Assembly (NCBI GenBank): GCA_016791145.1
Contig: JAEUNJ010000189.1
Coordinates: 1 to 64,000, forward strand
Origin: Rhodocyclaceae bacterium
Lineage (GTDB): Bacteria > Pseudomonadota > Gammaproteobacteria > Burkholderiales > Rhodocyclaceae
Length of the DNA stretch: 64,000 nucleotides
Direction: 5' to 3'
In this document: piece after piece, positions 1 through 64,000 of the stretch
How positions within the stretch are numbered: the stretch's first letter is position 1
Layout: each line of letters starts with the position of its first letter
Program-made: the position numbers and the translations under genes
The notes under the pieces: generated by a model
The model's input: the letters and a program-made list of their open reading frames with translations, nothing else
Told to the model about the DNA's origin: nothing
The model's database searches: none

Positions 1-211
1 GATCGCCATGATCAAGGTCGTGGCCCCCAACATGGCCTGCCAGGTGATCGACATGGCCATGCAGGTGCACGGCGGCGGCGGGGTCTCCGACGATTTCCCG
101 CTGGCCGCGGCCTACGCCAACGCCCGCACGCTGCGCTTCGCCGACGGTCCGGACGAGGTGCACCGGAACCAGATCGCCAAGTACGAACTGGAGCGTTACC
201 TGGACAAGTAG
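1..211 (+). CDS. Acyl-CoA dehydrogenase, C-terminal fragment (cut by window start)
   Basis: The reading frame is open from the window edge to a TAG stop. The visible 70 residues hold the C-terminal helical domain of acyl-CoA dehydrogenases: a run with QVHGGGG, followed by [15 protein letters not shown] near the end, which is the conserved FAD/substrate-proximal tail of the family. These flavoenzymes oxidise acyl-CoA to 2-enoyl-CoA in beta-oxidation. The chain-length class cannot be told because the catalytic region lies upstream. The Met at position 8 is internal, not a start. An acyl-CoA ligase lies 7.5 kb downstream, but the efflux operon between them argues against one operon. Confidence 0.85.
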
Positions 212-600
212 GCCCGCCCACCCCTCGCCCCTCCCTCGCGGGAGGGGAGCTCGATTGATCGCTTCGCTCACATGTTACGGGGAGCGATTGGTTGGAGCGG
301 GAGCGGGTTGCGGCTCCGCCGCGTGCCGTCCGGGCTTGGGGCGGCCCGGCGGCCGGACTGGGGCAGGGGGCGGATGTGTTCCTGCCCACCCCCGGCGCCC
401 GACCGTGCTTGCTTCCGCGCGGGGAACCCGACGGAGCGCTGTGCGCGCATGCCGACGGGTGTGATGGGGCGGGCGGCTGCGAAATTCGGCTGCGCCCGGC
501 GTGCGTTCTCCGGCCCGGCGGCCCTTGGAACGCTTCGTTCCAGTCCGGAAGATGCGCCGCGGACGGAACTTTCCGGGGCGCGAAGGGTCTTGACGATTCG
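212..600. other. Non-coding stretch with hairpin and dispersed GC-rich repeat
   Basis: No convincing gene is seen; open frames here lack family features. Right after the dehydrogenase stop is a perfect 8-bp stem (228-235 with 240-247, 4-nt loop) without a following T-run, a possible transcript-end structure. Positions 333-351 are identical over 19 bp to 19042-19060, between hypC and hypF, and both copies lie close to a C-rich/G-rich hairpin, so a dispersed intergenic element is likely. No clear sigma70 promoter for the downstream efflux operon was found. Confidence 0.5.
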
Positions 601-894
601 ATGTCCATCCTCCGCATCCTTCTTGTCTGCCTGCTGATCGCTTCCGGGTCCCTCTCGGCGGCGGTCGATGGCGCCGAATCCACCGCGTCGGCGACGGTCT
701 GCGCCCCCGTGGCGGACGCGGGCGGGCTCGACAGCGCGCCGGAAAGCCATGGCGAGGTGGACGATGCCGGGTTCCCGGCACTGCCTGTCCGGCCCCCGGG
801 GCCCGCGCTCGGTTCGGCATGGCCGGCACCGCGGCCGACGGCACCGCCGGACGTGTTTCTCCCGGTACCCCCGGAACCCCCCTCCCGCGCCTGA
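601..894 (+). CDS. Small exported protein at head of metal-efflux operon (CzcI-like position)
   Basis: This 97-residue frame begins with a typical signal peptide (MSILRILLVCLLIASGS, then LSA as likely cleavage site). The rest is low-complexity, Ala/Pro-rich, and ends in a proline-rich tail. It sits 108 bp upstream of the outer-membrane efflux gene, the place where small exported proteins such as CzcI occur in czc operons. No metal-binding motif is evident, so the link is positional only. The upstream in-frame extension to 292 looks non-coding; the signal peptide decides the start. The RBS is weak. It could be a spurious frame. Confidence 0.45.
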   Translation: MSILRILLVCLLIASGSLSAAVDGAESTASATVCAPVADAGGLDSAPESHGEVDDAGFPALPVRPPGPALGSAWPAPRPTAPPDVFLPVPPEPPSRA

Positions 895-1002
895 TTCCGT
901 CGGCGTCCTGACCAGGACGACCCGGCGGCAATTGCCTTGCTTCCAGTGCCGAATGCCCGGCCTTCCGGGCCCCGGCCGTTCCCTTGCACCCAGGCATCGA
1001 CC

Positions 1003-2247
1003 ATGACGCACCTTCGAAACCTCACCCTTGCGGGGCTCTTCCTTTGGGCCCTTTCCGCGGTCGCCGTGGCCGCGACCACCTACCGGCTGGAGGACCTGCT
1101 GCGCCTGGCCCAGGACGGGAACCGCGTCCTGGCCGCCGGTGGCGAGGCCGTGGCGGCCGCCCGTGCCGGCATCGACACGGCTGGTGCCCTGCCGAATCCA
1201 GAACTGGAATTCCTGACCGGCTCGCAGCGCCCGCGCACGGGCGTTGGAGGAGATGGAACTGCCCGCAGCGCCTGGTTCAGCCAGCGTATCGAGTATCCCT
1301 CCCAACGCCAGGCACGCGTCGGCGCGGCCACGGCGGGCGTCGAGGCGGCGGTCGCCGACTGGACAGGCCTCCGGACCGACGTGGTGGCGGGGATCAGGCT
1401 CCGTTTCTACGATCTGCTCCGCCGTCAGGCGGAGCAGGCCGCCGCGCAGGAGGACCTGGCGCTGATGGAGGACATCCGCAGCCGCGTCGAGGTGAAGGTG
1501 CATACGGGAGAAGCGGCGCGCTACGAGTTGATCAAGGCCGACGCGGAGATGCTCAATGCCCGCAAGGCCGCCCAGAGCGCCAAGCTGCGCGTCGCCCAGG
1601 CGCAGGCCGTGCTGCGCCAGGCGGTCGGGGCGCCGCTGGCGAGCCAGTTCGAGATCGACGGGCGGCTGGACCGCCCCGTCGCGTTGCCCACCCTGGAGAC
1701 GCTGCGTACCGATCTGGTGATGCGCAACCCCGAGTTGCAGCGCCTGCGCGCCTTGCGAAGCCAGGCGGAGCGCCAGCTCGACTACGAGCGGACCCTGCGC
1801 CTGCCCGCCGTATCGCTGAAGGGCGGCCGCGAAGAGGACCGGGACATGCGGGCCCATCACGTCGGCGTCGTGGTCACGGTGCCCCTGTTCGATCGCCGTC
1901 GCGGTCCGGTAGACGCGGCCGGCGCCCAGCTTGCCCGGGCGCGCCATGACCTCGAGGGCCGGGAGTTCGCGCTGCTGCAGGCCCTGGAGGCTGCTTTCCG
2001 GCAATACGAAGTGGCTGCGACCCAGGTGGCGACGCTGGAGACGGCCATCGTGCAGCAGGCCGCCGCGGCCCTGCGGGTGGCCGAGGCCGCCTACCGCTAC
2101 GGCGAACGCGGCATCCTCGACTACCTGGACGCGCAGCGGGTCTTCCGCGCCGCGCGCGGCGACCTGATCGCCGCCCGCCATGAACTCCAGTTGGCGGCCA
2201 TCGAGATCGACCGCCTGCGCGCCGCAGGCGAGCCTTCCAATCCATGA
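1003..2247 (+). CDS. czcC: Outer-membrane channel of RND metal efflux (CzcC/TolC family)
   Basis: A 414-residue protein with an N-terminal signal peptide (MTHLRNLTLAGLFLWALSAV, then AVA) followed by an outer membrane efflux protein domain. Long amphipathic helices rich in Ala, Gln, Arg and Glu form two repeats, and the family-typical RYGERGILDYLDAQR-like stretch lies near the C-terminus. It would form the trimeric outer-membrane exit duct for the CzcB/CzcA pump. The Met at 1003 is preferred over the upstream start at 937 because it begins the signal peptide. It is the first of three tightly spaced genes (10 bp to czcB). Confidence 0.9.
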   Translation: MTHLRNLTLAGLFLWALSAVAVAATTYRLEDLLRLAQDGNRVLAAGGEAVAAARAGIDTAGALPNPELEFLTGSQRPRTGVGGDGTARSAWFSQRIEYPSQRQARVGAATAGVEAAVADWTGLRTDVVAGIRLRFYDLLRRQAEQAAAQEDLALMEDIRSRVEVKVHTGEAARYELIKADAEMLNARKAAQSAKLRVAQAQAVLRQAVGAPLASQFEIDGRLDRPVALPTLETLRTDLVMRNPELQRLRALRSQAERQLDYERTLRLPAVSLKGGREEDRDMRAHHVGVVVTVPLFDRRRGPVDAAGAQLARARHDLEGREFALLQALEAAFRQYEVAATQVATLETAIVQQAAAALRVAEAAYRYGERGILDYLDAQRVFRAARGDLIAARHELQLAAIEIDRLRAAGEPSNP

Positions 2248-2257
2248 AGACGAACCC

Positions 2258-3394
2258 ATGAACAGACTCCTTCCCCTCCTCCTGGCCGCCCTGCTGCTTG
2301 CCGGCTGCAAGGAATCGCCTTCCCCCGCGGCCCAGCCGCCCGCCGACCCGCTGGCCGTCACGGCCCCCGAATCGCTGGCGCCGCAACTTCGCATCGAGAC
2401 CGTGGGCAAGGCCCCGGTCGCGGACATCCTTCGCGTTGCCGGCCGCATCGATTTCGACGAGGCGCGGGTCGCCCGGATCGGTGCGACCGTCACCGGCCGG
2501 GTCACCGAGCTCCAGGCGGCCCTGGGCGATCCGGTGAAGGCGGGCGACACGCTGGCGCAACTCCACAGCACCGAACTGGGGAATGCCCAGCTCGCCTACC
2601 TGAAAGCGCGGGCGCACGCGGAACTGACCGCCCGGGCGGTCGACCGCGCGCGCCTGCTGCTTTCGGCCGACGTGATCGGGGCCGCCGAGTTGCAGCGCCG
2701 GGAGAACGAACTCGCTGTCGCCCAGGCCGAGCGTCGCGCCGCCGCCGACCAGTTGCGGGTCCTCGGCGTCTCGGCGGCGGCAATGGAGAAGACGGCGACC
2801 ACCGGAGCGATCAACTCCGTCTCCTCGGTCGTCTCGACCATCGCCGGCGTCGTCGTGGAAAGGAAGGTGGCCCGGGGCCAGGTGGTGCAACCGTCGGATG
2901 CCTTGTTTACCGTCGCCGATCTCTCCCGCGTCTGGGTCATCGCCCAGGTGCCGGAGGCGGAGGTTGCGCTGGTCAGCCCGGGCCAGTCCGTCGAGATCGA
3001 AGTGCCGGCGCTGGGCAATGCCGAACGCGTCGGGCGGCTGATCCATGTGGGTGACGTGGTGAACCCGGAGACGCGGACGGTCATGGTGCGCACCGAGATC
3101 GACAACCGGGACCGCCAGCTCAAGCCGGCGATGCTGGCGACCATGCTGATCCAGGCCCGCCCCGTGGAGCGCCTGGTGGTTCCCGCCGCCGCCGTGGTGC
3201 GCGAGGAGAACGAGGACCACGTCTTCCTCGAGGTCGCCCCCGGCCGATACCGGCTCGCGCGCGTCAAGCTGGGGCCCGAACACGACGGCCGGAGGGCCGT
3301 CCTGGCGGGGCTGGCCGAGGGCGCCCGCGTCGTCGCCGCCGGTGCCTTCCACCTGAACAACGAGCGGCGCCGCAAGGAACTGGAAGGAAGCTGA
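2258..3394 (+). CDS. czcB: Periplasmic adaptor (membrane-fusion) protein of RND metal efflux
   Basis: A 378-residue lipoprotein: the signal ends in the lipobox LLAGC, with Cys17 as the lipidation site. The usual adaptor layout follows: an N-terminal beta-barrel/lipoyl half with GRIDFDEARVARIGA, a coiled-coil hairpin (about 120-190), the second lipoyl half (VVERKVARGQVV) and a membrane-proximal barrel with NPETRTVMVR. It links the CzcA pump to the CzcC duct. The start chosen (2258) gives the lipoprotein signal; the frame is open further upstream but overlaps czcC. It ends 3 bp before czcA. No histidine-rich metal-binding tail is visible. Confidence 0.9.
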   Translation: MNRLLPLLLAALLLAGCKESPSPAAQPPADPLAVTAPESLAPQLRIETVGKAPVADILRVAGRIDFDEARVARIGATVTGRVTELQAALGDPVKAGDTLAQLHSTELGNAQLAYLKARAHAELTARAVDRARLLLSADVIGAAELQRRENELAVAQAERRAAADQLRVLGVSAAAMEKTATTGAINSVSSVVSTIAGVVVERKVARGQVVQPSDALFTVADLSRVWVIAQVPEAEVALVSPGQSVEIEVPALGNAERVGRLIHVGDVVNPETRTVMVRTEIDNRDRQLKPAMLATMLIQARPVERLVVPAAAVVREENEDHVFLEVAPGRYRLARVKLGPEHDGRRAVLAGLAEGARVVAAGAFHLNNERRRKELEGS

Positions 3395-3397
3395 GCG

Positions 3398-6300
3398 ATG
3401 ATCGAATCCCTGGTTCGCACCGCGCTCCAGCAGCGGCTGGTGGTGGTGGTGATCGCCGCGATCCTGCTCGTCTTCGGCCTGAACGCGGCGCGCAAGCTCT
3501 CCGTCGATGCCTTCCCGGACGTGACGAACGTCCAGGTGCAGATCGCCACCGAGGCTCCGGGGCGCTCCCCGGAGGAGGTGGAGCGCTTCGTCACCGTGCC
3601 CCTCGAGATCGCGATGACCGGCCTGCCGGCGCTCACGGAGATGCGCTCCCTGAACAAGCCGGGACTGTCCCTGATCACCCTGGTATTCACCGACGCCACC
3701 GACGTCTATTTCGCCCGCCAACTGGTCATGGAACGGCTGATCGAGGTGGCCGGGCGCATGCCCGCCGGCGTGGCCCCGGTCCTGGGCCCGGTCTCGACCG
3801 GCCTCGGGGAGGTCTACCAGTACACCCTGGAGCGTCCGGACGATGGAGACCGGGCCTTGACGGCCGAGGAGCTGACCCGGCGCCGCATCGTCCAGGACTG
3901 GGTGCTGCGGCCGCTGCTGCGGTCCATCCCCGGCGTCGCCGAGATCAATTCCCAGGGCGGGTACGAGCGCCAGTACCAGGTGCTGGTGAGCCCCGACCGG
4001 CTGCACCACCACCACCTGACGATCCAGCAGGTCTTCGAGGCGCTGGCGCGCAACAACGCCAATTCCGGCGGCGGGGTACTGCCCCATTACGCGGAACAGT
4101 ACCTGATCCGCGGCGTCGGGCTGATCCGCGGGGTCGAGGACATCGGCGCCATCGTCCTGAAGGAGGTCGGCGGGATTCCGGTGTACGTGCGGGACGTGGC
4201 GGAAGTGAAGCTGGGCACCGCGGTGCGCGCCGGCGCCGTGGTCAAGAACGGCGTCACCGAGTCCGTCGGCGGCGTGGTGATGATGATCCGGGCAGGCAAT
4301 GCCAAGGAGGTGGTGTCGCGAATCAAGGCCAGGGTGTCCGAGATCAACGACAAGGGCATGCTACCCGATGGCCTCCGGGTGGTCCCCTACTACGACCGGT
4401 CCGAACTCGTGGACGCGGCCCTCGGCACCGTGACCAAGGTATTGCTCGAGGGCGTGGTTCTGGTGGTCATCGTCCTGTTCCTGTTCCTCGGCGACGTCCG
4501 CTCCTCGCTGATCGTGGTCGCCACCCTGGTCCTGACGCCGCTCCTCACCTTCATCGTCATGAACCGGTACGGGCTTTCCGCCAACCTGATGTCCCTCGGC
4601 GGCCTGGCGATCGCCATCGGCCTGATGGTGGACGGCTCGGTGGTGGTGGTGGAGAACGCTTTCGCCCACCTGGGCCGGCGCCAGGAGGGGGAGTCGACGG
4701 TCCGCGTCATCTTCGACGCGGTGAAGGAAGTGGCGACGCCGGTGATCTTCGGCGTCGGCATCATCATCCTGGTGTTCCTGCCCCTGATGACCCTCCAGGG
4801 AATGGAAGGCAAGATGTTCGCGCCGCTCGCCTATACCATCGCCATCGCGCTGTTCATCTCCCTGGTCCTGTCGCTCACCCTGTCGCCCGTGCTGTCCTCC
4901 TACCTGCTGAAGGTGGCTCCCGGCGCCGGCGAGCACGACACGCGGCTGATCGCGGCGATCAAGGCGCCCTACCTGCGCTTGCTCGACTGGGCGCTGGCCA
5001 ACGAGCGGAAGACCACGCTGGGCGCCGTCGCCCTGTTCGCGGCGACCCTGGGGTTGCTGCCCTTCCTGGGCACGGCTTTCATTCCCGAGATGAAGGAGGG
5101 CTCACTGGTGCCCGGTATCAACCGGGTGCCGAACATCTCACTGGAGGAGTCGATCCGGATGGAGATGGACGCGATGCGGCTGGTGATGCAGGTGCCCGGG
5201 GTGAAGTCCGCCGTGTCGGGGGTGGGGCGCGGCGAGTCGCCGGCCGATCCCCAGGGCCAGAACGAATCGACGCCCATCGTCAGCCTGAAACCGCGCGACG
5301 AATGGCCGTCCGGCTGGAGCCAGGACAGCATCGCCGAGGCCATCCGCGACAGGCTGCGGGCCTTGCCCGGCGTGCAGATCGTCATGGCCCAGCCGATTTC
5401 CGACCGGGTCGACGAGATGGTCACCGGCGTCCGGTCGGACGTGGCGATCAAGGTGTTCGGGGACGACCTGGAGCAGTTGAAGAAGGCGGCCGAGGAGATC
5501 GCCCGCGTTGCCCAGGGCGTGCGCGGCGCCCAGGACCTGCGGGTCGAGCGCGTCACCGGCCAGCAATACCTGCAGGTGGAGATCGACCGGCAGGCGATCG
5601 CGCGGCTTGGCCTCAACGTCGCCGACGTTCAGGACGTCATCGAGATCGCCGTTGGCGGCAAGGCCGCCACCGAGATCTACGAGGGCGAGCGGCGCTTCGC
5701 CGCCGTGGTCCGCCTCCCCGAACGTTTCCGCGGCGACGTGGAGGCCATCCGCAACCTGCTGCTCACCTCGCCGAACGGGGCGCGCACCACGCTGGATTCC
5801 GTCGCCCGGATCCACGTCCTGGACGGCCCGGCGCAGATCTCGCGGGAATCGGCCAAGCGGCGCATCGTCGTGGGCGTCAACGTCAAGGACCGGGACCTGG
5901 GCGGCTTCGTCGCCGAACTGCAGGGGGCGGTGGACAGCCGGGTGAAGCTGCCGGAGGGTTTCTGGCTCGAGTGGGGCGGGCAGTTCCAGAACATGGAGCG
6001 CGCCCTGGGCCACCTGACCATCATCGTCCCGGCGACCATCGGCGCCATCTTCTTCCTGCTCTTCCTGTTGTTCAACTCCCTGCGCTACGCGACGCTGATC
6101 ATCATGGTGCTGCCCTTCGCCAGCCTGGGCGGCGTCATCGCGCTGTTCGTGACCGGGGAGTACCTTTCCGTCCCCGCATCGGTGGGATTCATCGCCCTCT
6201 GGGGCATCGCTGTGCTGAATGGCGTGGTCCTGGTGTCCTACATCCGAAGCCTGCGGGCGGAGGGCCGGAGCATCCGGGAAGCGGTCACCGAGGGTGCGCG

Positions 6301-6505
6301 CATGCGCTTCCGGCCGGTGATGATGACGGCGACGGTGGCCATGCTCGGCCTGATACCGTTCCTGTTCGCCACGGGACCCGGTTCCGAAGTGCAGCGCCCC
6401 CTGGCCATCGTGGTCATCGGCGGCCTGATCACATCGACGTTATTGACCCTGGTGGTGGTGCCCACGCTCTACCGCCGATTCGACGAGGAGGAGGTCGAGG
6501 CATGA
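3398..6505 (+). CDS. czcA: Heavy-metal efflux RND pump, inner-membrane proton antiporter (CzcA family)
   Basis: A 1035-residue RND transporter, normal length for the heavy-metal (HME) family, with 12 predicted membrane segments and two large periplasmic loops. The N-terminus (SVDAFPDVTNVQVQI) is diagnostic for HME-RND. In TM4 the relay region reads AIAIGLMVDGSVVVVEN, keeping the proton-relay Asp and Glu but lacking the DFG signature of classical Zn/Co/Cd CzcA, so substrate specificity cannot be assigned by motif. It probably exports a metal cation from periplasm or cytoplasm. Given the hydrogenase locus nearby, nickel is one possible substrate, but that is inference. Its stop overlaps the next start (ATGA). 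Confidence 0.93.
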   Translation: MIESLVRTALQQRLVVVVIAAILLVFGLNAARKLSVDAFPDVTNVQVQIATEAPGRSPEEVERFVTVPLEIAMTGLPALTEMRSLNKPGLSLITLVFTDATDVYFARQLVMERLIEVAGRMPAGVAPVLGPVSTGLGEVYQYTLERPDDGDRALTAEELTRRRIVQDWVLRPLLRSIPGVAEINSQGGYERQYQVLVSPDRLHHHHLTIQQVFEALARNNANSGGGVLPHYAEQYLIRGVGLIRGVEDIGAIVLKEVGGIPVYVRDVAEVKLGTAVRAGAVVKNGVTESVGGVVMMIRAGNAKEVVSRIKARVSEINDKGMLPDGLRVVPYYDRSELVDAALGTVTKVLLEGVVLVVIVLFLFLGDVRSSLIVVATLVLTPLLTFIVMNRYGLSANLMSLGGLAIAIGLMVDGSVVVVENAFAHLGRRQEGESTVRVIFDAVKEVATPVIFGVGIIILVFLPLMTLQGMEGKMFAPLAYTIAIALFISLVLSLTLSPVLSSYLLKVAPGAGEHDTRLIAAIKAPYLRLLDWALANERKTTLGAVALFAATLGLLPFLGTAFIPEMKEGSLVPGINRVPNISLEESIRMEMDAMRLVMQVPGVKSAVSGVGRGESPADPQGQNESTPIVSLKPRDEWPSGWSQDSIAEAIRDRLRALPGVQIVMAQPISDRVDEMVTGVRSDVAIKVFGDDLEQLKKAAEEIARVAQGVRGAQDLRVERVTGQQYLQVEIDRQAIARLGLNVADVQDVIEIAVGGKAATEIYEGERRFAAVVRLPERFRGDVEAIRNLLLTSPNGARTTLDSVARIHVLDGPAQISRESAKRRIVVGVNVKDRDLGGFVAELQGAVDSRVKLPEGFWLEWGGQFQNMERALGHLTIIVPATIGAIFFLLFLLFNSLRYATLIIMVLPFASLGGVIALFVTGEYLSVPASVGFIALWGIAVLNGVVLVSYIRSLRAEGRSIREAVTEGARMRFRPVMMTATVAMLGLIPFLFATGPGSEVQRPLAIVVIGGLITSTLLTLVVVPTLYRRFDEEEVEA

Positions 6506-6864
6506 AGGAGATCAAGGCGGTGATCCGCCCGAACCGGCTGGACGCGTTGCGGGCGGCCCTGCGGGACGTCCCGGGATTCCCGGGGATGACGGTGATCAGG
6601 GCCGAGGGCTTCTCCGCTCCCGCGCGGCACGGGCCGACCCACACCATCAAGGCGGAACTGACCGACTACACGCCCAAGGTGCGCATCGAGATCGTCTCCC
6701 CGGACGAACTGGTGGACGCCATCGTGGACCGGGTCGTCTCCGTCGCGACCACCGGCCACCTGGGCGACGGGCTGGTGTGGGTGACGGCCGTCGAGCGGGC
6801 GGTCTTTTTCCATAAGACCATGCCCGGTCCGGAGGCGGAGGCAAGCTATCCCGGCAAGAAGTGA
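6502..6864 (+). CDS. PII-like signalling protein coupled to the efflux operon
   Basis: A 120-residue protein with a PII (GlnB/GlnK) fold signature: start MKEIKAVIRPNRLDALRAAL, GMTV, KVRIEIVSPDELVD, and the C-terminal TGHLGDGLVWV nucleotide-loop motif. The T-loop lacks the Tyr that is uridylylated in canonical PII and is short and His/Thr-containing, so regulation by GlnD is unlikely. PII variants beside CzcA-type pumps are a recognised subgroup of unknown function; a role in sensing nucleotide or metal state and gating the pump is inference. The four-base overlap with czcA implies translational coupling. Confidence 0.85.
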   Translation: MKEIKAVIRPNRLDALRAALRDVPGFPGMTVIRAEGFSAPARHGPTHTIKAELTDYTPKVRIEIVSPDELVDAIVDRVVSVATTGHLGDGLVWVTAVERAVFFHKTMPGPEAEASYPGKK

Positions 6865-7074
6865 GGCCGCGCCGGCAGACCGGCCGCCCCGCCGTTCCGG
6901 CCTGCGGAAGCCTCGGGCAGTAGCGGGGGATTCCTTCCGTTGTCCGTCTCCCGGCCCGGTGTGCGGCGCGATATATTCGCCCTGGCACCGGGCCCGGCGG
7001 CCTGGTGATCCGCGGCCGGGTCCGAATCCGGCGGTGCATGAGCCGGTCATCGAAACCGGCGCGAGGAGGAAGGC

Positions 7075-7740
7075 ATGGGTGAAATGATCGAATTCGCGGG
7101 CCTGGACGGGCAAGGCCTGAAAGGCTACCTGGCCGCGGCGGGGCAGGGCAGGCCGGGGGTCGTGGTGCTGCAGGAATGGTGGGGCCTGAATGCCCAGATC
7201 AAGGGCGTCGCCGACCGTTTCGCAACGGCGGGTTACAACGCGCTGGTGCCTGATCTCTACAAGGGCCGGGTCACCCGGGATCCCGACGAGGCCAACCACC
7301 TGATGAACGGTCTCGATTTCCCCGGGGCCACACGCCAGGACATCCGCGGCGCCGTGCGCCGCCTGAAGGCCATGGGCGGCAAGGTCGGTGTCATGGGCTA
7401 CTGCATGGGCGGGGCGCTGACCATCGCAGCGGCCGTGCATGTGCCCGAGGTGGATGCGGCGGTATGCCTTTACGGCATCCCTCCCGCCGCCTTCGCCGCC
7501 CCGGGGAACATCCGCGTGCCCTTCCAGGGCCACTTCGCGAACCAGGACACCTGGTGTACGCCGGCGGCGGTCGATGAACTCGAAGCCGCCATGCGCGCCG
7601 CCGGCCAGGCACCGGAGATCTTCCGCTACGACGCGGCCCACGCCTTCTGCAACGAGACCCGGCCCGAGGTCTACAACGCCGCCTTCGCCGCCCAGGCCTG
7701 GGAGCGGATGCTCGGCTTCTTCACCACCCATCTCAGGTAA
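7075..7740 (+). CDS. Dienelactone hydrolase family protein
   Basis: A 221-residue alpha/beta hydrolase of the dienelactone hydrolase family (carboxymethylenebutenolidase-like). The nucleophile is Cys in GYCMGG, the acid is probably Asp in FANQDTWCTP, and the catalytic His is in YDAAHAFCNE. The conserved N-terminal QEWWGLN is also present. It hydrolyses lactone or ester bonds in the cytosol; the exact substrate is unknown. The start has a good RBS (GAGGAGG). It is followed after 4 bp by an acyl-CoA ligase, suggesting a two-gene catabolic unit. A TATATT hexamer at 6971-6976 could be its -10 box. Confidence 0.88.
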   Translation: MGEMIEFAGLDGQGLKGYLAAAGQGRPGVVVLQEWWGLNAQIKGVADRFATAGYNALVPDLYKGRVTRDPDEANHLMNGLDFPGATRQDIRGAVRRLKAMGGKVGVMGYCMGGALTIAAAVHVPEVDAAVCLYGIPPAAFAAPGNIRVPFQGHFANQDTWCTPAAVDELEAAMRAAGQAPEIFRYDAAHAFCNETRPEVYNAAFAAQAWERMLGFFTTHLR

Positions 7741-7744
7741 TTCC

Positions 7745-9397
7745 ATGTCCGACGCCCATTTCGCCTTCTGGCCGCGTTTCACGTCGCGGCACATGACCGT
7801 CCCCGCCACGAACCTCTTCTACAACGCGGAGGTCTCGGCCCGCCGCTATCCAGACAAGCCCTACCTGGTCTTCTACGACACCGTCATCACCTTCGCCGAC
7901 TTCCTGGAGGAGGCCGAGCGCCTGGCCGGATTCCTGGAGCGGGAATGCGGCGTCGGGAAGGGTGACCGGGTGCTGCTCTACATGCAGAACAGCCCCCAGT
8001 TCGTCATCGGCTACTACGCGATCCTGCGGGCCAACGCCGTGGTGGTGCCGGTGAACCCCATGAACCTCACCAACGAATTGCGGCACTACGTGAAGGATGC
8101 CGGCGCCAAGGTGGCCATCGCTTCGCAGGAGCTCTACCTGCAGATGCAGCCCCTCCTCGGCGACGGCCTGGAACGCGTCGTCGTGGCCGCCTACTCGGAT
8201 TACCTGCGGCGGCCCACCGATCTCGCCGTGCCCGCCTTCGTCGCCGCTCCGCGCCTGGAAATCCCCGACGCCGGCACGACGCCCTGGGTCGAGGCCCTGG
8301 GGCGCAACCTGCGGCCCGGACCCCTCACGGCCGGCCCCGACGACCTCTGCGTCATGCCCTATACCTCCGGGACCACGGGCAATCCAAAGGGCTGCATGCA
8401 CACCCACCGGACCGTCATGCACACCCTGGTGGCCGGGGAGCAGTGGTTCTCGATGAAGCCGGACACGACCCGGCTCGCGGTACTGCCCTTCTTCCATGTC
8501 ACGGGCATGCAGGGCAGCATGAGCGGCCCCCTCTACAACGGTGCCACGGTCGTCCTGCTGCCCCGCTGGGATCGGGAGGCGGCGGCCCAGTTGATCCAGC
8601 GCTACCAGATCAACGCCTGGACGGCCATTCCCACGATGGTCATCGACTTCCTGATGAACCCGAAACTCGCCGACTACGACCTCTCCAGCATCCAGCGCAT
8701 GAGCGGAGGTGGCGCGGCCATGCCCGAAGTCATCGCCCAGAAGCTGCTCGACATGGGCATCACCTACGTGGAGGGGTACGGGCTGTCGGAGACCATCGCC
8801 CCGACCCACATCAACCCGCCGGACCGGGCGAAGAAGCAGTGCCTGGGCATTCCCATCTTCGACGTGGATTCCCGCGTCGTGGACCCGGAAACCCTCCGGG
8901 AACTGCCGCCGGGCGAGGTCGGCGAGATCGTCACCCACGGGCCCCAGGTCTTCCTGGGCTACTGGAACAACCCGGAGGGAACGGCGGCCTGCTTCGTGGA
9001 TCTGGACGGCAAGCGCTTCTTCCGCACCGGAGACCTGGCCCGCACGGACGAAGACGGCTATTTTTTCATGGTGGACCGCCTGAAGCGCATGATCAACGCC
9101 TCCGGTTTCAAGGTCTGGCCGGCCGAGGTGGAGGCCATGATGTACCAGCACCCGGCAATCCAGGAGGCGTGCATCGTCGCGGCCCGGGACCCGAAGCGCG
9201 GCGAGACCGTCAAGGCCGTTGTGGTGCTCAAGGAGGCGAGCCGTGGCCGGGTCTCCGAGCAGGAGATCATCGACTGGGCCCACGGCCAGATGGCCGCCTA
9301 CAAGGCACCGCGCATCATCGAGTTCGCGGAAGCCCTGCCCAAGTCGGCCACCGGCAAGGTGCAGTGGCGCGCGCTGCAGGAGAAGGAGAGGTCCTGA
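7745..9397 (+). CDS. Fatty-acyl-CoA (AMP-forming) ligase
   Basis: A 550-residue ANL-superfamily enzyme. The P-loop-like motif YTSGTTGNPKG, the GYGLSET motif, GDLARTDEDGYFFMVDR with the hinge Arg/Lys, and the catalytic Lys in PKSATGKVQWR are all present. It would activate a carboxylic acid (medium/long-chain fatty or aromatic-alkyl) to its CoA thioester using ATP. Start at 7745 was chosen from gene spacing; an in-frame Met at 7793 is an alternative. It lies directly behind the dienelactone hydrolase. A 10-bp perfect stem with a 4-nt loop (9416-9439) just after the stop may end the transcript. Confidence 0.9.
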   Translation: MSDAHFAFWPRFTSRHMTVPATNLFYNAEVSARRYPDKPYLVFYDTVITFADFLEEAERLAGFLERECGVGKGDRVLLYMQNSPQFVIGYYAILRANAVVVPVNPMNLTNELRHYVKDAGAKVAIASQELYLQMQPLLGDGLERVVVAAYSDYLRRPTDLAVPAFVAAPRLEIPDAGTTPWVEALGRNLRPGPLTAGPDDLCVMPYTSGTTGNPKGCMHTHRTVMHTLVAGEQWFSMKPDTTRLAVLPFFHVTGMQGSMSGPLYNGATVVLLPRWDREAAAQLIQRYQINAWTAIPTMVIDFLMNPKLADYDLSSIQRMSGGGAAMPEVIAQKLLDMGITYVEGYGLSETIAPTHINPPDRAKKQCLGIPIFDVDSRVVDPETLRELPPGEVGEIVTHGPQVFLGYWNNPEGTAACFVDLDGKRFFRTGDLARTDEDGYFFMVDRLKRMINASGFKVWPAEVEAMMYQHPAIQEACIVAARDPKRGETVKAVVVLKEASRGRVSEQEIIDWAHGQMAAYKAPRIIEFAEALPKSATGKVQWRALQEKERS

Positions 9398-9415
9398 GGG
9401 GCCGGTTCGGCGGGT

Positions 9416-9439
9416 GGCCGGCCCCGGGCGGGGCCGGCC
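9416..9439. terminator. Strong GC hairpin after acyl-CoA ligase
   Basis: A perfect 10-bp inverted repeat (9416-9425 and 9430-9439, loop GGGC) lies 18 bp past the ligase stop. There is no T-run, so it is not a classical intrinsic terminator. It directly abuts the TATAAT box of the tRNA locus. Confidence 0.4.
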
Positions 9440-9440
9440 G

Positions 9441-9446
9441 TATAAT
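9441..9446 (+). promoter_or_regulatory. Consensus -10 box of the tRNA-Ser locus
   Basis: A perfect TATAAT hexamer lies 14 bp before the half-tRNA copy and about 130 bp before the intact tRNA-Ser. No good -35 is seen; the -35 position falls inside the GC hairpin. No other promoter is evident between the two tRNA copies, so both are probably on one transcript. Confidence 0.55.
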
Positions 9447-9459
9447 CGGGCCGCCTGGC

Positions 9460-9566
9460 GCGTGGCCGAGGGGTTTAAGGCAGCGGTCTTGACGGCACGC
9501 CCGCAGGGCTTGCCGCAGCGAAGGCTGACCTGCGAAGCGGGTCATGCCGAAGCTAAAACCGCCAGG
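9460..9566 (+). pseudogene. Disrupted duplicate of tRNA-Ser (5' part, 62-nt insert, anticodon-arm remnant)
   Basis: Positions 9460-9492 repeat exactly the 33 bp of the intact tRNA at 9583-9615 (5' acceptor end through the D-arm into the anticodon TGA). A 62-nt unrelated segment (9493-9554) follows, and then 9555-9566 match 9615-9626 (3' half of the anticodon arm). Variable arm, T-arm and 3' acceptor strand are missing, so no cloverleaf forms. It looks like a tandem duplication broken at the anticodon loop. Confidence 0.75.
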
Positions 9567-9578
9567 ATTGTGTGAAAC

Positions 9579-9668
9579 GGAAGCGTGGCCGAGGGGTTTA
9601 AGGCAGCGGTCTTGAAAACCGCCAGGGATTCACGTCCCTCGTGAGTTCGAATCTCACCGCTTCCGCCA
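9579..9668 (+). tRNA. tRNA-Ser (anticodon TGA)
   Basis: A complete class II tRNA: 7-bp acceptor stem GGAAGCG/CGCTTCC, D-arm with GGCCGAGGGGTTTAAGGC, anticodon stem GCGGT/ACCGC with loop CTTGAAA (anticodon TGA, reads UCA/UCG codons), a long variable arm, T-arm with GTTCGAATC, discriminator G and an encoded CCA (9666-9668). It closely resembles the E. coli tRNA-Ser(UGA) layout. A damaged partial copy lies directly upstream. Confidence 0.96.
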
Positions 9669-9861
9669 GCGCCTGGGCGAATCCAAACCTTCACGCGGCG
9701 AGCACTTCCGTCCTCCCGGCATCTCGGAGCGGAAAAAATTCTCGGCGCGCCGCCCGTCGCGGCATTCGACGCGGTTCGCCGTGAATCCTGTCGCGGTCGC
9801 TCCCCGCCCGGTTGGCTATGGTTGCGGGAAGCGGGAAACCAAAGTCGACAAGGGGAAAGAA

Positions 9862-10095
9862 ATGAACGAGACGAGAACTCCGAAGGCCCAATCGGTGGCC
9901 GCCCAGCGGGCCGAAGTGCGGGTCAATCTGAAGCTCTGGCAGTACCTGGCCGTGATCGACAGCATCGCGAAGAGCTGGTCCGACGACGAACACAAGCGGC
10001 ACACGATGCTGATGTCGCTACTGGAAGACGTGGCGTTCGACGCCTGGAGGATGGGACGGCAAACCGCGGCAGTCCTCGAAGCCAAGGCCGCCTAG
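9862..10095 (+). CDS. Small conserved-looking hypothetical protein
   Basis: A 77-residue soluble protein that I do not recognise. It is mostly helical and charged (VRVNLKLWQYLAVIDSIAKSW; DDEHKRHTMLMSLLEDVAFDAWRMG). There is no signal peptide or membrane segment. The ATG at 9862 has a good RBS (AGGGGAAAG) 5-8 bases upstream, which decides against the longer frame from 9781. It is monocistronic, between the tRNA-Ser locus and a strong terminator, a placement common for small regulators or nucleoid-associated factors, but no function is supported. Confidence 0.65.
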   Translation: MNETRTPKAQSVAAQRAEVRVNLKLWQYLAVIDSIAKSWSDDEHKRHTMLMSLLEDVAFDAWRMGRQTAAVLEAKAA

Positions 10096-10130
10096 CCGGC
10101 CGCATCCGGTTTCCGGGTGCCGAATGAGGA

Positions 10131-10154
10131 AACGGGGCCGTGGCCCCGTTTTTT
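10131..10154 (+). terminator. Rho-independent terminator
   Basis: A stem AACGGGGCC/GGCCCCGTT with a 2-nt loop is followed by a run of T (10149-10154). It lies 36 bp after the 77-residue gene on the plus strand. Confidence 0.85.
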
Positions 10155-10473
10155 CCTTTCCGGCCGTCCGGCATGAGGACGTCGTGCAGGCTCGATCGCC
10201 GGTGTATTCATGGCTTGCCTCCCGCCGGCCACGTCCGAATTGAGGTGCGCACCGCCGATAACGGCAAACCGAATGGCGGGGAAATCGGGGTCGCATTCGA
10301 GTGCCATCGGGTCTGCAAACGCGGTCCAGGTGGAGGATTCCAACGGGAGTGCGGCGGATTGGCGTCGCGAGGGATCGGGACCAGCGCGGTGGCCTAGGTC
10401 AGGGCATTCTCGGGGAATCCGCGCGAATTCCCGTAAGAAGGCCGCGCAAGCCCCCGAATGCGGGGCCTTCCGG
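10155..10473. other. Non-coding gap where hoxJ would be expected
   Basis: This is 319 bp downstream of the minus-strand hoxC stop. In Ralstonia-type clusters the histidine kinase gene hoxJ follows hoxC here. None of the short frames on either strand shows PAS, DHp or ATPase motifs. I see no repeat or RNA gene either. Confidence 0.5.
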
Positions 10474-11940
10474 TCAATGCACCGTGCACACCATGCACGG
10501 ATCGAAGGAGCGCACGATGTGCTGCACGGCCAGCGGCGTCTTCTCGTCGTCGCCCACCGGTGCGCCTACCAGGGCCTGCTCCAGGGCGCCGGGCTGGCCG
10601 TTGCGGTCCCGGGGCGAGAAGTTCCAGGTGGTCGGGGCGATGATCTGGTAGTTCTGCAATTTCCCCTTGTGGATGCGCAGCCAGTGGCCCAGGCTGCCGC
10701 GCGCCGCCTCCGCGAGGCCTATCCCGTCGGCCTGGTCGGGGAGCCGCACGCTGTCGCAATAGGGCTCGCCGGGACGCAACGCCCGGGCCCAGCCTTCCAT
10801 CGCCGGGACGACGAGGGCGATCTCCAGGAGGCGGGCCAGCACCCGGGCCCGGACGCTGCCGCCCTGGCGGGACACCAGTTCGCGGACCAGGGGGTGCCCG
10901 GCGACCATCTGGCGAGCCAGCGCGCCGGTCTCCACCACGCGGTTGGCATAACGCGGCGCCTTGCACCAGGTGTAGGCATCCTCCTTGTCGGGCAGTGGCG
11001 CGGTGACCCCGGCGAACGGCGGCAGGGGGCCTTCCCCCTCCACCAGCCAGGCGTGGGTCGCGTCCTCGGCGATGGCGGCCGGGTCCATGGCCTCCACGGT
11101 CTCGCAATCGGTGAGGCCCCGGGCGAACAGGTGGCCGCCCGCCGCCGCCGGGTAGGCCCCGAAACTGAGGAAGCGATCCGTGGCGCGTCCCAGGGCACCC
11201 AGGTCCAGGTCATCGGCCACGGCGAGGAACATGCCCAGGTCGGAATCCGCGGCGCCCGGCTTGGCGCGCCACGCGGTGAGTTCGTCGAGGCTGGCGATGG
11301 AGGCCACCGATTCCAGCCGGTCGCCGAAGGTGACGCGCTCCAGGAAAGCGCGGAACTCCGCGATCATGAAGCCCAGGCGCAGGGGTTCGGCCGGCAGCAG
11401 GGCCCGCGTGGTGCCGCCGGGCTGCAGGGCCAGCGAATGGGGCCAGCGGCCGGCCATCAGGCCCATGATCTCCAGGAAGCGGGCGCGGGCCGGCAGGACC
11501 TGGCCCGCGGCCTGGCCGGTGACCGCCTTGAAGCGCCCGGCGACCCGCGGATGCCAGGGTCGCCCGGCGTAGGCATCCCGGGCGAAGTCCGGCATGAAGA
11601 AGAGGTAGAAGTGGGTCAGGTGGTCGGCCACGTTCTCGCAGGCATGGATCAGGTTCACCGCGAGGCGGCCATTGGGCGGGGGCGCGATGCCCGCGGCATT
11701 GGCGAGCGCGAAGGCGGCCGCCACCGACTGGGAAACCGAGCAGATGCCGCAGATGCGCGGCACGTAGACCAGGGCGTCGTGGGGATCGCGGCCCATCAGG
11801 ATCTGTTCGAAACCGCGATAGAGCGAGGCATTGACCCGCGCCGCGACGACGCGTCCGCCGGACACCTCAAGGCCGACTTCCAGGTCGCCTTCGACGCGGT
11901 TGAAGGGACCGACCAGCAGGCGGCGAGGCCCGGCCGTCAT
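10474..11940 (-). CDS. hoxC: Regulatory (H2-sensing) [NiFe]-hydrogenase large subunit
   Basis: A 488-residue large subunit. The N-terminal nickel motif reads RICGICSVSQ, with Gln where catalytic hydrogenases have His, a known trait of sensor hydrogenases. The C-terminal motif DPCMVCTVH is followed at once by the stop, so there is no cleavable extension and no protease step. With HoxB it forms the cytoplasmic H2 sensor that feeds hydrogenase gene control. The start ATG at 11940 (MTAGPRRLLVGPFNRVEGDL) fits the family N-terminus. It lies 109 bp after hoxB, last gene of the minus-strand cluster. No hoxJ kinase gene follows. Confidence 0.93.
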   Translation of the reverse strand: MTAGPRRLLVGPFNRVEGDLEVGLEVSGGRVVAARVNASLYRGFEQILMGRDPHDALVYVPRICGICSVSQSVAAAFALANAAGIAPPPNGRLAVNLIHACENVADHLTHFYLFFMPDFARDAYAGRPWHPRVAGRFKAVTGQAAGQVLPARARFLEIMGLMAGRWPHSLALQPGGTTRALLPAEPLRLGFMIAEFRAFLERVTFGDRLESVASIASLDELTAWRAKPGAADSDLGMFLAVADDLDLGALGRATDRFLSFGAYPAAAGGHLFARGLTDCETVEAMDPAAIAEDATHAWLVEGEGPLPPFAGVTAPLPDKEDAYTWCKAPRYANRVVETGALARQMVAGHPLVRELVSRQGGSVRARVLARLLEIALVVPAMEGWARALRPGEPYCDSVRLPDQADGIGLAEAARGSLGHWLRIHKGKLQNYQIIAPTTWNFSPRDRNGQPGALEQALVGAPVGDDEKTPLAVQHIVRSFDPCMVCTVH

Positions 11941-12049
11941 GGAACTTCCCTCCGTCCCGGTTCCCGGACAGGGGAATGACTGCGGTCCGCCGCGGCGCGG
12001 CTCCGGCTTCCCGGCGTCATCGTCCCCGCGGCGGATCCTCGGATGGCCT

Positions 12050-13056
12050 TCATTTCTGCCCCTTCTGTTCCGGCGGCACCCGCGGGTGGTCGGAGGTCGC
12101 GTTCTCGCGGACGCGGCGCGGCGTGGCCGACTTGGACAGGGCGGCCAGGGCCACGAACCAGGCCTTGGGCATGTCGGAGGGCAGGCCGATGGGGATGCCG
12201 GCCACCTTGGGCGTCTGGTGGAAGGGATGCCCCGGGTCCTCGAAGGCGGGGGCGGTGCAGTTGATGCAGGAGTAGCCGCCGCGCAGGCAGGAACCGCTGC
12301 CGTTCCACAGGCGCTGGTTGCAGTCGGCATGGGCCTGGGTGCCCTTGCAGCCCATGTGCTCCATCAGGCAGCCCAGGTCCGAGGGCTTCTCGGCGCTGGC
12401 CTTGAACTCGTAGTACTCGTTGCGCGGGCAGCCGTGGTGGACCAGGTGATCCGCGTAGAAGCGCGGGCGTCCCAGGTTGTCCAGGTCGCCTTCCGCCATC
12501 TGTCCCGAGGCCAGCAGGCAGAGGGTCAGCACAACCCATTCCGGATGGATTGGGCAGCCGGCCACGTTGACCACCGGCAATCCGTCGCCGGCCCGGAAGC
12601 CAGAACCGAGGAGGCCGCCCCGCTGGTGCCCGTCGTACTGGAGTCCGCAGGCGTCCGTCGGGTTGATGCCGCCGGACGTGATTCCGCCGAAGGCGGCGCA
12701 ACTGCCCACGGCGACCACGTGCCGCGCCCGGGCGGCCAGGCGGCGCACCCAGTCGATGGTGGGCACCCCGGTGCCCGAGAAGAGGTGGAAGCGTCCGGTG
12801 CCGCCGGGGCCGCGCAGCAGCGAGCCTTCGACGCAGAGCACGTCCAGGGGCCGTCGGCCTTCGGCGCAATCCTCTATCAGGGCGAGGGCCTCGCCGCCGC
12901 TTTCCTCGGACAGGGCCGGATGCCACAGGAAACGCAGCCCTGCCCCGGCGAGGCGGCCCGCCAGATCCTGGGTCTCGGCGCAGAGCAGGGACATGGTGCA
13001 GCCGCCGCACCCGCCGGACTGCAGCCAGAGGATGTTGGCCGGGCCGCCGGCGTCGG

Positions 13057-13060
<4 letters not shown>
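12050..13060 (-). CDS. hoxB: Regulatory [NiFe]-hydrogenase small subunit
   Basis: A 336-residue small subunit without a Tat signal, as in cytoplasmic sensor hydrogenases (HoxB/HupU). Proximal-cluster ligands are visible as GGCGGC (Cys18, Cys21), VGSCAAFGG and VAGCPIHP. Distal and medial cluster cysteines follow (HHGCPRNEYYEF, CLMEHMGCKG, CNQRLWN, CINCTAPAF). It carries electrons from the HoxC active site in the H2 sensor. The start codon is TTG at 13060, overlapping the hoxA stop (TTGA); no ATG fits. It is co-directional with hoxA and hoxC. Confidence 0.92.
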
Positions 13061-14510
<1,450 letters not shown>

Positions 14511-14514
<4 letters not shown>

Positions 14515-16295
14515 GCGGCGGCTTCCAGCGGGGGAACGGTCGGCGCCGCCGTCGCGCCGGCGCGGGGCTCCCGGTGCGGGGCCAGGTGGCGGGGGGTCCA
14601 GGAATGGGGCGACTTGCGCACGAAGTGCCAGCGGGCCACGTGGTAGCTGGGATCGAAGCCGTAGAAGTTGCGCCGCATCTCGGCCAGTTCCTCCGCCCGC
14701 CAGGCGGCCAGGGGCTTCGCCGCCTCGTCGGCGGCGCGCTGCGCCCGCTTGGCCTGCAGGCGCCGGGGCAGGTCGTCGGCGGCGGCCAGTTCGGCCGACC
14801 GGCGGGCCACGTCCACCCGGAAGGCGACCGGCTCGCCGGCCAGGCAGGCGTCGTAGAAGCCGCAGGCCACGGCCTCCCGCGCCAGCATGGGCAGGCGGTT
14901 CCTCATGATGCGCCGGGCGCCGTCCGCGCCTACGCGGGGAGGGAGCAGGTAGGTCCAGAACTCGGAGCCGTAGAGGTTGCCCATGTTGCGGTAATGCGGA
15001 TTCAGGACCACGCCGTTGCGCACCCAGACCAGGTCCGCCGCCCGGGCGAGGAAGCAGCCGCCGGCCCCGGCGTTGCCGCCCAGGGCGGCTACCGTGAGCC
15101 GGTCGTCGCAGCGCAGGAGGGCCTCGGCCAGGTCGTCCATCGCGTTGATGTTGGCCCAGGAGGCGTCGGCCGGGCTGTCGGCGTCGTCCGCCGCGGCCTC
15201 GATCAGGTTCAGGTGGATGCCGTTGGACCAGAAATCGCGGCCGCCGGCCAGCACGACGACGCGGGTGGGCCGGGTCCGCGCCCATTCGAAGGCGGCCTGA
15301 AGGCGCCGGCACTGGGCCGTGCCCATGGCGCCGTTGTAGAAGTCGAAGTGCAGGAAGCCGACGCCGCCGGCCTCCTCGTAGCGGATGTCCTGCCAGGTGG
15401 CGTGGTCCGCCGCCCACCAGCCGGGCAGGGGCAGGTCGGGCAGGGCGGCCGCCTCGGCGGCGAAGGCCACCGTCGCCGGCAGCTTGACGGCCACCTCAGC
15501 GTCGGCCCGTTTCGCGTGGCCGATCCAGACGGCCCCGTCGGTCGTGGCCCGCAGCAGCGCCGTCTCCCGCCGGCCGATGATTTCGCCGGGGCTCCCGCGC
15601 AGCCTCTCCTCCGGCCAGGCGTCGTAGAGGTGGCACGCGTGGCCGAAGAGGGCGTCCCGCACGCCCGGAAAGCCGTCCGCCGCCCGCAGCTTGGCGAGCA
15701 CGGTGGCCGTGTCGTCGCGCTGCCAGTGGATGGCCCGGTCCTCCTGGCGCATCAGGGGCCGCAGGCGGCCCCGGGGAGCGGCTTCCATCTCGCCGGGAAG
15801 CCGGGACTGCCAGCGGCCGGCCCGCCACTCGTCGAAACGGCCCACTGCCTCCAGCACCGCCGCGCAGGCGGCCTCGGTGACCTCCTGGCGGTAGAGGCTC
15901 GCCTTGGCCGCGGGACGCATGGGGAACCGGGCCTGGGCCCAGACGGGGCCGGCATCCATCGCGGCTTCCGCCTGCAGCACCGTGACGCCCCAGTCCCGCT
16001 CCCCGTCGCGGATCGCCCAGTCCAGCGCCGAGGGACCCCGATCGCCGATGATGCCCGGATGGACCACGAGGCAGGGCAGGCGGGACCAGATCGACTCGGG
16101 AATGGCCCGCTTCAGGAAGGGCGCCAGGACCAGGTCGGGCGCGAACAGGGCGACCGCCTCCTCGGCCACGGAATCGGCGATGTCCAGTTCCACGGCGAGC
16201 TCGTGGCCGCGCAGGCGCAGTTCCGAGTGGAGCCGCTGGGCCAGGCTGTTGAAGCTGTGGGTGAGGATCAGGATGCGCATGGGATCGACGGCCAT
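14511..16295 (-). CDS. hypX: Hydrogenase maturation factor HypX (CO-ligand synthesis under air)
   Basis: A 594-residue two-domain protein. The N-terminal half is a formyltetrahydrofolate-binding/transferase domain (HPGIIGDRGPSALDWAI). The C-terminal half is enoyl-CoA hydratase-like (GGNAGAGGCFLARAAD; GSEFWTYLLPPRVG). HypX makes the CO ligand of the NiFe site from a formyl group, which matters under aerobic growth, and fits the oxygen-tolerant HupSL here. Start at 16295 (MAVDPMRIL); Met at 16280 is an alternative. Its stop overlaps the hoxA start. A dispersed inverted repeat fills the 89-bp gap to hypE. Confidence 0.93.
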
Positions 16296-16297
16296 TT

Positions 16298-16375
16298 ACC
16301 GCAGAGGACGCAGAGGGCGCAGAGGAAAGCCAAGTTCATTCATGATGCACGAATTCCTCTGCGTACTCTGTGTTG
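16298..16375. repeat. Dispersed inverted repeat, copy A (hypE-hypX gap)
   Basis: The left arm 16299-16326 is built of GCAGAGG-type units, and the right arm 16354-16372 is their imperfect reverse complement (CCTCTGCGTACTCTG). Related structures occur at 17454-17586, 43990-44106 and as a half copy at 44722-44757. Confidence 0.7.
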
Positions 16376-16384
16376 AGATATTGG

Positions 16385-17437
16385 TCAGCAGATGCGTGGC
16401 AACTGCTCGCCGGTGAGCCAGTCCACGATGCGCCGGCCGCCGAATCCTGTCGTCATCTGGACGAAGTGGTGGTCGTCCTCGGTGACGGTACCGATGCGGG
16501 CGGCCTCCGTCCCCAGGGGATGGGCCCGCATGGCAGCCAGCACGCGTCCGGCGTCCGCCTCGGCGACGATGGCCACCAGTTTGCCCTCGTTGGCCACGTA
16601 GAGCGGGTCCAGGCCCAGGAACTCGCAGGCCGCCGCCACCGGCGGCTTCACGGGGATGGCCGCCTCCTCGATCATCATGCCGACGCCGGACTGGCGGGCG
16701 ATCTCGTTCAGGGTGGTGGCCAGGCCGCCGCGGGTCGGGTCGCGCAGCACCTTGAGATCCGCCCCGGTGGCGGAGAGCGCGGCGATCAGGCCGTTCAGGG
16801 CCGCCGTGTCGGAGACGATGGGGGAATCGAAGCCCAGGTGCTCGCGGGTCGCCATGATGGCCATGCCGTGGTCGCCGAGGCTGCCGGAGACCAGGATCGC
16901 GTCGCCGGGCCGGGCCCGGTCGCCGGAGGGACGCGGGCCCTCGGGCACGACGCCGACGCCGGTGGTCGATATGAATACGCCGTCTGCCTTGCCCTGCTCG
17001 ACCACCTTGGTGTCGCCGGTGACCACGGCCACGCCGGCCTCCCGGGCCGCCTTCGCCATGGACTCGACGATGCGCGCCAGGTCGGCCAGGGGAAAGCCTT
17101 CCTCCAGGATGAAGCCGGCGGCGATCCACAGGGGCGTGGCGCCCATCACGGCCACGTCGTTCACCGTGCCGTGGATGGACAGGCAGCCGATGTCGCCGCC
17201 GGGAAAGAACAGGGGGGAGACCACGTGGCCGTCGCAGGACATGACCAGGCGTCCCGGCGGCGGCGCCGGCAGCGTCGCCCCGTCGTTGCCCTGGCGCAGC
17301 CATTCGTTGTCCAGGTGGCGGGCGAAGAGTTCCTCGATCAACTGGGCCATGGCCCGGCCTCCGGAGCCGTGGGTCATGTCCACCCGTCCGTGCTTCAGGT
17401 CCAGGGGCCGGACGTAGTCTTTCCGTGGTTTGTTCAT
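16385..17437 (-). CDS. hypE: Hydrogenase maturation protein HypE (thiocarboxamide dehydration)
   Basis: A 350-residue PurM-like ATPase. It starts MNKPRKDYVRPLDLKHGRVD followed by MTHGSGGRAM, contains DPTRGGLATTLNEIA, and ends in the diagnostic PRIC, whose C-terminal Cys carries the carbamoyl group that is dehydrated to a cyano ligand for the active-site iron. It works with HypF (carbamoylation) and hands CN to the HypC-HypD complex. The start Met at 17437 is set by homology; the longer open frame upstream crosses a dispersed repeat and is rejected. Confidence 0.94.
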   Translation of the reverse strand: MNKPRKDYVRPLDLKHGRVDMTHGSGGRAMAQLIEELFARHLDNEWLRQGNDGATLPAPPPGRLVMSCDGHVVSPLFFPGGDIGCLSIHGTVNDVAVMGATPLWIAAGFILEEGFPLADLARIVESMAKAAREAGVAVVTGDTKVVEQGKADGVFISTTGVGVVPEGPRPSGDRARPGDAILVSGSLGDHGMAIMATREHLGFDSPIVSDTAALNGLIAALSATGADLKVLRDPTRGGLATTLNEIARQSGVGMMIEEAAIPVKPPVAAACEFLGLDPLYVANEGKLVAIVAEADAGRVLAAMRAHPLGTEAARIGTVTEDDHHFVQMTTGFGGRRIVDWLTGEQLPRIC

Positions 17438-17453
17438 GTGGTTCGACAAGCTG

Positions 17454-17586
17454 TCAACGCAAAGGCACAAGGGCGCAAAGGGCGCGAAGTACCTGAAAGG
17501 GCCGGGCAGCAATCGGCGGCCCCGCCAACGGATCGGCCTGCTGGTTCCCTTTGCGCTACTTTGCGCCTTCGCGTCTTTGCGGTGGG
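17454..17586. repeat. Dispersed inverted repeat, copy B (hypD-hypE gap)
   Basis: The left arm (17454-17490) has GCAAAGG/GGCGCAAAGG units; the right arm (17547-17586) has CCTTTGCGCTACTTTGCGCC, its imperfect reverse complement. It fills most of the 166-bp gap between hypD and hypE. Confidence 0.7.
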
Positions 17587-17603
17587 GTCCTCCGGCGCCG
17601 TGC

Positions 17604-18731
17604 TCATGCCGCGTCCTTGTAGCGGCCGTAGGTGTAATAGGCCGCGCAGGCCCCTTCGGAGGAGACCATGCAGGAGCCGATGGGATTCTCGGGCGTGCAG
17701 ACGGTGCCGAAGACCTTGCAGTCGCGGGGTTCCTTGACCCCGCGCAGGATGGCGCCGCAGTCGCAGGCCTTGTGGTCGGGCACGCTGCGATAGCCGACCG
17801 GGAAGCGGCGCTCGGCATCCCACGGGGCATATGCGTTGCGGATGCGCAGCGCCGAGTAGGGCACCACGTTGAGGCCGCGCCACTCGAATTCCCGGCGCAG
17901 CTCGAAGACTTCCGCCACCAGGTCCTGGGCCTTGCGGTTGCCCTCCCGGGTGACGGCGCGGGTGAATTCGTTCTCCACCTCGGCCCGCCCGTCGTTCACC
18001 TGGCGCACCAGCATCAGGACCGCCTGCATCACGTCCAGGGGCTCGAAGCCGGCGATCACCACGGGCTTCCGGTATTCCTCGGCGAAGTTCTCGTAGGGGC
18101 GGCTGCCGATGATGGTCGAGACGTGGGCCGGGCCGATGAAGCCGTCCAGGGGCACGGTGCCCCACTGGCGGACCTCCGGCGACTCCAGGATGGTGACGAT
18201 GGCCGACGGCGTCAGCACGTGGCAGCAGAGGACGCTGAAGTTGGCCAGCGCCTCCGCCTTCGCCTGCTTGAGCACCACGGCGGTCGGCGGCGTCGTGGTC
18301 TCGAAACCGATGGCCAGGAAGACCACCTGCCGGTCCGGATTCTCCCGGGCCACCTTCAGCGCGTCGGCGGTCGAGTAGACCATCCGGATGTCGCCGCCGC
18401 GGGCCTTGGCCTTCATCAGCGACAGGCCGTCGGAGGCGGGGACGCGCAGGGTGTCCCCGTAGGTGCAGAGGATGACCCGGTGCTCCAGGGCCAGGCGGAT
18501 CGCCATGTCGATGCGGCCCACGGGGAGCACGCAGACCGGGCAGCCGGGCCCGTGCACCAGGCGGATGTTGGCGGGCAGCAGGTCGGAGACGCCATAGCGG
18601 GAGATGGCGTGGGTGTGGCCGCCGCAGAACTCCATGAAGCTGTAGCGGCGGCCGGGGTTCGCCTCCCGGGAGATGGCCGAAGCGAGCCCCTTGGCCAGGG
18701 TGCCGTCGCGGAACTCGTCGACGAACTTCAT
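17604..18731 (-). CDS. hypD: Hydrogenase maturation protein HypD (Fe(CN)2CO scaffold)
   Basis: A 375-residue iron-sulfur protein. Family motifs: FCGGHTHAI (Cys41-type ligand), GPGCPVC, GFETTTP, and C-terminal cluster cysteines (CDCGAILRG, CKVFGTVCTP, GSCMVSSEGACAAYY). It scaffolds assembly of the iron with its CN and CO ligands together with HypC. The ATG at 18731 overlaps the hypC stop (ATGA), giving translational coupling; the longer frame to 18953 runs across hypC and is rejected. Confidence 0.94.
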   Translation of the reverse strand: MKFVDEFRDGTLAKGLASAISREANPGRRYSFMEFCGGHTHAISRYGVSDLLPANIRLVHGPGCPVCVLPVGRIDMAIRLALEHRVILCTYGDTLRVPASDGLSLMKAKARGGDIRMVYSTADALKVARENPDRQVVFLAIGFETTTPPTAVVLKQAKAEALANFSVLCCHVLTPSAIVTILESPEVRQWGTVPLDGFIGPAHVSTIIGSRPYENFAEEYRKPVVIAGFEPLDVMQAVLMLVRQVNDGRAEVENEFTRAVTREGNRKAQDLVAEVFELRREFEWRGLNVVPYSALRIRNAYAPWDAERRFPVGYRSVPDHKACDCGAILRGVKEPRDCKVFGTVCTPENPIGSCMVSSEGACAAYYTYGRYKDAA

Positions 18732-18955
18732 GCGGTGCCGAGGGCGCCCATTTCGGCGAAGAGCTCCAGGGTCTTCCTGGCCTCCTCGGGATCGAGCTTC
18801 TGCAGCGCGTAGCCCACGTGCACGATCACGTAGTCGCCGACGGCGGCGTCCTCGACCAGGGCCAGGGACACTTCCTTGCGCACGCCGCCCAGGTCGACGA
18901 TGGCGTTCTCGGGATTGGGCATCTCGACGATGCGGGCGGGGATGGCCAGACACAT
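18728..18955 (-). CDS. hypC: Hydrogenase maturation chaperone HypC
   Basis: A 75-residue member of the HypC/HupF family. It starts MCLAIPARIVE, with the essential Cys2, followed by the small OB-like barrel (VGDYVIVHVGYALQKLD). It carries the iron with its diatomic ligands from HypD to the large-subunit precursor. It overlaps hypD by four bases. There are two further paralogues in the window (hupF at 23879-24202 and a HybG-like gene at 36495-36782), presumably one per hydrogenase or stage. Confidence 0.94.
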   Translation of the reverse strand: MCLAIPARIVEMPNPENAIVDLGGVRKEVSLALVEDAAVGDYVIVHVGYALQKLDPEEARKTLELFAEMGALGTA

Positions 18956-19081
18956 TTCAGACTCCCTCCCCCCGCCCCCTCCAGGGGGGAGGGGGTGACG
19001 GTGGTTCGCCGCTAAGCGGCTCCATTCGGTTGGCTTGCCCCGGCTTGGGGCGGCCCGGCGCCGGGGCCTGGATCGGCCGCA
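18956..19081. repeat. GC-rich intergenic element between hypF and hypC
   Basis: This 126-bp gap holds a C-run/G-run hairpin (about 18962-18993), and 19042-19060 are identical to 333-351. There is no gene. It may be part of a dispersed GC-rich element. Confidence 0.5.
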
Positions 19082-20203
19082 TCAGCAGCGCTCCTCGTGC
19101 GCCGCAATCCACGCCTGCCCCAGGGCCACGGCGGTGTCGCCGGGCGAGCAGCGCAGGGGCTTCATGACCGTCAGCCCCTTCGCTTCCAGGTTTCCGGCGA
19201 CCCGGCTGCCGATCAGTCGGTTCAGGAAGCAGCCGCCGCCGAAGACGATGCGCCCGATGCCGGTACCTGAAGCCGCCCGGGCCGCCCATTCGGAGAGGCC
19301 GTCGGCGAAGGCCGCGTGGAAGGCGGCGGCATCGGCGTCGACACGGGTGCTCGGGGCGAGGCGTCCCAGGGCCGGCCGCAGGTCGAGGCGGTTGGCCCCA
19401 TCGATGGCCCATTCCAGGGGTTTCGGCCAGCCTTCGGCCTCCACGTGGCGGGTGGCCGCCTTTTCCAGGGCGATGGCGGCCTCGGCCTCGAAGCCCATGC
19501 GCCGGGAAAGCCCCAGCATGCCGGCCGCGGCGTCGAAGACCCGCCCGGCGCTGGAGGTCATGGGGCTGTTCAGCTTCCGGTCCAGCATGGCGGCGATGGT
19601 GGGCGCTCCCGCCTCGTCGGCGTAGCGGCGGGCGATCTCGCTGCCCCGGCCCAGGGAGTGCAGCACCGCGGCCGCCATGCGCCAGGGCTCCCGGGCCGCC
19701 CGGTCCCCGCCCGGCAGGGCCAGCGGCAGCAGGTGGCCGAGCCGCTCGTAGCGGGCACCGTCGACGCGCAGGAGTTCGCCGCCCCAGGCGGTGCCGTCGT
19801 CCCCGAGGCCCACGCCGTCGAGGGCCAGGCCCAGGACCGGGCCGTCGTGGCCATGCTCGGCGCATACCGCTGCCACGTGGGCGTGGTGGTGCTGGACGGC
19901 CAGGGTGCGGGCGCCGAGTCCGGCCGCCAGGCGCACCGCCTCGCGGGTGGAGTGGAAATCGGGATGCAGGTCGTGGGCGATGATCGTCGGCGTCGCCCCG
20001 AGCCAGTCCAGGTAGAGCCCGACATTGGTCTCGAAGTCCCGGCAGGCCTCCGGCCGGTCCAGGTCGCCGACGGTGCCGGAGACGATGGCCTCGTGGCCGA
20101 CGGCCGCGCAGACCGTGTTCTTGAACCAGGCGCCAACGGCCAGGAGCGGCGGCGCGCCGCGGGTCAGCGGGAAGGTGGTGCCGAGGGTTTCAGGGGAGTT
20201 CAT
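19082..20203 (-). CDS. hypF: Short-form HypF: carbamoyltransferase (Kae1-like) part only
   Basis: A 373-residue protein matching only the C-terminal carbamoyl-transferase (Kae1/HSP70-like) region of HypF: VQHHHAHVAAVCAEHG, LALDGVGLGDDGTAWGGELL, and GGGCFLNRLIGSRV near the end. The acylphosphatase, zinc-finger and YrdC-like domains of full-length HypF (about 750 residues) are absent. A comparable natural short HypF1 is known in Ralstonia eutropha. It would move carbamoyl to HypE, but making carbamoyl-adenylate normally needs the missing domains, so a partner or a second full-length copy elsewhere is likely. The frame is intact, so this is not decay. Confidence 0.9.
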   Translation of the reverse strand: MNSPETLGTTFPLTRGAPPLLAVGAWFKNTVCAAVGHEAIVSGTVGDLDRPEACRDFETNVGLYLDWLGATPTIIAHDLHPDFHSTREAVRLAAGLGARTLAVQHHHAHVAAVCAEHGHDGPVLGLALDGVGLGDDGTAWGGELLRVDGARYERLGHLLPLALPGGDRAAREPWRMAAAVLHSLGRGSEIARRYADEAGAPTIAAMLDRKLNSPMTSSAGRVFDAAAGMLGLSRRMGFEAEAAIALEKAATRHVEAEGWPKPLEWAIDGANRLDLRPALGRLAPSTRVDADAAAFHAAFADGLSEWAARAASGTGIGRIVFGGGCFLNRLIGSRVAGNLEAKGLTVMKPLRCSPGDTAVALGQAWIAAHEERC

Positions 20204-20318
20204 CGGTCGGAATGCTCACCGCAGGGGCGCCATGGCGCGCAGGGACGGGAAGGGGATGGATCGTGGCCTGGTTCGGCACGGAAGGGGCGCGTCCGGAGGG
20301 AATTCGGCATTGCCCGGT

Positions 20319-21422
20319 TCAGGCCTTCGCCGCCAGTTGCCGCTCGAGTTCCGCGATGCGCCGCTTGAGGCTGTCCACGGTCTCCTGGCGTTTCGCCCGG
20401 GCGGCGGCGAGGCCGGCGCGCAGGAAGTCCAGCCAGGCGTCCATGCCTTCGCCGCTGGTGGCCGACAGGCGCAGGACGCGGATGGACGGGTTCACGCGCT
20501 TCGCGTAGGCCTCGGCCTTGTCCGCGTCGAAGCTCAGGTGGGGCAGCAGGTCCACCTTGTTGAGGATCATCAGGGTGGCGGCCTGGAACATGTCGGGATA
20601 CTTGAGGGGCTTGTCCTCGCCCTCCGTCACCGAGAGGACGGCCACCTTGTGGGCCTCGCCCAGGTCGAAGGCGGCCGGGCAGACCAGGTTGCCCACGTTT
20701 TCGATGAACAGCAGGCCATCCTCGGCGGCCGCCAGGGATTCGAGCGCATGGCCCACCATGTGGGCATCCAGGTGGCAGCCCTTGCCGGTATTCACCTGGA
20801 TGGCCGGGGCACCGGTGGCGCGGATGCGGTCGGCATCGAGGGCGGTCTGCTGGTCGCCTTCGATGACGGCCATGGGCATCTGGCCGTTCAGCGCCCCGAT
20901 GGTCCTCACGAGCAGCGTCGTCTTGCCCGAACCCGGGCTGGACACGAGGTTCAAGGCGAAGACACCGCGCTCGGCGAGCAACGCCCGGTTCCTCGCCGCG
21001 TAGGCGTCGTTCTTGGCCAGGATGTCCTGCTCGATCTTCAGCATCCGCGCCTGGGTCATGCCTGGCGCATGGGAGTGGGCGGGAGCGTGGCCGTGCGTGT
21101 GGGAATGGGCGTTGGCCGCCGCGGGGCGGTAGGCATGATTGCTGCCGCCGCTGCCGTCGTGTTCGTGCGCATGGTCGCCCTGGTGGGCGTGGGCGTGGCT
21201 GTGGGTCGTCCCGTCGGCGTGGGTGTGGTCGTGCTGGTGGGCCGCCACCGGGCCGTGGTCGTGGTGATGGGATTCCCCATGGGCCTCGTGCACGTGGTCG
21301 TGGGAATGGCTATGCACGGTCCCGTCCGCATGGACGTGGGGGTGCTCGTGGGAATGGTCCCGGTCCAGGGCCTGGCCCTCGATCCGGGTTTCGCCGCTGC
21401 CGCAGCCGCAAGTGACGCACAT
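20319..21422 (-). CDS. hypB: Hydrogenase nickel incorporation GTPase HypB with very long His-rich region
   Basis: 367 residues. The N-terminal MCVTCGCG is the high-affinity metal site. Residues 23-118 contain 33 histidines in HxH spacing, a nickel-storing stretch longer than in many HypBs. The GTPase follows: P-loop [10 protein letters not shown] (161-170), [21 protein letters not shown], and base motif NKVDLL. A short C-terminal coiled coil ends it. It inserts nickel with HypA and may also buffer nickel, which fits a cell with three hydrogenases. The Met at 21422 is chosen because it begins the CxxCGC motif. Confidence 0.95.
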
Positions 21423-21474
21423 TTTCCTGTCTCCGCTTCGCCTGCCCCTTCCTCGGGGCCGGTCCATTGTCCCG

Positions 21475-21816
21475 CTATTCGATCTCGACTTCCTTGACCC
21501 GCATCTCGGTGCCGCCGGTGACCTGCAACTGGTAGGAGCCGCAGCGCGGGCACCCTTCCAGGCGCGCCGCCACCTCGACGGACTCGCTGCACTGCATGCA
21601 CCAGGCCGTTCCCGGCACGTCCTCGATTTCCAGCCGGGCGCCCTCGGCGATGGAACCCCGGCTCACCGCGTCGAAGCAGAAGCGCAGGGCTTCCGGTTCC
21701 ACGCTGGACAGGCGGCCGATCTCCAGGATCACCGCGCTGACGCGCCGGCATTGGGCGGCGCGGGCCGCGTCCTCGACGATCTGGATCACGCCTTCGGCCA
21801 GGGACATCTCGTGCAT
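21475..21816 (-). CDS. hypA: Hydrogenase nickel metallochaperone HypA
   Basis: 113 residues, family-normal length. The N-terminal MHEMSLAEG holds the nickel-binding His2. A zinc site is formed by WCMQCSE and [10 protein letters not shown] (two CxxC pairs). It delivers nickel to the large subunits with HypB. It lies 13 bp after hupJ and 52 bp before hypB in the same orientation. Confidence 0.95.
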
Positions 21817-21829
21817 GCGGGCTACCTTA

Positions 21830-22300
21830 TCACGCGGCCGAGGCCCGCCCGAAGAGGAAGGCCCGCCGGCTGCGCAGGGCCTCCGGTGCCGCGGCCGCCG
21901 GCTTCGGCTCCGCCATCAGGGCTTCCAGGGCCGCGGTAGCCGCTTCCCGGAGGCTCGGCTGGTCGGCGAATTCGTGCACCGGGGAGATCAGCGGGCAGGT
22001 CTGGTAGGGCCCCAGGGCGGACGCGGGACCGCCCCAGAAACCGTAGTCTCCGGAAGGGAAGGACCAGACCTGGCTCTCGTCCGGCCCCAGGCGCCGGAAT
22101 TCTCCGTTCCCGGCTGGCAGCAGCATCAGGTTCAGGGTCCAGGGGGTGAGCAGGGTGCCGACCCACAGCCCGTTCCAGGGCCGGAAGCCGAGGGCCTCCA
22201 CCGCCAGGGCCGGATTGCTGATGGGCAGTTCGCCCATGACCCCGGCGACGCGGCGGAACTCCGCCTCGATGCGGGCCGAGGGATCTTCCCGGGACGTCAC
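21830..22300 (-). CDS. hupJ: HybE-family hydrogenase assembly chaperone (HupJ/HoxT)
   Basis: A 156-residue protein of the HybE/HupJ family. The core WNGLWVGTLLTPWTLNLMLLP and LGPYQTCPLISPVHEFADQ are family-typical. It assists maturation and Tat-export checking of the uptake hydrogenase. The GTG start at 22300 overlaps the hupI stop (GTGA), in line with the coupling seen through this operon. An ATG at 22354 in the same frame would overlap hupI by 58 bp and is less likely. A paralogue (HybE-like) serves the second hydrogenase at 36779-37330. Confidence 0.9.
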   Translation of the reverse strand: MTSREDPSARIEAEFRRVAGVMGELPISNPALAVEALGFRPWNGLWVGTLLTPWTLNLMLLPAGNGEFRRLGPDESQVWSFPSGDYGFWGGPASALGPYQTCPLISPVHEFADQPSLREAATAALEALMAEPKPAAAAPEALRSRRAFLFGRASAA

Positions 22301-22512
22301 TCCGGCACCACCATGAACTTGTGCCTTTCCCCGTCGCAGCCGGGGCAGCGCCACGACTCGGGCAGCTCCGCGAAGGAAACGCCCGGCGGCACCTGGCCCA
22401 GGGGGTCGCCGAGGGCCGGGTCATACACCCACCAGCACACCCCGCACTCCAGGCGCGCCTCGGGGGAAAGCTTGCCCGAGTCCCCCAGGTAGGAACCCTC
22501 GAAGGTCAGCAC
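22297..22512 (-). CDS. hupI: Rubredoxin-like protein of the hydrogenase operon (HupI/HoxR)
   Basis: 71 residues with two rubredoxin iron-binding knuckles, ECGVCWWVYDPALGD and WRCPGCD. The CWWVYDP version is typical of hydrogenase-linked rubredoxins. It helps assemble iron-sulfur clusters of the small subunit in the presence of oxygen. It starts with GTG at 22512, overlapping the end of hupH by seven bases; its stop overlaps the hupJ GTG. Confidence 0.9.
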   Translation of the reverse strand: MLTFEGSYLGDSGKLSPEARLECGVCWWVYDPALGDPLGQVPPGVSFAELPESWRCPGCDGERHKFMVVPE

Positions 22513-23384
22513 AGGTCCTCCTGCAGCATCAGCAGGTACTCGCCCAGGCGCTCCCTGGACTCCCGCAGGTCCTCGGCGGCGGCCAGCGCGGCTTCCGGCA
22601 TCTCGCAGACTTCCAGGGTGTTGAGGATCAGGCTGTCCATGGCGTTGAAGTACTGGACCCACCAGAGGTGGCGCAGGCCCGTGGCGGTGATGCGGCAGTT
22701 GCCGTAGCCCCGGGAGAGGATCGCGATGCCGCCCCGGCCGAACACGGTGTCGATGTATTCCAGGTCCGCCGGCGTCATGGGCAGCAGGGTCAGGTTCACC
22801 ACGTGGGCGGCCTGGCCGGGCTGCCAGCGGGCGGACCGCTGGATCAACTCGTGGATCAGCGGCAGGGCGTTCATCAGGCCCTCCGGCTCCGGCGGCAGCG
22901 ACACCGTGGTGCGCAGCAACTGGGCCGCCTCCAGCAGGGCCGTGGGAATGGGACCGGCTTCGATGAGGTCCTCGGCGACGTTCCCGCCGGCGGCGGGGCG
23001 GCGCAGGTGCCAGAGGCCCGCGAAGGCGGTTTCCTGGATGCGCAGCGGCGTGTCGCGGTCGAGGACGGCGCTTACCTCGCCCTCGCCGAGGCACTCGTTG
23101 ACCAGGGCAAGGGTGCCTGCCGGCAGGGCCGCCAGGTCGACTCCGGGCAGCCGGATACCGGGCCCGCCGGTCACCTCCGGATCGATCACGTCGCGCAGCT
23201 GCCCGATCACCCGGATCGCCGCGGCGGCATCGGCGGGATCCTTGGCCTGGCGCGGGATGGGCATCCGAAAGACGGCCATCTCGCCCGGGGTGACGCATTC
23301 GGGTGCCTCGGCCTCGGGCTGGGAGCCGGGCCCGATGCCGACGACGGGAATGGGAAAGGCACCGCTGCTGAAGGGAGTGGTCAT
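22506..23384 (-). CDS. hupH: Hydrogenase maturation protein HupH/HoxQ
   Basis: 292 residues of the HupH/HoxQ (HyaF) family. It starts MTTPFSSGAFPIPVVGIGPGSQP; the C-terminal half has LSRGYGNCRITATGLRHLWWVQYFN, which is strongly conserved. It acts with HupG and HupI in small-subunit (HupS) maturation before Tat export. It is 15 bp after hupG, and its last codons overlap hupI. Confidence 0.92.
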   Translation of the reverse strand: MTTPFSSGAFPIPVVGIGPGSQPEAEAPECVTPGEMAVFRMPIPRQAKDPADAAAAIRVIGQLRDVIDPEVTGGPGIRLPGVDLAALPAGTLALVNECLGEGEVSAVLDRDTPLRIQETAFAGLWHLRRPAAGGNVAEDLIEAGPIPTALLEAAQLLRTTVSLPPEPEGLMNALPLIHELIQRSARWQPGQAAHVVNLTLLPMTPADLEYIDTVFGRGGIAILSRGYGNCRITATGLRHLWWVQYFNAMDSLILNTLEVCEMPEAALAAAEDLRESRERLGEYLLMLQEDLC

Positions 23385-23399
23385 GGGATCGTCCGCGGG

Positions 23400-23882
23400 T
23401 CAGTGGCAGGAGGCGTTGGAATCGCCGGCATGGAGCGCGATGGGGGCGCGGCCGGCCGGCTTGCGGCGCAGGTCCGCGAGGGCCTGCTGGAAGGGCACCC
23501 AGTCCTGCATGCCCTCCAGGGCGCCCACGTACTGGCCGCCGCGCAGCAGGACCACGGCCGGCCAGCGGCGGAAGCCGTAGCGGGCCTGGAGGCCGCGTCC
23601 GGCGACGGGCGGCACGACCGCCGCGCGCAGGTCCCTCTGGCCTTTCAGCACCTCCGGGAGGATGACCGCCACGTCCCAGCTCTCGGGCACCTGGGCGATG
23701 CGCTCCGGAAAGAAGAGCAGGACTTCGTCGGCCCCTTGCAGGAACTCGGCCACGTCGGCCTCGCCGTCCAGGCGGGAGACGCCCCGCCGGGCCAGGCGCT
23801 CGAGCAGGGCCTCGTCGCGGGGGTCGGCGGGGGCGGTGGCGTTGGGTTGCGGGGAAGCCGTGGTCGTCAGCATGGGGTTCAT
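23400..23882 (-). CDS. hupG: HyaE-family small-subunit chaperone (HupG/HoxO)
   Basis: A 160-residue thioredoxin-fold protein of the HyaE/HupG/HoxO family without a redox CxxC motif. It has VLLFFPERIAQVPESWDVAVILPEV and RYGFRRWPAVVLLRGGQYVGALEGMQDW. Such proteins bind the Tat signal of the hydrogenase small subunit and delay export until maturation ends. The start overlaps the hupF stop by four bases. The C-terminal tail ends in an unusual SNASCH. Confidence 0.9.
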   Translation of the reverse strand: MNPMLTTTASPQPNATAPADPRDEALLERLARRGVSRLDGEADVAEFLQGADEVLLFFPERIAQVPESWDVAVILPEVLKGQRDLRAAVVPPVAGRGLQARYGFRRWPAVVLLRGGQYVGALEGMQDWVPFQQALADLRRKPAGRAPIALHAGDSNASCH

Positions 23883-24202
23883 ACCTCTTTGTCATTGGCG
23901 GCCGCGGGCCGCAGGAAATCGGGGAGTTGGGGTTCCCGGTGGATCAGGTCGCCGAAGTGGGCCTCCATGTCCACCTCGCCGCCGGCCAGCATCTGGTCCA
24001 GCGCATCGAGGGCCCGGTTAACCTGGTCGGCCGTGGTCGCGTCGATGAGCTCGCGGGCGGCGCCGAGGAAGGTCATCACCCACTGGCCGGGTTCCAGGGG
24101 GCCGGTGAGCAGCGTATCGACGGTGATCCGGTCGCCGCGGCCCTCGCAGACCGCCGACATGCCGTCGACGGAGACGACCCGCATCGGAATGCCGAGGCAC
24201 AT
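23879..24202 (-). CDS. hupF: HypC-like chaperone dedicated to the uptake hydrogenase (HupF/HoxL)
   Basis: 107 residues. MCLGIPMRVVSVDG keeps the essential Cys2, and the HypC barrel follows. A C-terminal extension of about 25 residues beyond HypC (EVDMEAHFGDLIHREPQLPDFL) is typical of HupF. It protects the HupL precursor during maturation in air. It is three bp after hupD, with a four-base overlap with hupG. Confidence 0.93.
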   Translation of the reverse strand: MCLGIPMRVVSVDGMSAVCEGRGDRITVDTLLTGPLEPGQWVMTFLGAARELIDATTADQVNRALDALDQMLAGGEVDMEAHFGDLIHREPQLPDFLRPAAANDKEV

Positions 24203-24205
24203 GGG

Positions 24206-24823
24206 TCAGGTCCCGATGCAGGGAAGAAAGCGGGCATCGCCGATGCGGCAGGCGGCTTCCGCCGAGGGGCGCTCGGCCTCGTAACGCTCGATGGCGAGGC
24301 TCCCGTCGTTGAGGGCCACCGGTTCGGCGGTGGGCCGGGCGGGGAAGCCCCAGGCCTCCAGCCGTGCGAGCGCCAGGGCGAGGGCGTCGGCAACGCGCTC
24401 CCGCACGATGGGCCGCAGGCTGCCGCCGTAGTCTTCCAGTTCCTCCGGCTGGACGCCGATCAGCACCAGTTCCTCCGGCGGCTGGGCGGTCATTTCCGCC
24501 GCCATCAGCACCTCCTGGAAGCCGGTCTGGTGCAGGCTCATCTTCTTGACGCCCATGAAGCGGGGCACTTCGTCGCCCTCGACCACTTTCAGCGTGCCGG
24601 GCGGCAGCCCGTAGTCGATGGCGTCGAAGACCAGCAGCCGGCGGGCGGCCTGGATGTAGGGCAGCAGGGCGAGTCCCTGGGTGCCGCCATCCATCACCGA
24701 CACGCCGGGCGGCAGGGTCCAGCCGGCGGCCAGGGCTTCGACGCAGCGCACGCCGAAACCTTCGTCGGCCCAGAGCAGGTTGCCGATGCCGAGGACGAGC
24801 ACTTCGGTGTCTTTTGAATTCAT
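24206..24823 (-). CDS. hupD: Hydrogenase large-subunit maturation endopeptidase (HupD/HoxM)
   Basis: A 205-residue HyaD/HupD-type protease that removes the C-terminal peptide of HupL after nickel insertion. Nickel-probing residues are visible: Glu in NLLWADEGFGVR, Asp in VFDAIDYG and His in SLHQTGFQ. Start 24823 (MNSKDTEVLVLGIGN) is chosen. An ATG at 24856 gives eleven more residues, but it falls inside a sigma54-like promoter (24857-24872), which favours the later start. No clear RBS precedes 24823. Confidence 0.92.
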   Translation of the reverse strand: MNSKDTEVLVLGIGNLLWADEGFGVRCVEALAAGWTLPPGVSVMDGGTQGLALLPYIQAARRLLVFDAIDYGLPPGTLKVVEGDEVPRFMGVKKMSLHQTGFQEVLMAAEMTAQPPEELVLIGVQPEELEDYGGSLRPIVRERVADALALALARLEAWGFPARPTAEPVALNDGSLAIERYEAERPSAEAACRIGDARFLPCIGT

Positions 24824-24856
24824 GGTGCGGGCGTCATGTAACGGTTGGAGTGACAT

Positions 24857-24872
24857 ATCAAGTCCCGTGCCA
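24857..24872 (-). promoter_or_regulatory. Candidate sigma54 promoter before hupD
   Basis: The minus strand reads TGGCACGGGACTTGAT: a perfect -24 (TGGCACG) with correct spacing to a -12 of TTGA instead of TTGC. It would start a transcript about 25 bases before the hupD ATG at 24823, giving the maturation genes their own HoxA/sigma54 input. The one mismatch is in the important -12 GC. Confidence 0.5.
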
Positions 24873-25004
24873 GCGGGGCCCTTTCCGACGGGAAAAAACT
24901 TCATAGTTGAATCAATCGCTTGGTTTTCCCCGCCATGGGGAAGGATATGGCCGGATGTCAGGGTCGCTGCCAAACCGGCATTGTGAGTGGAAGAGTTGTT
25001 TCCA

Positions 25005-25394
25005 TCAATCCTGGGGCTCCCTGGCCTTCTGCTGCTGCATCGCCATGTGCAGGTCCCAGGCCGCCTGCAGGTTCAGCCAGAAGGCCGGATCGCCACCGAA
25101 GACATGGGCGAGCCGGATGGCGGTGTCGGGCGTGAGGCCGCGGCGGCCCCGGACGATCTCGTTGACCCGGCGCCGGGAGACCCCCAGGGCGCGGGCGAGG
25201 CTGTCCTGGGTGATCCGCAAGGGCCCCAGGTAATGCTCGTCCAGGAAGCGTCCCGGATGGGGTGGCCGGCGGCGGGCGGAAGGAAAAGGGCGCGGCCCCG
25301 GATGGGGGGCCGCGCCGGAACGGCGTCCGACAGAGGGAACCACGGAGACTGCGGCGTCGGACGCCGGCGGAGAGACGGAAACGGGTGCGCGCAT
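25005..25394 (-). CDS. Orphan HigA-type antitoxin/XRE regulator with N-terminal extension
   Basis: 129 residues. From about residue 44 it matches HigA-family proteins: PHPGRFLDEHYLGPLRITQ, a helix-turn-helix (LARALGVSRRRVNEIVRGRRG), DTAIRLAHVFGGDPAFWLNLQ. The first 43 residues are Pro/Arg-rich and not family-like. The ATG at 25394 has a good RBS (AGGAAGGA); an upstream ATG at 25478 has none. No HigB toxin gene is adjacent on either side. It sits between hupC and hupD, an unusual place, so it may have become a transcription factor of this operon; that is inference. Confidence 0.75.
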   Translation of the reverse strand: MRAPVSVSPPASDAAVSVVPSVGRRSGAAPHPGPRPFPSARRRPPHPGRFLDEHYLGPLRITQDSLARALGVSRRRVNEIVRGRRGLTPDTAIRLAHVFGGDPAFWLNLQAAWDLHMAMQQQKAREPQD

Positions 25395-25644
25395 CGGGGA
25401 GTCCTTCCTCGCCGGTATCGACGGGTTGCCGAACTGCTTCCCAGGCCGCGGCGCGGCCACAGCGACCGGCGGATTCATCGGGCAGGCCTCACGACCGGCG
25501 CCGGCAGGCGCGGGCGAACGCGACGCGCCCGGGAACCGTGCGCCGTGTCCTTGCCGGCGATCGGTTGGATGCGGAAATCACGACGTGCATCTGTCCCTCC
25601 TCCGTGAGCGCCACGGGTCCATGGCCTGGGTGCCAGGGCCGGAA

Positions 25645-26343
25645 TCATTTCCTGAACCTCGTCCAGAAGCCCGCCGCCGGGCGGCGGGGCAACTGGGGCA
25701 GGGTCAAGCCGTCCGCGTCGCGGAGGTGGCCGGACTTCGCCGCCTCGTCGAGCACCGCGTCGACCATGGCCGCGTCCATCGGCAGGGCGGCCAGCAGTTC
25801 GTCGTAGGAGACGGGCGCCCGCCGCAGGGCTTCCAGCCACGGCAGCATCTCGGCCGAGACGGGGAAGCGGGCCAGGTTGGGCGACCGGGTCAGCAGCACC
25901 CGCCGGCCCCGCCAGGGATGCTCGTCCCCCTCCGTAGCCGGCCCGCCGGGGGCCGGCACGACCGGCCGGACCTGGCCTGCGTCCTCCGGGCCCCGCGGTT
26001 CGCTGCGCGCCGCAGACGCCGGGGGAGCGGGGGAGGGGGCGAGGGTGGCCGCCACCGCGTCCAGCAGCCGCAGGAGCTGGACCGCCTTCAGGGGTTTCGC
26101 CAGGCGCAGGGCGAAGGACTCCGCCTGGCCGGCCGGCCCGGACAGGGCGACCAGCCGCGTCCTGTCCAGGCCGGCCAGCCGGCCCGGGTAGCCTTCCCCT
26201 TCCACATCCACCAGGCACAGGTCGGCGCCCCGGGGGGCCTCCGACCAGGCCCAGCAGGCAGGACGCAGCTTCACGACCGATTTGGTGACCGTGAGGTCCT
26301 GGAGGCCGAGATTCACGGCCCCCAGCCGGAGCACCGGGTCCAT
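25645..26343 (-). CDS. Unrecognised protein in the hup operon with degenerate receiver-like N-terminus
   Basis: 232 residues; I do not recognise the family. Residues about 18-105 look like a response-regulator fold: ADLCLVDVEGE at the phospho-acceptor strand, RLVALSGPAG at the Ser/Thr strand and LAKPLKAVQLLRLLDAV at the Lys-Pro strand. The N-terminal acidic pair is missing, so phosphorylation is doubtful. A low-complexity Pro/Ala linker (about 105-145) follows, then a helical region (FPVSAEMLPWLEALRRAPVS; YDELLAALPMDAAMVDAVLDEA) resembling a winged-helix-like domain. It follows hupC by 28 bp, so it is likely co-transcribed with hupSLC. Confidence 0.6.
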   Translation of the reverse strand: MDPVLRLGAVNLGLQDLTVTKSVVKLRPACWAWSEAPRGADLCLVDVEGEGYPGRLAGLDRTRLVALSGPAGQAESFALRLAKPLKAVQLLRLLDAVAATLAPSPAPPASAARSEPRGPEDAGQVRPVVPAPGGPATEGDEHPWRGRRVLLTRSPNLARFPVSAEMLPWLEALRRAPVSYDELLAALPMDAAMVDAVLDEAAKSGHLRDADGLTLPQLPRRPAAGFWTRFRK

Positions 26344-26371
26344 CGCGCCGTCGCGCCCGTCGGCCCGCCGC

Positions 26372-27097
26372 CTACTTCTTGAACATGCGGTAGCCGCTCA
26401 GCATGGTGCTGATCATGCTCTGCCGGCCCATGATGTCTTCGCGCACGGCGGCGTAGACATGGACCATCACGAACAGCACGATCATCCACATGCCCAGGTG
26501 GTGCCAGGTATGCAGGGTCTGCGACTGCCCGAACAGCGGCAGGACCCAGCTCGTGAACAGGGTGTGCGACCAGTGGCCCGCCTGGGCGCCTTCGCCGTAC
26601 AGCGCGAAGCCGGTGACCAGCATGAAGATTCCGCCCAGGAAGATGGCGAAGAACATGCTGATGCGCGCCAGGGGATTGTGGCCCACGTAGCGGTTCGGGT
26701 AGGGCCGCAGGAAGGCGTACCACTTCAGCATGGCCCCGATCTCCCGCCAGTAGGCGCCCGTCAGCACCGGGATCGAAAACAGCTCCCGGGAGTGGTCGTT
26801 GCCGACCAGGCCCCAGTACAGGCGGGCCAGGAAGCCGACGGCGAACACGTAGGCCGCGGCGAAGTGGGCGAAGCGGATGTAGCCGAACAGGAAGTTGTCG
26901 CTGGCCTCCCCCGGCACCGACGGCGGCGGCGAGCCGATGAAGTAGCCGCTGACGGCCAGGACGACGATGGCCAGGGCGTTCACCCAGTGCCACAGCCGGA
27001 CCGGCGCCTCATAGACGTAGATCGACTTCAGCGACGGGGCCCGCGCGACGGCATCGTCGTCCACCCCGGTGGGGCTGGGGGCGTGGTGGGTAGTCAT
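26372..27097 (-). CDS. hupC: Hydrogenase b-type cytochrome, membrane anchor (HupC/HoxZ)
   Basis: 241 residues with four membrane helices. Heme-ligand histidines appear in RLWHWVNALAIV, FAHFAAAYVFAVGF, HTWHHLGMWMIVLFV and VMVHVYAA. It anchors the HupSL dimer to the periplasmic face and passes electrons to the quinone pool. It is 21 bp after hupL. The N-terminus (MTTHHAPSPTGVDDDAVARA) is cytoplasmic and slightly longer than in many homologues. Confidence 0.94.
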   Translation of the reverse strand: MTTHHAPSPTGVDDDAVARAPSLKSIYVYEAPVRLWHWVNALAIVVLAVSGYFIGSPPPSVPGEASDNFLFGYIRFAHFAAAYVFAVGFLARLYWGLVGNDHSRELFSIPVLTGAYWREIGAMLKWYAFLRPYPNRYVGHNPLARISMFFAIFLGGIFMLVTGFALYGEGAQAGHWSHTLFTSWVLPLFGQSQTLHTWHHLGMWMIVLFVMVHVYAAVREDIMGRQSMISTMLSGYRMFKK

Positions 27098-27118
27098 GTG
27101 CGCTCTCCTTTCGGACGT

Positions 27119-28918
27119 TCAGCGGACCTTGACCGTCGCCAGTTCGGCGCCGTCGGGGCTCATCACGTGGGTCGAGCAGGCCAGGCAGGGATCGAAGGAG
27201 TGGATCGTGCGCAGGATCTCCAGGGGCTGGTCCGCCTTGGCCAGCGGCGTGTTCATCAGCGAGGCCTCGAAGGCGCCGATCTGGCCCTTGGGGTCCCGCG
27301 GGCTGCCGTTCCAGGTGGTCGGCACGACGCACTGGTAGTTGTCGATCTTGGTGTCCTTGATCTTGATCCAGTGGCCCAGGGCACCCCGCGGCGCCTCGGT
27401 GAAGCCGGCGCCGTTGGCCTGCTTCGGCCAGGTGGCCGGATCCCACTTGGAGATGTTGGCCGTTGCCGTGTCGCCGGCCTTGATGGCCGCCATGAGCTTG
27501 TCGAACTGGCGGACCTGGAGGTCGGCGCAGTAGAGGGTCTCGATGCCGCGCGCCGCGGTGCGGCCGAGGGTCGAGAACAGGGCCGTGACGGGCACGTCCA
27601 GCTTCTTCAGGACCGCGTCGATGGTGTCCTTGATGAAGGGGTACTGCTTGGGCTGCACGTAGCCCAGCAGCATGCGGGACAGGCAGCCGACCTCCATGGC
27701 ATGGCCCTTCCAGCGCGGCGCCTTGAGCCAGGAGTACTTGGCCTCCTCGTCGAGCTGCTCGATCTTCGTCCGGGTGCCCTTGAAGTTCTTGCCCTCGGGC
27801 TTGTAGTTCGGCTCGGTGACGCCGTCGAAGGGATGCAGGCCCTTGGACTCGTCGGCGTACTTGTACCAGGAGTGGCTGACGAACTCCTGGATCTGGGCCG
27901 GATCCTTCAGGTCTACCGGGTGCACCGTCTTCAGGTCGCCGCCGACGATGGCGCCGCGCGGCAGCAGCAGGTTGGCCGGGCTGTAGTCGTTGGCCTTCTC
28001 CGGGATGTCGCCGTAGGAGAGGACGTTCTGGGAGGAGAGGCCGCCGCCGTAGAGCCAGCCCTTGTAGAAGGAGGCGATGGCCAGCAGGTCGGGGATGTAG
28101 ACCTGTTCGACGAATTCCTTGCAGCGGTCGATGATGCTCTTGACCAGGTTCAGCCGCTCCATGTTCAGGGCGCCGACGGCGCCGGTGTCATGGACGTTGA
28201 TGGGGCAGGGGACGCCGCCCACCAGCCAGTTCGGGTGCGGGTTCTTGCCGCCGAAGATGGTGTGGACCTTGACGATCTCCTTCTGGAAGTCGAGGGCTTC
28301 CAGGTAGTGGGCGACGGCCATCAGGTTGGCTTCCGGCGGCAGCTTGTAGGCCGGGTTGCCCCAGTAGCCGTTCATGAAGGGACCGAGCTGGCCGCTCTCC
28401 ACGAACTTCTTCAGGCGGTTCTGCAGGTCGCGGAAGTAGCCGGGGGACGACAGGGGCCAGTTGGAAATGCTCTGGGCCAGTTCCGAGGTCCGCTTCGGGT
28501 CGGCGGAAAGCGCCGATACCACGTCCACCCAGTCCAGCGCGTGCAGGTGGTAGAAGTGCACCAGGTGGTCGTGGATGTACAGGTTCAACTGCATCAGGTT
28601 GCGGATGGTGTTCGCGTTCTCGGGGATCTGGATGCCGAGGGCATCCTCCACCGCGCGTACCGAGGTCAGGGCGTGGGTGCCGGTGCAGACGCCGCAGATG
28701 CGTTCCGTGAAGGCCCAGGCGTCCCGCGGGTCGCGGCCCTTGAGGATCACCTCCAGGCCGCGCCACATGGTGCCCGTGGAGACGGCGTTGCGGATCACGT
28801 TGTTCGAGTCGAGGTTCACCTCGACCCGCAGGTGGCCCTCGATACGGCAGATCGGGTCGACCACCATGCGCTTGCCGGAATTGTCCAGCTTGAATCCTTG
28901 GGTTTCGTAAGCCCCCAT
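27119..28918 (-). CDS. hupL: Uptake [NiFe]-hydrogenase large subunit
   Basis: 599 residues, full family length. The nickel site is formed by [10 protein letters not shown] near the N-terminus and DPCLACSTH at the C-terminus. The 15-residue tail after that His ([15 protein letters not shown]) is the extension removed by HupD. It oxidises H2 in the periplasm after co-export with HupS. It starts one base after the hupS stop, and hupC follows after 21 bp. Confidence 0.96.
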
Positions 28919-28919
28919 T

Positions 28920-30008
28920 TCAGTTGCCTCCCTGTTGGTTTTCCTGGCTGTGGTTGATGCGCGCCCGCGAGAGCGCGCTCAGGCCGGCGTGGACCGCGAT
29001 GCCGGCGCCCACCACCGCGGCGGCGGTGCCGCCCACCTTGTCCGCGTTCGACTCGATGCCGAACTGCTTGATGTCGGTGACCCGGTCGTAGAAGCTGCCC
29101 TTGTCCCAGAAGCCGTCCTCCGAGCAGCCGATGCAGCCGTGGCCGGACTGGATCGGGAATGAGACGCCGCCGTTCCAGCGCACCGTCGAGCAGGCGTTGT
29201 AGGTCGTCGGGCCCTTGCAGCCCATCTTGTAGAGGCAGTAGCCGCGGCGCGCCGCGTCGTCGTCCCACTGCTCGACGAACTGGCCGGCGTCGAAATGGGG
29301 GCGGCGGTAGCACTTGTCGTGGATGCGCTGGCCGTAGAACATCTTCGGGCGGCCCTGGCGGTCCAGCTCGGGAATCCGGTCGAAGGTCAGCATGTAGGTG
29401 ACGACGCCGGTCATGACTTCCGCGATGGGCGGGCAGCCCGGGACGCGGACGATGGGCTTGCCGCTGATCACCTGGTGCACCGGCGTGGCCCGGGTCGGGT
29501 TCGGCTTGGCGGCTTGCACGCAGCCGTAGGAGGCGCAGGCGCCCCAGGAGATGACCGCCTTGGCGTCGGCGCAGGTCTCCTTCAGCACCTCGACGAAGGG
29601 GCGGCCGCCGTGGATGCAGAACATGCCGTCCTCGTTGAGGGGCGGGTTGCCCTCCACGGCGACGATGTAGTTGCCCTTGTACTTCTTCTTCACCTCCTCG
29701 ATGATCGCCTCCGCCTGGTGGCCGGCGGCGGCCATCAGCGTGTCGTCGTAGTCCAGCGAAAGCATCGACAGCACCACGTCCTTGGTCAGGGGGTGGGCGG
29801 AACGGATGAAGGACTCGGAGCAGCAGGTGCATTCGAGACCATGCAGCCAGATCACCGGCGTGCGCGGCTTGGTCTCCAGCGCGTGGGCGATCTTCGGCAC
29901 GAAGGTGGAACCCAGGCCCAGGGAGGAGGCCGTGAGGCTGCAGAACTTGATGAAGCTGCGCCGGGTGATTCCCTGCCGGCGCAGGACTTCGTAGAAGGTT
30001 TCGGTCAT
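28920..30008 (-). CDS. hupS: Uptake [NiFe]-hydrogenase small subunit, oxygen-tolerant type
   Basis: A 362-residue precursor with twin-arginine signal (RRSFIKF) and likely cleavage after AHA (residue 43). The mature chain then shows ECTCCSES (Cys17, 19, 20), GACASYGC (Cys115, Cys120) and Cys149. This is the six-cysteine set that holds the [4Fe-3S] proximal cluster of oxygen-tolerant membrane hydrogenases, with the same numbering as in R. eutropha HoxK. A C-terminal membrane helix (about 325-345) attaches it to HupC. ATG 30008 is chosen because it begins the Tat signal; the frame is open further upstream. Confidence 0.96.
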
Positions 30009-30083
30009 CGAGAGTCTCCTGTCGGTGTGTGCGCGCCGGTGCCGGTGGATGCTTCCCCGGTTCGCGGCGACACGAGGCCTTAA

Positions 30084-30099
30084 GCGCGAAGCGTGCCAA
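30084..30099 (-). promoter_or_regulatory. Sigma54-type promoter of hupSLC
   Basis: The minus strand reads TTGGCACGCTTCGCGC: a perfect -24 (TTGGCACG) and a -12 of GCGC that keeps the GG-N10-GC spacing. The start site would lie near 30072, about 64 bases before the hupS ATG. HoxA, encoded in the same cluster, is the expected activator. Confidence 0.7.
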
Positions 30100-30313
30100 G
30101 CCTTCCAATCTTGACGATGGACCGCCAAATAGTTGAGGGATAAACAGAAAATTCCGGGGCGGTCCCGGGTCGGGCGGGGGGGTGGTAAGCGCAACGACCA
30201 TCCGGGGGGCGCGAGTGGAAATCCGGTTGGCGGCCGTCGGGAAACTGCGGGAGGTCGAAACCCGCGGAAGCAGCAACGGCGGGGCTTTGCGGGGGAACGG
30301 GGAAGTTTCCGGG

Positions 30314-30332
30314 TGTTACGGAAGCCGTTACA
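30314..30332. promoter_or_regulatory. Candidate activator-binding palindrome
   Basis: TGTTACGG-AAG-CCGTTACA is a 19-bp palindrome with one mismatched position pair. It lies about 220 bp upstream of the hupS promoter. It could be a HoxA enhancer site; no binding consensus was verified. Confidence 0.35.
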
Positions 30333-30787
30333 TCGTCCCGTTCATGCACTTTGCGCCGATGCCGTCACGCAAATGCCAAAAGGATATTCGCGATGGCAGT
30401 CATGGCGGCCATGGCATTTCCGAGCGACCGCATCCGCGCCGGCGACGGCATTCCCGGCGCGCCATGCCGTTCGGCTGACTCGGGAATGGCGGCCCGCCGC
30501 CGGCCGGTAGGGGCATGGCCCGGCGCACGCCGGTGGCGAGGTCCGTTCAGAGGCTGATGCCGCCGGCCACGAGGGTCAGGACCGGCCACCCGGGGGGTCG
30601 CCAGAGCGCCCGGCCCGTGCACCTGCAGGTTCAGGAAGGCGGCGCCATCCGCGCGTGATCCCCGGAGTGGCCCCCGGCCCGTCCGCCGAGAGCTGGCAGC
30701 GTGGTTTCCACTTCGCAGCCAAAGGCGTTATCGGTATTTTCGGTCTTGGACCACCCCAATTTCGCATCCAAATTTTAAATAGATTCT

Positions 30788-30800
30788 AATCAATGAGTTA
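30788..30800 (+). promoter_or_regulatory. IHF-binding consensus site
   Basis: The sequence AATCAATGAGTTA matches WATCAANNNNTTR exactly and sits 16 bp upstream of the -24 element of the plus-strand sigma54 promoter, the usual place for DNA bending between enhancer and promoter. A weaker reverse match lies at 30126-30138 behind the hupS promoter. Confidence 0.6.
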
Positions 30801-30816
30801 GCTTTGTCTCCCTGTT

Positions 30817-30833
30817 TTGGTGCGGAACTTGCG
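30817..30833 (+). promoter_or_regulatory. Sigma54-type promoter of the hyb operon
   Basis: The plus strand reads TTGGTGCGGAACTTGCG: -24 TTGG and -12 TTGC with exact GG-N10-GC spacing. The start site would lie near 30844, about 34 bases before the GTG of the small-subunit gene. Confidence 0.75.
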
Positions 30834-30877
30834 TTTAACCAATAATCTTGACGTGGCCATTGGGGGAGACTGTCATC

Positions 30878-32041
30878 GTGGACAAGCAATCCGATTTCGC
30901 AATCGAGTCGTCGGTCGATTTCACGGCCGTCGAACGCCGGCTCGGCGTGTCGCGCCGGACCTTCCTGAAGTTCTGCACCGGGGTCGCCGCGTCCTTCGGA
31001 CTGGGGACCAAGGCCGCGTACGCCATGGCCCAGGCCATCGCCAATCCGGGGCGCCCGCCTGTCATCTGGCTGCACGGCCAGGAATGCACGGGTCCCACCG
31101 AATCCCTGCTGCGCTCCGAGCAGCCCTCCTTCGAGCACCTGATCCTCGACCTGATCTCCCTCGACTATCACCAGACGCTGGATGCGGGCGCCGGTCATCG
31201 CGTCGAGGAAATCAAGCGCGAGGCGATGAAGAAGCACCACGGCAAGTACCTGCTGGTGATCGAGGGCGCGATTCCCCTGGCCCAGAACGGCATCTTCTGC
31301 AAGATCGGCGGCCAGACCATGATGGACGCCACCAAGGAGGCCGCGGAGGGCGCCGCCGCCATCGTCGCCTTCGGCTCCTGCGCCAGCTGGGGCGGGGTGC
31401 AGTCGGCCTCGCCGAATCCGACCGGGGCCACCGGCGCGCCGCAGTTCCTCCAGGGCAAGACGGTGGTCACGATTCCCGGCTGTCCGCCGAATCCGGCCAA
31501 CTTCCTGGGCACGGTCCTCTATTTCGTCACCTACGGCAAGCTGCCGCCGATCGACGAGAAGGGACGGCCCAAGTGGGCCTACAGCCGCCTGATCCACGAG
31601 AACTGCTACCGCCGTCCGCACTTCGACGCCGGCCGCTTCGCCACCCAGTTCGGCGACGACGGGCATCGCCAGGGCTGGTGCCTCTACAAGCTGGGCTGCA
31701 AGGGTCCGGAGACCTACAACAACTGCCCGAGCCTGGAATACAACAACGTCGGCGGCGGCGTCTGGCCGATCGGCGTCGGCCATCCCTGCTTCGGCTGTTC
31801 GGAGCAGGGCACAGGCTTCAACAAGCCCATGTTCAGCCTCGCCGAGGTGAAGACCCATACGCCGCCCAATGCCTTCCCGAACATCGCCGACCGGCAGAAC
31901 CCGACCTCGTCGACGGTGGTCGCGGCGGCGGCGGTGGCCGGCGTGGCGGTGGGCGCCCTTCTCGGCGCGACGGCGGCGGCCGGCAAGAAACTCGACGGCA
32001 CGCAGGCGGAGGCGGGCAAGCCGGGCGACAAGGGAGCCTGA
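30878..32041 (+). CDS. hybO: Hyb-type [NiFe]-hydrogenase small subunit with Cys-to-Pro change at the proximal cluster
   Basis: A 387-residue HybO-like precursor with Tat signal (RRTFLKF). The GTG at 30878 follows an RBS (GGGGGAG); a TTG at 30848 is the alternative. Mature cleavage is probably after AQA (residue 53). Distal and medial cluster ligands are all present (His240, Cys243, Cys268, Cys274; Cys283, Cys304, Cys307), as are proximal Cys70, Cys168 and Cys202. However, the fourth proximal ligand is Pro73 (ECTGPTES; codon CCC at 31094-31096) where E. coli HybO has ECTGCTES. A C-terminal membrane helix is present (about 345-370). Electron transfer from the active site may be altered. Confidence 0.92.
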   Translation: MDKQSDFAIESSVDFTAVERRLGVSRRTFLKFCTGVAASFGLGTKAAYAMAQAIANPGRPPVIWLHGQECTGPTESLLRSEQPSFEHLILDLISLDYHQTLDAGAGHRVEEIKREAMKKHHGKYLLVIEGAIPLAQNGIFCKIGGQTMMDATKEAAEGAAAIVAFGSCASWGGVQSASPNPTGATGAPQFLQGKTVVTIPGCPPNPANFLGTVLYFVTYGKLPPIDEKGRPKWAYSRLIHENCYRRPHFDAGRFATQFGDDGHRQGWCLYKLGCKGPETYNNCPSLEYNNVGGGVWPIGVGHPCFGCSEQGTGFNKPMFSLAEVKTHTPPNAFPNIADRQNPTSSTVVAAAAVAGVAVGALLGATAAAGKKLDGTQAEAGKPGDKGA

Positions 32042-32043
32042 CC

Positions 32044-33027
32044 ATGGACCGGAGAAACTTCTTCAAGACCTCCCTCGGCGCCACGGTGGCGTCCGCGGCC
32101 GCCCTGGCGGCAGGGGGCGTTCAGGCCCGCCCCAACCTCGATCCGGCACCGGAGGCGGTGGGCATGCTCTACGACGCCACGCTGTGCGTCGGCTGCAAGG
32201 CCTGCGTGAGCAAGTGCAAGGAGGTCAACGGCATGCCGCCGGTGCCCATGGGGCAGGATACGCATGCCGACTTCGCGCTCGACCTGTCGGCGAAAACGCG
32301 GAACGTCATCAAGATCCATACCGAGGGCAAGGGCGCGGTCAAGGACGCGGCGGCCGACGGCTTTGCCTTCGAGAAGCGCAGCTGCATGCACTGCGTCGAT
32401 CCGGGCTGCGTCTCGGTGTGTCCGGTGTCGGCCCTGACCCGCCATCCGATGACCGGCATCGTCAGCTACAACAAGGACGCCTGCATCGGCTGCCGCACCT
32501 GCATGACCGGCTGCCCCTACAACGTGCCGCAGTACGACTACGACAACCCCTTCGGCCAGATCGTCAAGTGCGAGATGTGCAACCAGAAGGGCGTCGAGCG
32601 CATCGACAAGGGACTGATGACCGGCTGCGCTGAGGCATGCCCGACCGGCGCCACCCTGTTCGGTTCCCGCGGCGCGCTGCTGGCGGAGGCGAAGCGCCGC
32701 CTGGCCCTGAAGCCGGGCGAAACCTATGCCTATCCGCGCGGCGACGTGCGCAAGCCGGACAGCTTCCATGAAAAGGCCGTCCCGGGATACCAGAAGACGG
32801 TCTGGGGCGAAAAGGAGGCCGGCGGCACCAACGTCATGCACCTGTCGGCCATTCCCTACGACAAGCTGGGCATGCCGCCGCTGGGCGAGCGCTCGTATGC
32901 GTCGATCTCCGAGGGCGTGCAAAGCACCCTTTACAGCTACCTCGCTCTGCCGGTCGTGGCACTCGGCGGACTGACTTGGCTGGTCAAGCGCAATACCAGC
33001 GGTGAGAAGGAAGGGGGAGCCGAATGA
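32044..33027 (+). CDS. hybA: Periplasmic ferredoxin-like subunit (HybA)
   Basis: 327 residues with a Tat signal (MDRRNFFKTSLGATVASAAA) and four [4Fe-4S] motifs: CVGCKACVSKC, CMHCVDPGCVSVCP, CIGCRTCMTGCP, and a last set formed by CEMC and CAEACP. A C-terminal membrane helix (YSYLALPVVALGGLTWLV) anchors it. It relays electrons between HybO and the quinone-reacting HybB. It is two bp after hybO, and its stop overlaps the hybB start. Confidence 0.94.
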   Translation: MDRRNFFKTSLGATVASAAALAAGGVQARPNLDPAPEAVGMLYDATLCVGCKACVSKCKEVNGMPPVPMGQDTHADFALDLSAKTRNVIKIHTEGKGAVKDAAADGFAFEKRSCMHCVDPGCVSVCPVSALTRHPMTGIVSYNKDACIGCRTCMTGCPYNVPQYDYDNPFGQIVKCEMCNQKGVERIDKGLMTGCAEACPTGATLFGSRGALLAEAKRRLALKPGETYAYPRGDVRKPDSFHEKAVPGYQKTVWGEKEAGGTNVMHLSAIPYDKLGMPPLGERSYASISEGVQSTLYSYLALPVVALGGLTWLVKRNTSGEKEGGAE

Positions 33028-34199
33028 GCCACCACTACGAGGCGCTCGACCGTCGTCCGGTCCTGACGCCATTCTTCCTGCTGATGGTGGCGATCGCCGC
33101 GATCGGCACGATCTTCCTGATCACCCGCTTCGTCGCCGGCATGGGCGCGGTTGCCAACCTCAACGGCGGCTACCCGTGGGGTGTCTGGGTGATCTACGAC
33201 ATCGTGGTCGGCACCGCGCTGGCCTGCGGCGGTTATGCGCTGGCGGTGACGGTCTACGTGTTCAACAAGGGCAGGTACCACCCGCTGATCCGTCCGGCGC
33301 TGCTGACCAGCCTGCTCGGCTACGGCTTCGCCGGCTTCGGCGCGTTCGTGGACATGGGCCGCTACTGGAACGGCTACAACATCTTCCTGCCCTGGCACAT
33401 GAACACGCATGCGGTGATGCTGGAGGTCGGCCTGTGCGTCGCCGCCTACATTCTGGTCCTCTTCATCGAGTTCTCGCCGACGCTGCTGGAATGGCTGCGC
33501 AAGCAGACCGGCTGGCAGGTGCGGGCCGAGGCATGGCGCAAGCTGCTGGACAAGGGCCTGTTCTTCTTCATCGCGCTGGGCATCCTGCTGCCGACCATGC
33601 ACCAGTCCTCTCTCGGCAGCTTCCTGATCGCCATGGGCTACAAGGTGCACCCGTTATGGCAGACGCTGCACCTGCAGCCGCTGCTGGCCGTGCTGTCGGC
33701 CTTCACCATGGGCTTCGCCATCGTGATCTTCGAAGGCTCGCTGGTGACCACCGGCTTCAAGCGGCATCCGGAGACCCACCTGTTCACCGGCCTCGGCCGG
33801 ATCATGATGGGGCTCATCGCCGCCTTCCTGGCCTTCCGTTTCGGCTACCTGATCCTGATGGGCAAGGTCGGCGCGATGTTCGCCTTCGACCTCGGCAGCG
33901 TGATGTTCTGGATCGAGACGGCGCTGTTCGCCTACCCGCTCTACGTGCTCGCCTCCCCGGTCATGCGCGAGAACGGCAAGCACCTGCTCTACGCGGCTGT
34001 CAGCATGATCCTCGCCGGCTCGCTGTACCGCTTCGACGGTGCCCTCATCACCTACAACCCTGGCCCCGGCTACAGCTACTTCCCCGCCCTGCCGGAACTG
34101 ATCATGACCGTGGCGACCATCGCCACGGAGATCGCCCTCTACCTGTTCATCGTCAAGACCTTCCCGGTGCTGCCGCGCGAAGCGCACGCGACCGCCTGA
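33024..34199 (+). CDS. hybB: Integral membrane quinone-reacting subunit (HybB, NrfD family)
   Basis: 391 residues with about ten membrane helices. The NrfD/PsrC-type start GGYPWGVWVIYDIVVGTALACG and the conserved GIFLPTMHQSSLGS-like segment (here GILLPTMHQSSLGS) are visible. It contains no heme or cofactor motif. It couples HybOC to the quinone pool, in E. coli with charge translocation. It overlaps hybA by four bases (ATGA); a GTG-started large subunit follows. Confidence 0.94.
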   Translation: MSHHYEALDRRPVLTPFFLLMVAIAAIGTIFLITRFVAGMGAVANLNGGYPWGVWVIYDIVVGTALACGGYALAVTVYVFNKGRYHPLIRPALLTSLLGYGFAGFGAFVDMGRYWNGYNIFLPWHMNTHAVMLEVGLCVAAYILVLFIEFSPTLLEWLRKQTGWQVRAEAWRKLLDKGLFFFIALGILLPTMHQSSLGSFLIAMGYKVHPLWQTLHLQPLLAVLSAFTMGFAIVIFEGSLVTTGFKRHPETHLFTGLGRIMMGLIAAFLAFRFGYLILMGKVGAMFAFDLGSVMFWIETALFAYPLYVLASPVMRENGKHLLYAAVSMILAGSLYRFDGALITYNPGPGYSYFPALPELIMTVATIATEIALYLFIVKTFPVLPREAHATA

Positions 34200-34224
34200 C
34201 CCCCTTCGAGCAAAGGAGAAATCC

Positions 34225-35925
34225 GTGGCAAAACGTATTACGGTCGATCCCATCACCCGCATCGAGGGACACCTGCGCATCGACGTCGAAGTCGACAACG
34301 GCCATGTCACCAAGGCCTGGTCATCCGGCCAGATGTGGCGCGGCATCGAGAAGATCCTGGTCGGGCGCGATCCGCGCGAGGCCTGGTCCTATACCCAGCG
34401 CTTCTGCGGCGTGTGCACCACGGTGCACGCCATCACCTCGGTGCGCGCGGTCGAGAACGCGCTGCAGCTCGAAGTGCCGGTCAACGCGCAACTCATCCGC
34501 AACATCATCCAGACCGCGCACGCGGTGCAGGACCATATCGTCCACTTCTACCACCTGTCGGCGGTGGACTGGGTGGATGTCACTTCGGCGCTGAAGGCCA
34601 ATCCGGTCACCACGGCGAAGCTGGCCGAGTCGCTTTCCGACTGGCCGCTCAACGGGCCGCACGAGATGAAGGCCGTCCAGGACCGCCTGAAGACCTTCGT
34701 CGGCAGCGGCCAGCTCGGTCCCTTCGCCAGCGGCTTCTGGGGCCACCCGGCCATGAAGCTGCCGCCGGATGTCAATCTTCTCGCCGTCGCCCACTACATG
34801 CAGGCGCTGGACGTGCAGAACCTGGCCAACAAGATCGTCGCCATCCTCGGCGGCAAGAGCCCGCACATCCAGAACGTCGCCGTCGGCGGCGTCTCCAACT
34901 CCGTCAGCCACGATGCGCCCTCGGTGCTCAACATCGAGCGCCTGATGCTCATCAAGGGTTTCATCGACAAGCTCGACCAGTTCGTCAAGTCGACCTACCT
35001 CGTCGATGTGCCGGCGGTGGGCGCCTTCTACCTCGACTGGACGAAGTACGGCGCCGGCGTCACCAACTACCTCTCCGTCCCGGACTGTCCGCAGGACACC
35101 AAGGGCACCGAGTTCGACCTGCCCGGCGGCTACATCGACGCCGGTGACGTCGCGACCTACAAGCCGATCAAGACCTTCAACGACGCCTACTTCCGCGACG
35201 GCGTGGCGGAAAGCTCCAAGCACGCCTGGTACACCGGCGACAAGGCGCTGCATCCCTGGCAGGGCGAGACCGAGCCGCAATACACCGACTTCCAGGACAA
35301 CGGCAAGTATTCCTGGGTCAAGGCGCCCACCTTCTACGGCAAGCGCTGCGAGGTCGGGCCGCTGGCCGACGTGCATATCGGCCTTGCCGCCGGCAACAAG
35401 CGCTACGCCAAGTACCTCAACCAGGCGATCGGCACGCTGAAGGCGGTGGGCAAGCTCAACGACGTTCCGCTCAAGGCGCTGCAGTCCACCATCGGCCGCC
35501 ATGCGGCACGTGCCGTGCGCTGCGCTGTGATGATGGACACGCTGAAGGACCAGTGGGAAAAGCTGGTGGCCAACATCGGCAAGGAGCAGACCACCTTCAA
35601 CGCGCCCTCTTTCCCGAAGGGGGAGATCAAGGGCGTCGGCTTCCACCAGGCGCCGCGTGGCACGCTGTCGCACTGGGTGGTGATCGAGAACGGCAAGATC
35701 AAGAACTACCAGGCGGTCGTGCCGAGCACCTGGAACGCCGGCCCGCGGGATGCCAACGACCAGATCGGCCCCTACGAGTCCTCGCTGATGAACAACCCGG
35801 TGGCCGACCCCGAGAAGCCCCTGGAAGTGCTGCGAACGGTCCATTCCTTCGACCCCTGCATCGCCTGCGCGATCCACATGTTCGACAACGAGCAGCGGCC
35901 GATCGTCAAGGTGAAGGCCCTCTGA
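34225..35925 (+). CDS. hybC: Hyb-type [NiFe]-hydrogenase large subunit
   Basis: 566 residues, full HybC length. Nickel motifs RFCGVCTTVH and DPCIACAIH are intact, and a 15-residue C-terminal tail (MFDNEQRPIVKVKAL) is the cleavable extension. It starts with GTG at 34225 after a strong RBS (AAAGGAG). Base composition and codon use are like its neighbours. Catalytic ligands are normal here, in contrast to the altered small subunit, so the enzyme is not a plain pseudogene. Confidence 0.95.
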   Translation: MAKRITVDPITRIEGHLRIDVEVDNGHVTKAWSSGQMWRGIEKILVGRDPREAWSYTQRFCGVCTTVHAITSVRAVENALQLEVPVNAQLIRNIIQTAHAVQDHIVHFYHLSAVDWVDVTSALKANPVTTAKLAESLSDWPLNGPHEMKAVQDRLKTFVGSGQLGPFASGFWGHPAMKLPPDVNLLAVAHYMQALDVQNLANKIVAILGGKSPHIQNVAVGGVSNSVSHDAPSVLNIERLMLIKGFIDKLDQFVKSTYLVDVPAVGAFYLDWTKYGAGVTNYLSVPDCPQDTKGTEFDLPGGYIDAGDVATYKPIKTFNDAYFRDGVAESSKHAWYTGDKALHPWQGETEPQYTDFQDNGKYSWVKAPTFYGKRCEVGPLADVHIGLAAGNKRYAKYLNQAIGTLKAVGKLNDVPLKALQSTIGRHAARAVRCAVMMDTLKDQWEKLVANIGKEQTTFNAPSFPKGEIKGVGFHQAPRGTLSHWVVIENGKIKNYQAVVPSTWNAGPRDANDQIGPYESSLMNNPVADPEKPLEVLRTVHSFDPCIACAIHMFDNEQRPIVKVKAL

Positions 35926-36495
35926 GTGGAGACGCACGGCAAGGCCCCAGATGGCGCGGACACACCCGATATCGTCGTCATCGGCATGGGCAATGTGCTC
36001 ATGCAGGACGAGGGCATCGGCGTCCGCGCCGTAGAGGAACTGGAGGCGCTTTACGAGCTTCCCGCGCGTGTCCGCCTGGTCGACGGCGGGACTACCGGCA
36101 TGGAGCTTTTCGAGCCGATGCGCAACGCCGACTGCCTGGTTGTCGCCGATGCCGTGAACGCCGATCGCCCGCCCGGTGCGCTGGTGCGCATCGCCAACGA
36201 GGAAATCCGGGCCTTCTTCCAGACCAAGCTCTCGAACCACCAGCTCGGCCTGTCCGACCTGCTGGCCTTGCTGGCCTTCAAGGGCGAGACGCCCCGCCAC
36301 GTGGCGATCATCGGCATGGTGCCGCATTCGCTGCAGAACCGCCTCGGTCTCAGCGAACCCGCCGCCGCCGCCCTGGGCGACATGGTCGACCTGCTGGTGC
36401 GCGAACTGTCGCTCCTCGGGGTGGAAGTCCGGCCGCGGGGCGAGGTGCGGGCCGGCCACTGGCGCCGGCAGGCCGAACTGGAAGGCGCCGCCTGA
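35926..36495 (+). CDS. hybD: Large-subunit maturation endopeptidase for the Hyb enzyme (HybD)
   Basis: 189 residues of the HybD/HyaD protease family. Nickel-probing residues: Glu in NVLMQDEGIGVRA, Asp in VADAVNADRP and His in LSNHQLGLSD. It starts with GTG immediately after the hybC stop. It is distinct from HupD, which processes the uptake enzyme, so each large subunit has its own protease. Its stop overlaps the next start by one base. Confidence 0.93.
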   Translation: METHGKAPDGADTPDIVVIGMGNVLMQDEGIGVRAVEELEALYELPARVRLVDGGTTGMELFEPMRNADCLVVADAVNADRPPGALVRIANEEIRAFFQTKLSNHQLGLSDLLALLAFKGETPRHVAIIGMVPHSLQNRLGLSEPAAAALGDMVDLLVRELSLLGVEVRPRGEVRAGHWRRQAELEGAA

Positions 36496-36782
36496 TGTGC
36501 ATCGCCCTGCCCATGCAAGTGGTCCGCGGCGGGCCGGTGACGGCGCTTTGCCGTGGGCGCAACGGCGAGGAGGAGATCAACATGCTGCTGGTCGGCGAGC
36601 AGCCGGTGGGCACCTGGGTGCTGAGTTTCCTCGGCTGGGCCCGGGAGGTGATCAGCGAGGCGCACGCACGCGAAGTGGATCTGGCCCTGGATGGCCTGCA
36701 GGAGATCATGGACGGGGCCGATTCCATCGACGTGGATGGCTATTTCCCGGGGCTCGGTACGACGGCCGGGGAGGTCGCATGA
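36495..36782 (+). CDS. hybG: HypC-family chaperone for the Hyb enzyme (HybG-like)
   Basis: 95 residues: MCIALPMQVVRGG with the essential Cys2, then the HypC barrel (LLVGEQPVGTWVLSFLGWAREVI). The C-terminal tail is longer than in HypC. It carries the iron-ligand unit to the HybC precursor. It overlaps hybD by one base and the next gene by four. This is the third HypC paralogue of the window. Confidence 0.9.
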   Translation: MCIALPMQVVRGGPVTALCRGRNGEEEINMLLVGEQPVGTWVLSFLGWAREVISEAHAREVDLALDGLQEIMDGADSIDVDGYFPGLGTTAGEVA

Positions 36783-37330
36783 TCGACGGTGGCGCCACGC
36801 CCGCCGCCCGAGGCGAACTCGTGCGGGAGGTCTTCGAAAGCATTCATCGGGAGCAGATGGAAGGCCTGCCCCTGCTCAACAAGGCCTTGTCGGTGGCGAC
36901 GCTGGGATTCCAGGACTTTCGCGGGCGCACGCTGGGCATGCTGATCACGCCCTGGATGATGGGCCTCATGCTGCTGCCCAATGCCGAGGACGGGTGGGAG
37001 CGGTTGCCGCCGGGCCACAAGGCGACGCACGAGTTTCCCGGCGGCGCGCTGCGCTTCATGCTCAACGCGATCGATGGCCTCGGTCCTTACCAGATGCATT
37101 CGGTGCACTCTCCGGTCCATGTCTTTGCGGACCAGGCGGCCGCCATGGAAGCCGCCGCCGCCTTCCTCGGCCGCATCCTGGCGGACAGGGATCCGAACGC
37201 CGTGCCGGAGGATCCCGTGGACGAGGAACTCCTGGGGAAGATCCTGCGCGGCGAGCCGGTGCCGGAGATCGACGGACCGCCCGGCACGGCCACGGCGGCG
37301 ACGCCCCGGGCAGCCACGGGCGGGCGCTGA
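36779..37330 (+). CDS. hybE: HybE-family assembly chaperone
   Basis: 183 residues. Core motifs LGMLITPWMMGLMLLP and LGPYQMHSVHSPVHVFADQ match HybE/HupJ. It assists export-competent assembly of the Hyb dimer. The ATG overlaps the previous stop (ATGA). A C-terminal extension (from about residue 150, Pro/Ala-rich) is low complexity. It is the last gene of the hyb operon; a hairpin terminator follows 11 bp later. Confidence 0.9.
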   Translation: MIDGGATPAARGELVREVFESIHREQMEGLPLLNKALSVATLGFQDFRGRTLGMLITPWMMGLMLLPNAEDGWERLPPGHKATHEFPGGALRFMLNAIDGLGPYQMHSVHSPVHVFADQAAAMEAAAAFLGRILADRDPNAVPEDPVDEELLGKILRGEPVPEIDGPPGTATAATPRAATGGR

Positions 37331-37340
37331 GCGCCCCGCG

Positions 37341-37373
37341 CCAAACCGGCCTGCGGCGGGGCCCCGGTTTTGG
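37341..37373 (+). terminator. Probable intrinsic terminator of the hyb operon
   Basis: An inverted repeat CCAAACCGG/CCGGTTTTGG encloses a GC-rich 14-nt loop and contains a T4 run at its 3' side. It lies directly behind hybE. The rest of the 308-bp gap to 37638 holds a direct repeat of GGCCGATCC (about 37424 and 37451) and no gene. Confidence 0.55.
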
Positions 37374-37638
37374 TGCCCCGCGACTGGTACTCCCAGCGCG
37401 GCCACACCCGTCCCGGCCGTGTCGGCCGATCCTCGACGGCGTCGAATTTGGCCGATCCCCGCGCAAATGGAGTGTCTCCCCGGGGGCAGCGGCCTCGTCG
37501 GCGAGTACCTCGTGGCGTCCAATCGAGACTTTGTTTGCGGCATGTCAAAGGCGCCGGCGACGATCCCGTCCGAAAATCCCCTCCTTGTGGCAGGGAATGG
37601 TTCCGATTTCCTGGCACGCTGAATCGATGGAGGTATCC

Positions 37639-37980
37639 ATGATCGTTTTCGCACACCTGAAATTCTCCCCGGACTGCGCCCTGGCCGTGGCCGAGACCTT
37701 CGGCCGGATTGCACCCGTCCCGGACTTCATGAAGATCATCGGACCCTTCATCCGCAGCAACATCGAGGAAGGGATTCTCACCGTCAGCATCTACGAATGC
37801 GACGATGCGCACGTGGACGAGGCGATGGCCTACCTGAAGGCGCGTTATGCGGCCTTCGAGGCGATCGAGGGCGTTACGACCTCGGTGGAGGAGTGGCTGG
37901 GGGTGGGGGTGGCATTGAAGTTGTTGGAGGAGACGAATTCCGTCACCGATGCCCTGGACCTGGTGAATTTCCGCTTCTGA
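37639..37980 (+). CDS. Small hypothetical protein paired with the CoA-transferase-like gene
   Basis: 113 residues, soluble, with an alternating beta/alpha pattern (MIVFAHLKFSPDCALAVAE; ILTVSIYECDDAHVDEAMAYLKARY), perhaps a ferredoxin-like dimeric alpha-beta barrel; I do not recognise the family. An RBS (GGAGG) lies six bases before the ATG at 37639. The next gene starts 17 bp later, so the two are likely co-transcribed. A regulatory or accessory role for the CoA-transferase is inference. Confidence 0.7.
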   Translation: MIVFAHLKFSPDCALAVAETFGRIAPVPDFMKIIGPFIRSNIEEGILTVSIYECDDAHVDEAMAYLKARYAAFEAIEGVTTSVEEWLGVGVALKLLEETNSVTDALDLVNFRF

Positions 37981-37997
37981 CCTGAGCACTGGGAACC

Positions 37998-40199
37998 ATG
38001 AATAGAGAGACCAAAACGGAGGCGAGGCAGGCCGCCTATTTCGAAGACGTGGAGAGGTGCGTCGACGCCATCATCGCCAAGGTGGGCAGGAACATCGTGT
38101 TCGGCATGCCCCTGGGCCTGGGCAAGCCCAACCACCTGGCGAATGCCCTGTACCAGCGGGTGAAGAACGACCCGACGATGAATCTGCGCATCCTCACGGC
38201 CCTGTCCCTGGAAGTGCCCGCCGGCAACAGCGACATGGAAAGGCGCTTCCTCGAACCCTTCGCCGAGCGGGTCTGGGGCAATTTCCCGGCCCTCGAGTAC
38301 CTGCGTGACCTGCGCCGCGGCACGCTGCCGCCGAACATCCAGATCTCCGAGTTCTTCATGAAGGCCGGCGTCTTCCTGGACAACCTGATCGAGCAGCAGA
38401 ACTACATCTCCAGCAACTACACCCACATCGCCCGGGACATGCTGGAGAACGGCGTCAACGTGATCGCCCAGATGGTCGGCAAGAAGGAGATCGACGGCAC
38501 GCCCTGGTACAGCCTTTCCTGCAACCCGGACGTGTCGCCCAACCTGGTGCCCATGCTGCGCGAGATGGAGGAGAAGGTGGGCTACAAGGTGGCGGTCGTG
38601 GCGGCGGTGAACAACGAACTGCCGTTCATGTACCACGATGCCATGGTGCCGGGGTCGATGTTCGACATGATCATCGACAACCCGTCCTACGACCACACCC
38701 TGTTCAGCACGCCCAACATGGCGGTCGAGATGGACGACTATCTGATCGGCATGCACGTCAGCACGCTGATCCGGGACGGCGGCACGCTGCAGATCGGCAT
38801 CGGCTCCCTGGGCGACGCCATCGCCTACTCGATGATCCTGCGCCAGAAGCACAACGACCAGTACAAGGCGGTCGTGGACGAACTGCAGGTGATGCAGAAG
38901 AGCGGCGACCTGGTGAAGCGCATCGGCGGCACGGACCGCTTCCGGGAGGGCCTCTACGGTTCCTCGGAGATGTTCGTGAACGGGCTGCTGGAGCTCTACA
39001 AGGCCGGCATCCTGCATCGCAAGGTCTATGACCACGTGGTCCTGCAGCGGCTGCTCAACGAGAAGAAGATTTCGGAAAAGGTCACGCCCGCCATGCTCGA
39101 GCACCTGGTGGTGTACGAGGCGGTGCGCCCGCGCCTGCGCCTGGCCGACCTGGATTTCCTGAAGCGCTACGGCGTCTTCAGGGCGGAGGTCACCCTCGCG
39201 AACGGAATGCTGCGCACCGGCGACGGCTGGGAGGTCGCCGCCGACCTGGGGGACGAGGCGGTGCTGAAGGAAGTGGCCGCCCATTGCCTGGGCGACCGCC
39301 TGAAGGGCGGCGTCCTGCTCCACGGGGGCTTCTTCCTGGGCCCGCGCAGCTTCTACGACACGCTGAAAGCCATGAGCGAGGAGGAGTGCAAGCAGTTCTG
39401 CATGACGACGGTGGACAACGTCAACCACCTCTACGGCAACCAGGAGCTGAAGGCGCTGCAACGGCGGGAGGGGCGCTTCATCAACACCTGCCTGATGGTC
39501 ACCCTGTCGGGCGGGGTGGTGTCGGACGGCCTGGAGGACGCCCGGGTGGTCAGCGGCGTCGGCGGCCAGTACAACTTCGTCTCCATGGCCCATGCCCTGC
39601 AGGACGGCCGGCTGGTCATGATGCTGCGCAGCCATCGCATCAAGGACGGCGTGGCCATGTCCAACATCGTCTGGAACTACGGGCACATGACCATCCCGCG
39701 CATCCTGCGGGACATCGTGGTCACCGAATACGGCATCGCCAACCTGCGCAGCAAGACCGACAAGGAGATCATGGCGGCCCTGCTGAACATCGCCGATTCC
39801 CGCTTCCAGGACGAGTTGCTGGCCAAGGCCAAGGAGGCGGGCAAGATGCCGGCCGACTACGAGATCCCGGAGCGCTACCGCAACAACTTCCCCGAGGCCC
39901 TGGAGGCGAAGTTCAAGGCCTGGCGGGAGAAGGGGCTCTTCCCGCCCTTCCCCTTCGGGAACGACTTCACCGAGGAGGAACTGATCCTGGCCAAGGCCCT
40001 GAAGGGGCTCAAGGCGAAGATGGCGAACAAGGTCGGAACCATGGCGGGCGGCATCCTGAACGTGATCCGTGGCGGCGACATCCCGCCCAAGGCCTTGCCC
40101 TACCTCAAGCGGATGAACCTGGAGCATCCGACGAACTTCAGGGACAAGGTCGTCCAGAGCCTGCTGGTGGCGGAACTGATCGAAGCCGGGCACGTCTGA
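37998..40199 (+). CDS. Long acetyl-CoA hydrolase/CoA-transferase family protein
   Basis: 733 residues, longer than the 430-640 usual in the acetyl-CoA hydrolase/transferase family. It contains GTLQIGIGSLGDAIAYSMILRQ, YGSSEMFVNGLLELYKAGI and SGVGGQYNFVSMAHALQDGR, plus VTEYGIANLRSKTDKE, all characteristic of family C-terminal halves. The middle region (about 400-480; LLHGGFFLGPRSFYDTLKAM) looks inserted. It probably moves CoA between short-chain acyl groups or hydrolyses acyl-CoA; the substrate is unknown. It is likely in an operon with the preceding small gene. Confidence 0.8.
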   Translation: MNRETKTEARQAAYFEDVERCVDAIIAKVGRNIVFGMPLGLGKPNHLANALYQRVKNDPTMNLRILTALSLEVPAGNSDMERRFLEPFAERVWGNFPALEYLRDLRRGTLPPNIQISEFFMKAGVFLDNLIEQQNYISSNYTHIARDMLENGVNVIAQMVGKKEIDGTPWYSLSCNPDVSPNLVPMLREMEEKVGYKVAVVAAVNNELPFMYHDAMVPGSMFDMIIDNPSYDHTLFSTPNMAVEMDDYLIGMHVSTLIRDGGTLQIGIGSLGDAIAYSMILRQKHNDQYKAVVDELQVMQKSGDLVKRIGGTDRFREGLYGSSEMFVNGLLELYKAGILHRKVYDHVVLQRLLNEKKISEKVTPAMLEHLVVYEAVRPRLRLADLDFLKRYGVFRAEVTLANGMLRTGDGWEVAADLGDEAVLKEVAAHCLGDRLKGGVLLHGGFFLGPRSFYDTLKAMSEEECKQFCMTTVDNVNHLYGNQELKALQRREGRFINTCLMVTLSGGVVSDGLEDARVVSGVGGQYNFVSMAHALQDGRLVMMLRSHRIKDGVAMSNIVWNYGHMTIPRILRDIVVTEYGIANLRSKTDKEIMAALLNIADSRFQDELLAKAKEAGKMPADYEIPERYRNNFPEALEAKFKAWREKGLFPPFPFGNDFTEEELILAKALKGLKAKMANKVGTMAGGILNVIRGGDIPPKALPYLKRMNLEHPTNFRDKVVQSLLVAELIEAGHV

Positions 40200-40230
40200 G
40201 GGGCCGCCGGGCGCAGGGCGACCGCTTTGG

Positions 40231-40294
40231 GGGAGCGGCGTCCTCGCCGCGATCCAACCTGAACCTCCCCGATCGCGCCGGGGACGGCGCTCCC
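40231..40294. repeat. 24-bp imperfect inverted repeat (REP/BIME-like)
   Basis: The arms 40231-40254 and 40271-40294 match at 21 of 24 positions with a 16-nt spacer, giving a very stable hairpin behind the CoA-transferase-like gene. The GAGCGGCGTCCTCGCCGCGA type of sequence is reminiscent of REP elements. It may also stop transcription. Confidence 0.65.
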
Positions 40295-40427
40295 GCGGGG
40301 GCCGTGCCATCGGGTCTGTGTAGGCGGCGCCCGGGAAGGGAGGCCAGGCGCGAAAACCGGCAGGCCGCAACCGGACCGCGTTTGCCCGGGCCCATCCTTC
40401 GGTGGACGTGCCCCGAATCCGCAACCG

Positions 40428-40441
40428 TTGACGATTATCAA
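40428..40441 (+). promoter_or_regulatory. FNR/ANR-like box before the radical-SAM gene
   Basis: TTGAC-GATT-ATCAA matches the FNR consensus TTGAT-N4-ATCAA at 9 of 10 positions. A TATTCT hexamer at 40458-40463 could be the -10, placing the box at roughly -35 to -42. The ATG is at 40490. It suggests activation under low oxygen. Confidence 0.5.
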
Positions 40442-40489
40442 TATTCGATGGCGCTAATATTCTAGGATGCTCCCCGAGAGGGAGGCATC

Positions 40490-42166
40490 ATGTCCGACAC
40501 CGGCCGCACCGTTCCAGGCGTTCCCGCCGTTTCCACCGTTTCCACCGTTTCCACCGTTCTTTATGTCCGCCTGCCCGTCTGGAAGATCTGGCCGGGGGGC
40601 GTGGTCTATCTGGCGGACTTCATCCACAAGCAGCGGCCGGGCGTGCGCCAGCACATCCTCGACCTGGCGCTGGTTCCCGCGGGGGAGCGCAAGGCAGAAC
40701 TGGCCCGGTGCATCGAGGCCGTGAGGCCCGACGTGGTGGCCTTCTCGTGGCGGAACATGCAGACCTTCGGGCCGCACCCGGAGAACGACGCGCTGGACGT
40801 GGTGATGAACTACGACCACTCGCGAAGCCCCTGGCGGCGCGCCAGGGCGGCGTGGCAGGCCGTCGGCATCATCTGGGACTACGCCGCCGCCCGGCTGCGC
40901 AACTTCGCCTTCCTGCGCCTGGCGCGGCGCCTGGCGCCGGCGGCCAGGCTCGTCGTCGGGGGGACGGCCGTGTCCATCTTCGCCCGCTATGTGGCCGAGC
41001 GCTGCCCCCGCGACACGGTGGTGGTGGTGGGCGAGGGCGAGGAGGCGATGCTGTCCGTCGTCGACGGATTCGCCGTGCCCGCCGGCCACCATTACCACAA
41101 GGATCGGGACGGGCGGATCACCCACCATCCGGCCGAGGAGAACTTCGACCTGGGGCGGCTCACGGCCGTCGATTTCCCCTACGTCGAATCCATCTTCCCC
41201 GGCTTCCCGGAGTACGTGGGCCCCGGGGCCACCATCGGCGTGCATACCAAGCGGGGATGCCCGTTCCAGTGCCACTTCTGCCTCTACAACAAGATCGAGG
41301 GCGGGCGGCAGCGGTTGCGGGATCCGGCCGAGGTGGCCAAGGAGATCGAGGTCCTGAACAAGCGCTACGGCGTCCGGCACATCTGGTTCACCGACGCCCA
41401 GTTCTGCTCGACCCGCCGCTCGATGCACCACGTGGAGGAGATCCTGGACCAGATGCTGGCGCGGGGAACCGACGTCCGCTGGACGGGCTACCTGAGGCTG
41501 AACCACCTGACGCCCGGCATCGCCCGGAAGATGCTGCGGTCCGGCCTGGAAAGCGTGGACCTGTCCTTCACCGGAACCCAGGACATGATCGACAGCCTGA
41601 CCCTCGGTTACGACCTGGAACAGCAGATGGCCGCCTTCCGCCTGTTCCGCGACGCGGCGCGCGCCGAGGGAAGCGGCGGCGCCGGGCCGCTGAAGATCAA
41701 GCTCTATCTTCCCCTCAATGCGCCCGGGGAGACGCCGGCCACCCTGAAGGCCACGGTGGAGCGCATCCGGGAACTCTATGGACTGTTCGGCCGGGAGAAC
41801 GTGCTTCCCTTCATCTTCTTCATCGGCATCCAGCCGGGCACGCCGATCGAGGCCCGGCTCAAGGAAGCGGGCTACCTGCCGCGCGATTACGATCCCCTGA
41901 CGCTGAACCCGTTCACGATCAAGAAGCTCCTCTTCAACCCGGGGCCCCTGGGCAGGATGATCGCGCGGGCCTACCTGGAGGCCCTGGAGTACTCCTCCAA
42001 GGGGGAGGACCCGGCCGGCGAATACGTGGGCCGAGCCACGATGGAGAACATCGAAAGGGAAATCCGGCGCCTTCCCGCATCGGTTCCCGAGGGGCAAGGC
42101 GCGCCCCGGGCCGTTCCCTCCCAGGGGATCAAGCAGGTCATCCGGTTGCAGAACCAGGCGACGTGA
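40490..42166 (+). CDS. B12-binding-type radical SAM protein (BchE/P-methyltransferase-like)
   Basis: 558 residues. The N-terminal third resembles a cobalamin-binding Rossmann domain (PGGVVYLADFIHKQRPGVRQ, LVVGGTAVSIFA, VVVGEGEEAML), without a clear DxHxxG motif. A radical SAM core follows with CPFQCHFCLY (CxxxCxxC) at about 263-272. The ATG at 40490 has a strong RBS (AGGGAGG). Near the N-terminus is a VST repeat encoded by a 9-bp tandem repeat (about 40528-40558). Substrate is unknown; radical SAM enzymes are oxygen-sensitive, which fits the FNR-like box upstream. Confidence 0.82.
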   Translation: MSDTGRTVPGVPAVSTVSTVSTVLYVRLPVWKIWPGGVVYLADFIHKQRPGVRQHILDLALVPAGERKAELARCIEAVRPDVVAFSWRNMQTFGPHPENDALDVVMNYDHSRSPWRRARAAWQAVGIIWDYAAARLRNFAFLRLARRLAPAARLVVGGTAVSIFARYVAERCPRDTVVVVGEGEEAMLSVVDGFAVPAGHHYHKDRDGRITHHPAEENFDLGRLTAVDFPYVESIFPGFPEYVGPGATIGVHTKRGCPFQCHFCLYNKIEGGRQRLRDPAEVAKEIEVLNKRYGVRHIWFTDAQFCSTRRSMHHVEEILDQMLARGTDVRWTGYLRLNHLTPGIARKMLRSGLESVDLSFTGTQDMIDSLTLGYDLEQQMAAFRLFRDAARAEGSGGAGPLKIKLYLPLNAPGETPATLKATVERIRELYGLFGRENVLPFIFFIGIQPGTPIEARLKEAGYLPRDYDPLTLNPFTIKKLLFNPGPLGRMIARAYLEALEYSSKGEDPAGEYVGRATMENIEREIRRLPASVPEGQGAPRAVPSQGIKQVIRLQNQAT

Positions 42167-42263
42167 GCTTGCGGCAGGCCGGGTGCGTCGAAGGGGGGCC
42201 CAGGGTCGGACCAGGCGCGGCGGACACCGGGCGCCGGATCCGCCGGTCGCTAGCCGACGGACC

Positions 42264-42701
42264 CTAGCCGTTCAGCCAGAAGGTCACCGGCCCATGGTTG
42301 GTGAGCGTCACCGACATCTCGGCGCCGAACTCTCCCGTCTCCACCTTCCCGTGGCGGCGCCTCGCCTCCGCCACAAGCGCGTCGAAGAGGGTCTTCGCCC
42401 GCTCCGGCGGCGCGGCGGAGGAGAAGCTGGGACGGGTCCCCTTGTGGGTGTCGGCGGCCAGGGTGAACTGGGGAACGAGCAGGAGGCCGCCGCCGGTGTC
42501 GGCCAATGACAGGTTCATTCGTCCCGCGGCGTCGGGAAAGACCCGGTAGACCAGCAGGCGCTCGGCCAGGCGCCCGACGTTGGCCTCGCCGTCCTCCTTC
42601 TGCACGCCGATCAGCGCCAGCAGTCCCGGCCCGATCTCCCCGACCGTGCGGCCCGCCACGACGACGCCGGCCCCGGTGACGCGCTGGATCAGTGCGATCA
42701 A
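42264..42701 (-). CDS. dtd: D-aminoacyl-tRNA deacylase
   Basis: 145 residues, exact family size. It starts [17 protein letters not shown]; the motif region reads [21 protein letters not shown] (family SQFT, here PQFT), and the cross-subunit Gly-Pro motif is NHGPVTFWL. It removes D-amino acids wrongly attached to tRNA. It stands alone, divergent from the CoA-transferase gene 51 bp away. Confidence 0.94.
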
Positions 42702-42752
42702 GCCCTGCCTCCGGCACGGCTAGAATCGGAGCTTTCCCCGGGGGTCCTGTTC

Positions 42753-43979
42753 ATGGCCGGCGCATTGTCCCACATCCGCATCCTCGACCTTTCCCGGGTG
42801 CTGGCCGGCCCCTGGTGCACCCAGCTGCTGGCCGACTTCGGCGCCCAGGTGATCAAGATCGAACGGCCCGGCGCGGGGGACGATACCCGGGCCTGGGGTC
42901 CGCCCTGGCTCCAGGATGCCGACGGTCGGGACACCGGCGAGTCGGCCTACTACCTGTGCGCCAACCGGGCGAAGAAGTCCGTGGCGCTGGACATCGCGAA
43001 GCCGGAGGGCCAGCGCATCGCCCGGGCGCTCGCCGCCCGCTGCGACGTGGTGATCGAGAACTTCAAGGTGGGGGCCCTGGCGCGCTACGGCCTGGATGCG
43101 GCGACGCTGCGGGCGGCGAACCCGCGCCTCGTCTATTGCTCCATCACCGGCTTCGGCCAGGAGGGCCCCTTCGCCGACCGGGCGGGCTACGACTTCATCA
43201 TCCAGGGCATGGGTGGCCTGATGGGCATCACCGGCGATCCTTCCGGCGAACCCCAGAAGGTGGGCGTCGCGGTGGCGGACCTCTTCACGGGCCTGTACGC
43301 GGCCAATGCCATCCAGGCCGCCCTGGCCCACCGGGAGCGGACCGGGGAGGGGCAGGTGATCGACGTGTCGCTCCTCGACAGCCAGGTGGCGATGCTGGCC
43401 AACGTGGCCTCCAACTTCCTGGTCTCCGGGCGCGCCTCCGGCCGCTTCGGCAACGCCCATGCCAACATCGTGCCCTACCAGGTCTTCCCCTGCCGGGACG
43501 GCCACCTGATCCTGGCCGTGGGCAACGACGGCCAGTTCCGCAAGTTCTGCGAGGTGGCGGGCTGCGCGGCCCTGGCCGAGGACCCGCGCTACGCCACCAA
43601 TCCGGCCCGGGTGGCGAACCGGGCGGCGCTGGTGGTGCTGCTGGAACCGATCCTGGAGACCCGGGACCTGGACGACTGGATCGCCGCCCTGGAGGCGGCG
43701 GGCGTGCCCTGCGGGCCCATCAACACCGTCGACCGCGTCTTCGCCCACCCGCAGGTGCGGGCCCGCGGCGACCGGGTGGAGATCCCGCATCCCGCCGGCG
43801 TGACGGCGCCGGTGGTGGCCAACCCGGTGCGCTTCTCGGCCACCCCCGTGCGCTACGACGACGCGCCGCCGCTGCTCGGCCAGCACACCCGGGAGGTGCT
43901 GGGCGGCCTGCTGGGAATGGCGGAGGAGGAACTGTCCGCGCTGGAGTCGGCCGGAGTCATCGGCAGACCCGCGAACTGA
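42753..43979 (+). CDS. CaiB/BaiF family (class III) CoA-transferase
   Basis: 408 residues. N-terminal GALSHIRILDLSRVLAGPWCTQLLADFGAQVIKIE and the active-site region AGYDFIIQGMGGLMGITG, with the Asp that forms the acyl-anhydride intermediate, identify the family. It transfers CoA between carboxylic acids in the cytosol; substrates such as carnitine, formate or aromatic acids cannot be told apart by sequence here. It is divergent to dtd. A dispersed inverted repeat follows its stop. Confidence 0.92.
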   Translation: MAGALSHIRILDLSRVLAGPWCTQLLADFGAQVIKIERPGAGDDTRAWGPPWLQDADGRDTGESAYYLCANRAKKSVALDIAKPEGQRIARALAARCDVVIENFKVGALARYGLDAATLRAANPRLVYCSITGFGQEGPFADRAGYDFIIQGMGGLMGITGDPSGEPQKVGVAVADLFTGLYAANAIQAALAHRERTGEGQVIDVSLLDSQVAMLANVASNFLVSGRASGRFGNAHANIVPYQVFPCRDGHLILAVGNDGQFRKFCEVAGCAALAEDPRYATNPARVANRAALVVLLEPILETRDLDDWIAALEAAGVPCGPINTVDRVFAHPQVRARGDRVEIPHPAGVTAPVVANPVRFSATPVRYDDAPPLLGQHTREVLGGLLGMAEEELSALESAGVIGRPAN

Positions 43980-43989
43980 AAACCCGTTT

Positions 43990-44106
43990 CTTTGCCGCGG
44001 AGGACGCAGAGGGCAGGGTGGAAGACATGGAGGGGAAGGCCGGGAATGCATTTCCCTGGCCCCGCTCCCGCTTTTCTCCGCATCCTCCGCGTCTTCCGTG
44101 GTGGAG
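43990..44106. repeat. Dispersed inverted repeat, copy C
   Basis: The left arm (43992-44020, GCGGAGGACGCAGAGG) and right arm (44075-44104, CCGCATCCTCCGCGTCTTCCG) are imperfect reverse complements. It lies between the convergent CoA-transferase and carbonic anhydrase genes and is the same family as copies A and B in the hyp operon. Confidence 0.7.
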
Positions 44107-44113
44107 ACGCCTT

Positions 44114-44641
44114 TCAGATCTTGCGCAGGCCGCCCGTGAACCGCCGCGCGTTGGCCACGTAGCCGGAGGCGGCCTTGAGCAGCCGTGCCGACTCCTCCGG
44201 CGAGAGTTCCCGCACCACCCTGCCCGGCGAGCCGACGATCAGCACCCGCTCGGGGAAGACCTTGCCCTCGGGGATCAGGGTGTTGGCGCCGACGATGGAG
44301 CCGGCGCCGATGACGGCCTTGTTGAGGATGATGGAGCCGATGCCGATCAGGCAGCCGTCGCCGACGGTGCAGCCGTGCAGCATCACCATGTGGCCCACGG
44401 TCACGTCGGCGCCGATGGTGAGCGGCACGTCCTCGTCCGAGTGCAGGACGCAGGCGTCCTGGATGTTGCTGCGGGCGCCGATGCGGATGCCGCTGCGGTC
44501 GTTGTCGCCGCGGATCACGGTGTTCCACCAGACGCTGGCCTCGGGGCCGAGGGTCACGTCGCCGATGACGATGGCGTTTTCGGCCACCCAGGCGGTGGGG
44601 TCGATGTTCGGGGTCTTGTCGTCGAGGCTGTAGAGGGGCAT
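44114..44641 (-). CDS. Gamma-class carbonic anhydrase-like protein
   Basis: A 175-residue left-handed beta-helix protein. Hexapeptide repeats run from TAWVAENAIVIGDVTLG; zinc-ligand histidines appear in CVLHSDEDVP and VGHMVMLHGC. It resembles YrdA/CaiE/PaaY-type proteins; zinc-dependent carbonic anhydrase or thioesterase activity is possible. The Met at 44641 (MPLYSLDDKTP) matches homologue starts better than 44671. Confidence 0.9.
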   Translation of the reverse strand: MPLYSLDDKTPNIDPTAWVAENAIVIGDVTLGPEASVWWNTVIRGDNDRSGIRIGARSNIQDACVLHSDEDVPLTIGADVTVGHMVMLHGCTVGDGCLIGIGSIILNKAVIGAGSIVGANTLIPEGKVFPERVLIVGSPGRVVRELSPEESARLLKAASGYVANARRFTGGLRKI

Positions 44642-44721
44642 GGCAAAGTCATGGATTGATGGTCGGGTCATTCATTCCGGTGGCGGGCAGGTGCGAGGGA
44701 TCGCGGCGCCCACAACGGATT

Positions 44722-44757
44722 TGCGTTCCCTCTGCGCCTTCGCGCCTCTGCGGTGGA
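44722..44757. repeat. Half copy of the dispersed inverted repeat (copy D)
   Basis: TCTGCGCCTTCGCGCCTCTGCGG corresponds to the right arm of copies A-C. No matching left arm is seen. It sits between pepD and the carbonic anhydrase gene. Confidence 0.55.
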
Positions 44758-44768
44758 ATTTTCGGTCC

Positions 44769-46298
44769 TTACGCATTGCGGTTCCAATCGGCTGCCGGCG
44801 GCACCGCCGCCAGCAGCGCGGTCAGCAGGCGCCAGGCCTGGGCCACGGATTCCACCCGGACCCGTTCGCCCGGGGCATGGGCGCCGCGGATGTCCGGCCC
44901 GAAGGAAAGGATGTCCAGTCCCGGGTGCTTGGCGCCGATGATGCCGCATTCCAGGCCCGCGTGGATCACCTTCACCGCCGCCGTGCCGCCGAATTCGCGG
45001 CCGTAGACGTCCTGGGCGAGGGCCAGCAGCTTCGAGGCGGGGTTCGGGGCCCAGCCGGGGTAGGCCCCGGCCAGTTCGACCCGGGCACCGATCAGCGAGA
45101 ACAGGTCGGCGATCTCCCGGCCCAGGGCGAGGCTGCCCGAATCGACCAGGGAGCGGACCATGAAGGTGGCCCGGCAGCGGCCGTCGGCAAGGGCCAGCAC
45201 GCCCAGGTTGTCCGAGGTCTCGACGACGCCGGGCACCCGGGCGCTGCGGCGCTTCACGCCGTTGGGCGCCGCATGCAAGGCGGCCAGGAGCCGCCGCTGC
45301 CCGTCGGGGGCGCAGACCGATGCGGCGGCTTCGCCGGGCAGGCAGCGCAGCGCCACGCCGTCGTCGGTACCCGCCAGTTCCTGGCGGAAGAGGGCTTCCA
45401 GTCGCCCGATGGATTCGGCGAGCGAGGGTGCGGCCCCGGGCGCCACGGCGACCAGGGCCTCGGCCTCCCGGGGAATGGCGTTGCGCGCCGTGCCGCCTGC
45501 CATGGCGGCGACGGAAATCCCGCAGGCTTCCTCCGCTGCGCGGAGGACCCGGACGAGCAGCTTGATGGCGTTGCCGCGCTCCAGGTGGATGTCCACGCCC
45601 GAGTGGCCGCCGCGCAGGCCGTCGAGGACGATGCGGAACGGCAGGTGGCCGTCGGGCCAGGGCACCTGGGCGACGGGATGGTCCAGCAGGGCGTCCAGGC
45701 CGCCGGCGCAGCCCAGGTAGAACTCGCCCCAGTCCTCCGTGTCCAGGTTGATCATCAGGCGGCCTGCCAGTTCTCCGGGGGCGAGGCCCTGGGCGCCGCC
45801 CATCCCCGCTTCCTCGTCCACGGTCAGCAGCACCTCCAGGGGTCCGTGGGCCAGGTCCTGCGCCCCCAGCACGGCCAGGGCCAGGGCGACGCCGATGCCG
45901 TTGTCGGCGCCCAGCGTGGTGGCTTCGGCGACCAGCCAGCCGTCGGCCAGCGCCGGGCGGATCGGGTCCCGGTGGAAGTCGTGGCTCGTGCCCGCGTTCT
46001 GCTGGCAGACCATGTCCAGGTGGCCCTGGAGGATCACGCCGGGGCGGTCTTCCCTCCCCGGCGTGGCGGGTTTTTCGAGGATCAGGTTGCCGGCGGCGTC
46101 CACCCGGTGGCCAATGCCCCGGGCGGCGGCCCAGGCGGCCAGGTGCGCGCGCAGGGCGGCTTCGTGCTTCGAGGGCCGGGGAATGGCGCAGAGGCTGGCG
46201 AAATGGGCCCAGACGGGGGCGGGGGAGAGGCCGGAGAAGGGGGCGGAGGACACGGCGGGTCGGCGGGCGGGGGCGGGCGTTCGCGGGATGCGAAGCAT
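44769..46298 (-). CDS. pepD: Aminoacyl-histidine dipeptidase (M20 family)
   Basis: 509 residues. Zinc-ligand and catalytic motifs of PepD are present: GHLDMVCQ (His, Asp), TLGADNGIGVA (Asp), TVDEEAGMGGA (catalytic Glu pair), and a C-terminal VIHAGLECG with the last His. It cleaves Xaa-His and other dipeptides in the cytosol. Start at 46298 (MLRIPRTPAPARR) is followed by a 25-residue Pro/Arg-rich lead before the conserved region; a GTG inside that lead may be the true start. Confidence 0.92.
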   Translation of the reverse strand: MLRIPRTPAPARRPAVSSAPFSGLSPAPVWAHFASLCAIPRPSKHEAALRAHLAAWAAARGIGHRVDAAGNLILEKPATPGREDRPGVILQGHLDMVCQQNAGTSHDFHRDPIRPALADGWLVAEATTLGADNGIGVALALAVLGAQDLAHGPLEVLLTVDEEAGMGGAQGLAPGELAGRLMINLDTEDWGEFYLGCAGGLDALLDHPVAQVPWPDGHLPFRIVLDGLRGGHSGVDIHLERGNAIKLLVRVLRAAEEACGISVAAMAGGTARNAIPREAEALVAVAPGAAPSLAESIGRLEALFRQELAGTDDGVALRCLPGEAAASVCAPDGQRRLLAALHAAPNGVKRRSARVPGVVETSDNLGVLALADGRCRATFMVRSLVDSGSLALGREIADLFSLIGARVELAGAYPGWAPNPASKLLALAQDVYGREFGGTAAVKVIHAGLECGIIGAKHPGLDILSFGPDIRGAHAPGERVRVESVAQAWRLLTALLAAVPPAADWNRNA

Positions 46299-46437
46299 AG
46301 GCGATCCGCGGCGGCATGAAAAACGCCGAAATGCTGTCAATAGTCCATTCGGACTAATGGGAAACTGCGAATTGTCATGGCGTTCGAATGCTGCGGCGCA
46401 GTAGATTGGGGTTGCTGTCCCATGAATGGAGGCCCCC

Positions 46438-47163
46438 ATGAAACGCGGAACCCTTGCCCTCGCCATCGCCACGATGGCGTCGCTGGCGGCCGGTGCCGCC
46501 CGCGCGGGCGTCTACGACCTCGTGGCCGATTTTCCCGACCACCAGGGCGGCAGCGGCTTCTACGCCTACGGCTACGACGGTACGACCTATCGGCCACTGG
46601 ACGAGCATCCCGCGGCGGCCTACGCCTTCGTCGGGCGCGATGCGAGCCTCTGGTACGTGCCCTACGTCAGCATGGACTACATCGGCGACAACCCGAACAC
46701 CGGCTACGTGGCCATGCATCCGTCCCAGTGGACCTGGGTCGTCGGCCACGATCCCGACCGCCTGCCCCCGCCGGAGAACGCGATCCTGGCCTGGCAGGCC
46801 GGAAGCGACGGCTTCGCCAGCCTGGTCGGCGAATTCAGGAAGCCTTCCTACCTTTCCTGCGGCGCGACGGTCTGCGACGGCGTGCATGTTTACGTCCGCA
46901 AGAACGGCGCCGTCCTTTGGGAAACCGACCTCACGACCCGTGCCGGCAGCGCGGTCAGTTTCGACCTGGCCAGCGTTCCGGTGAAGGCGGGCGACATGCT
47001 CTACTTCGGCGTGTCGGCCCGGGGCAACGACCAGTGGGACGAGACGTTCGTGAAGGGCAGCATTACCACGGCGCCCGTACCGGAACCGGAAACCTGGGCG
47101 CTGATGTCGGCAGGGCTGGGGATGCTGGGGGCCCTGTCCCGGCGCCGGCGTCCCGGGGCATGA
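46438..47163 (+). CDS. PEP-CTERM exported protein 1
   Basis: 241 residues: signal peptide (MKRGTLALAIATMASLAAGA, cleavage ARA), a beta-rich unknown body (about 25-210), and a C-terminal sorting signal VPEPETWALMSAGLGMLGA followed by RRRR. Exosortase would cut near the PEP motif and transfer the protein to the surface/EPS matrix. The body has a CGATVCDG cysteine pair. The start at 46438 follows an RBS (GGAGG). It is first of three PEP-CTERM genes in a row. Confidence 0.9.
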   Translation: MKRGTLALAIATMASLAAGAARAGVYDLVADFPDHQGGSGFYAYGYDGTTYRPLDEHPAAAYAFVGRDASLWYVPYVSMDYIGDNPNTGYVAMHPSQWTWVVGHDPDRLPPPENAILAWQAGSDGFASLVGEFRKPSYLSCGATVCDGVHVYVRKNGAVLWETDLTTRAGSAVSFDLASVPVKAGDMLYFGVSARGNDQWDETFVKGSITTAPVPEPETWALMSAGLGMLGALSRRRRPGA

Positions 47164-47246
47164 ACGCCCCGGCTGGCCAGGATTGGAATGCGGGGGCCGG
47201 CACGGCTTGCCGAGTGCAATGACGATCGACTGGGAGGGAAACTGAA

Positions 47247-48152
47247 ATGGCAAGACGCATCCTGATTGCGCTCGCAGCCTTCGGCGCCGCCACGGCGGCA
47301 CTGGCGGAAACGAAGTTCTACGACGGTTTCAACGCGCCGGCCGGAACGACTTTGGAGGGATACAACGGGTACGTGATCACGTCGCAGCCGATCCTGGTGT
47401 CGGGGGATTCGAAGGTCGCGGAGATCCGGGGGCCGGGTCTTGCGGCGCCCGGCGAGCCCTCGGTCGGCAACGCGGCGTATCTCGACTACTGGACCCGCAG
47501 CGGCGCGAAGGTCTGGTACACGGCGAACAAGGACATCTCGGACTTCGGCGCCACCGATGGGTCCGGCGTCAATACCTTCTATGTGTCCGCCCTTTTCCGC
47601 TCCACCCAATTTCCGGTGGACGCCGGCGCGTGGCTCAAGGTCGGCATTCCCATCGACTTCGCGTCCGGTGCGGACAGGTATTTCTCCATCGGCATCAAGC
47701 AGGAGGATCGGCTGGGCGTGCTCCAGCCACAGGTCTTCGCCGAGGGCCTGGGGAGCACCTACGGCGATTGGTACCTGGCCGACTACACGCCGGGGACGAC
47801 CGTCCAGGTGGTGGCCAGGTTCAGCTTCCAGAAGATGGCCTTGACCGACCAGTACCGTTTCGAAGTTCGCGCCGTGGCCAATCCGCTCCCCGGCGCGGAG
47901 CCCGACTGGTCCGCGCAACCACTGATAACCGGGGAGAGCAACAAGGTCGGGACCTACGCCGTCCCGAGCGTGAACCTCTCGCTGGCACGCGGCGGATCCA
48001 GCCGCGGGGCCGGCGGCCTGATCGACGAGGTGCGCATCGGCACGACCTATGGCGATGTCGTTCCGGAGGTTCCCGAACCCGAAACGTGGGGCCTGCTGGC
48101 CGCCGGCCTGGGCATCCTCGGCGCGATTTCCCGGAGGTACCGGCGCGTTTGA
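47247..48152 (+). CDS. PEP-CTERM exported protein 2
   Basis: 301 residues: signal peptide (MARRILIALAAFGAATAALA), a beta-sandwich-like body of lectin/glucanase look (FYDGFNAPAGTTLEGYNG; ISDFGATDGSGVNTFYVSALF; GLIDEVRIGTTYGDV near the end), then VPEPETWGLLAAGLGILGA and basic residues. It is probably surface-displayed or EPS-associated through exosortase. An RBS (GGGAGGG) precedes the ATG. It is 83 bp after protein 1, same strand. Confidence 0.9.
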   Translation: MARRILIALAAFGAATAALAETKFYDGFNAPAGTTLEGYNGYVITSQPILVSGDSKVAEIRGPGLAAPGEPSVGNAAYLDYWTRSGAKVWYTANKDISDFGATDGSGVNTFYVSALFRSTQFPVDAGAWLKVGIPIDFASGADRYFSIGIKQEDRLGVLQPQVFAEGLGSTYGDWYLADYTPGTTVQVVARFSFQKMALTDQYRFEVRAVANPLPGAEPDWSAQPLITGESNKVGTYAVPSVNLSLARGGSSRGAGGLIDEVRIGTTYGDVVPEVPEPETWGLLAAGLGILGAISRRYRRV

Positions 48153-48188
48153 GGGCAGGGCGGACCACGAACAACGAGGGGAAGCACC

Positions 48189-48839
48189 ATGAGAGCAGTC
48201 CTGACGATGGCAGTCCTCCTGGCCGCTGCAGCCAACGCGCAGGCCAGGGTTTCTCAGGTATTCCCCACCGATGACGCGACCGTTTCGAGCGCGTATCCGG
48301 ACACCAACTGGTGGAACGCGGGAGTATTGCTGGCGGCATATGGGGGCGCGGGTGCCGACGTGAGGCACGCTTACCTGAAGTTTGCCCTTCCGCCGGCACG
48401 TCCCGGCGAGATGATCAAGAATGCCAGCCTGCAGGTGTACTCGGCCGATCCCGGGAGGGCCTTCACCCATTGGGTGAACCTGTACCACGTCGGGTCCGAC
48501 GGGTGGAACGAATTCGCGCTGACCTGGAGCACCGCCCCAGCGCATGATGCCGAGATCATCGCCTCCCGCCAGGTGAGGCAGAGCCACCGCACCGATTTCC
48601 TGATTCCCGCCACGGTCTTCGCCGCGGATTCGGATGGAGTTCTCTCGCTGGCGCTGGGCATCGCCGACGAGTCGGGCGCCGACAAGCAGCTCGCCTTCCA
48701 CAGTGAGGAGAGCTGGTCGTCACCGAGGCTGACGGTGGTCTATGGGCCGTACGCGCCGATTCCCGAACCCGAAACCTGGGCGACGCTCGCCGCCGGCCTG
48801 GGCATCCTCGGCGCGTTGCGCCGCCGCCCGAGGGCATGA
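48189..48839 (+). CDS. PEP-CTERM exported protein 3 with DNRLRE-like domain
   Basis: 216 residues: signal peptide (MRAVLTMAVLLAAAANAQA), then a domain resembling the DNRLRE/CBM-like fold (ATVSSAYPDTNWWNAG; HAYLKFALPP; ASLQVYSADPG; NEFALTWSTAPA; LTVVYGPY), which in other proteins decorates secreted surface proteins. The C-terminal IPEPETWATLAAGLGILGA with basic tail is the exosortase signal. The RBS (AGGGGAAG) is good. It ends the three-gene array; a GC hairpin follows. Confidence 0.9.
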   Translation: MRAVLTMAVLLAAAANAQARVSQVFPTDDATVSSAYPDTNWWNAGVLLAAYGGAGADVRHAYLKFALPPARPGEMIKNASLQVYSADPGRAFTHWVNLYHVGSDGWNEFALTWSTAPAHDAEIIASRQVRQSHRTDFLIPATVFAADSDGVLSLALGIADESGADKQLAFHSEESWSSPRLTVVYGPYAPIPEPETWATLAAGLGILGALRRRPRA

Positions 48840-48844
48840 TCCCG

Positions 48845-48870
48845 GGGTGACCCGCCGAGGGCGGGCACCC
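48845..48870. terminator. GC hairpin after the PEP-CTERM array
   Basis: An 11-bp stem with one bulged A (48845-48856 with 48860-48870) and a GAG loop lies right after the third PEP-CTERM stop. It has no T-run. Confidence 0.4.
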
Positions 48871-48939
48871 GTTCCGGGGAGGTGAGGACGGGGCCGCCAT
48901 GGGTTACCATGGCGGCCCTTCGTCCATCCCGGGGGCGCG

Positions 48940-49425
48940 ATGAAGCGTTTCTTCTCCCTGCTGGCGGCGCTGGCCGCCACCCTGCTGCACGGCTGCGACA
49001 CCGCCGAGTTCTACAACCTGAAGCCCGGCGTCTCCACCGTGGCGGAGGTCTTCGAGCGCATGGGGCAGCCGGCGGCCGAGTACCCGAACCCGGACGGGAC
49101 CACCACCTACGAGTATCCCCGCGGACCCGCCGGCGTCCATTGCCACATGGTCACGGTGGGGGCGGACAAGATCCTGGTCCGCATCGAGCAGGTGCTGACC
49201 GAAGCGAACTTCGCCAAGGTGAAAGAAGGCATGAGCCGGGAGGAAGTCCGGCGGCTCCTCGGCCGGCCGGGCGAGAAGACCACCTTCCCGATGAAGAAGG
49301 AGGAGGTCTGGGACTGGCGCTACGAGGGCACGCCCCAGGTCAACGAATACCATTTCCACGTGCATTTCGATCCGGAGACCGGCAAGGTGCTGACCACTTC
49401 CCGGCGGACCGTGAACCACGGCTGA
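48940..49425 (+). CDS. SmpA/OmlA (BamE-like) lipoprotein
   Basis: 161 residues: lipoprotein signal with lipobox LLHGC (Cys19). It is followed by two BamE-like repeats, KPGVSTVAEVFERMGQPAAEY and KEGMSREEVRRLLGRPGEKT, each the helix-turn pattern of the SmpA/OmlA domain. It is an outer-membrane-associated lipoprotein, perhaps with a role in envelope assembly, but probably not the canonical BamE given the duplication. Its stop overlaps the yaeQ start. Confidence 0.85.
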   Translation: MKRFFSLLAALAATLLHGCDTAEFYNLKPGVSTVAEVFERMGQPAAEYPNPDGTTTYEYPRGPAGVHCHMVTVGADKILVRIEQVLTEANFAKVKEGMSREEVRRLLGRPGEKTTFPMKKEEVWDWRYEGTPQVNEYHFHVHFDPETGKVLTTSRRTVNHG

Positions 49426-49976
49426 TGGCGCTGAAGGCCACCATTTTCAAGGCCGACCTGCAGGTCTCCGACCTGGACCGGGGCTACTACGCCCGCCATG
49501 CCCTGACCATCGCCCGCCATCCGTCGGAGACCGACGAGCGGATGATGGTCCGCCTGGTCGCCTTCGCCTTCGATGCCGACGAGATGCTCGCCTTCGGCCG
49601 CGGGCTCTCCAGCGAGGACGAGGCCGATCTCGCCCTGACCGACCATTCCGGGGCCATCGACCTGTGGATCGACGTGGGTCAGCCTGACGAGCGGGAGCTG
49701 CGCAAGGCGGCGGGCCGGGCGCGCCGGGTCAAGCTCTGGACCTACGGGGGCCGGGTGGCCGACATCTGGTGGGAACAGAACCGCGGGAGCCTGGAGCGGC
49801 TGCGCAACCTGGAGGTGTTCCGCCTTTCCGGCGAGGACGGGAAGGCGCTGGCGACCCTGGCCGACCGGACCATGAAGGTGGAGGTGACGGTCCAGGATGG
49901 CGCCGCCTGGGTCTCGGCCGGCGAACGGACGCTGCGCATCGAGCCCCTGCGGTTGAAGGCAGCCGCCGAGGCGTGA
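49425..49976 (+). CDS. yaeQ: YaeQ family protein
   Basis: 183 residues, family length. MALKATIFKADLQVSDLDRGYY, LWIDVGQPDERELRKAAGRARRV and the C-terminal half are typical of YaeQ, a PD-(D/E)XK-nuclease-like fold of unclear function. It overlaps the lipoprotein gene by one base and the acpH GTG by four, so the three are probably translationally coupled. Confidence 0.93.
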   Translation: MALKATIFKADLQVSDLDRGYYARHALTIARHPSETDERMMVRLVAFAFDADEMLAFGRGLSSEDEADLALTDHSGAIDLWIDVGQPDERELRKAAGRARRVKLWTYGGRVADIWWEQNRGSLERLRNLEVFRLSGEDGKALATLADRTMKVEVTVQDGAAWVSAGERTLRIEPLRLKAAAEA

Positions 49977-50557
49977 ACTTCCTCGCCCACGCCTTCCTGG
50001 CTGGTGATGATCCGGCCCTGAGGGTCGGCGGCCTGATCGGCGATTTCGTGAAGGGGCCGCTGCCCGCCGGCCTGGCGCCCGATCTCGCCGACGGCGTGCG
50101 GCTGCACCGGCGCATCGATTCCTGGGCGGAGACCCACCCGGCCTTCCGGCGCAGCCGGGCCCGCATGGACGGGACGCGGCGCCGCTGTGCCGGGATCCTC
50201 GTGGACATGTTCTACGACCATTTCCTTGCGGTCCATTGGGGACGCCACCATGGACGCGGACTGGCCGATTTCACCGCCGAGACCTACGCCCTAGTGGCGG
50301 AAAGGGCGGCGGAATTGCCGGAGCGCTTTGCGCGGCTCTTTCCTCGCATGCGGGCCATGGACTGGCTGGCGGGCTACCGCGCGACCGCCTCGCTGGGGGA
50401 GGCCCTGGACCGGATGGCGACGCGGCTCACCCGGCCGGAGGGACTGGCCGGAGGGGTGGGGGAGTTGCTGCGTGACTACGCCGGATTCGAGGCGGATTTC
50501 GACGACTTCATCGGCGACGCGATCCGCATGGTGGCCGGGGAGGGGCGGCCGGCCTAG
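49973..50557 (+). CDS. acpH: Acyl carrier protein phosphodiesterase
   Basis: 194 residues of the AcpH family. NFLAHAFLAGDDPALRVGGLIGDFVKG holds the HD-like metal motif, and VRLHRRIDSWAETHP and DMFYDHFLA hold further conserved His/Asp. It removes the phosphopantetheine arm from acyl carrier protein. It starts with GTG in a GTGA overlap with yaeQ. A 14-bp inverted repeat (50561-50574 with 50587-50600) follows between it and the convergent gene and may end transcription. Confidence 0.9.
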   Translation: MNFLAHAFLAGDDPALRVGGLIGDFVKGPLPAGLAPDLADGVRLHRRIDSWAETHPAFRRSRARMDGTRRRCAGILVDMFYDHFLAVHWGRHHGRGLADFTAETYALVAERAAELPERFARLFPRMRAMDWLAGYRATASLGEALDRMATRLTRPEGLAGGVGELLRDYAGFEADFDDFIGDAIRMVAGEGRPA

Positions 50558-50645
50558 CGGCCGGTCGGGCTTGCGCCGCCCACCGGGCAAGCCGGACCGG
50601 CGGCTCGAGCGCCGTCGCCGGGGCGGCCGGGTTTTCCGGTTCCCC

Positions 50646-51131
50646 TCAGAGCCCGAGCGTGGTGGATGCCGAACAGGGCGTCGAGGCGAGCCAAAGGTCC
50701 TCGAAGCGTTGCTGCCAGGGCCCCAGTTCCTTGGGATCGAAGAGGACCTGCTTGCCGCGGGCATGGTCCACATGGAAACGCACTACGCCGTGCCGGTCGT
50801 CGGCCAGCAGGAAGCGGTCGGCCAGGCTGCGCAGGTTTTCCGGAGTCTGGCGGATATCGATCATGTGGCTGCGGCGGGTGGCCAGGGCGACGAAGCGGGG
50901 CATCTGCTTCGCCATGGGTTCCGGATCGTGCACGACGATGCGCAGGCGCCGCTGCGGGTCCGCCGCCAGGAAGGCCTCCAGGGCGGCGACGCGGGCCGGC
51001 GCCTCGGGCGCCATCCGGGTCAGGTCGCCGGAGAAGATGCGGATCTCCTTCTCGGCGAGCGGAATGATCTCGTCGATGGCCTGGCGGAAGCCGGCCTCGC
51101 TGTCGATGGCGGTAAGGCGTCGTTCGTTCAT
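50646..51131 (-). CDS. Hypothetical protein downstream of the ribosomal oxygenase gene
   Basis: 161 residues, soluble. The pattern (FRQAIDEIIPLAEKEIRIFSG; RLRIVVHDPEPMAKQMPRFV; FLLADDRHGVVRFHVDHARGKQVLFDP) resembles a phospholipase-D-like half domain seen in betaproteobacterial proteins of unknown role, without a complete HKD motif. Its ATG overlaps the stop of the cupin gene (ATGA), so it is co-translated with it. I cannot assign a function. Confidence 0.7.
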   Translation of the reverse strand: MNERRLTAIDSEAGFRQAIDEIIPLAEKEIRIFSGDLTRMAPEAPARVAALEAFLAADPQRRLRIVVHDPEPMAKQMPRFVALATRRSHMIDIRQTPENLRSLADRFLLADDRHGVVRFHVDHARGKQVLFDPKELGPWQQRFEDLWLASTPCSASTTLGL

Positions 51132-52246
51132 GATCCGGGGTGCAGGAAGCCGCAGAGATACCAGTCGTGGAGGAGGGCGCGGCCCGCCTCGCTCCAGCCT
51201 TCGCCGGCGGGCATGCGGCGCCGGTCGGCCAGGGCGCGCAGCCGGGCCCGGTCGGCCGCCGGGGCGCCGGCAGGCTCCCCGTTGATGTAGAAGCGGGTGC
51301 CGGCATGGAGCATCTGGGTCCGCAGGTCCAGGCGCAGGCCGCGGGCGGCGATGGCGGCGGCGAAGCGTTCCGGCGACAGGGGCCGGGCGGGCCGGTCGAA
51401 GAAGACGTGGGGCTTGGGCTCGGTGAGCGCGCTGCCCAGGAATTCCTTCACCGTGTCCCGGTTCCAGCGGATGGCCGAGAGCATGTCGGCGACCCGATCC
51501 ACCATTTCGCCGCCGAGTTCGGCGGGGCGCTTGGCGGGCTTCAGGTCCGGGTCGGCATAGCGGCCGGGGAGGCACAGCCGGTCCTGGAGGAAGGTCAGGA
51601 AGCCCTCGGCCAGTTCCTGGGTCGGTGCCGTGCGGAAGCCCACCGAATAGCTCATGCATTCGCCGGCGGCGACGCCGTCGTGGGCCCAGCCGGGGGGCAG
51701 GTAGAGCAGGTCGCCCGGTTCCACGAGCCAGTCGTGGCGCGGCCGGAAATCCTTCAGGATGCGCAGCGGCAGGCCCTCCACCAGGGACTGGTCGCGCTGG
51801 TGGCCGACCCGCCAGCGCCGGGTGCCCAGGCCCTGGATCAGGAAGACGTCGTAGTTGTCCACGTGGGGCCCGACCCCGCCGCCATCGGTGGCGTAGCTCA
51901 CCATCAGGTCGTCGAGGCGTGCCCAGGGGATGAAGTCGAAGGCCCGCATCAGGCGGTCGCCCTCGGGCAGCACCAGGTTCACACCCTGGACGAGGACCGT
52001 CCAGGGTTTGCGCGCCTTGCGGAAGCGGGCCATCTCGAAGGGGCCGTGCTCCAGCCCCCAGCGCCCGCCGACGCGGGAGACGAAGCGCGATTCCACGTCG
52101 TCGCGGCAGGCCAGTTCGAGCAGGCCGTCGCGCCCCAGGAGACCCTGGAAGCCGGGAATGGCGCCGCGGACGAGAAGGGGCTTCTTCTGCCAGTATTCTT
52201 CAAGGAAGCGGCGGGTGCCCAGGCCGCCGAGGAGCCGGTCGATCAT
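51128..52246 (-). CDS. roxA: JmjC-cupin ribosomal protein hydroxylase (YcfD/RoxA family)
   Basis: 372 residues. The 2-oxoglutarate/Fe(II) cupin core has [10 protein letters not shown] (HxD) and PGWAHDG (second His). Start [28 protein letters not shown] and the C-terminal winged-helix-like part fit the bacterial uL16 arginine hydroxylase family. It needs oxygen as co-substrate. It is divergent from rlmD by 41 bp and overlaps the downstream unknown gene. Confidence 0.88.
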
Positions 52247-52287
52247 GGGCGGCGATTATAATCCGAGCCTTTTTCGCGAGCCGTCCC

Positions 52288-53583
52288 ATGCCCGAAGCCC
52301 TGATCGAATCCCTGGACCACGAGGGCCGCGGCGTCGCCCACGTGGCGGGCAAGGCGATCTTCGTCGAGGGCGCCCTGCCCGGCGAGCGGGTCGCCTATTC
52401 CAGCTTCCGGAAGAAGCCGACCTTCGAGAACGCCCAGGCGACGGCCATCCTGCGTCCGTCCAGCCAGCGCGTCGTGCCGCCCTGTCCCCATTTCGGCATC
52501 TGCGGCGGCTGCAGCATGCAGCACCTGGAACCCGCGGCCCAGACGGCGGCCAAGCAGCGGGTCCTGGAGGATGCCCTCTGGCACATTGCCCGCCTGCGGC
52601 CCGAGACCCTGCTCCCCCCGATCTCCGGCATGCCCTGGGGCTACCGCCACCGGGCGCGGCTTTCGGTGCGGCGGGTGCCGAAGAAAGGCGGGGTGCTGGT
52701 GGGCTTCCACGAGAGGCGCTCCAGCTACGTGGCGGTGATGGACTCCTGCCGGGTCCTCCCGGCCCGGGTCTCGGACCTGATCCCGGCCCTGAAGGTCCTG
52801 GTGGAGGGCATGTCTACGCCGGACCGGCTGCCCCAGGTGGAAGTGGCCGTCGGCGACGGGCAGACCGTGCTGGTGCTGCGCCATCTGGAACCCCTGACCA
52901 CAGGCGACGAGGAGCGGCTGCGCGCCTTCGCCGACCGCCACGGCATCGTCTGGTACCTGCAGCCGGGCGGGCCCGACACGGCGGCGCTCTTCCATCCCGC
53001 GGACGCGCCGCCGTTGGCTTACCGGTTGCCCGATTTCGACGTGACCCTGCGCTTCCGGCCGACCGACTTCACCCAGGTAAACCACGGCGTGAATCGCATG
53101 CTGGTACGCCGGGCGCTGGCCCTGCTGCAGCCCCAACCCGGCGAGCGCATTGCCGACATGTTCTGCGGGCTGGGCAACTTCACGCTGCCCATCGCCCGCT
53201 CGGGCGCCACGGTGGTCGGCATCGAGGGCAGCGCGGCCCTGGTGGCGCGGGCCCGGGACAACGCGGTCCTGAACGGGTTGGAGGCGCGCTGCGAATTCGG
53301 CGTCGCCAACCTGTTCGAGGCGACGGAGGAGAGCATCGCCGCCCTTGGCCGATTCGACCGCATGCTGGTGGATCCGCCCCGGGAAGGTGCCATCGCCCTC
53401 GTAAAGGCCTTGGGGGAGGATGCGCCGCGGCGCATCGTCTATGTCTCGTGCAGCCCGGCCACGCTGGCGCGGGACGCCGCGGTGCTGGTCCATGAGAAGG
53501 GCTATCTGCTCCGCGGCGCCGGCATCGCCAGCATGTTCCCGAACACCTCCCACGTGGAATCCATCGCGCTGTTCGAGCGGTAG
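52288..53583 (+). CDS. rlmD: 23S rRNA (uracil-1939-C5) methyltransferase
   Basis: 431 residues. An N-terminal TRAM-like domain is followed by iron-sulfur cysteines ([10 protein letters not shown], with a fourth Cys in MDSCRVLP). The SAM fold has [19 protein letters not shown], and the catalytic Cys in [12 protein letters not shown]. It methylates U1939 of 23S rRNA. It is convergent with the peptidase U32-type gene 25 bp downstream. Confidence 0.94.
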
Positions 53584-53608
53584 GGAAAGTTTCGGCGTCC
53601 CGGCGGCA

Positions 53609-55600
53609 TCAGGCCCGGGAGCGGCCTCCCGGCGCCCGCGGATGGAAGGTGACCGGGGCCACCGCCTGGCCCGGCGGCGGGCCCTTCCGGATGCCCGGGC
53701 GTATGCGGCCCATGACGTGCATCTCGCATTTCCGGCAGTCGAACAGGAGGGTCAGCCGCTCTTTGCCGTTCACCAGGGTCATGGGCTCGGCGCGCACCTG
53801 GCCCTGGACGCCGGCCACCCCCTTGGCCTGCTTCGGACAGAGGCTGAACGAGTAACGCAGGCAATGCCGGGTGATCATGAGGGAGACCTCGCCCGGCTCC
53901 CGGTGGGCTTCGAAGGCATCGGCCACGAGGCGCACCCCATGCCGCGCGTAGAAATCCCTTGCCGCCCGGTTGTAGACGTTGGCGAGGTAACCCAGGGTCT
54001 CGTCCGGACAGGGAGCGGGTGGCGTCCTTTCCGGCCGGCGCCGGGGACGGGAATGCGCCGCCAGGCGGGCGGCCTCCAGCCTTTCGGTGGCATCGCGCCG
54101 CAGGCGGTTCAGGAGCGAGGCCGGGACGAAGCGCGGCGCCGTCCAATCCACGGTCATGGCTTCCAGGGCGAAGTCCGTGGCGCCGAAACGGTCCAGGTGC
54201 CCGCGCAGGGCTTCCGCGGCGTGCCCGGGGACGCGGGCGTCCTCGTGGGGACAGTCCGCCGCGGCCTCGGCCGCGATGCCATCGGCGTCGGTCAGGCGCA
54301 GCCGGTAGCCGGTCGGTGTCTCGGCGAATTCGCCGTGGATGGCGATCCGCCGTTCGGCGGAGCCGCGCAGCAGCGCCTGTTCCCAGGCGTGGTCGCGGTT
54401 GCGGTTCACCGGCAGCCCGGGCTTCAGTCCGGGCAGGGCGGACAGGGGCTCGTTGGGCCAGACGCGCCAGAGCGGATCCGCGGCGCCATCGGACGGCGGG
54501 AGCCGCTCGACCCGGTTGGCCTGGGCCCCCACCGTGCGCCGCTTGTGCAGCCAGTTGAGGCCGTCGCCGTTGCCCAGGTCCTCCCGGGTGGCGATCTCGA
54601 TCCAGTCCGGCCCGACCCGGGCTACCGTCCCCAGGGGCAGGCCCACGAAGGCCGGGGCGTCGAAGGCGCCGATGTCGGCCTGGCGGCCCCGGCTGAAGTA
54701 GTCGGTGGCGCCGCGGTGGAAGGTCTTGTCCGGGTCCGGGGTGAAGAACAGCGTCGTGCGTCCGCTCGAGGCCCGCTGCAGATCAGGGCGGCCCTCCAGG
54801 AGGGCGTCGATGAGCCGGCGGTAGTGGCCGGTGATGTTCTTGACGTACGCCGCCTCCTTGTAGCGGCCCTCGATCTTGAAGCTCGCGACGCCGGCGTCCA
54901 CCAGGGCCGCCAGGTGGGCGCTCTGGTTGTTGTCCTTCAGGGAGAGCAGGTGCTTTTCGAAGGCGACGACGCGGCCCCGGTCGTCCTCCAGCGTGTAGGG
55001 GAGGCGGCAGGCCTGGGAGCAGTCACCCCGGTTGGCGCTGCGCCCCGTCTGGGCGTGGCTGATGTAGCACTGGCCGGAATAGGCCACGCAGAGGGCGCCA
55101 TGCACGAAATGCTCGATGACCACGTCCTCCGGCACCGCCGCGCGCACCCGGGCGATCTCCTCGAGGGTCAGTTCCCGGGCCAGCACCAGTTGGGAGAAGC
55201 CGGCATCGGCGAGGAAGCGGGCCTTCTCCGGCGTGCGGATGTCGCACTGGGTGGAGGCGTGCAGGTCGATGGGCGGCAGGTCCAGGTCGAGCAGCCCCAT
55301 GTCCTGCACGATCAGGGCGTCCACGCCGGCGTCCCAGCATTGCCGCACGAGGGCGTGGGCCGGCTCCAGTTCGTCGTCGTGCAGGATGGTGTTCAGCGTG
55401 ACGTAGATGCGGACGTGGAAGCGGTGGGCGAACTCCACGAGGCGGGCGATGTCGCCGATGTCGTTGCCGGCAGCGTGGCGGGCGCCGAAGGCCGGACCGC
55501 CGATATAGACGGCATCCGCTCCGTGCAGGACGGCCTCGCGGCCGATGGCGGCGGTCTTCGCCGGCGCCAGCAGTTCCAGGGGTTTCGTACGGGAATTCAT
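53609..55600 (-). CDS. rlhA: U32-family 23S rRNA hydroxylation protein (RlhA-like)
   Basis: 663 residues, the length of RlhA (YdcP) rather than the shorter TrhP. N-terminal LELLAPAKTAAIGREAVLHGADAVYIGG, EHFVHGALCVAYSGQCYIS and RSANRGDCSQACRLPY are U32 signatures with the cluster-type cysteines; CPKQAKG and CRKCEMHVMGR near the C-terminus complete the set. It is linked to C2501 hydroxylation in 23S rRNA. The Met at 55600 is chosen; the frame extends upstream to 55672 without family similarity. Confidence 0.88.
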   Translation of the reverse strand: MNSRTKPLELLAPAKTAAIGREAVLHGADAVYIGGPAFGARHAAGNDIGDIARLVEFAHRFHVRIYVTLNTILHDDELEPAHALVRQCWDAGVDALIVQDMGLLDLDLPPIDLHASTQCDIRTPEKARFLADAGFSQLVLARELTLEEIARVRAAVPEDVVIEHFVHGALCVAYSGQCYISHAQTGRSANRGDCSQACRLPYTLEDDRGRVVAFEKHLLSLKDNNQSAHLAALVDAGVASFKIEGRYKEAAYVKNITGHYRRLIDALLEGRPDLQRASSGRTTLFFTPDPDKTFHRGATDYFSRGRQADIGAFDAPAFVGLPLGTVARVGPDWIEIATREDLGNGDGLNWLHKRRTVGAQANRVERLPPSDGAADPLWRVWPNEPLSALPGLKPGLPVNRNRDHAWEQALLRGSAERRIAIHGEFAETPTGYRLRLTDADGIAAEAAADCPHEDARVPGHAAEALRGHLDRFGATDFALEAMTVDWTAPRFVPASLLNRLRRDATERLEAARLAAHSRPRRRPERTPPAPCPDETLGYLANVYNRAARDFYARHGVRLVADAFEAHREPGEVSLMITRHCLRYSFSLCPKQAKGVAGVQGQVRAEPMTLVNGKERLTLLFDCRKCEMHVMGRIRPGIRKGPPPGQAVAPVTFHPRAPGGRSRA

Positions 55601-55884
55601 CGTTGCGGTGGCCGGGAGGGCTGAACAGGCGTTGGCAGCGCGGGCTGCGGAAAAAAAACCGGCCGGGACCATGGATGCCCGGAAAGCGCGGGACGCTCCC
55701 CGGGGACGGTGGAAGCCCGGTGCGGCTTCGCCTTGCCCGGCGCGCCGGCGGGTCGGTGCCGAAGGTTTCAGGATAAACCGAAACGGGCGCTGCCAAGGCG
55801 CCGGGGCGCGGCCCCGGGCCGACGATCGGAGTGCCGGCGGCCGCGCTATGCTGCGCGGTGTCTGCCGCTTCCCAACGTGCCTCC

Positions 55885-56433
55885 ATGCCCGATCCCGATC
55901 TTTCCGCCGTCGCCCGCTGGCCCCAGGTGCCGGCCTGCTACGGCTGGCTGTCCCTCGACCGGCGGGGGCGCTGGCGGCTGCAGGGGGAGCCGGTCACCCA
56001 CGCCGGTTTGATCGCCTTCATGAACCGCCAGTACGGTACGGACGGCCAGGGGCGATGGTTCCTCCAGAACGGTCCGCAGCGGGTCTTCGCGGCGCTGGCC
56101 TACACGCCGTGGGTGTTCCGCCTGGAGGGGGACGGTGGCTTGACGGCCCAAACGGGCGAGGCGGCCGGCCCGGTCTCCGGGGTATGGCTGGACGAAGAGG
56201 GCAACGTGCTGCTGCTGGCCGCCCAGGGCATCGGCCTGCTGGACGACCGGGACCTGGCCCGTTTCGTCGGCGAATGCCGGCACGCCGACGGCAGCTCGGC
56301 CGACGAGGAATCGCTGCTGGCGGTCCTGGCCGGCGGTCCGCCCGTGACCTGGCGGGGGACGCGGGTGGCGGGCATCCGGCGCGAGGACGTCGCCGGCCGC
56401 TTCGGATTCGTCGCCGAGCCGACGCCGGACTGA
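55885..56433 (+). CDS. Conserved-type hypothetical protein (DUF2946-like size, unassigned)
   Basis: 182 residues. It is Trp-rich and beta-rich (CYGWLSLDRRGRWRLQGE; LIAFMNRQYGTDGQGRWFLQNGPQRVFAAL; YTPWVFRL; GVWLDEEGNVLLLAAQGIGLLDDRDL). This looks like a family common in betaproteobacteria whose function I do not know; the family number could not be confirmed. The Met at 55885 starts the conserved-looking part. It stands alone. The 284 bp upstream (55601-55884) hold several GC hairpins and no gene. Confidence 0.75.
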   Translation: MPDPDLSAVARWPQVPACYGWLSLDRRGRWRLQGEPVTHAGLIAFMNRQYGTDGQGRWFLQNGPQRVFAALAYTPWVFRLEGDGGLTAQTGEAAGPVSGVWLDEEGNVLLLAAQGIGLLDDRDLARFVGECRHADGSSADEESLLAVLAGGPPVTWRGTRVAGIRREDVAGRFGFVAEPTPD

Positions 56434-56469
56434 CCGCCCCGCGATCCGGCTTGCGGCGTTTCGGCCGGA

Positions 56470-56823
56470 TCAGCCGTGACGGTGGAGTTGGCCCGTCTCG
56501 CCGCTGCCCGCATTGATCAGGATCTCGCTGACCAGGGTCACCGGGCGGATGTCCGTGTAGTTCGGGATGTCGCCGAGGATTTCCCTGGCGTGGGGTCCGA
56601 AGGCCCCCTGAAAGGCCTCCACGGAAGCGAAGTACAGGTGCCCGCAGGCCACGTAGGCGGGGGGCGACCCGGGGGCTCCCCCGGCCAGGCCCTGGTCCAC
56701 CGCGAGTCCCTGGAGGGCCGGCCCGAGCCGGTCGCGGACCAGCGGCATATGCCGGTTGCAGTAATAATCCATGTCGAACCGACAGCCGTCGGAATTGGGG
56801 TAGAGGATGCTCACCTTGATCAT
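56470..56823 (-). CDS. EthD-domain protein
   Basis: 117 residues with the EthD pattern: MIKVSILYPNSDGCRFDMDYYCNRHMPLVRDRLGP, then YVACGHLYFASVEAFQGAFG and PNYTDIRPV. EthD-type proteins are small dimeric alpha-beta barrels found with degradative pathways and of unsettled biochemical role. It is monocistronic, convergent with the preceding gene. Confidence 0.9.
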   Translation of the reverse strand: MIKVSILYPNSDGCRFDMDYYCNRHMPLVRDRLGPALQGLAVDQGLAGGAPGSPPAYVACGHLYFASVEAFQGAFGPHAREILGDIPNYTDIRPVTLVSEILINAGSGETGQLHRHG

Positions 56824-56923
56824 GTCGTTCTCCTGTCCTGGGGGATGCGGCGGGGCGGCCGAAATGGGTTCCGGACGGTGCCGCGGGTTTGCAAGTCTAA
56901 CGAGGGCCGCCGGGCTTCTCCGC

Positions 56924-57481
56924 TCAGGGGGCCGCCAGCGCCTTTTCCACGGCCGCCACGAGGTCGCGGTGGTCGGGTTTCGTCTGGCTGTCGAAGGACC
57001 GGACGGCCTCCCCGCGCCGGTCGATCAGGTATTTGTGGAAGTTCCAGCGCGGTGCGGCGCCGGTACGGGCCACCAGGGCCCGGAAGAAGGGGTGGGTCCG
57101 CGGCGGGGCGATGTCCGTCTTGCCCATCATCGGAAAGCGTATGCCGTAAGTGAGCCGGCAGAAGTCCGCGATCTCGGCCTCGGAGCCGGGCTCCTGGTTG
57201 CCGAAATCGTTGGAGGGAAAGCCGACCACCACCAGTCCGCGCGGGCCGTACTTCTCGTGCAGGGCTTCCAGGCCCTCGTACTGCGGCGTGTTCCCGCAAA
57301 AACTGGCCGTATTGACCACGAGCAGGACCTTGCCGCGGAACTGGCAAAGGGACTGGGGCGCCCCGTCCTGGAGGCGCGGAAAGCGATGGTCGAGCAAGGG
57401 AGGGCATGCCGCGGCCGCGACGGCCGGGGTGGTCGCCGCCAGGGCGGCGACCAGGACCACAAGGGCGTGGAGATGTCGCAT
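56924..57481 (-). CDS. Exported glutathione peroxidase-like thiol peroxidase
   Basis: 185 residues. A signal peptide (MRHLHALVVLVAALAATTPAVAAA) precedes a glutathione-peroxidase fold: active-site Cys in NTASFCGNTPQYEGL, Gln in GFPSNDFGNQEPG, Trp in RWNFHKYLI. It is a Cys form, not selenocysteine, and probably reduces peroxides in the periplasm with thioredoxin-type partners. The Met at 57481 gives the signal peptide; the frame is open upstream to 57649. An AT-rich palindrome lies 29 bp before the start. Confidence 0.9.
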   Translation of the reverse strand: MRHLHALVVLVAALAATTPAVAAAACPPLLDHRFPRLQDGAPQSLCQFRGKVLLVVNTASFCGNTPQYEGLEALHEKYGPRGLVVVGFPSNDFGNQEPGSEAEIADFCRLTYGIRFPMMGKTDIAPPRTHPFFRALVARTGAAPRWNFHKYLIDRRGEAVRSFDSQTKPDHRDLVAAVEKALAAP

Positions 57482-57509
57482 GGGCGGGGTGGGATCCTTT
57501 CGTGCCGCC

Positions 57510-57538
57510 TTGATAAATTTGTTGATCAAATTTGTCAA
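57510..57538. promoter_or_regulatory. AT-rich palindromic operator candidate
   Basis: TTGATAAATTTG and CAAATTTGTCAA form 12-bp arms (11 matches) around a 5-nt spacer. The sequence is strikingly AT-rich in a GC-rich genome. It lies between the divergent peroxidase gene (29 bp away) and the gene at 57667, and could bind a dimeric regulator controlling one or both. Confidence 0.55.
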
Positions 57539-57666
57539 CCAATTTCCGCTCCCGGCCCGCCGGCATGGACCGCGCAGGACGTGCGGCGACCTTGTCAACC
57601 CGCGCCGTCGTCCCTCGTTATTGGGCTCATCGGCGGTCATCCACCGCACCCACGACGGAGAGAAAG

Positions 57667-57951
57667 ATGGGCAGCCTCAGCACCGAATCCTTCGAAGAAT
57701 TCCTCGAGTCCCTGAAGCAGGCCGGGGTCGCGATCCGCAACGAGAAGGAACTGCGCGAACGCCTGGCCGAATCCCAGCGCTGGCGCTTCGCCTTCGCCAC
57801 CCTCGCTTCCCACGGCCACCGGCTCGGCATCCGTTTCGAAGGCTGCGGCGACGGTGCCAACCAGGCCGAACTCCATCGGGCTTTCAGCCAGTTCCAGTTC
57901 CCGGAAAGCTTCGAGGCCGCCTTCTCGGCCAGCCTGAAGTCCACCCACTGA
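57667..57951 (+). CDS. Small hypothetical protein
   Basis: 94 residues, soluble: MGSLSTESFEEFLESLKQAG, then RNEKELRERLAESQRWRFAFATLASHGHRLGIRFEGCGDG, and ends FSASLKSTH. I do not recognise it. An RBS-like GAGAAAG precedes the ATG at 57667. It is divergent from the peroxidase gene and followed by a clear terminator, so it is a single-gene unit. The C-terminal half is Phe-rich with amphipathic helices. Confidence 0.65.
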   Translation: MGSLSTESFEEFLESLKQAGVAIRNEKELRERLAESQRWRFAFATLASHGHRLGIRFEGCGDGANQAELHRAFSQFQFPESFEAAFSASLKSTH

Positions 57952-57985
57952 GCGGCGGCGCCTGCCGGCGCCTCCCTCCGCAAAG

Positions 57986-58017
57986 AGGCAGTTCCCCGTC
58001 CGGGGCCTGCCTTTTTT
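57986..58017 (+). terminator. Rho-independent terminator
   Basis: A stem AGGCAG/CTGCCT continues into CCCC/GGGG and is followed by T6 (58012-58017). It ends the 57667-57951 transcript. Confidence 0.85.
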
Positions 58018-58050
58018 GTTGCCCCCCGCCAACGGGGCGGGCTTCCCGGG

Positions 58051-59091
58051 TCACGCGGCGGGCCGAGCCTTGGGCGTTGGCTCGGGGGCGAATCCGCGCG
58101 CGGTGACGGCCTCGAGCGCCGAGCCGGCCAGCAGGCTGATGAGCCATGCGGCGAACATTCCGCCCAAGGCGGCATCCGGATCGTCGGGGAACAGCCGGCC
58201 CACCAGGGCCCCCACCGCGAGGACCACCGGATAATGGACCAGGAAGACGGCGTAGGAGATGTCTCCCAGCCGGGCCACGGCGGGCGACCGGGTCCAGCCC
58301 GCGCCGCGGCCGCCGGTGACGGCGAGGACGAGGGCCACCACGGCGGCGACCAGGATGCGCGATCGCCAATCCACCAGCAGGGCCGCTCCGGCCAGCAGGG
58401 CGAGGGCCGTGAGGGCGGGGCCCTTCCGCTCCATGCGGGAAATCCTTTCCGCGAGGACCCCCAGGCCATAGGCGGCAAAGAAATAGGGCGCCCAGACGTC
58501 CTGGTCCGGGTCCAGGTTGAGCCAGAACAGGGACAGGGCCGTGACCGCAAGGCAGATCAGGGTGAAGCGCCGGGACGCTTCCGGGCCCCGAGTGCCTTGC
58601 GATGAGAGCCAGTGGAGCCCCGCCAGCAGCGCGAAGAGCTGGAAATCGATGGCGACATACCAGGCGCCGGCGGTGAAGGCGTCCACGCCGAGCAGGTCCT
58701 GCAGCATCAGGGCGTGGGCCAGGATCTGGCCAATCCCCGGGGCGGCCGGGTTGTCCGGGTGGGGCGTCAGGGCCCGTGCCGCGAAGGCGGCGGCCAGGGC
58801 CAGGGCGAGGGCCGGCAGGTAGGGCAGCGCTAGCCGCAGGTAACGGCGGCCGATCATGCGGGCCGGCATCACGGGCGCGCCCGGGCGAAGCAGGGTGCGG
58901 GACGCCAGGAAGCCGCCCATCGCCAGGAAGGCCGGCACGGCCAGCGGACCGAATTCCGTCAGGACCGCCACCAGTTGCGGGAACTCCGGCGCCACGGCGT
59001 CGGACATGGGGCCGTATTTCGCGAAGTGGTGCCAGAGGATGACCTGGCAGGCCAGGGCCTTCAGGAGGTCGATGAGGCTGAGGCGAGACAC
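58051..59091 (-). CDS. Acyltransferase 3 family membrane protein
   Basis: 346 residues with about ten membrane helices. The N-terminal helix SLIDLLKALACQVILWHHFAKYGP carries the conserved His of acyltransferase-3 (OafA/NodX) proteins. Such enzymes O-acylate surface sugars or glycans. The start is GTG at 59091 with a GGGAG ribosome site five bases upstream; the longer open frame overlaps the divergent gene and is rejected. Substrate is unknown. Confidence 0.88.
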   Translation of the reverse strand: MSRLSLIDLLKALACQVILWHHFAKYGPMSDAVAPEFPQLVAVLTEFGPLAVPAFLAMGGFLASRTLLRPGAPVMPARMIGRRYLRLALPYLPALALALAAAFAARALTPHPDNPAAPGIGQILAHALMLQDLLGVDAFTAGAWYVAIDFQLFALLAGLHWLSSQGTRGPEASRRFTLICLAVTALSLFWLNLDPDQDVWAPYFFAAYGLGVLAERISRMERKGPALTALALLAGAALLVDWRSRILVAAVVALVLAVTGGRGAGWTRSPAVARLGDISYAVFLVHYPVVLAVGALVGRLFPDDPDAALGGMFAAWLISLLAGSALEAVTARGFAPEPTPKARPAA

Positions 59092-59251
59092 TGGGGCTCC
59101 CTGGAATGGTTCGGAGGGCGAATTGACGACGTCGGTGCCGGAATCCGACCCATAATTGTAAGACCATTCCCCTGTTTGTGTTGCATTGCAGCAATATCCT
59201 GCGGCATCCAATGGGGAGAAACATGGACAAACGGGAGAGGGGCGCTCGGAA

Positions 59252-60373
59252 ATGACGGTGGAGCGGCAGCGCAGTCTGGGCGGGATCGGTGTCCGTTGCC
59301 GCAGTGGCGCGACGCGGGCGGAACTCCTCGAGTGGTTGGCCGGTTTCCGGCTGGCGGACGGCGTCGGGGTCCGTTCCGATTCCGATGGCTCCGTCCTGGC
59401 GCTGGAACTCCGTCCCGACCTCGCCGACGCCTGGACCCCGGGGTGGGACACCCTGTCATTGCGCGATGCCTTGGGGGCCGCGGTGCCGGGCGGGTCCGAC
59501 GACCTGTCGCGGGAAATCCTCGTGGCCATGCTGGCCAGTCCGGTACGTTTCGCGTTCCCCAGCCTGGAGGAACTGGCCGCCGCGGTCCGCGTCCGCCGCA
59601 ACATCGTGGAGGCCGCCCGGCGGACGGCCCTCGACTTCGCCACCGGCAGCGCCGAACGACCAGCCGATTGCTGGACCTATGCCGAGGAAACGGGTTTCAC
59701 GGTGCGGCCCGGGTTCCCCCTGGTCGAGGCCCTGCGCAAGGCGACCCAACCCACCGACGAGGGGCCGCGCTATTCGTTCTCCTGCTACCGGGCCACGGAA
59801 TACGTGATCCTGCTCGCGCTCGCCGAGGAACTGCAGCAGGGGAACCCCGACCTCCTCGCCAGCCTTCAGCGCCAGTGGGAGACCCGGGCCATCGCATCGG
59901 CCCGGTTCCACGACGTGTTCCTGCGCGAATACGGTTCCCTCGAGGCACCCCTGCCGCCCCGCTATTACGTGCCGGGCGACCGGCTCTGGTTCCGCAATCC
60001 GGACGAGCATTCCGCGGATGTGACGGGCTTCGAGGGTTCCTGGGTGTTTTACCTGGGGGGCGGCCTGTTCTCCAATTTCTGGTGCCGGAAGCGGCCCTGG
60101 ACCCTGGAGGAGAAATGCCTCGAGCTCTTCCACTGGCGCCACGGCACCTACCGGGACGTGGATGGCGAACTGCGGATGGACGAACGCGTCGTCGAGGAGC
60201 GCGTCAGGCAGTCGCGACGGCAACCGGACGAGGTGGCCGCCATCCTGGAAGCGATGATGCGGATGCGGGAGCCCCGCGGCCATTACGGGCGGGGCGGCTG
60301 CATCGATGCCAGCCGCGAGTATCCCAGGTGGGTCTGCCCCGGCACGTCGGACCTGGCGCTGCCGATGCAGTGA
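59252..60373 (+). CDS. Transglutaminase (Tgl)-like protein, tentative
   Basis: 373 residues, cytosolic. The central part resembles Bacillus-type protein-glutamine gamma-glutamyltransferase: RPGFPLVEALRKA, FSCYRATEYVILLALAEEL (candidate Cys), YYVPGDRLWFRNPDEHSADVTGFEGSWVFYLGGGLF. The long N-terminal part (1-140) and the C-terminal RGGCIDASREYPRWVCPG are not in the short Bacillus enzyme. Crosslinking or other acyl-transfer activity is inference. Met 59252 is chosen (an upstream start at 59186 is also open). It is divergent from the acyltransferase gene by 160 bp. Confidence 0.55.
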   Translation: MTVERQRSLGGIGVRCRSGATRAELLEWLAGFRLADGVGVRSDSDGSVLALELRPDLADAWTPGWDTLSLRDALGAAVPGGSDDLSREILVAMLASPVRFAFPSLEELAAAVRVRRNIVEAARRTALDFATGSAERPADCWTYAEETGFTVRPGFPLVEALRKATQPTDEGPRYSFSCYRATEYVILLALAEELQQGNPDLLASLQRQWETRAIASARFHDVFLREYGSLEAPLPPRYYVPGDRLWFRNPDEHSADVTGFEGSWVFYLGGGLFSNFWCRKRPWTLEEKCLELFHWRHGTYRDVDGELRMDERVVEERVRQSRRQPDEVAAILEAMMRMREPRGHYGRGGCIDASREYPRWVCPGTSDLALPMQ

Positions 60374-60476
60374 GCGCCTTGCCTCGGGGGTGGCGGGGCC
60401 GCGCCGCTCCCGGCTAGCCTTGCGCCTCGGTCCCGGCGGTCGTGCCGGACGTGCCGGATGCGGGCTTCGGATCCGC

Positions 60477-62171
60477 CTACGCCGCCGGCTCCCAGTGCTC
60501 CAGCATCAGTTGCAGGGTCTCCGTGCCGTTCCAGGCGTTCACGTCGAGGCGGTATGCCGAGAAGATTCTTGCCGGCACCGCCTCGCAGTGGTTGAAGCGT
60601 ATCGCCTCCAGGCGCGCGCCGTCCCGGCGCAGCAGCAGCTTGAGGTGCCGGTCCTTGAGCACCCGTTGCTGGAGGACCTCGAACTCGTCGGCGAACAGGG
60701 GTGCCGGGAAGGCCTGGCCCCAAACCTCGGATTGCAGCCGCCGGGCGTGGGGAATGGTCCGGTAGGCGCTTTCCAGGGATCCGTCCGTCTCCAGGCGCCG
60801 GTCCAGGTCGGCGGGCGCCAGCAGCTCCCGCGCCACGGTCTCCAGGGCCGTTTCGAATTCGCCCAGATCCGCCTCCCGAAGGGTCACGCCGGCGGCGGCC
60901 GCGTGGCCGCCGAAGCGCTTCAAGAGCGCCGGGTGGCGCTTGGCCACCAGGTCCAGGGCGTCGCGCAGGTGCAGCCCGGGGATCGAGCGGCCGGAACCCT
61001 TCAACTCGCCCTGCGCGCCGCGGGCGAAGGCGAAGGTGGGGCGGTGGTGGCGCTCCTTGACCCGCCCGGCGAGGATGCCCACGACGCCCTGGTGCCAGCT
61101 CCCGTCGAACAGGCAAAGGCTCGCCCGGTTGCCCGGGTCCAGGTCATCGAGCAGGATGGCGGCATCGTCCTGCATGTCCGCCTCGATGGCCCGGCGTTCC
61201 CGGTTCAGGCGGTCCAGGTCCTGGGCGATGTTGAGGGCCCGGGTCCGGTCGTCGGTGATGAGGGCCTCGATGCCCAGGGCCATGTCGGCCAGGCGGCCGG
61301 CCGCGTTGAGCCTCGGTCCGAGGGCGAATCCGAGGTCGAAGCCGCCGGCCCGGGCCGGGTCGCGGCCTGCCGCCTGGAACAGGGCCCGGACGCCGGCCTG
61401 CATGCGACCCTCGCGCATCCGCGCCAGGCCCTGGGCCACCAGGATCCGGTTGTTCCGGTCCAGCGGCACCACGTCGGCCACCGTGCCGAGGGCCACCAGG
61501 TCCAGCAGCGCGCCCAGGTTCGGCTCGGCCTGGACGGCGAAGGCGCCCCGGCGGCGGAGCTCGGCGCGCAGGGCCAGCATGACGTAGAACATGACGCCCA
61601 CGCCCGCGAGGGCCTTGCTTGGAAAGGTGCAGCCCGGCTGGTTCGGATTGACGATCACTTCCGCCGCGGGCAGTTCCGGGCCCGGCAGGTGGTGGTCGGT
61701 GATCAGCGTGGCAATGCCGCGCCGGCGCGCCTCGGCGACGCCGTCGACGCTGGCGATGCCGTTGTCCACCGTGATCAGCAGGTCCGGCCGCCTCGGGGCG
61801 GCCAGGCCCACCACCTCGGGGGACAGCCCGTAGCCGGTCTCGAAGCGGTTGGGTACCAGGTAATCCACCTGGGCCCCCAGGGCCCGCAGCGCGCGAATGC
61901 CGACGGCGCAGGCGGTGGCGCCGTCGCAATCGTAGTCGGCCACGATCAGCAGGCGTCGACCCGCCGCAATGGCATCCGCCAGCAACGCGGCGGCCGCCTC
62001 GGCGCCCAGGAGGCGATCCGGCGGGAGCAGGGCGGCGAGCCGGGTGTCCAGTTCCACGGGCTCGCGGACACCCCGCGCCGCGTAAAGGCGGGCGAGCAGC
62101 GGATCGACGCCGGCCTGTTCCAGGGCCCAGGCGGCGCGAACGGGCACTGGCCGCTGGACGATTCGGGTCAC
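60477..62171 (-). CDS. recJ: Single-stranded-DNA-specific 5'-3' exonuclease RecJ
   Basis: 564 residues, normal RecJ size. DHH-family motifs: IVADYDCDGATA, NRFETGYGLSPEV, LITVDNG, LITDHHLPGPE, and the DHHA1 part with SGRSIPGLHLRDAL and KRFGGHAAAAGVTL. It degrades single-stranded DNA in recombination and mismatch repair. The GTG start at 62171 overlaps the stop of the upstream gene (GTGA); the longer open frame runs through that gene and is rejected. Confidence 0.94.
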   Translation of the reverse strand: MTRIVQRPVPVRAAWALEQAGVDPLLARLYAARGVREPVELDTRLAALLPPDRLLGAEAAAALLADAIAAGRRLLIVADYDCDGATACAVGIRALRALGAQVDYLVPNRFETGYGLSPEVVGLAAPRRPDLLITVDNGIASVDGVAEARRRGIATLITDHHLPGPELPAAEVIVNPNQPGCTFPSKALAGVGVMFYVMLALRAELRRRGAFAVQAEPNLGALLDLVALGTVADVVPLDRNNRILVAQGLARMREGRMQAGVRALFQAAGRDPARAGGFDLGFALGPRLNAAGRLADMALGIEALITDDRTRALNIAQDLDRLNRERRAIEADMQDDAAILLDDLDPGNRASLCLFDGSWHQGVVGILAGRVKERHHRPTFAFARGAQGELKGSGRSIPGLHLRDALDLVAKRHPALLKRFGGHAAAAGVTLREADLGEFETALETVARELLAPADLDRRLETDGSLESAYRTIPHARRLQSEVWGQAFPAPLFADEFEVLQQRVLKDRHLKLLLRRDGARLEAIRFNHCEAVPARIFSAYRLDVNAWNGTETLQLMLEHWEPAA

Positions 62172-63208
62172 CGCAGGCGGTCCGCCAGGGCGGCGAGCGG
62201 CAGGGGCCGTCGCCAGAAGCGCCACCGGTCTCCGGGAGCGGCTTCCAGGCGCAGGGTGCCGGCATCGCCGGGCGCCACCAGGTTCAAGGCCGCGACCCGG
62301 CCGGCCCGGAGCGCCGCGTCGAGGGGCGCGAACCATCGGTCTTCCACGCCTTCCAGGGCGGCGCTCCAGGCCAGTGCGTCGCGCCCGCGGCGCGGTCCGA
62401 TCAGGTCTTCCAGGACCACGAGGAGCGGCCCCTTCCCTCCGGCCCGGGCTTCCAGGCCGGCCCATGTCTCCGGCGCCGGCCCGGATCCGACGGCCGCGAA
62501 CCTCGCCAGCCCCGGTGCGGCGGGATCGTTCCAGGCGATGCTGCGCCAGGGTGGATCCGGGGGCGTCCGCGGCGCGGACAGGGCTCCCTCGCCCCAGAAC
62601 CAGAGCGTGTTCGCGGGGGGGCGGCCAGCGGCCTCCCGCGCCGCGTTCACCGGATGCCGGTGGAGCAGGATCTGCGCCTCGTTCAGCCGTGTCCGCCAGG
62701 GCCGCGCATCCGCGCCGGAGGGCAGCAGGTGCTTCGCATCCTGGCCGATGGCCGCCGGAAGCGGCGTCGTGCCCAGGTTGAGCGGCCCCGGCAGACGCAG
62801 GTGCCAGTGACCGGGACGGGTGGCGACGATGCCGCCGGGAACCTCGTCGAACACGGGCGCCAGGGCCTGGCGCAGGGCGGCGCATTCGTCAGCCGTCAAT
62901 GCGAGGCGGTCCGGATCGTCCAGGGGCATGCCGGAGGCGGTCAGGGCGATGCGCGCCGGATCGGCGCAGAGCCAATGGCCGCCGCCCGGATCGACCCCGG
63001 CGCCCAGCAGGCGCAGGGCCGCCGCGGGCCAGGCGCCCTTCATCCCGAATGCATTGGCGAGCCAGGCCTCCGTGGAACCGGGCCCGGCCACGGCGATCCG
63101 GCCGCGGCCGAGGAGGGCGGCGAGGGCCGGCAGCGGGAGGTCGGAACTGATGTCGCGGAAGGCCCGGGCCGGCCAGAGCAGGCCGGGCAGGAGCAGCGTG
63201 ATGCGCAT
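62168..63208 (-). CDS. RpfE-type/phosphoglycerate-mutase-like conserved protein
   Basis: 346 residues. It resembles the conserved protein often found directly before recJ in betaproteobacteria and named RpfE-type regulatory or phosphoglycerate-mutase-like protein: RITLLLPGLLWPARAFRDI; HWLCADPARIALTA; LNEAQILLHRHPVN; NTLWFWGEGAL. No catalytic motif of the alkaline phosphatase superfamily is certain. Coupled to recJ by a GTGA overlap. Function is unproven. Confidence 0.8.
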   Translation of the reverse strand: MRITLLLPGLLWPARAFRDISSDLPLPALAALLGRGRIAVAGPGSTEAWLANAFGMKGAWPAAALRLLGAGVDPGGGHWLCADPARIALTASGMPLDDPDRLALTADECAALRQALAPVFDEVPGGIVATRPGHWHLRLPGPLNLGTTPLPAAIGQDAKHLLPSGADARPWRTRLNEAQILLHRHPVNAAREAAGRPPANTLWFWGEGALSAPRTPPDPPWRSIAWNDPAAPGLARFAAVGSGPAPETWAGLEARAGGKGPLLVVLEDLIGPRRGRDALAWSAALEGVEDRWFAPLDAALRAGRVAALNLVAPGDAGTLRLEAAPGDRWRFWRRPLPLAALADRLR

Positions 63209-63297
63209 GGGCGGATGTTAACACGGGGTCCCGGGCGCTCCCGGGATCGGCCGGGAAACCGGCGTGGCGGCGCATTTTCCGGCTAACATACGGCCCG

Positions 63298-64000
63298 ATG
63301 CGCTATGAATTCCTCGTCGGCCTGCGCTACACCCGAGCCAAACGGCGCGGCACCGGGCGCAACCGTTTCATCTCCTTCATCTCCCTGATTTCGGTTCTCG
63401 GCCTCGCCCTCGGGGTGGCCGCGCTGATCGTGGTGCTCTCCGTCATGAACGGCTTCCAGAAGGAGTTGCGCACGCGGATCCTGGGCGTCGCCTCCCACGT
63501 GCAGATCTCCGCCGCGGACAAGGACCTGGCCAACTGGGCGGCCGTCGTGCAGGCGGCGGCCGGGCATCCGGAGGTGCGCGCGGCGGCGCCCTACGTGCAG
63601 GCCCAGAGCCTCCTGACCTTCGACCAGGAGGTGCGCGGCGTGATCGTCCGCGGCATCCTGCCGGAGGCGGAGGAGAAGGTGGCCGACTTCGCGCGGCACA
63701 TGAGGGCCGGCACGCTGGACCTGCTGCGACCGGGCGAGTTCGGGATCGTGCTGGGGGTGGAGGTGGCGCGGGCCCTGCGGGTCTCCGTCGGCGAAAAGGT
63801 GACCGTGCTGGCGCCCCAGGGCCTCGTGACGCCGGCGGCCGTGCTGCCGCGCCTCAAACAGTTCCGCGTGGTGGGCGTCTTCGAGGTCGGCATGTTCGAG
63901 TACGACTCGGGCCTCGCCCTCGTCCACATGGCCGACGCCCAGAAGCTCTACCGCATGGGCGAGAGCGTCAGCGGCGTCCGGCTCAAGGTGGATGATCTCT
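63298..64000 (+). CDS. lolC: Lipoprotein-releasing ABC transporter permease LolC (cut by window end)
   Basis: The first 234 residues are visible and the frame runs off the window. MRYEFLVGLRYTRAKRRGTGRNRFISFISLISVLGLALGVAALIVVLSVMNGFQKELR is shown here only in part: key pieces are FISFISLISVLGLALGVA and MNGFQKELRTRILG, the diagnostic first membrane helix and adjoining region of LolC/LolE. The periplasmic domain follows (HVQISAADKDL, VRGVIVRGILPE). It extracts lipoproteins from the inner membrane together with LolD. lolD would be expected just beyond the window. Confidence 0.93.
   Translation, partial: MRYEFLVGLRYTRAKRRGTGRNRFISFISLISVLGLALGVAALIVVLSVMNGFQKELRTRILGVASHVQISAADKDLANWAAVVQAAAGHPEVRAAAPYVQAQSLLTFDQEVRGVIVRGILPEAEEKVADFARHMRAGTLDLLRPGEFGIVLGVEVARALRVSVGEKVTVLAPQGLVTPAAVLPRLKQFRVVGVFEVGMFEYDSGLALVHMADAQKLYRMGESVSGVRLKVDDL

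Follow-up and report, generated by a model that had tools for sequence, protein, structure and literature searches.

In [NiFe] hydrogenases, catalytic bias and the response to oxygen are thought to depend in part on the proximal cluster, and most tests of this so far have relied on engineered point mutants. In AH, the actinobacterial-type hydrogenase of Ralstonia eutropha (HofK, 5aa5), this cluster is a [4Fe-4S] centre held by three Cys and one Asp. Huc, a group 2a enzyme of Mycobacterium smegmatis, has Asn at the same proximal position (ACSGNTMS in our alignment); all three of its clusters are [3Fe-4S] by cryo-EM and EPR, and the potentials of such clusters are in general about 250 mV higher (PMC10017518). 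Nostoc punctiforme HupS also carries a natural Asn at proximal position 2 and has been reported as [4Fe-4S] (PMC4070099); the cluster type therefore cannot be read off from this residue alone. The A. macleodii hydrogenase keeps its activity with Asp or Asn at the second proximal position, and a 2014 list of residues found naturally at this ligand position includes Asn and Asp but not Pro (PMC4070099). Nostoc HupSL with its proximal cluster engineered from [4Fe-4S] to [3Fe-4S] works in cells, and the replacement was accompanied by raised H2 production there (PMC5040170), a change named C12P (PMC9919214). In uptake hydrogenases the medial [3Fe-4S] cluster naturally has a Pro where a ligating Cys would otherwise stand (P238 in D. 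fructosovorans; PMC3701524).

Here we describe a clade of enzymes resembling E. coli Hyd-2 (HybOABC, group 1c) in which Pro takes the place of the second of the two Cys in the proximal CxxC. Our search of the openly accessible literature, with subscription papers outside its scope, found no report of a natural Pro at this proximal position. This, we suggest, is the new part, as Asn and Asp there were already known. We take C12 of the Nostoc variant to be the first Cys of the motif, hence a different site from the Pro73 discussed below; that variant is moreover engineered and of group 2a, whereas the Pro73 clade is natural and of group 1c. The medial Pro of group 1 enzymes is similar in occupying the place of a ligating Cys, but Pro73 is proximal, next to the NiFe centre.

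The window, the whole stretch of DNA analysed, comprises 64,000 nucleotides of a Rhodocyclaceae bacterium contig (JAEUNJ010000189.1, positions 1 to 64,000). Its hydrogenase genes and their neighbours are as follows.

10480-13054, minus strand: group 2b-type regulatory (H2-sensing) hydrogenase subunits, with a GGCGGC-type small subunit
14517-16295, minus strand: HypX-like protein with formyltransferase N and enoyl-CoA hydratase domains (Pfam), among hypDEF genes
27119-30194, minus strand: group 1d hydrogenase, O2-tolerant, six-Cys motif ECTCCSES, divergent from the hyb operon
30878-32041, plus strand: hybO-like small subunit, 387 amino acids, GTG start, TGA stop, intact, with a Tat-type leader
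32044-33027, plus strand: hybA, Fe-S electron transfer subunit (NF008134, 453 bits, over the cut-off)
33024-34199, plus strand: hybB, integral membrane quinone-reactive subunit (NF008133, 481 bits, over the cut-off)
34225-35925, plus strand: hybC, large subunit with the NiFe site (NF007778, 851 bits, under the equivalog cut-off of 969)
35926-36495, plus strand: hybD, maturation endopeptidase (TIGR00072, over the cut-off)
36495-36782, plus strand: hypC/hybG-type chaperone (TIGR00074, over the cut-off)
36779-37330, plus strand: hybE, assembly chaperone (TIGR03993, over the cut-off)
37998-40199, plus strand: large ORF resembling acetyl-CoA hydrolase/CoA-transferase, directly downstream of the hyb operon and well under every equivalog cut-off

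The operon is thus complete (hybO-A-B-C-D-hypC-hybE) and shares with E. coli Hyd-2 the hybOABCD order, hybE, a hypC-type gene and the HybA and HybB partners, which suggest that electrons are passed to quinone. HybO is about 57% identical to its E. coli counterpart and scores 472 bits with TIGR00391, and its closest solved structures are the hydrogenase-2 small subunits 5xvb, 6ehq and 6gam. With the profile for hydrogenase 2 small subunits (NF007779) it reaches 492 bits, under the equivalog cut-off of 659; HybC likewise falls short of its own. In trees with group 1d, 1e-like and Bacteroidales outgroups, the small subunit nests with Hyb sequences at 100/100 support and the large subunit at 100. 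Gene content and tree position are those of group 1c, and the small subunit departs from the Hyd-2 type in lacking the four-Cys proximal [4Fe-4S] site. With three proximal Cys remaining, we treat the enzyme as a functionally Hyd-2-like variant and not as a standard member.

The residues of HybO and HybC on which the following analysis turns are listed here.

31085-31096, plus strand: C70-T-G-P73, the proximal CxxC with Pro replacing the second Cys (from the sequence read and relatives)
31172-31189, plus strand: Q99-T-L-D102-A-G104, a loop after strand 2 that changed along with Pro73 (alignment and motif scan)
31262-31264, plus strand: Glu129, counterpart of Hyd-1/MBH Glu76 and a possible oxygen ligand (from conservation)
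31379-31381, plus strand: Cys168, proximal cluster ligand, invariant in Pro-type and Cys-type sequences
31481-31483, plus strand: Cys202, proximal cluster ligand, invariant in Pro-type and Cys-type sequences
34378-34404, plus strand: HybC E52...Y56...F60, changes fixed in the Pro clade, next to the first of the CxxC motifs that bind Ni (alignment)

Residues 69-76 of HybO read ECTGPTES where Hyd-2 has ECTGCTES, and codon 73 (31094-31096) is CCC; re-reading the gene confirmed both, as they had been given in the original prediction. The claim that the remaining cluster ligands are intact also held: C70, C168 and C202 are left at the proximal site, and the distal (H240, C243, C268, C274) and medial (C283, C304, C307, plus the usual medial Pro297) ligands, the same as in Hyd-2, are all present. 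The counterparts of C19 and C120 of the O2-tolerant group 1d enzymes are both Gly (ECTGP, SWGGV), which rules out the [4Fe-3S] proximal cluster of that type. In having Pro or Asn at position 73 the clade shares with Huc a non-Cys residue at the fourth-ligand position, although by trees and operon it belongs to group 1c and not 2a; Huc further differs in being a soluble octamer with HucM, in its all-[3Fe-4S] relay and in the absence of the loop motif described below. The AH chain has a non-Cys residue (Asp) at the aligned position too, but its Asp can ligate iron and Pro cannot; in our clade that position is Pro, or once Asn, with an Asp instead at position 102 in another loop.

Related small subunits covering the site (n = 35) have Pro in 34 cases and Asn in one, encoded by CCC (23), CCT (6), CCG (4), CCA (1) and, for the Asn, AAC (1). 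Cys is found at this position in all 23 Cys-type Hyb sequences and all 13 outgroup sequences. The single Asn belongs to a Lake Erken MAG (L013, 6001-7149), which keeps Q99, D102 and G104; Asn is also the residue found in Huc and Nostoc HupS. Scanning 84,980 species genomes recovered about 27 close relatives of 78-90% identity, nearly all with Pro; the scan used query-typical peptides, so that it was biased to close kin. The matches came from freshwater Burkholderiales-type MAGs and from Ca. Thiodiazotropha/Chromatiales, and homologues of 57% identity or less that covered the site had Cys. Among 399 genomes of the window's own order the motif occurs in the window alone, and in the rest of its family the closest Hyb homologues carry Cys. 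The survey of 369 gammaproteobacterial genomes yielded six true Pro-type loci in six families; a seventh match was discarded as a chance motif in a CoA-disulfide-reductase-like protein (G565). Three further Pro-type loci were found in 249 genomes of the phylum, all in one non-gammaproteobacterial family (f245), whose genomes each have 9-11 magnetochrome-domain matches and are for that reason considered magnetotactic and Magnetococcia-like. Carriers therefore include freshwater Burkholderiales, Ca. Thiodiazotropha, four other gammaproteobacterial families and these magnetotactic genomes, and on these assignments the Pro73 clade spans two classes of Pseudomonadota. Where the contig is long enough, the other Pro-type loci keep hybA, hybB, hybC and mostly hybD, and hybC is 80-92% identical among most of them.

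In the magnetotactic genome G843 a Pro-type hybO occurs together with a Cys-type one (L122 and L126). The Cys-type copy has the sequence HETLCAAAG, which gives it an additional Cys at 102.

These relatives bear directly on whether Pro73 is real and the gene sound. A sequencing or assembly error has a negligible chance of explaining the residue: 35 independent sequences use five different codons at position 73, the window's codon is at least two changes away from TGC or TGT, and 34 Pro and one Asn among the relatives rule such an error out, as had been expected from the window's codon. A lone strain mutation, the outcome that would have undone the original prediction, is excluded by the same homologue alignment. 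That the gene is decaying, the enzyme inactive or the proximal cluster lost might be argued from general chemistry, in that Pro has no side-chain ligand for iron, yet this too is very improbable. By the Nei-Gojobori method, pairwise dN/dS lies at 0.015-0.13 in hybO, 0.014-0.106 in hybC and 0.024-0.17 in hybA, and dS reaches 1.3, so that every operon gene tested shows purifying selection, which for hybO is strong. All other cluster ligands are retained, the operon is intact with its maturation genes, and the Pro-type sequences form a single clade across two classes. We thus reject decay, on dN/dS and on the conservation of Pro in relatives. The earlier proposal of a functional variant in a complete operon with maturation genes is supported on both counts, by the clade-wide Pro and purifying selection and by profile matches for hybABCD, hypC and hybE.

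Pro73 does not occur alone. HQTLDxGAG, which contains Q99, D102 and G104, is present in 35/35 Pro/Asn-type sequences, and D102 in none of the 36 Cys-type ones. Cys-type Hyb sequences (n = 23) have E99, F, M or S at 102 and A104 (one G), with E99 and S102 beside C73 in E. coli Hyd-2 itself; other group 1 types have D, H, N, V or E at 99 and M or Q at 102. Few columns fully split the Pro-type from the Cys-type once the divergent Pro-type locus L093 is counted, the clearest being P73, Q99, D102 and G104, along with some C-terminal ones. When the same 369 gammaproteobacterial genomes were scanned with HQTLDxGAG only, blind to position 73, the same six Pro-type loci were returned and no others. The large subunit has changed as well: Pro-type HybC has E52 and F60 (21/21), where Cys-type HybC has D and I (18/18), and F60 immediately precedes the first Ni-binding Cys (RFCGVC versus RICGVC). 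The original prediction contained neither the clade-wide sharing of Pro nor these coupled loop and large-subunit changes, nor the Asn and Asp on record for this ligand position. Co-occurrence within one clade shows linkage, which is not by itself compensation. The loop carrying D102, after the second strand of the flavodoxin-like domain, presumably adjoins the CxxC loop, as judged from knowledge of the fold, and D102 could serve as a new cluster ligand, act in the second sphere or relay protons in place of E99. AlphaFold2 modelling of mature HybO with 47 relatives gave a mean pLDDT of 60.9, falling below 50 at mature residues 26-56, so that the model is unreliable just around these loops.

In the large-subunit tree all Pro-type operons, L093 included, form one clade (SH-aLRT 99.7). 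With the four motif columns removed, the small-subunit tree keeps the main Pro clade together and places L093 among the Cys-types, but uniting all Pro/Asn rows costs 6.5 log units (p-AU 0.19). Two independent origins of Pro were therefore set aside, as the AU test allows one clade and the large-subunit tree unites L093 with the rest. Since all Pro-type operons are united there, a single origin of Pro followed by one change from Pro to Asn is the simplest reading.

What kind of cluster does such a site hold? A [3Fe-4S] cluster, an external ligand and three-Cys ligation, the outcomes foreseen in the original prediction, are the right list to consider. We slightly favour, at a little better than even, a membrane-bound Hyd-2-like enzyme whose proximal cluster is held by three Cys and is most likely [3Fe-4S]. 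Here the clade would have dispensed with the second CxxC cysteine, leaving C70, C168 and C202 alone to hold the cluster; as Pro offers no side-chain ligand, and Asn once stands in its stead as in Huc, the fourth corner would be without a protein thiolate. We infer three-Cys ligation from these residues, and by analogy with Huc a [3Fe-4S] cluster is moderately likely, the same solution as at the medial cluster of group 1 enzymes. The reading is supported by Pro or Asn in 35/35 sequences, by dN/dS, by the intact operon, by a single origin, by the shared retrieval of the same six loci with either motif and by the small-subunit alignment, where the Pro-type clade shows no new Cys or His around position 73; Huc, the medial Pro and the engineered Nostoc HupSL serve as precedents. 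E99Q, x102D and A104G in the loop and D52E and I60F in HybC would then be co-adaptations fitting the pocket to the altered cluster. The strict conservation of D102 hints otherwise, being superfluous in an enzyme of the Huc type and pointing to a role as ligand or in proton transfer.

That conservation also speaks for the strongest competing account, which keeps a [4Fe-4S] cluster at the proximal site: Pro73 vacates space, and the fourth ligand is the Asp102 carboxylate, Glu129 or water/hydroxide. We consider it a serious possibility, though with the chances somewhat against it. E99Q together with x102D shifts one acid three residues along a loop that should sit beside the CxxC loop; the A. macleodii hydrogenase is active with Asp at proximal position 1 or 2 (PMC4070099), the AH chain 5aa5 reads CDGD with Asp at the aligned position, and HupS with Asn is, as noted, reported to be [4Fe-4S]. 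Glu129 is found in 29/29 Pro-type sequences, but also as E in 17 and D in 3 of the Cys-type, and in an MBH variant Glu76 is close enough to Fe4 for a hydrogen bond (PMC10583674). Against this account, Huc has a [3Fe-4S] cluster with Asn at this site and lacks an Asp aligned to D102. We also know of no hydrogenase that takes a cluster ligand from this loop. Its most specific form, with the fourth ligand moved from the CxxC loop to Asp102 and Pro filling the gap to give a natural 3Cys+1Asp [4Fe-4S] cluster, is a more tentative proposal still; if true, the geometry of the cluster would be without known precedent, and it would go together with the changes next to the Ni ligands. An all-Cys cluster, with the non-ligand Cys141 or another thiolate swinging in as the fourth ligand, is improbable: C141 is available in 29/29 Pro-type small subunits, but it is equally conserved beside Cys73 (20/20 Cys-type), so it is not a compensating gain, and the Pro-type clade has not gained any Cys.

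If the three-Cys [3Fe-4S] cluster is correct, the proximal potential would rise, by roughly 250 mV if it behaves like other [3Fe-4S]/[4Fe-4S] pairs, which would flatten the relay near the active site and shift the bias of the enzyme, in a direction that can be suggested only faintly. The large subunit retains the His of the PH motif, and the position matching residue 73 of Hyd-1, located between the active site and the proximal cluster, keeps the Gln of O2-sensitive enzymes (PMC5040170). The enzyme of the window probably oxidises H2. Of nine Pro-type genomes checked, six, including that of the window, encode a GGCGGC group 2b sensor-type small subunit 6-20 kb from the Pro-type hybO on one contig, and HypX is linked to aerobic CO-ligand synthesis; sensor-type small subunits, the O2-tolerant hydrogenase and the hyp and HypX-like genes nearby would fit an H2-oxidising enzyme in micro-oxic organisms.

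The Pro-type clade offers a natural experiment, in which changed cluster ligation comes with matching residues and Cys-type sisters for comparison. The two hybO types of G843 form a natural pair within one genome, and Q99, D102 and G104 with HybC F60 are ready targets for swaps. Annotation tools label the Pro-type proteins as ordinary hydrogenases and the change goes unflagged.

Other departures at proximal sites were seen in passing. In the window, two membrane-bound hydrogenases, both with unusual proximal clusters, are encoded back to back. A Pro-type genome contains a further small subunit with ECTACTES, Ala replacing a near-universal Gly (L130, G462:C233:475-1524), and a group 2-like small subunit reads ACSGDTLS, with Asp at the second proximal Cys position (L136, G846:C14:117596-118453).
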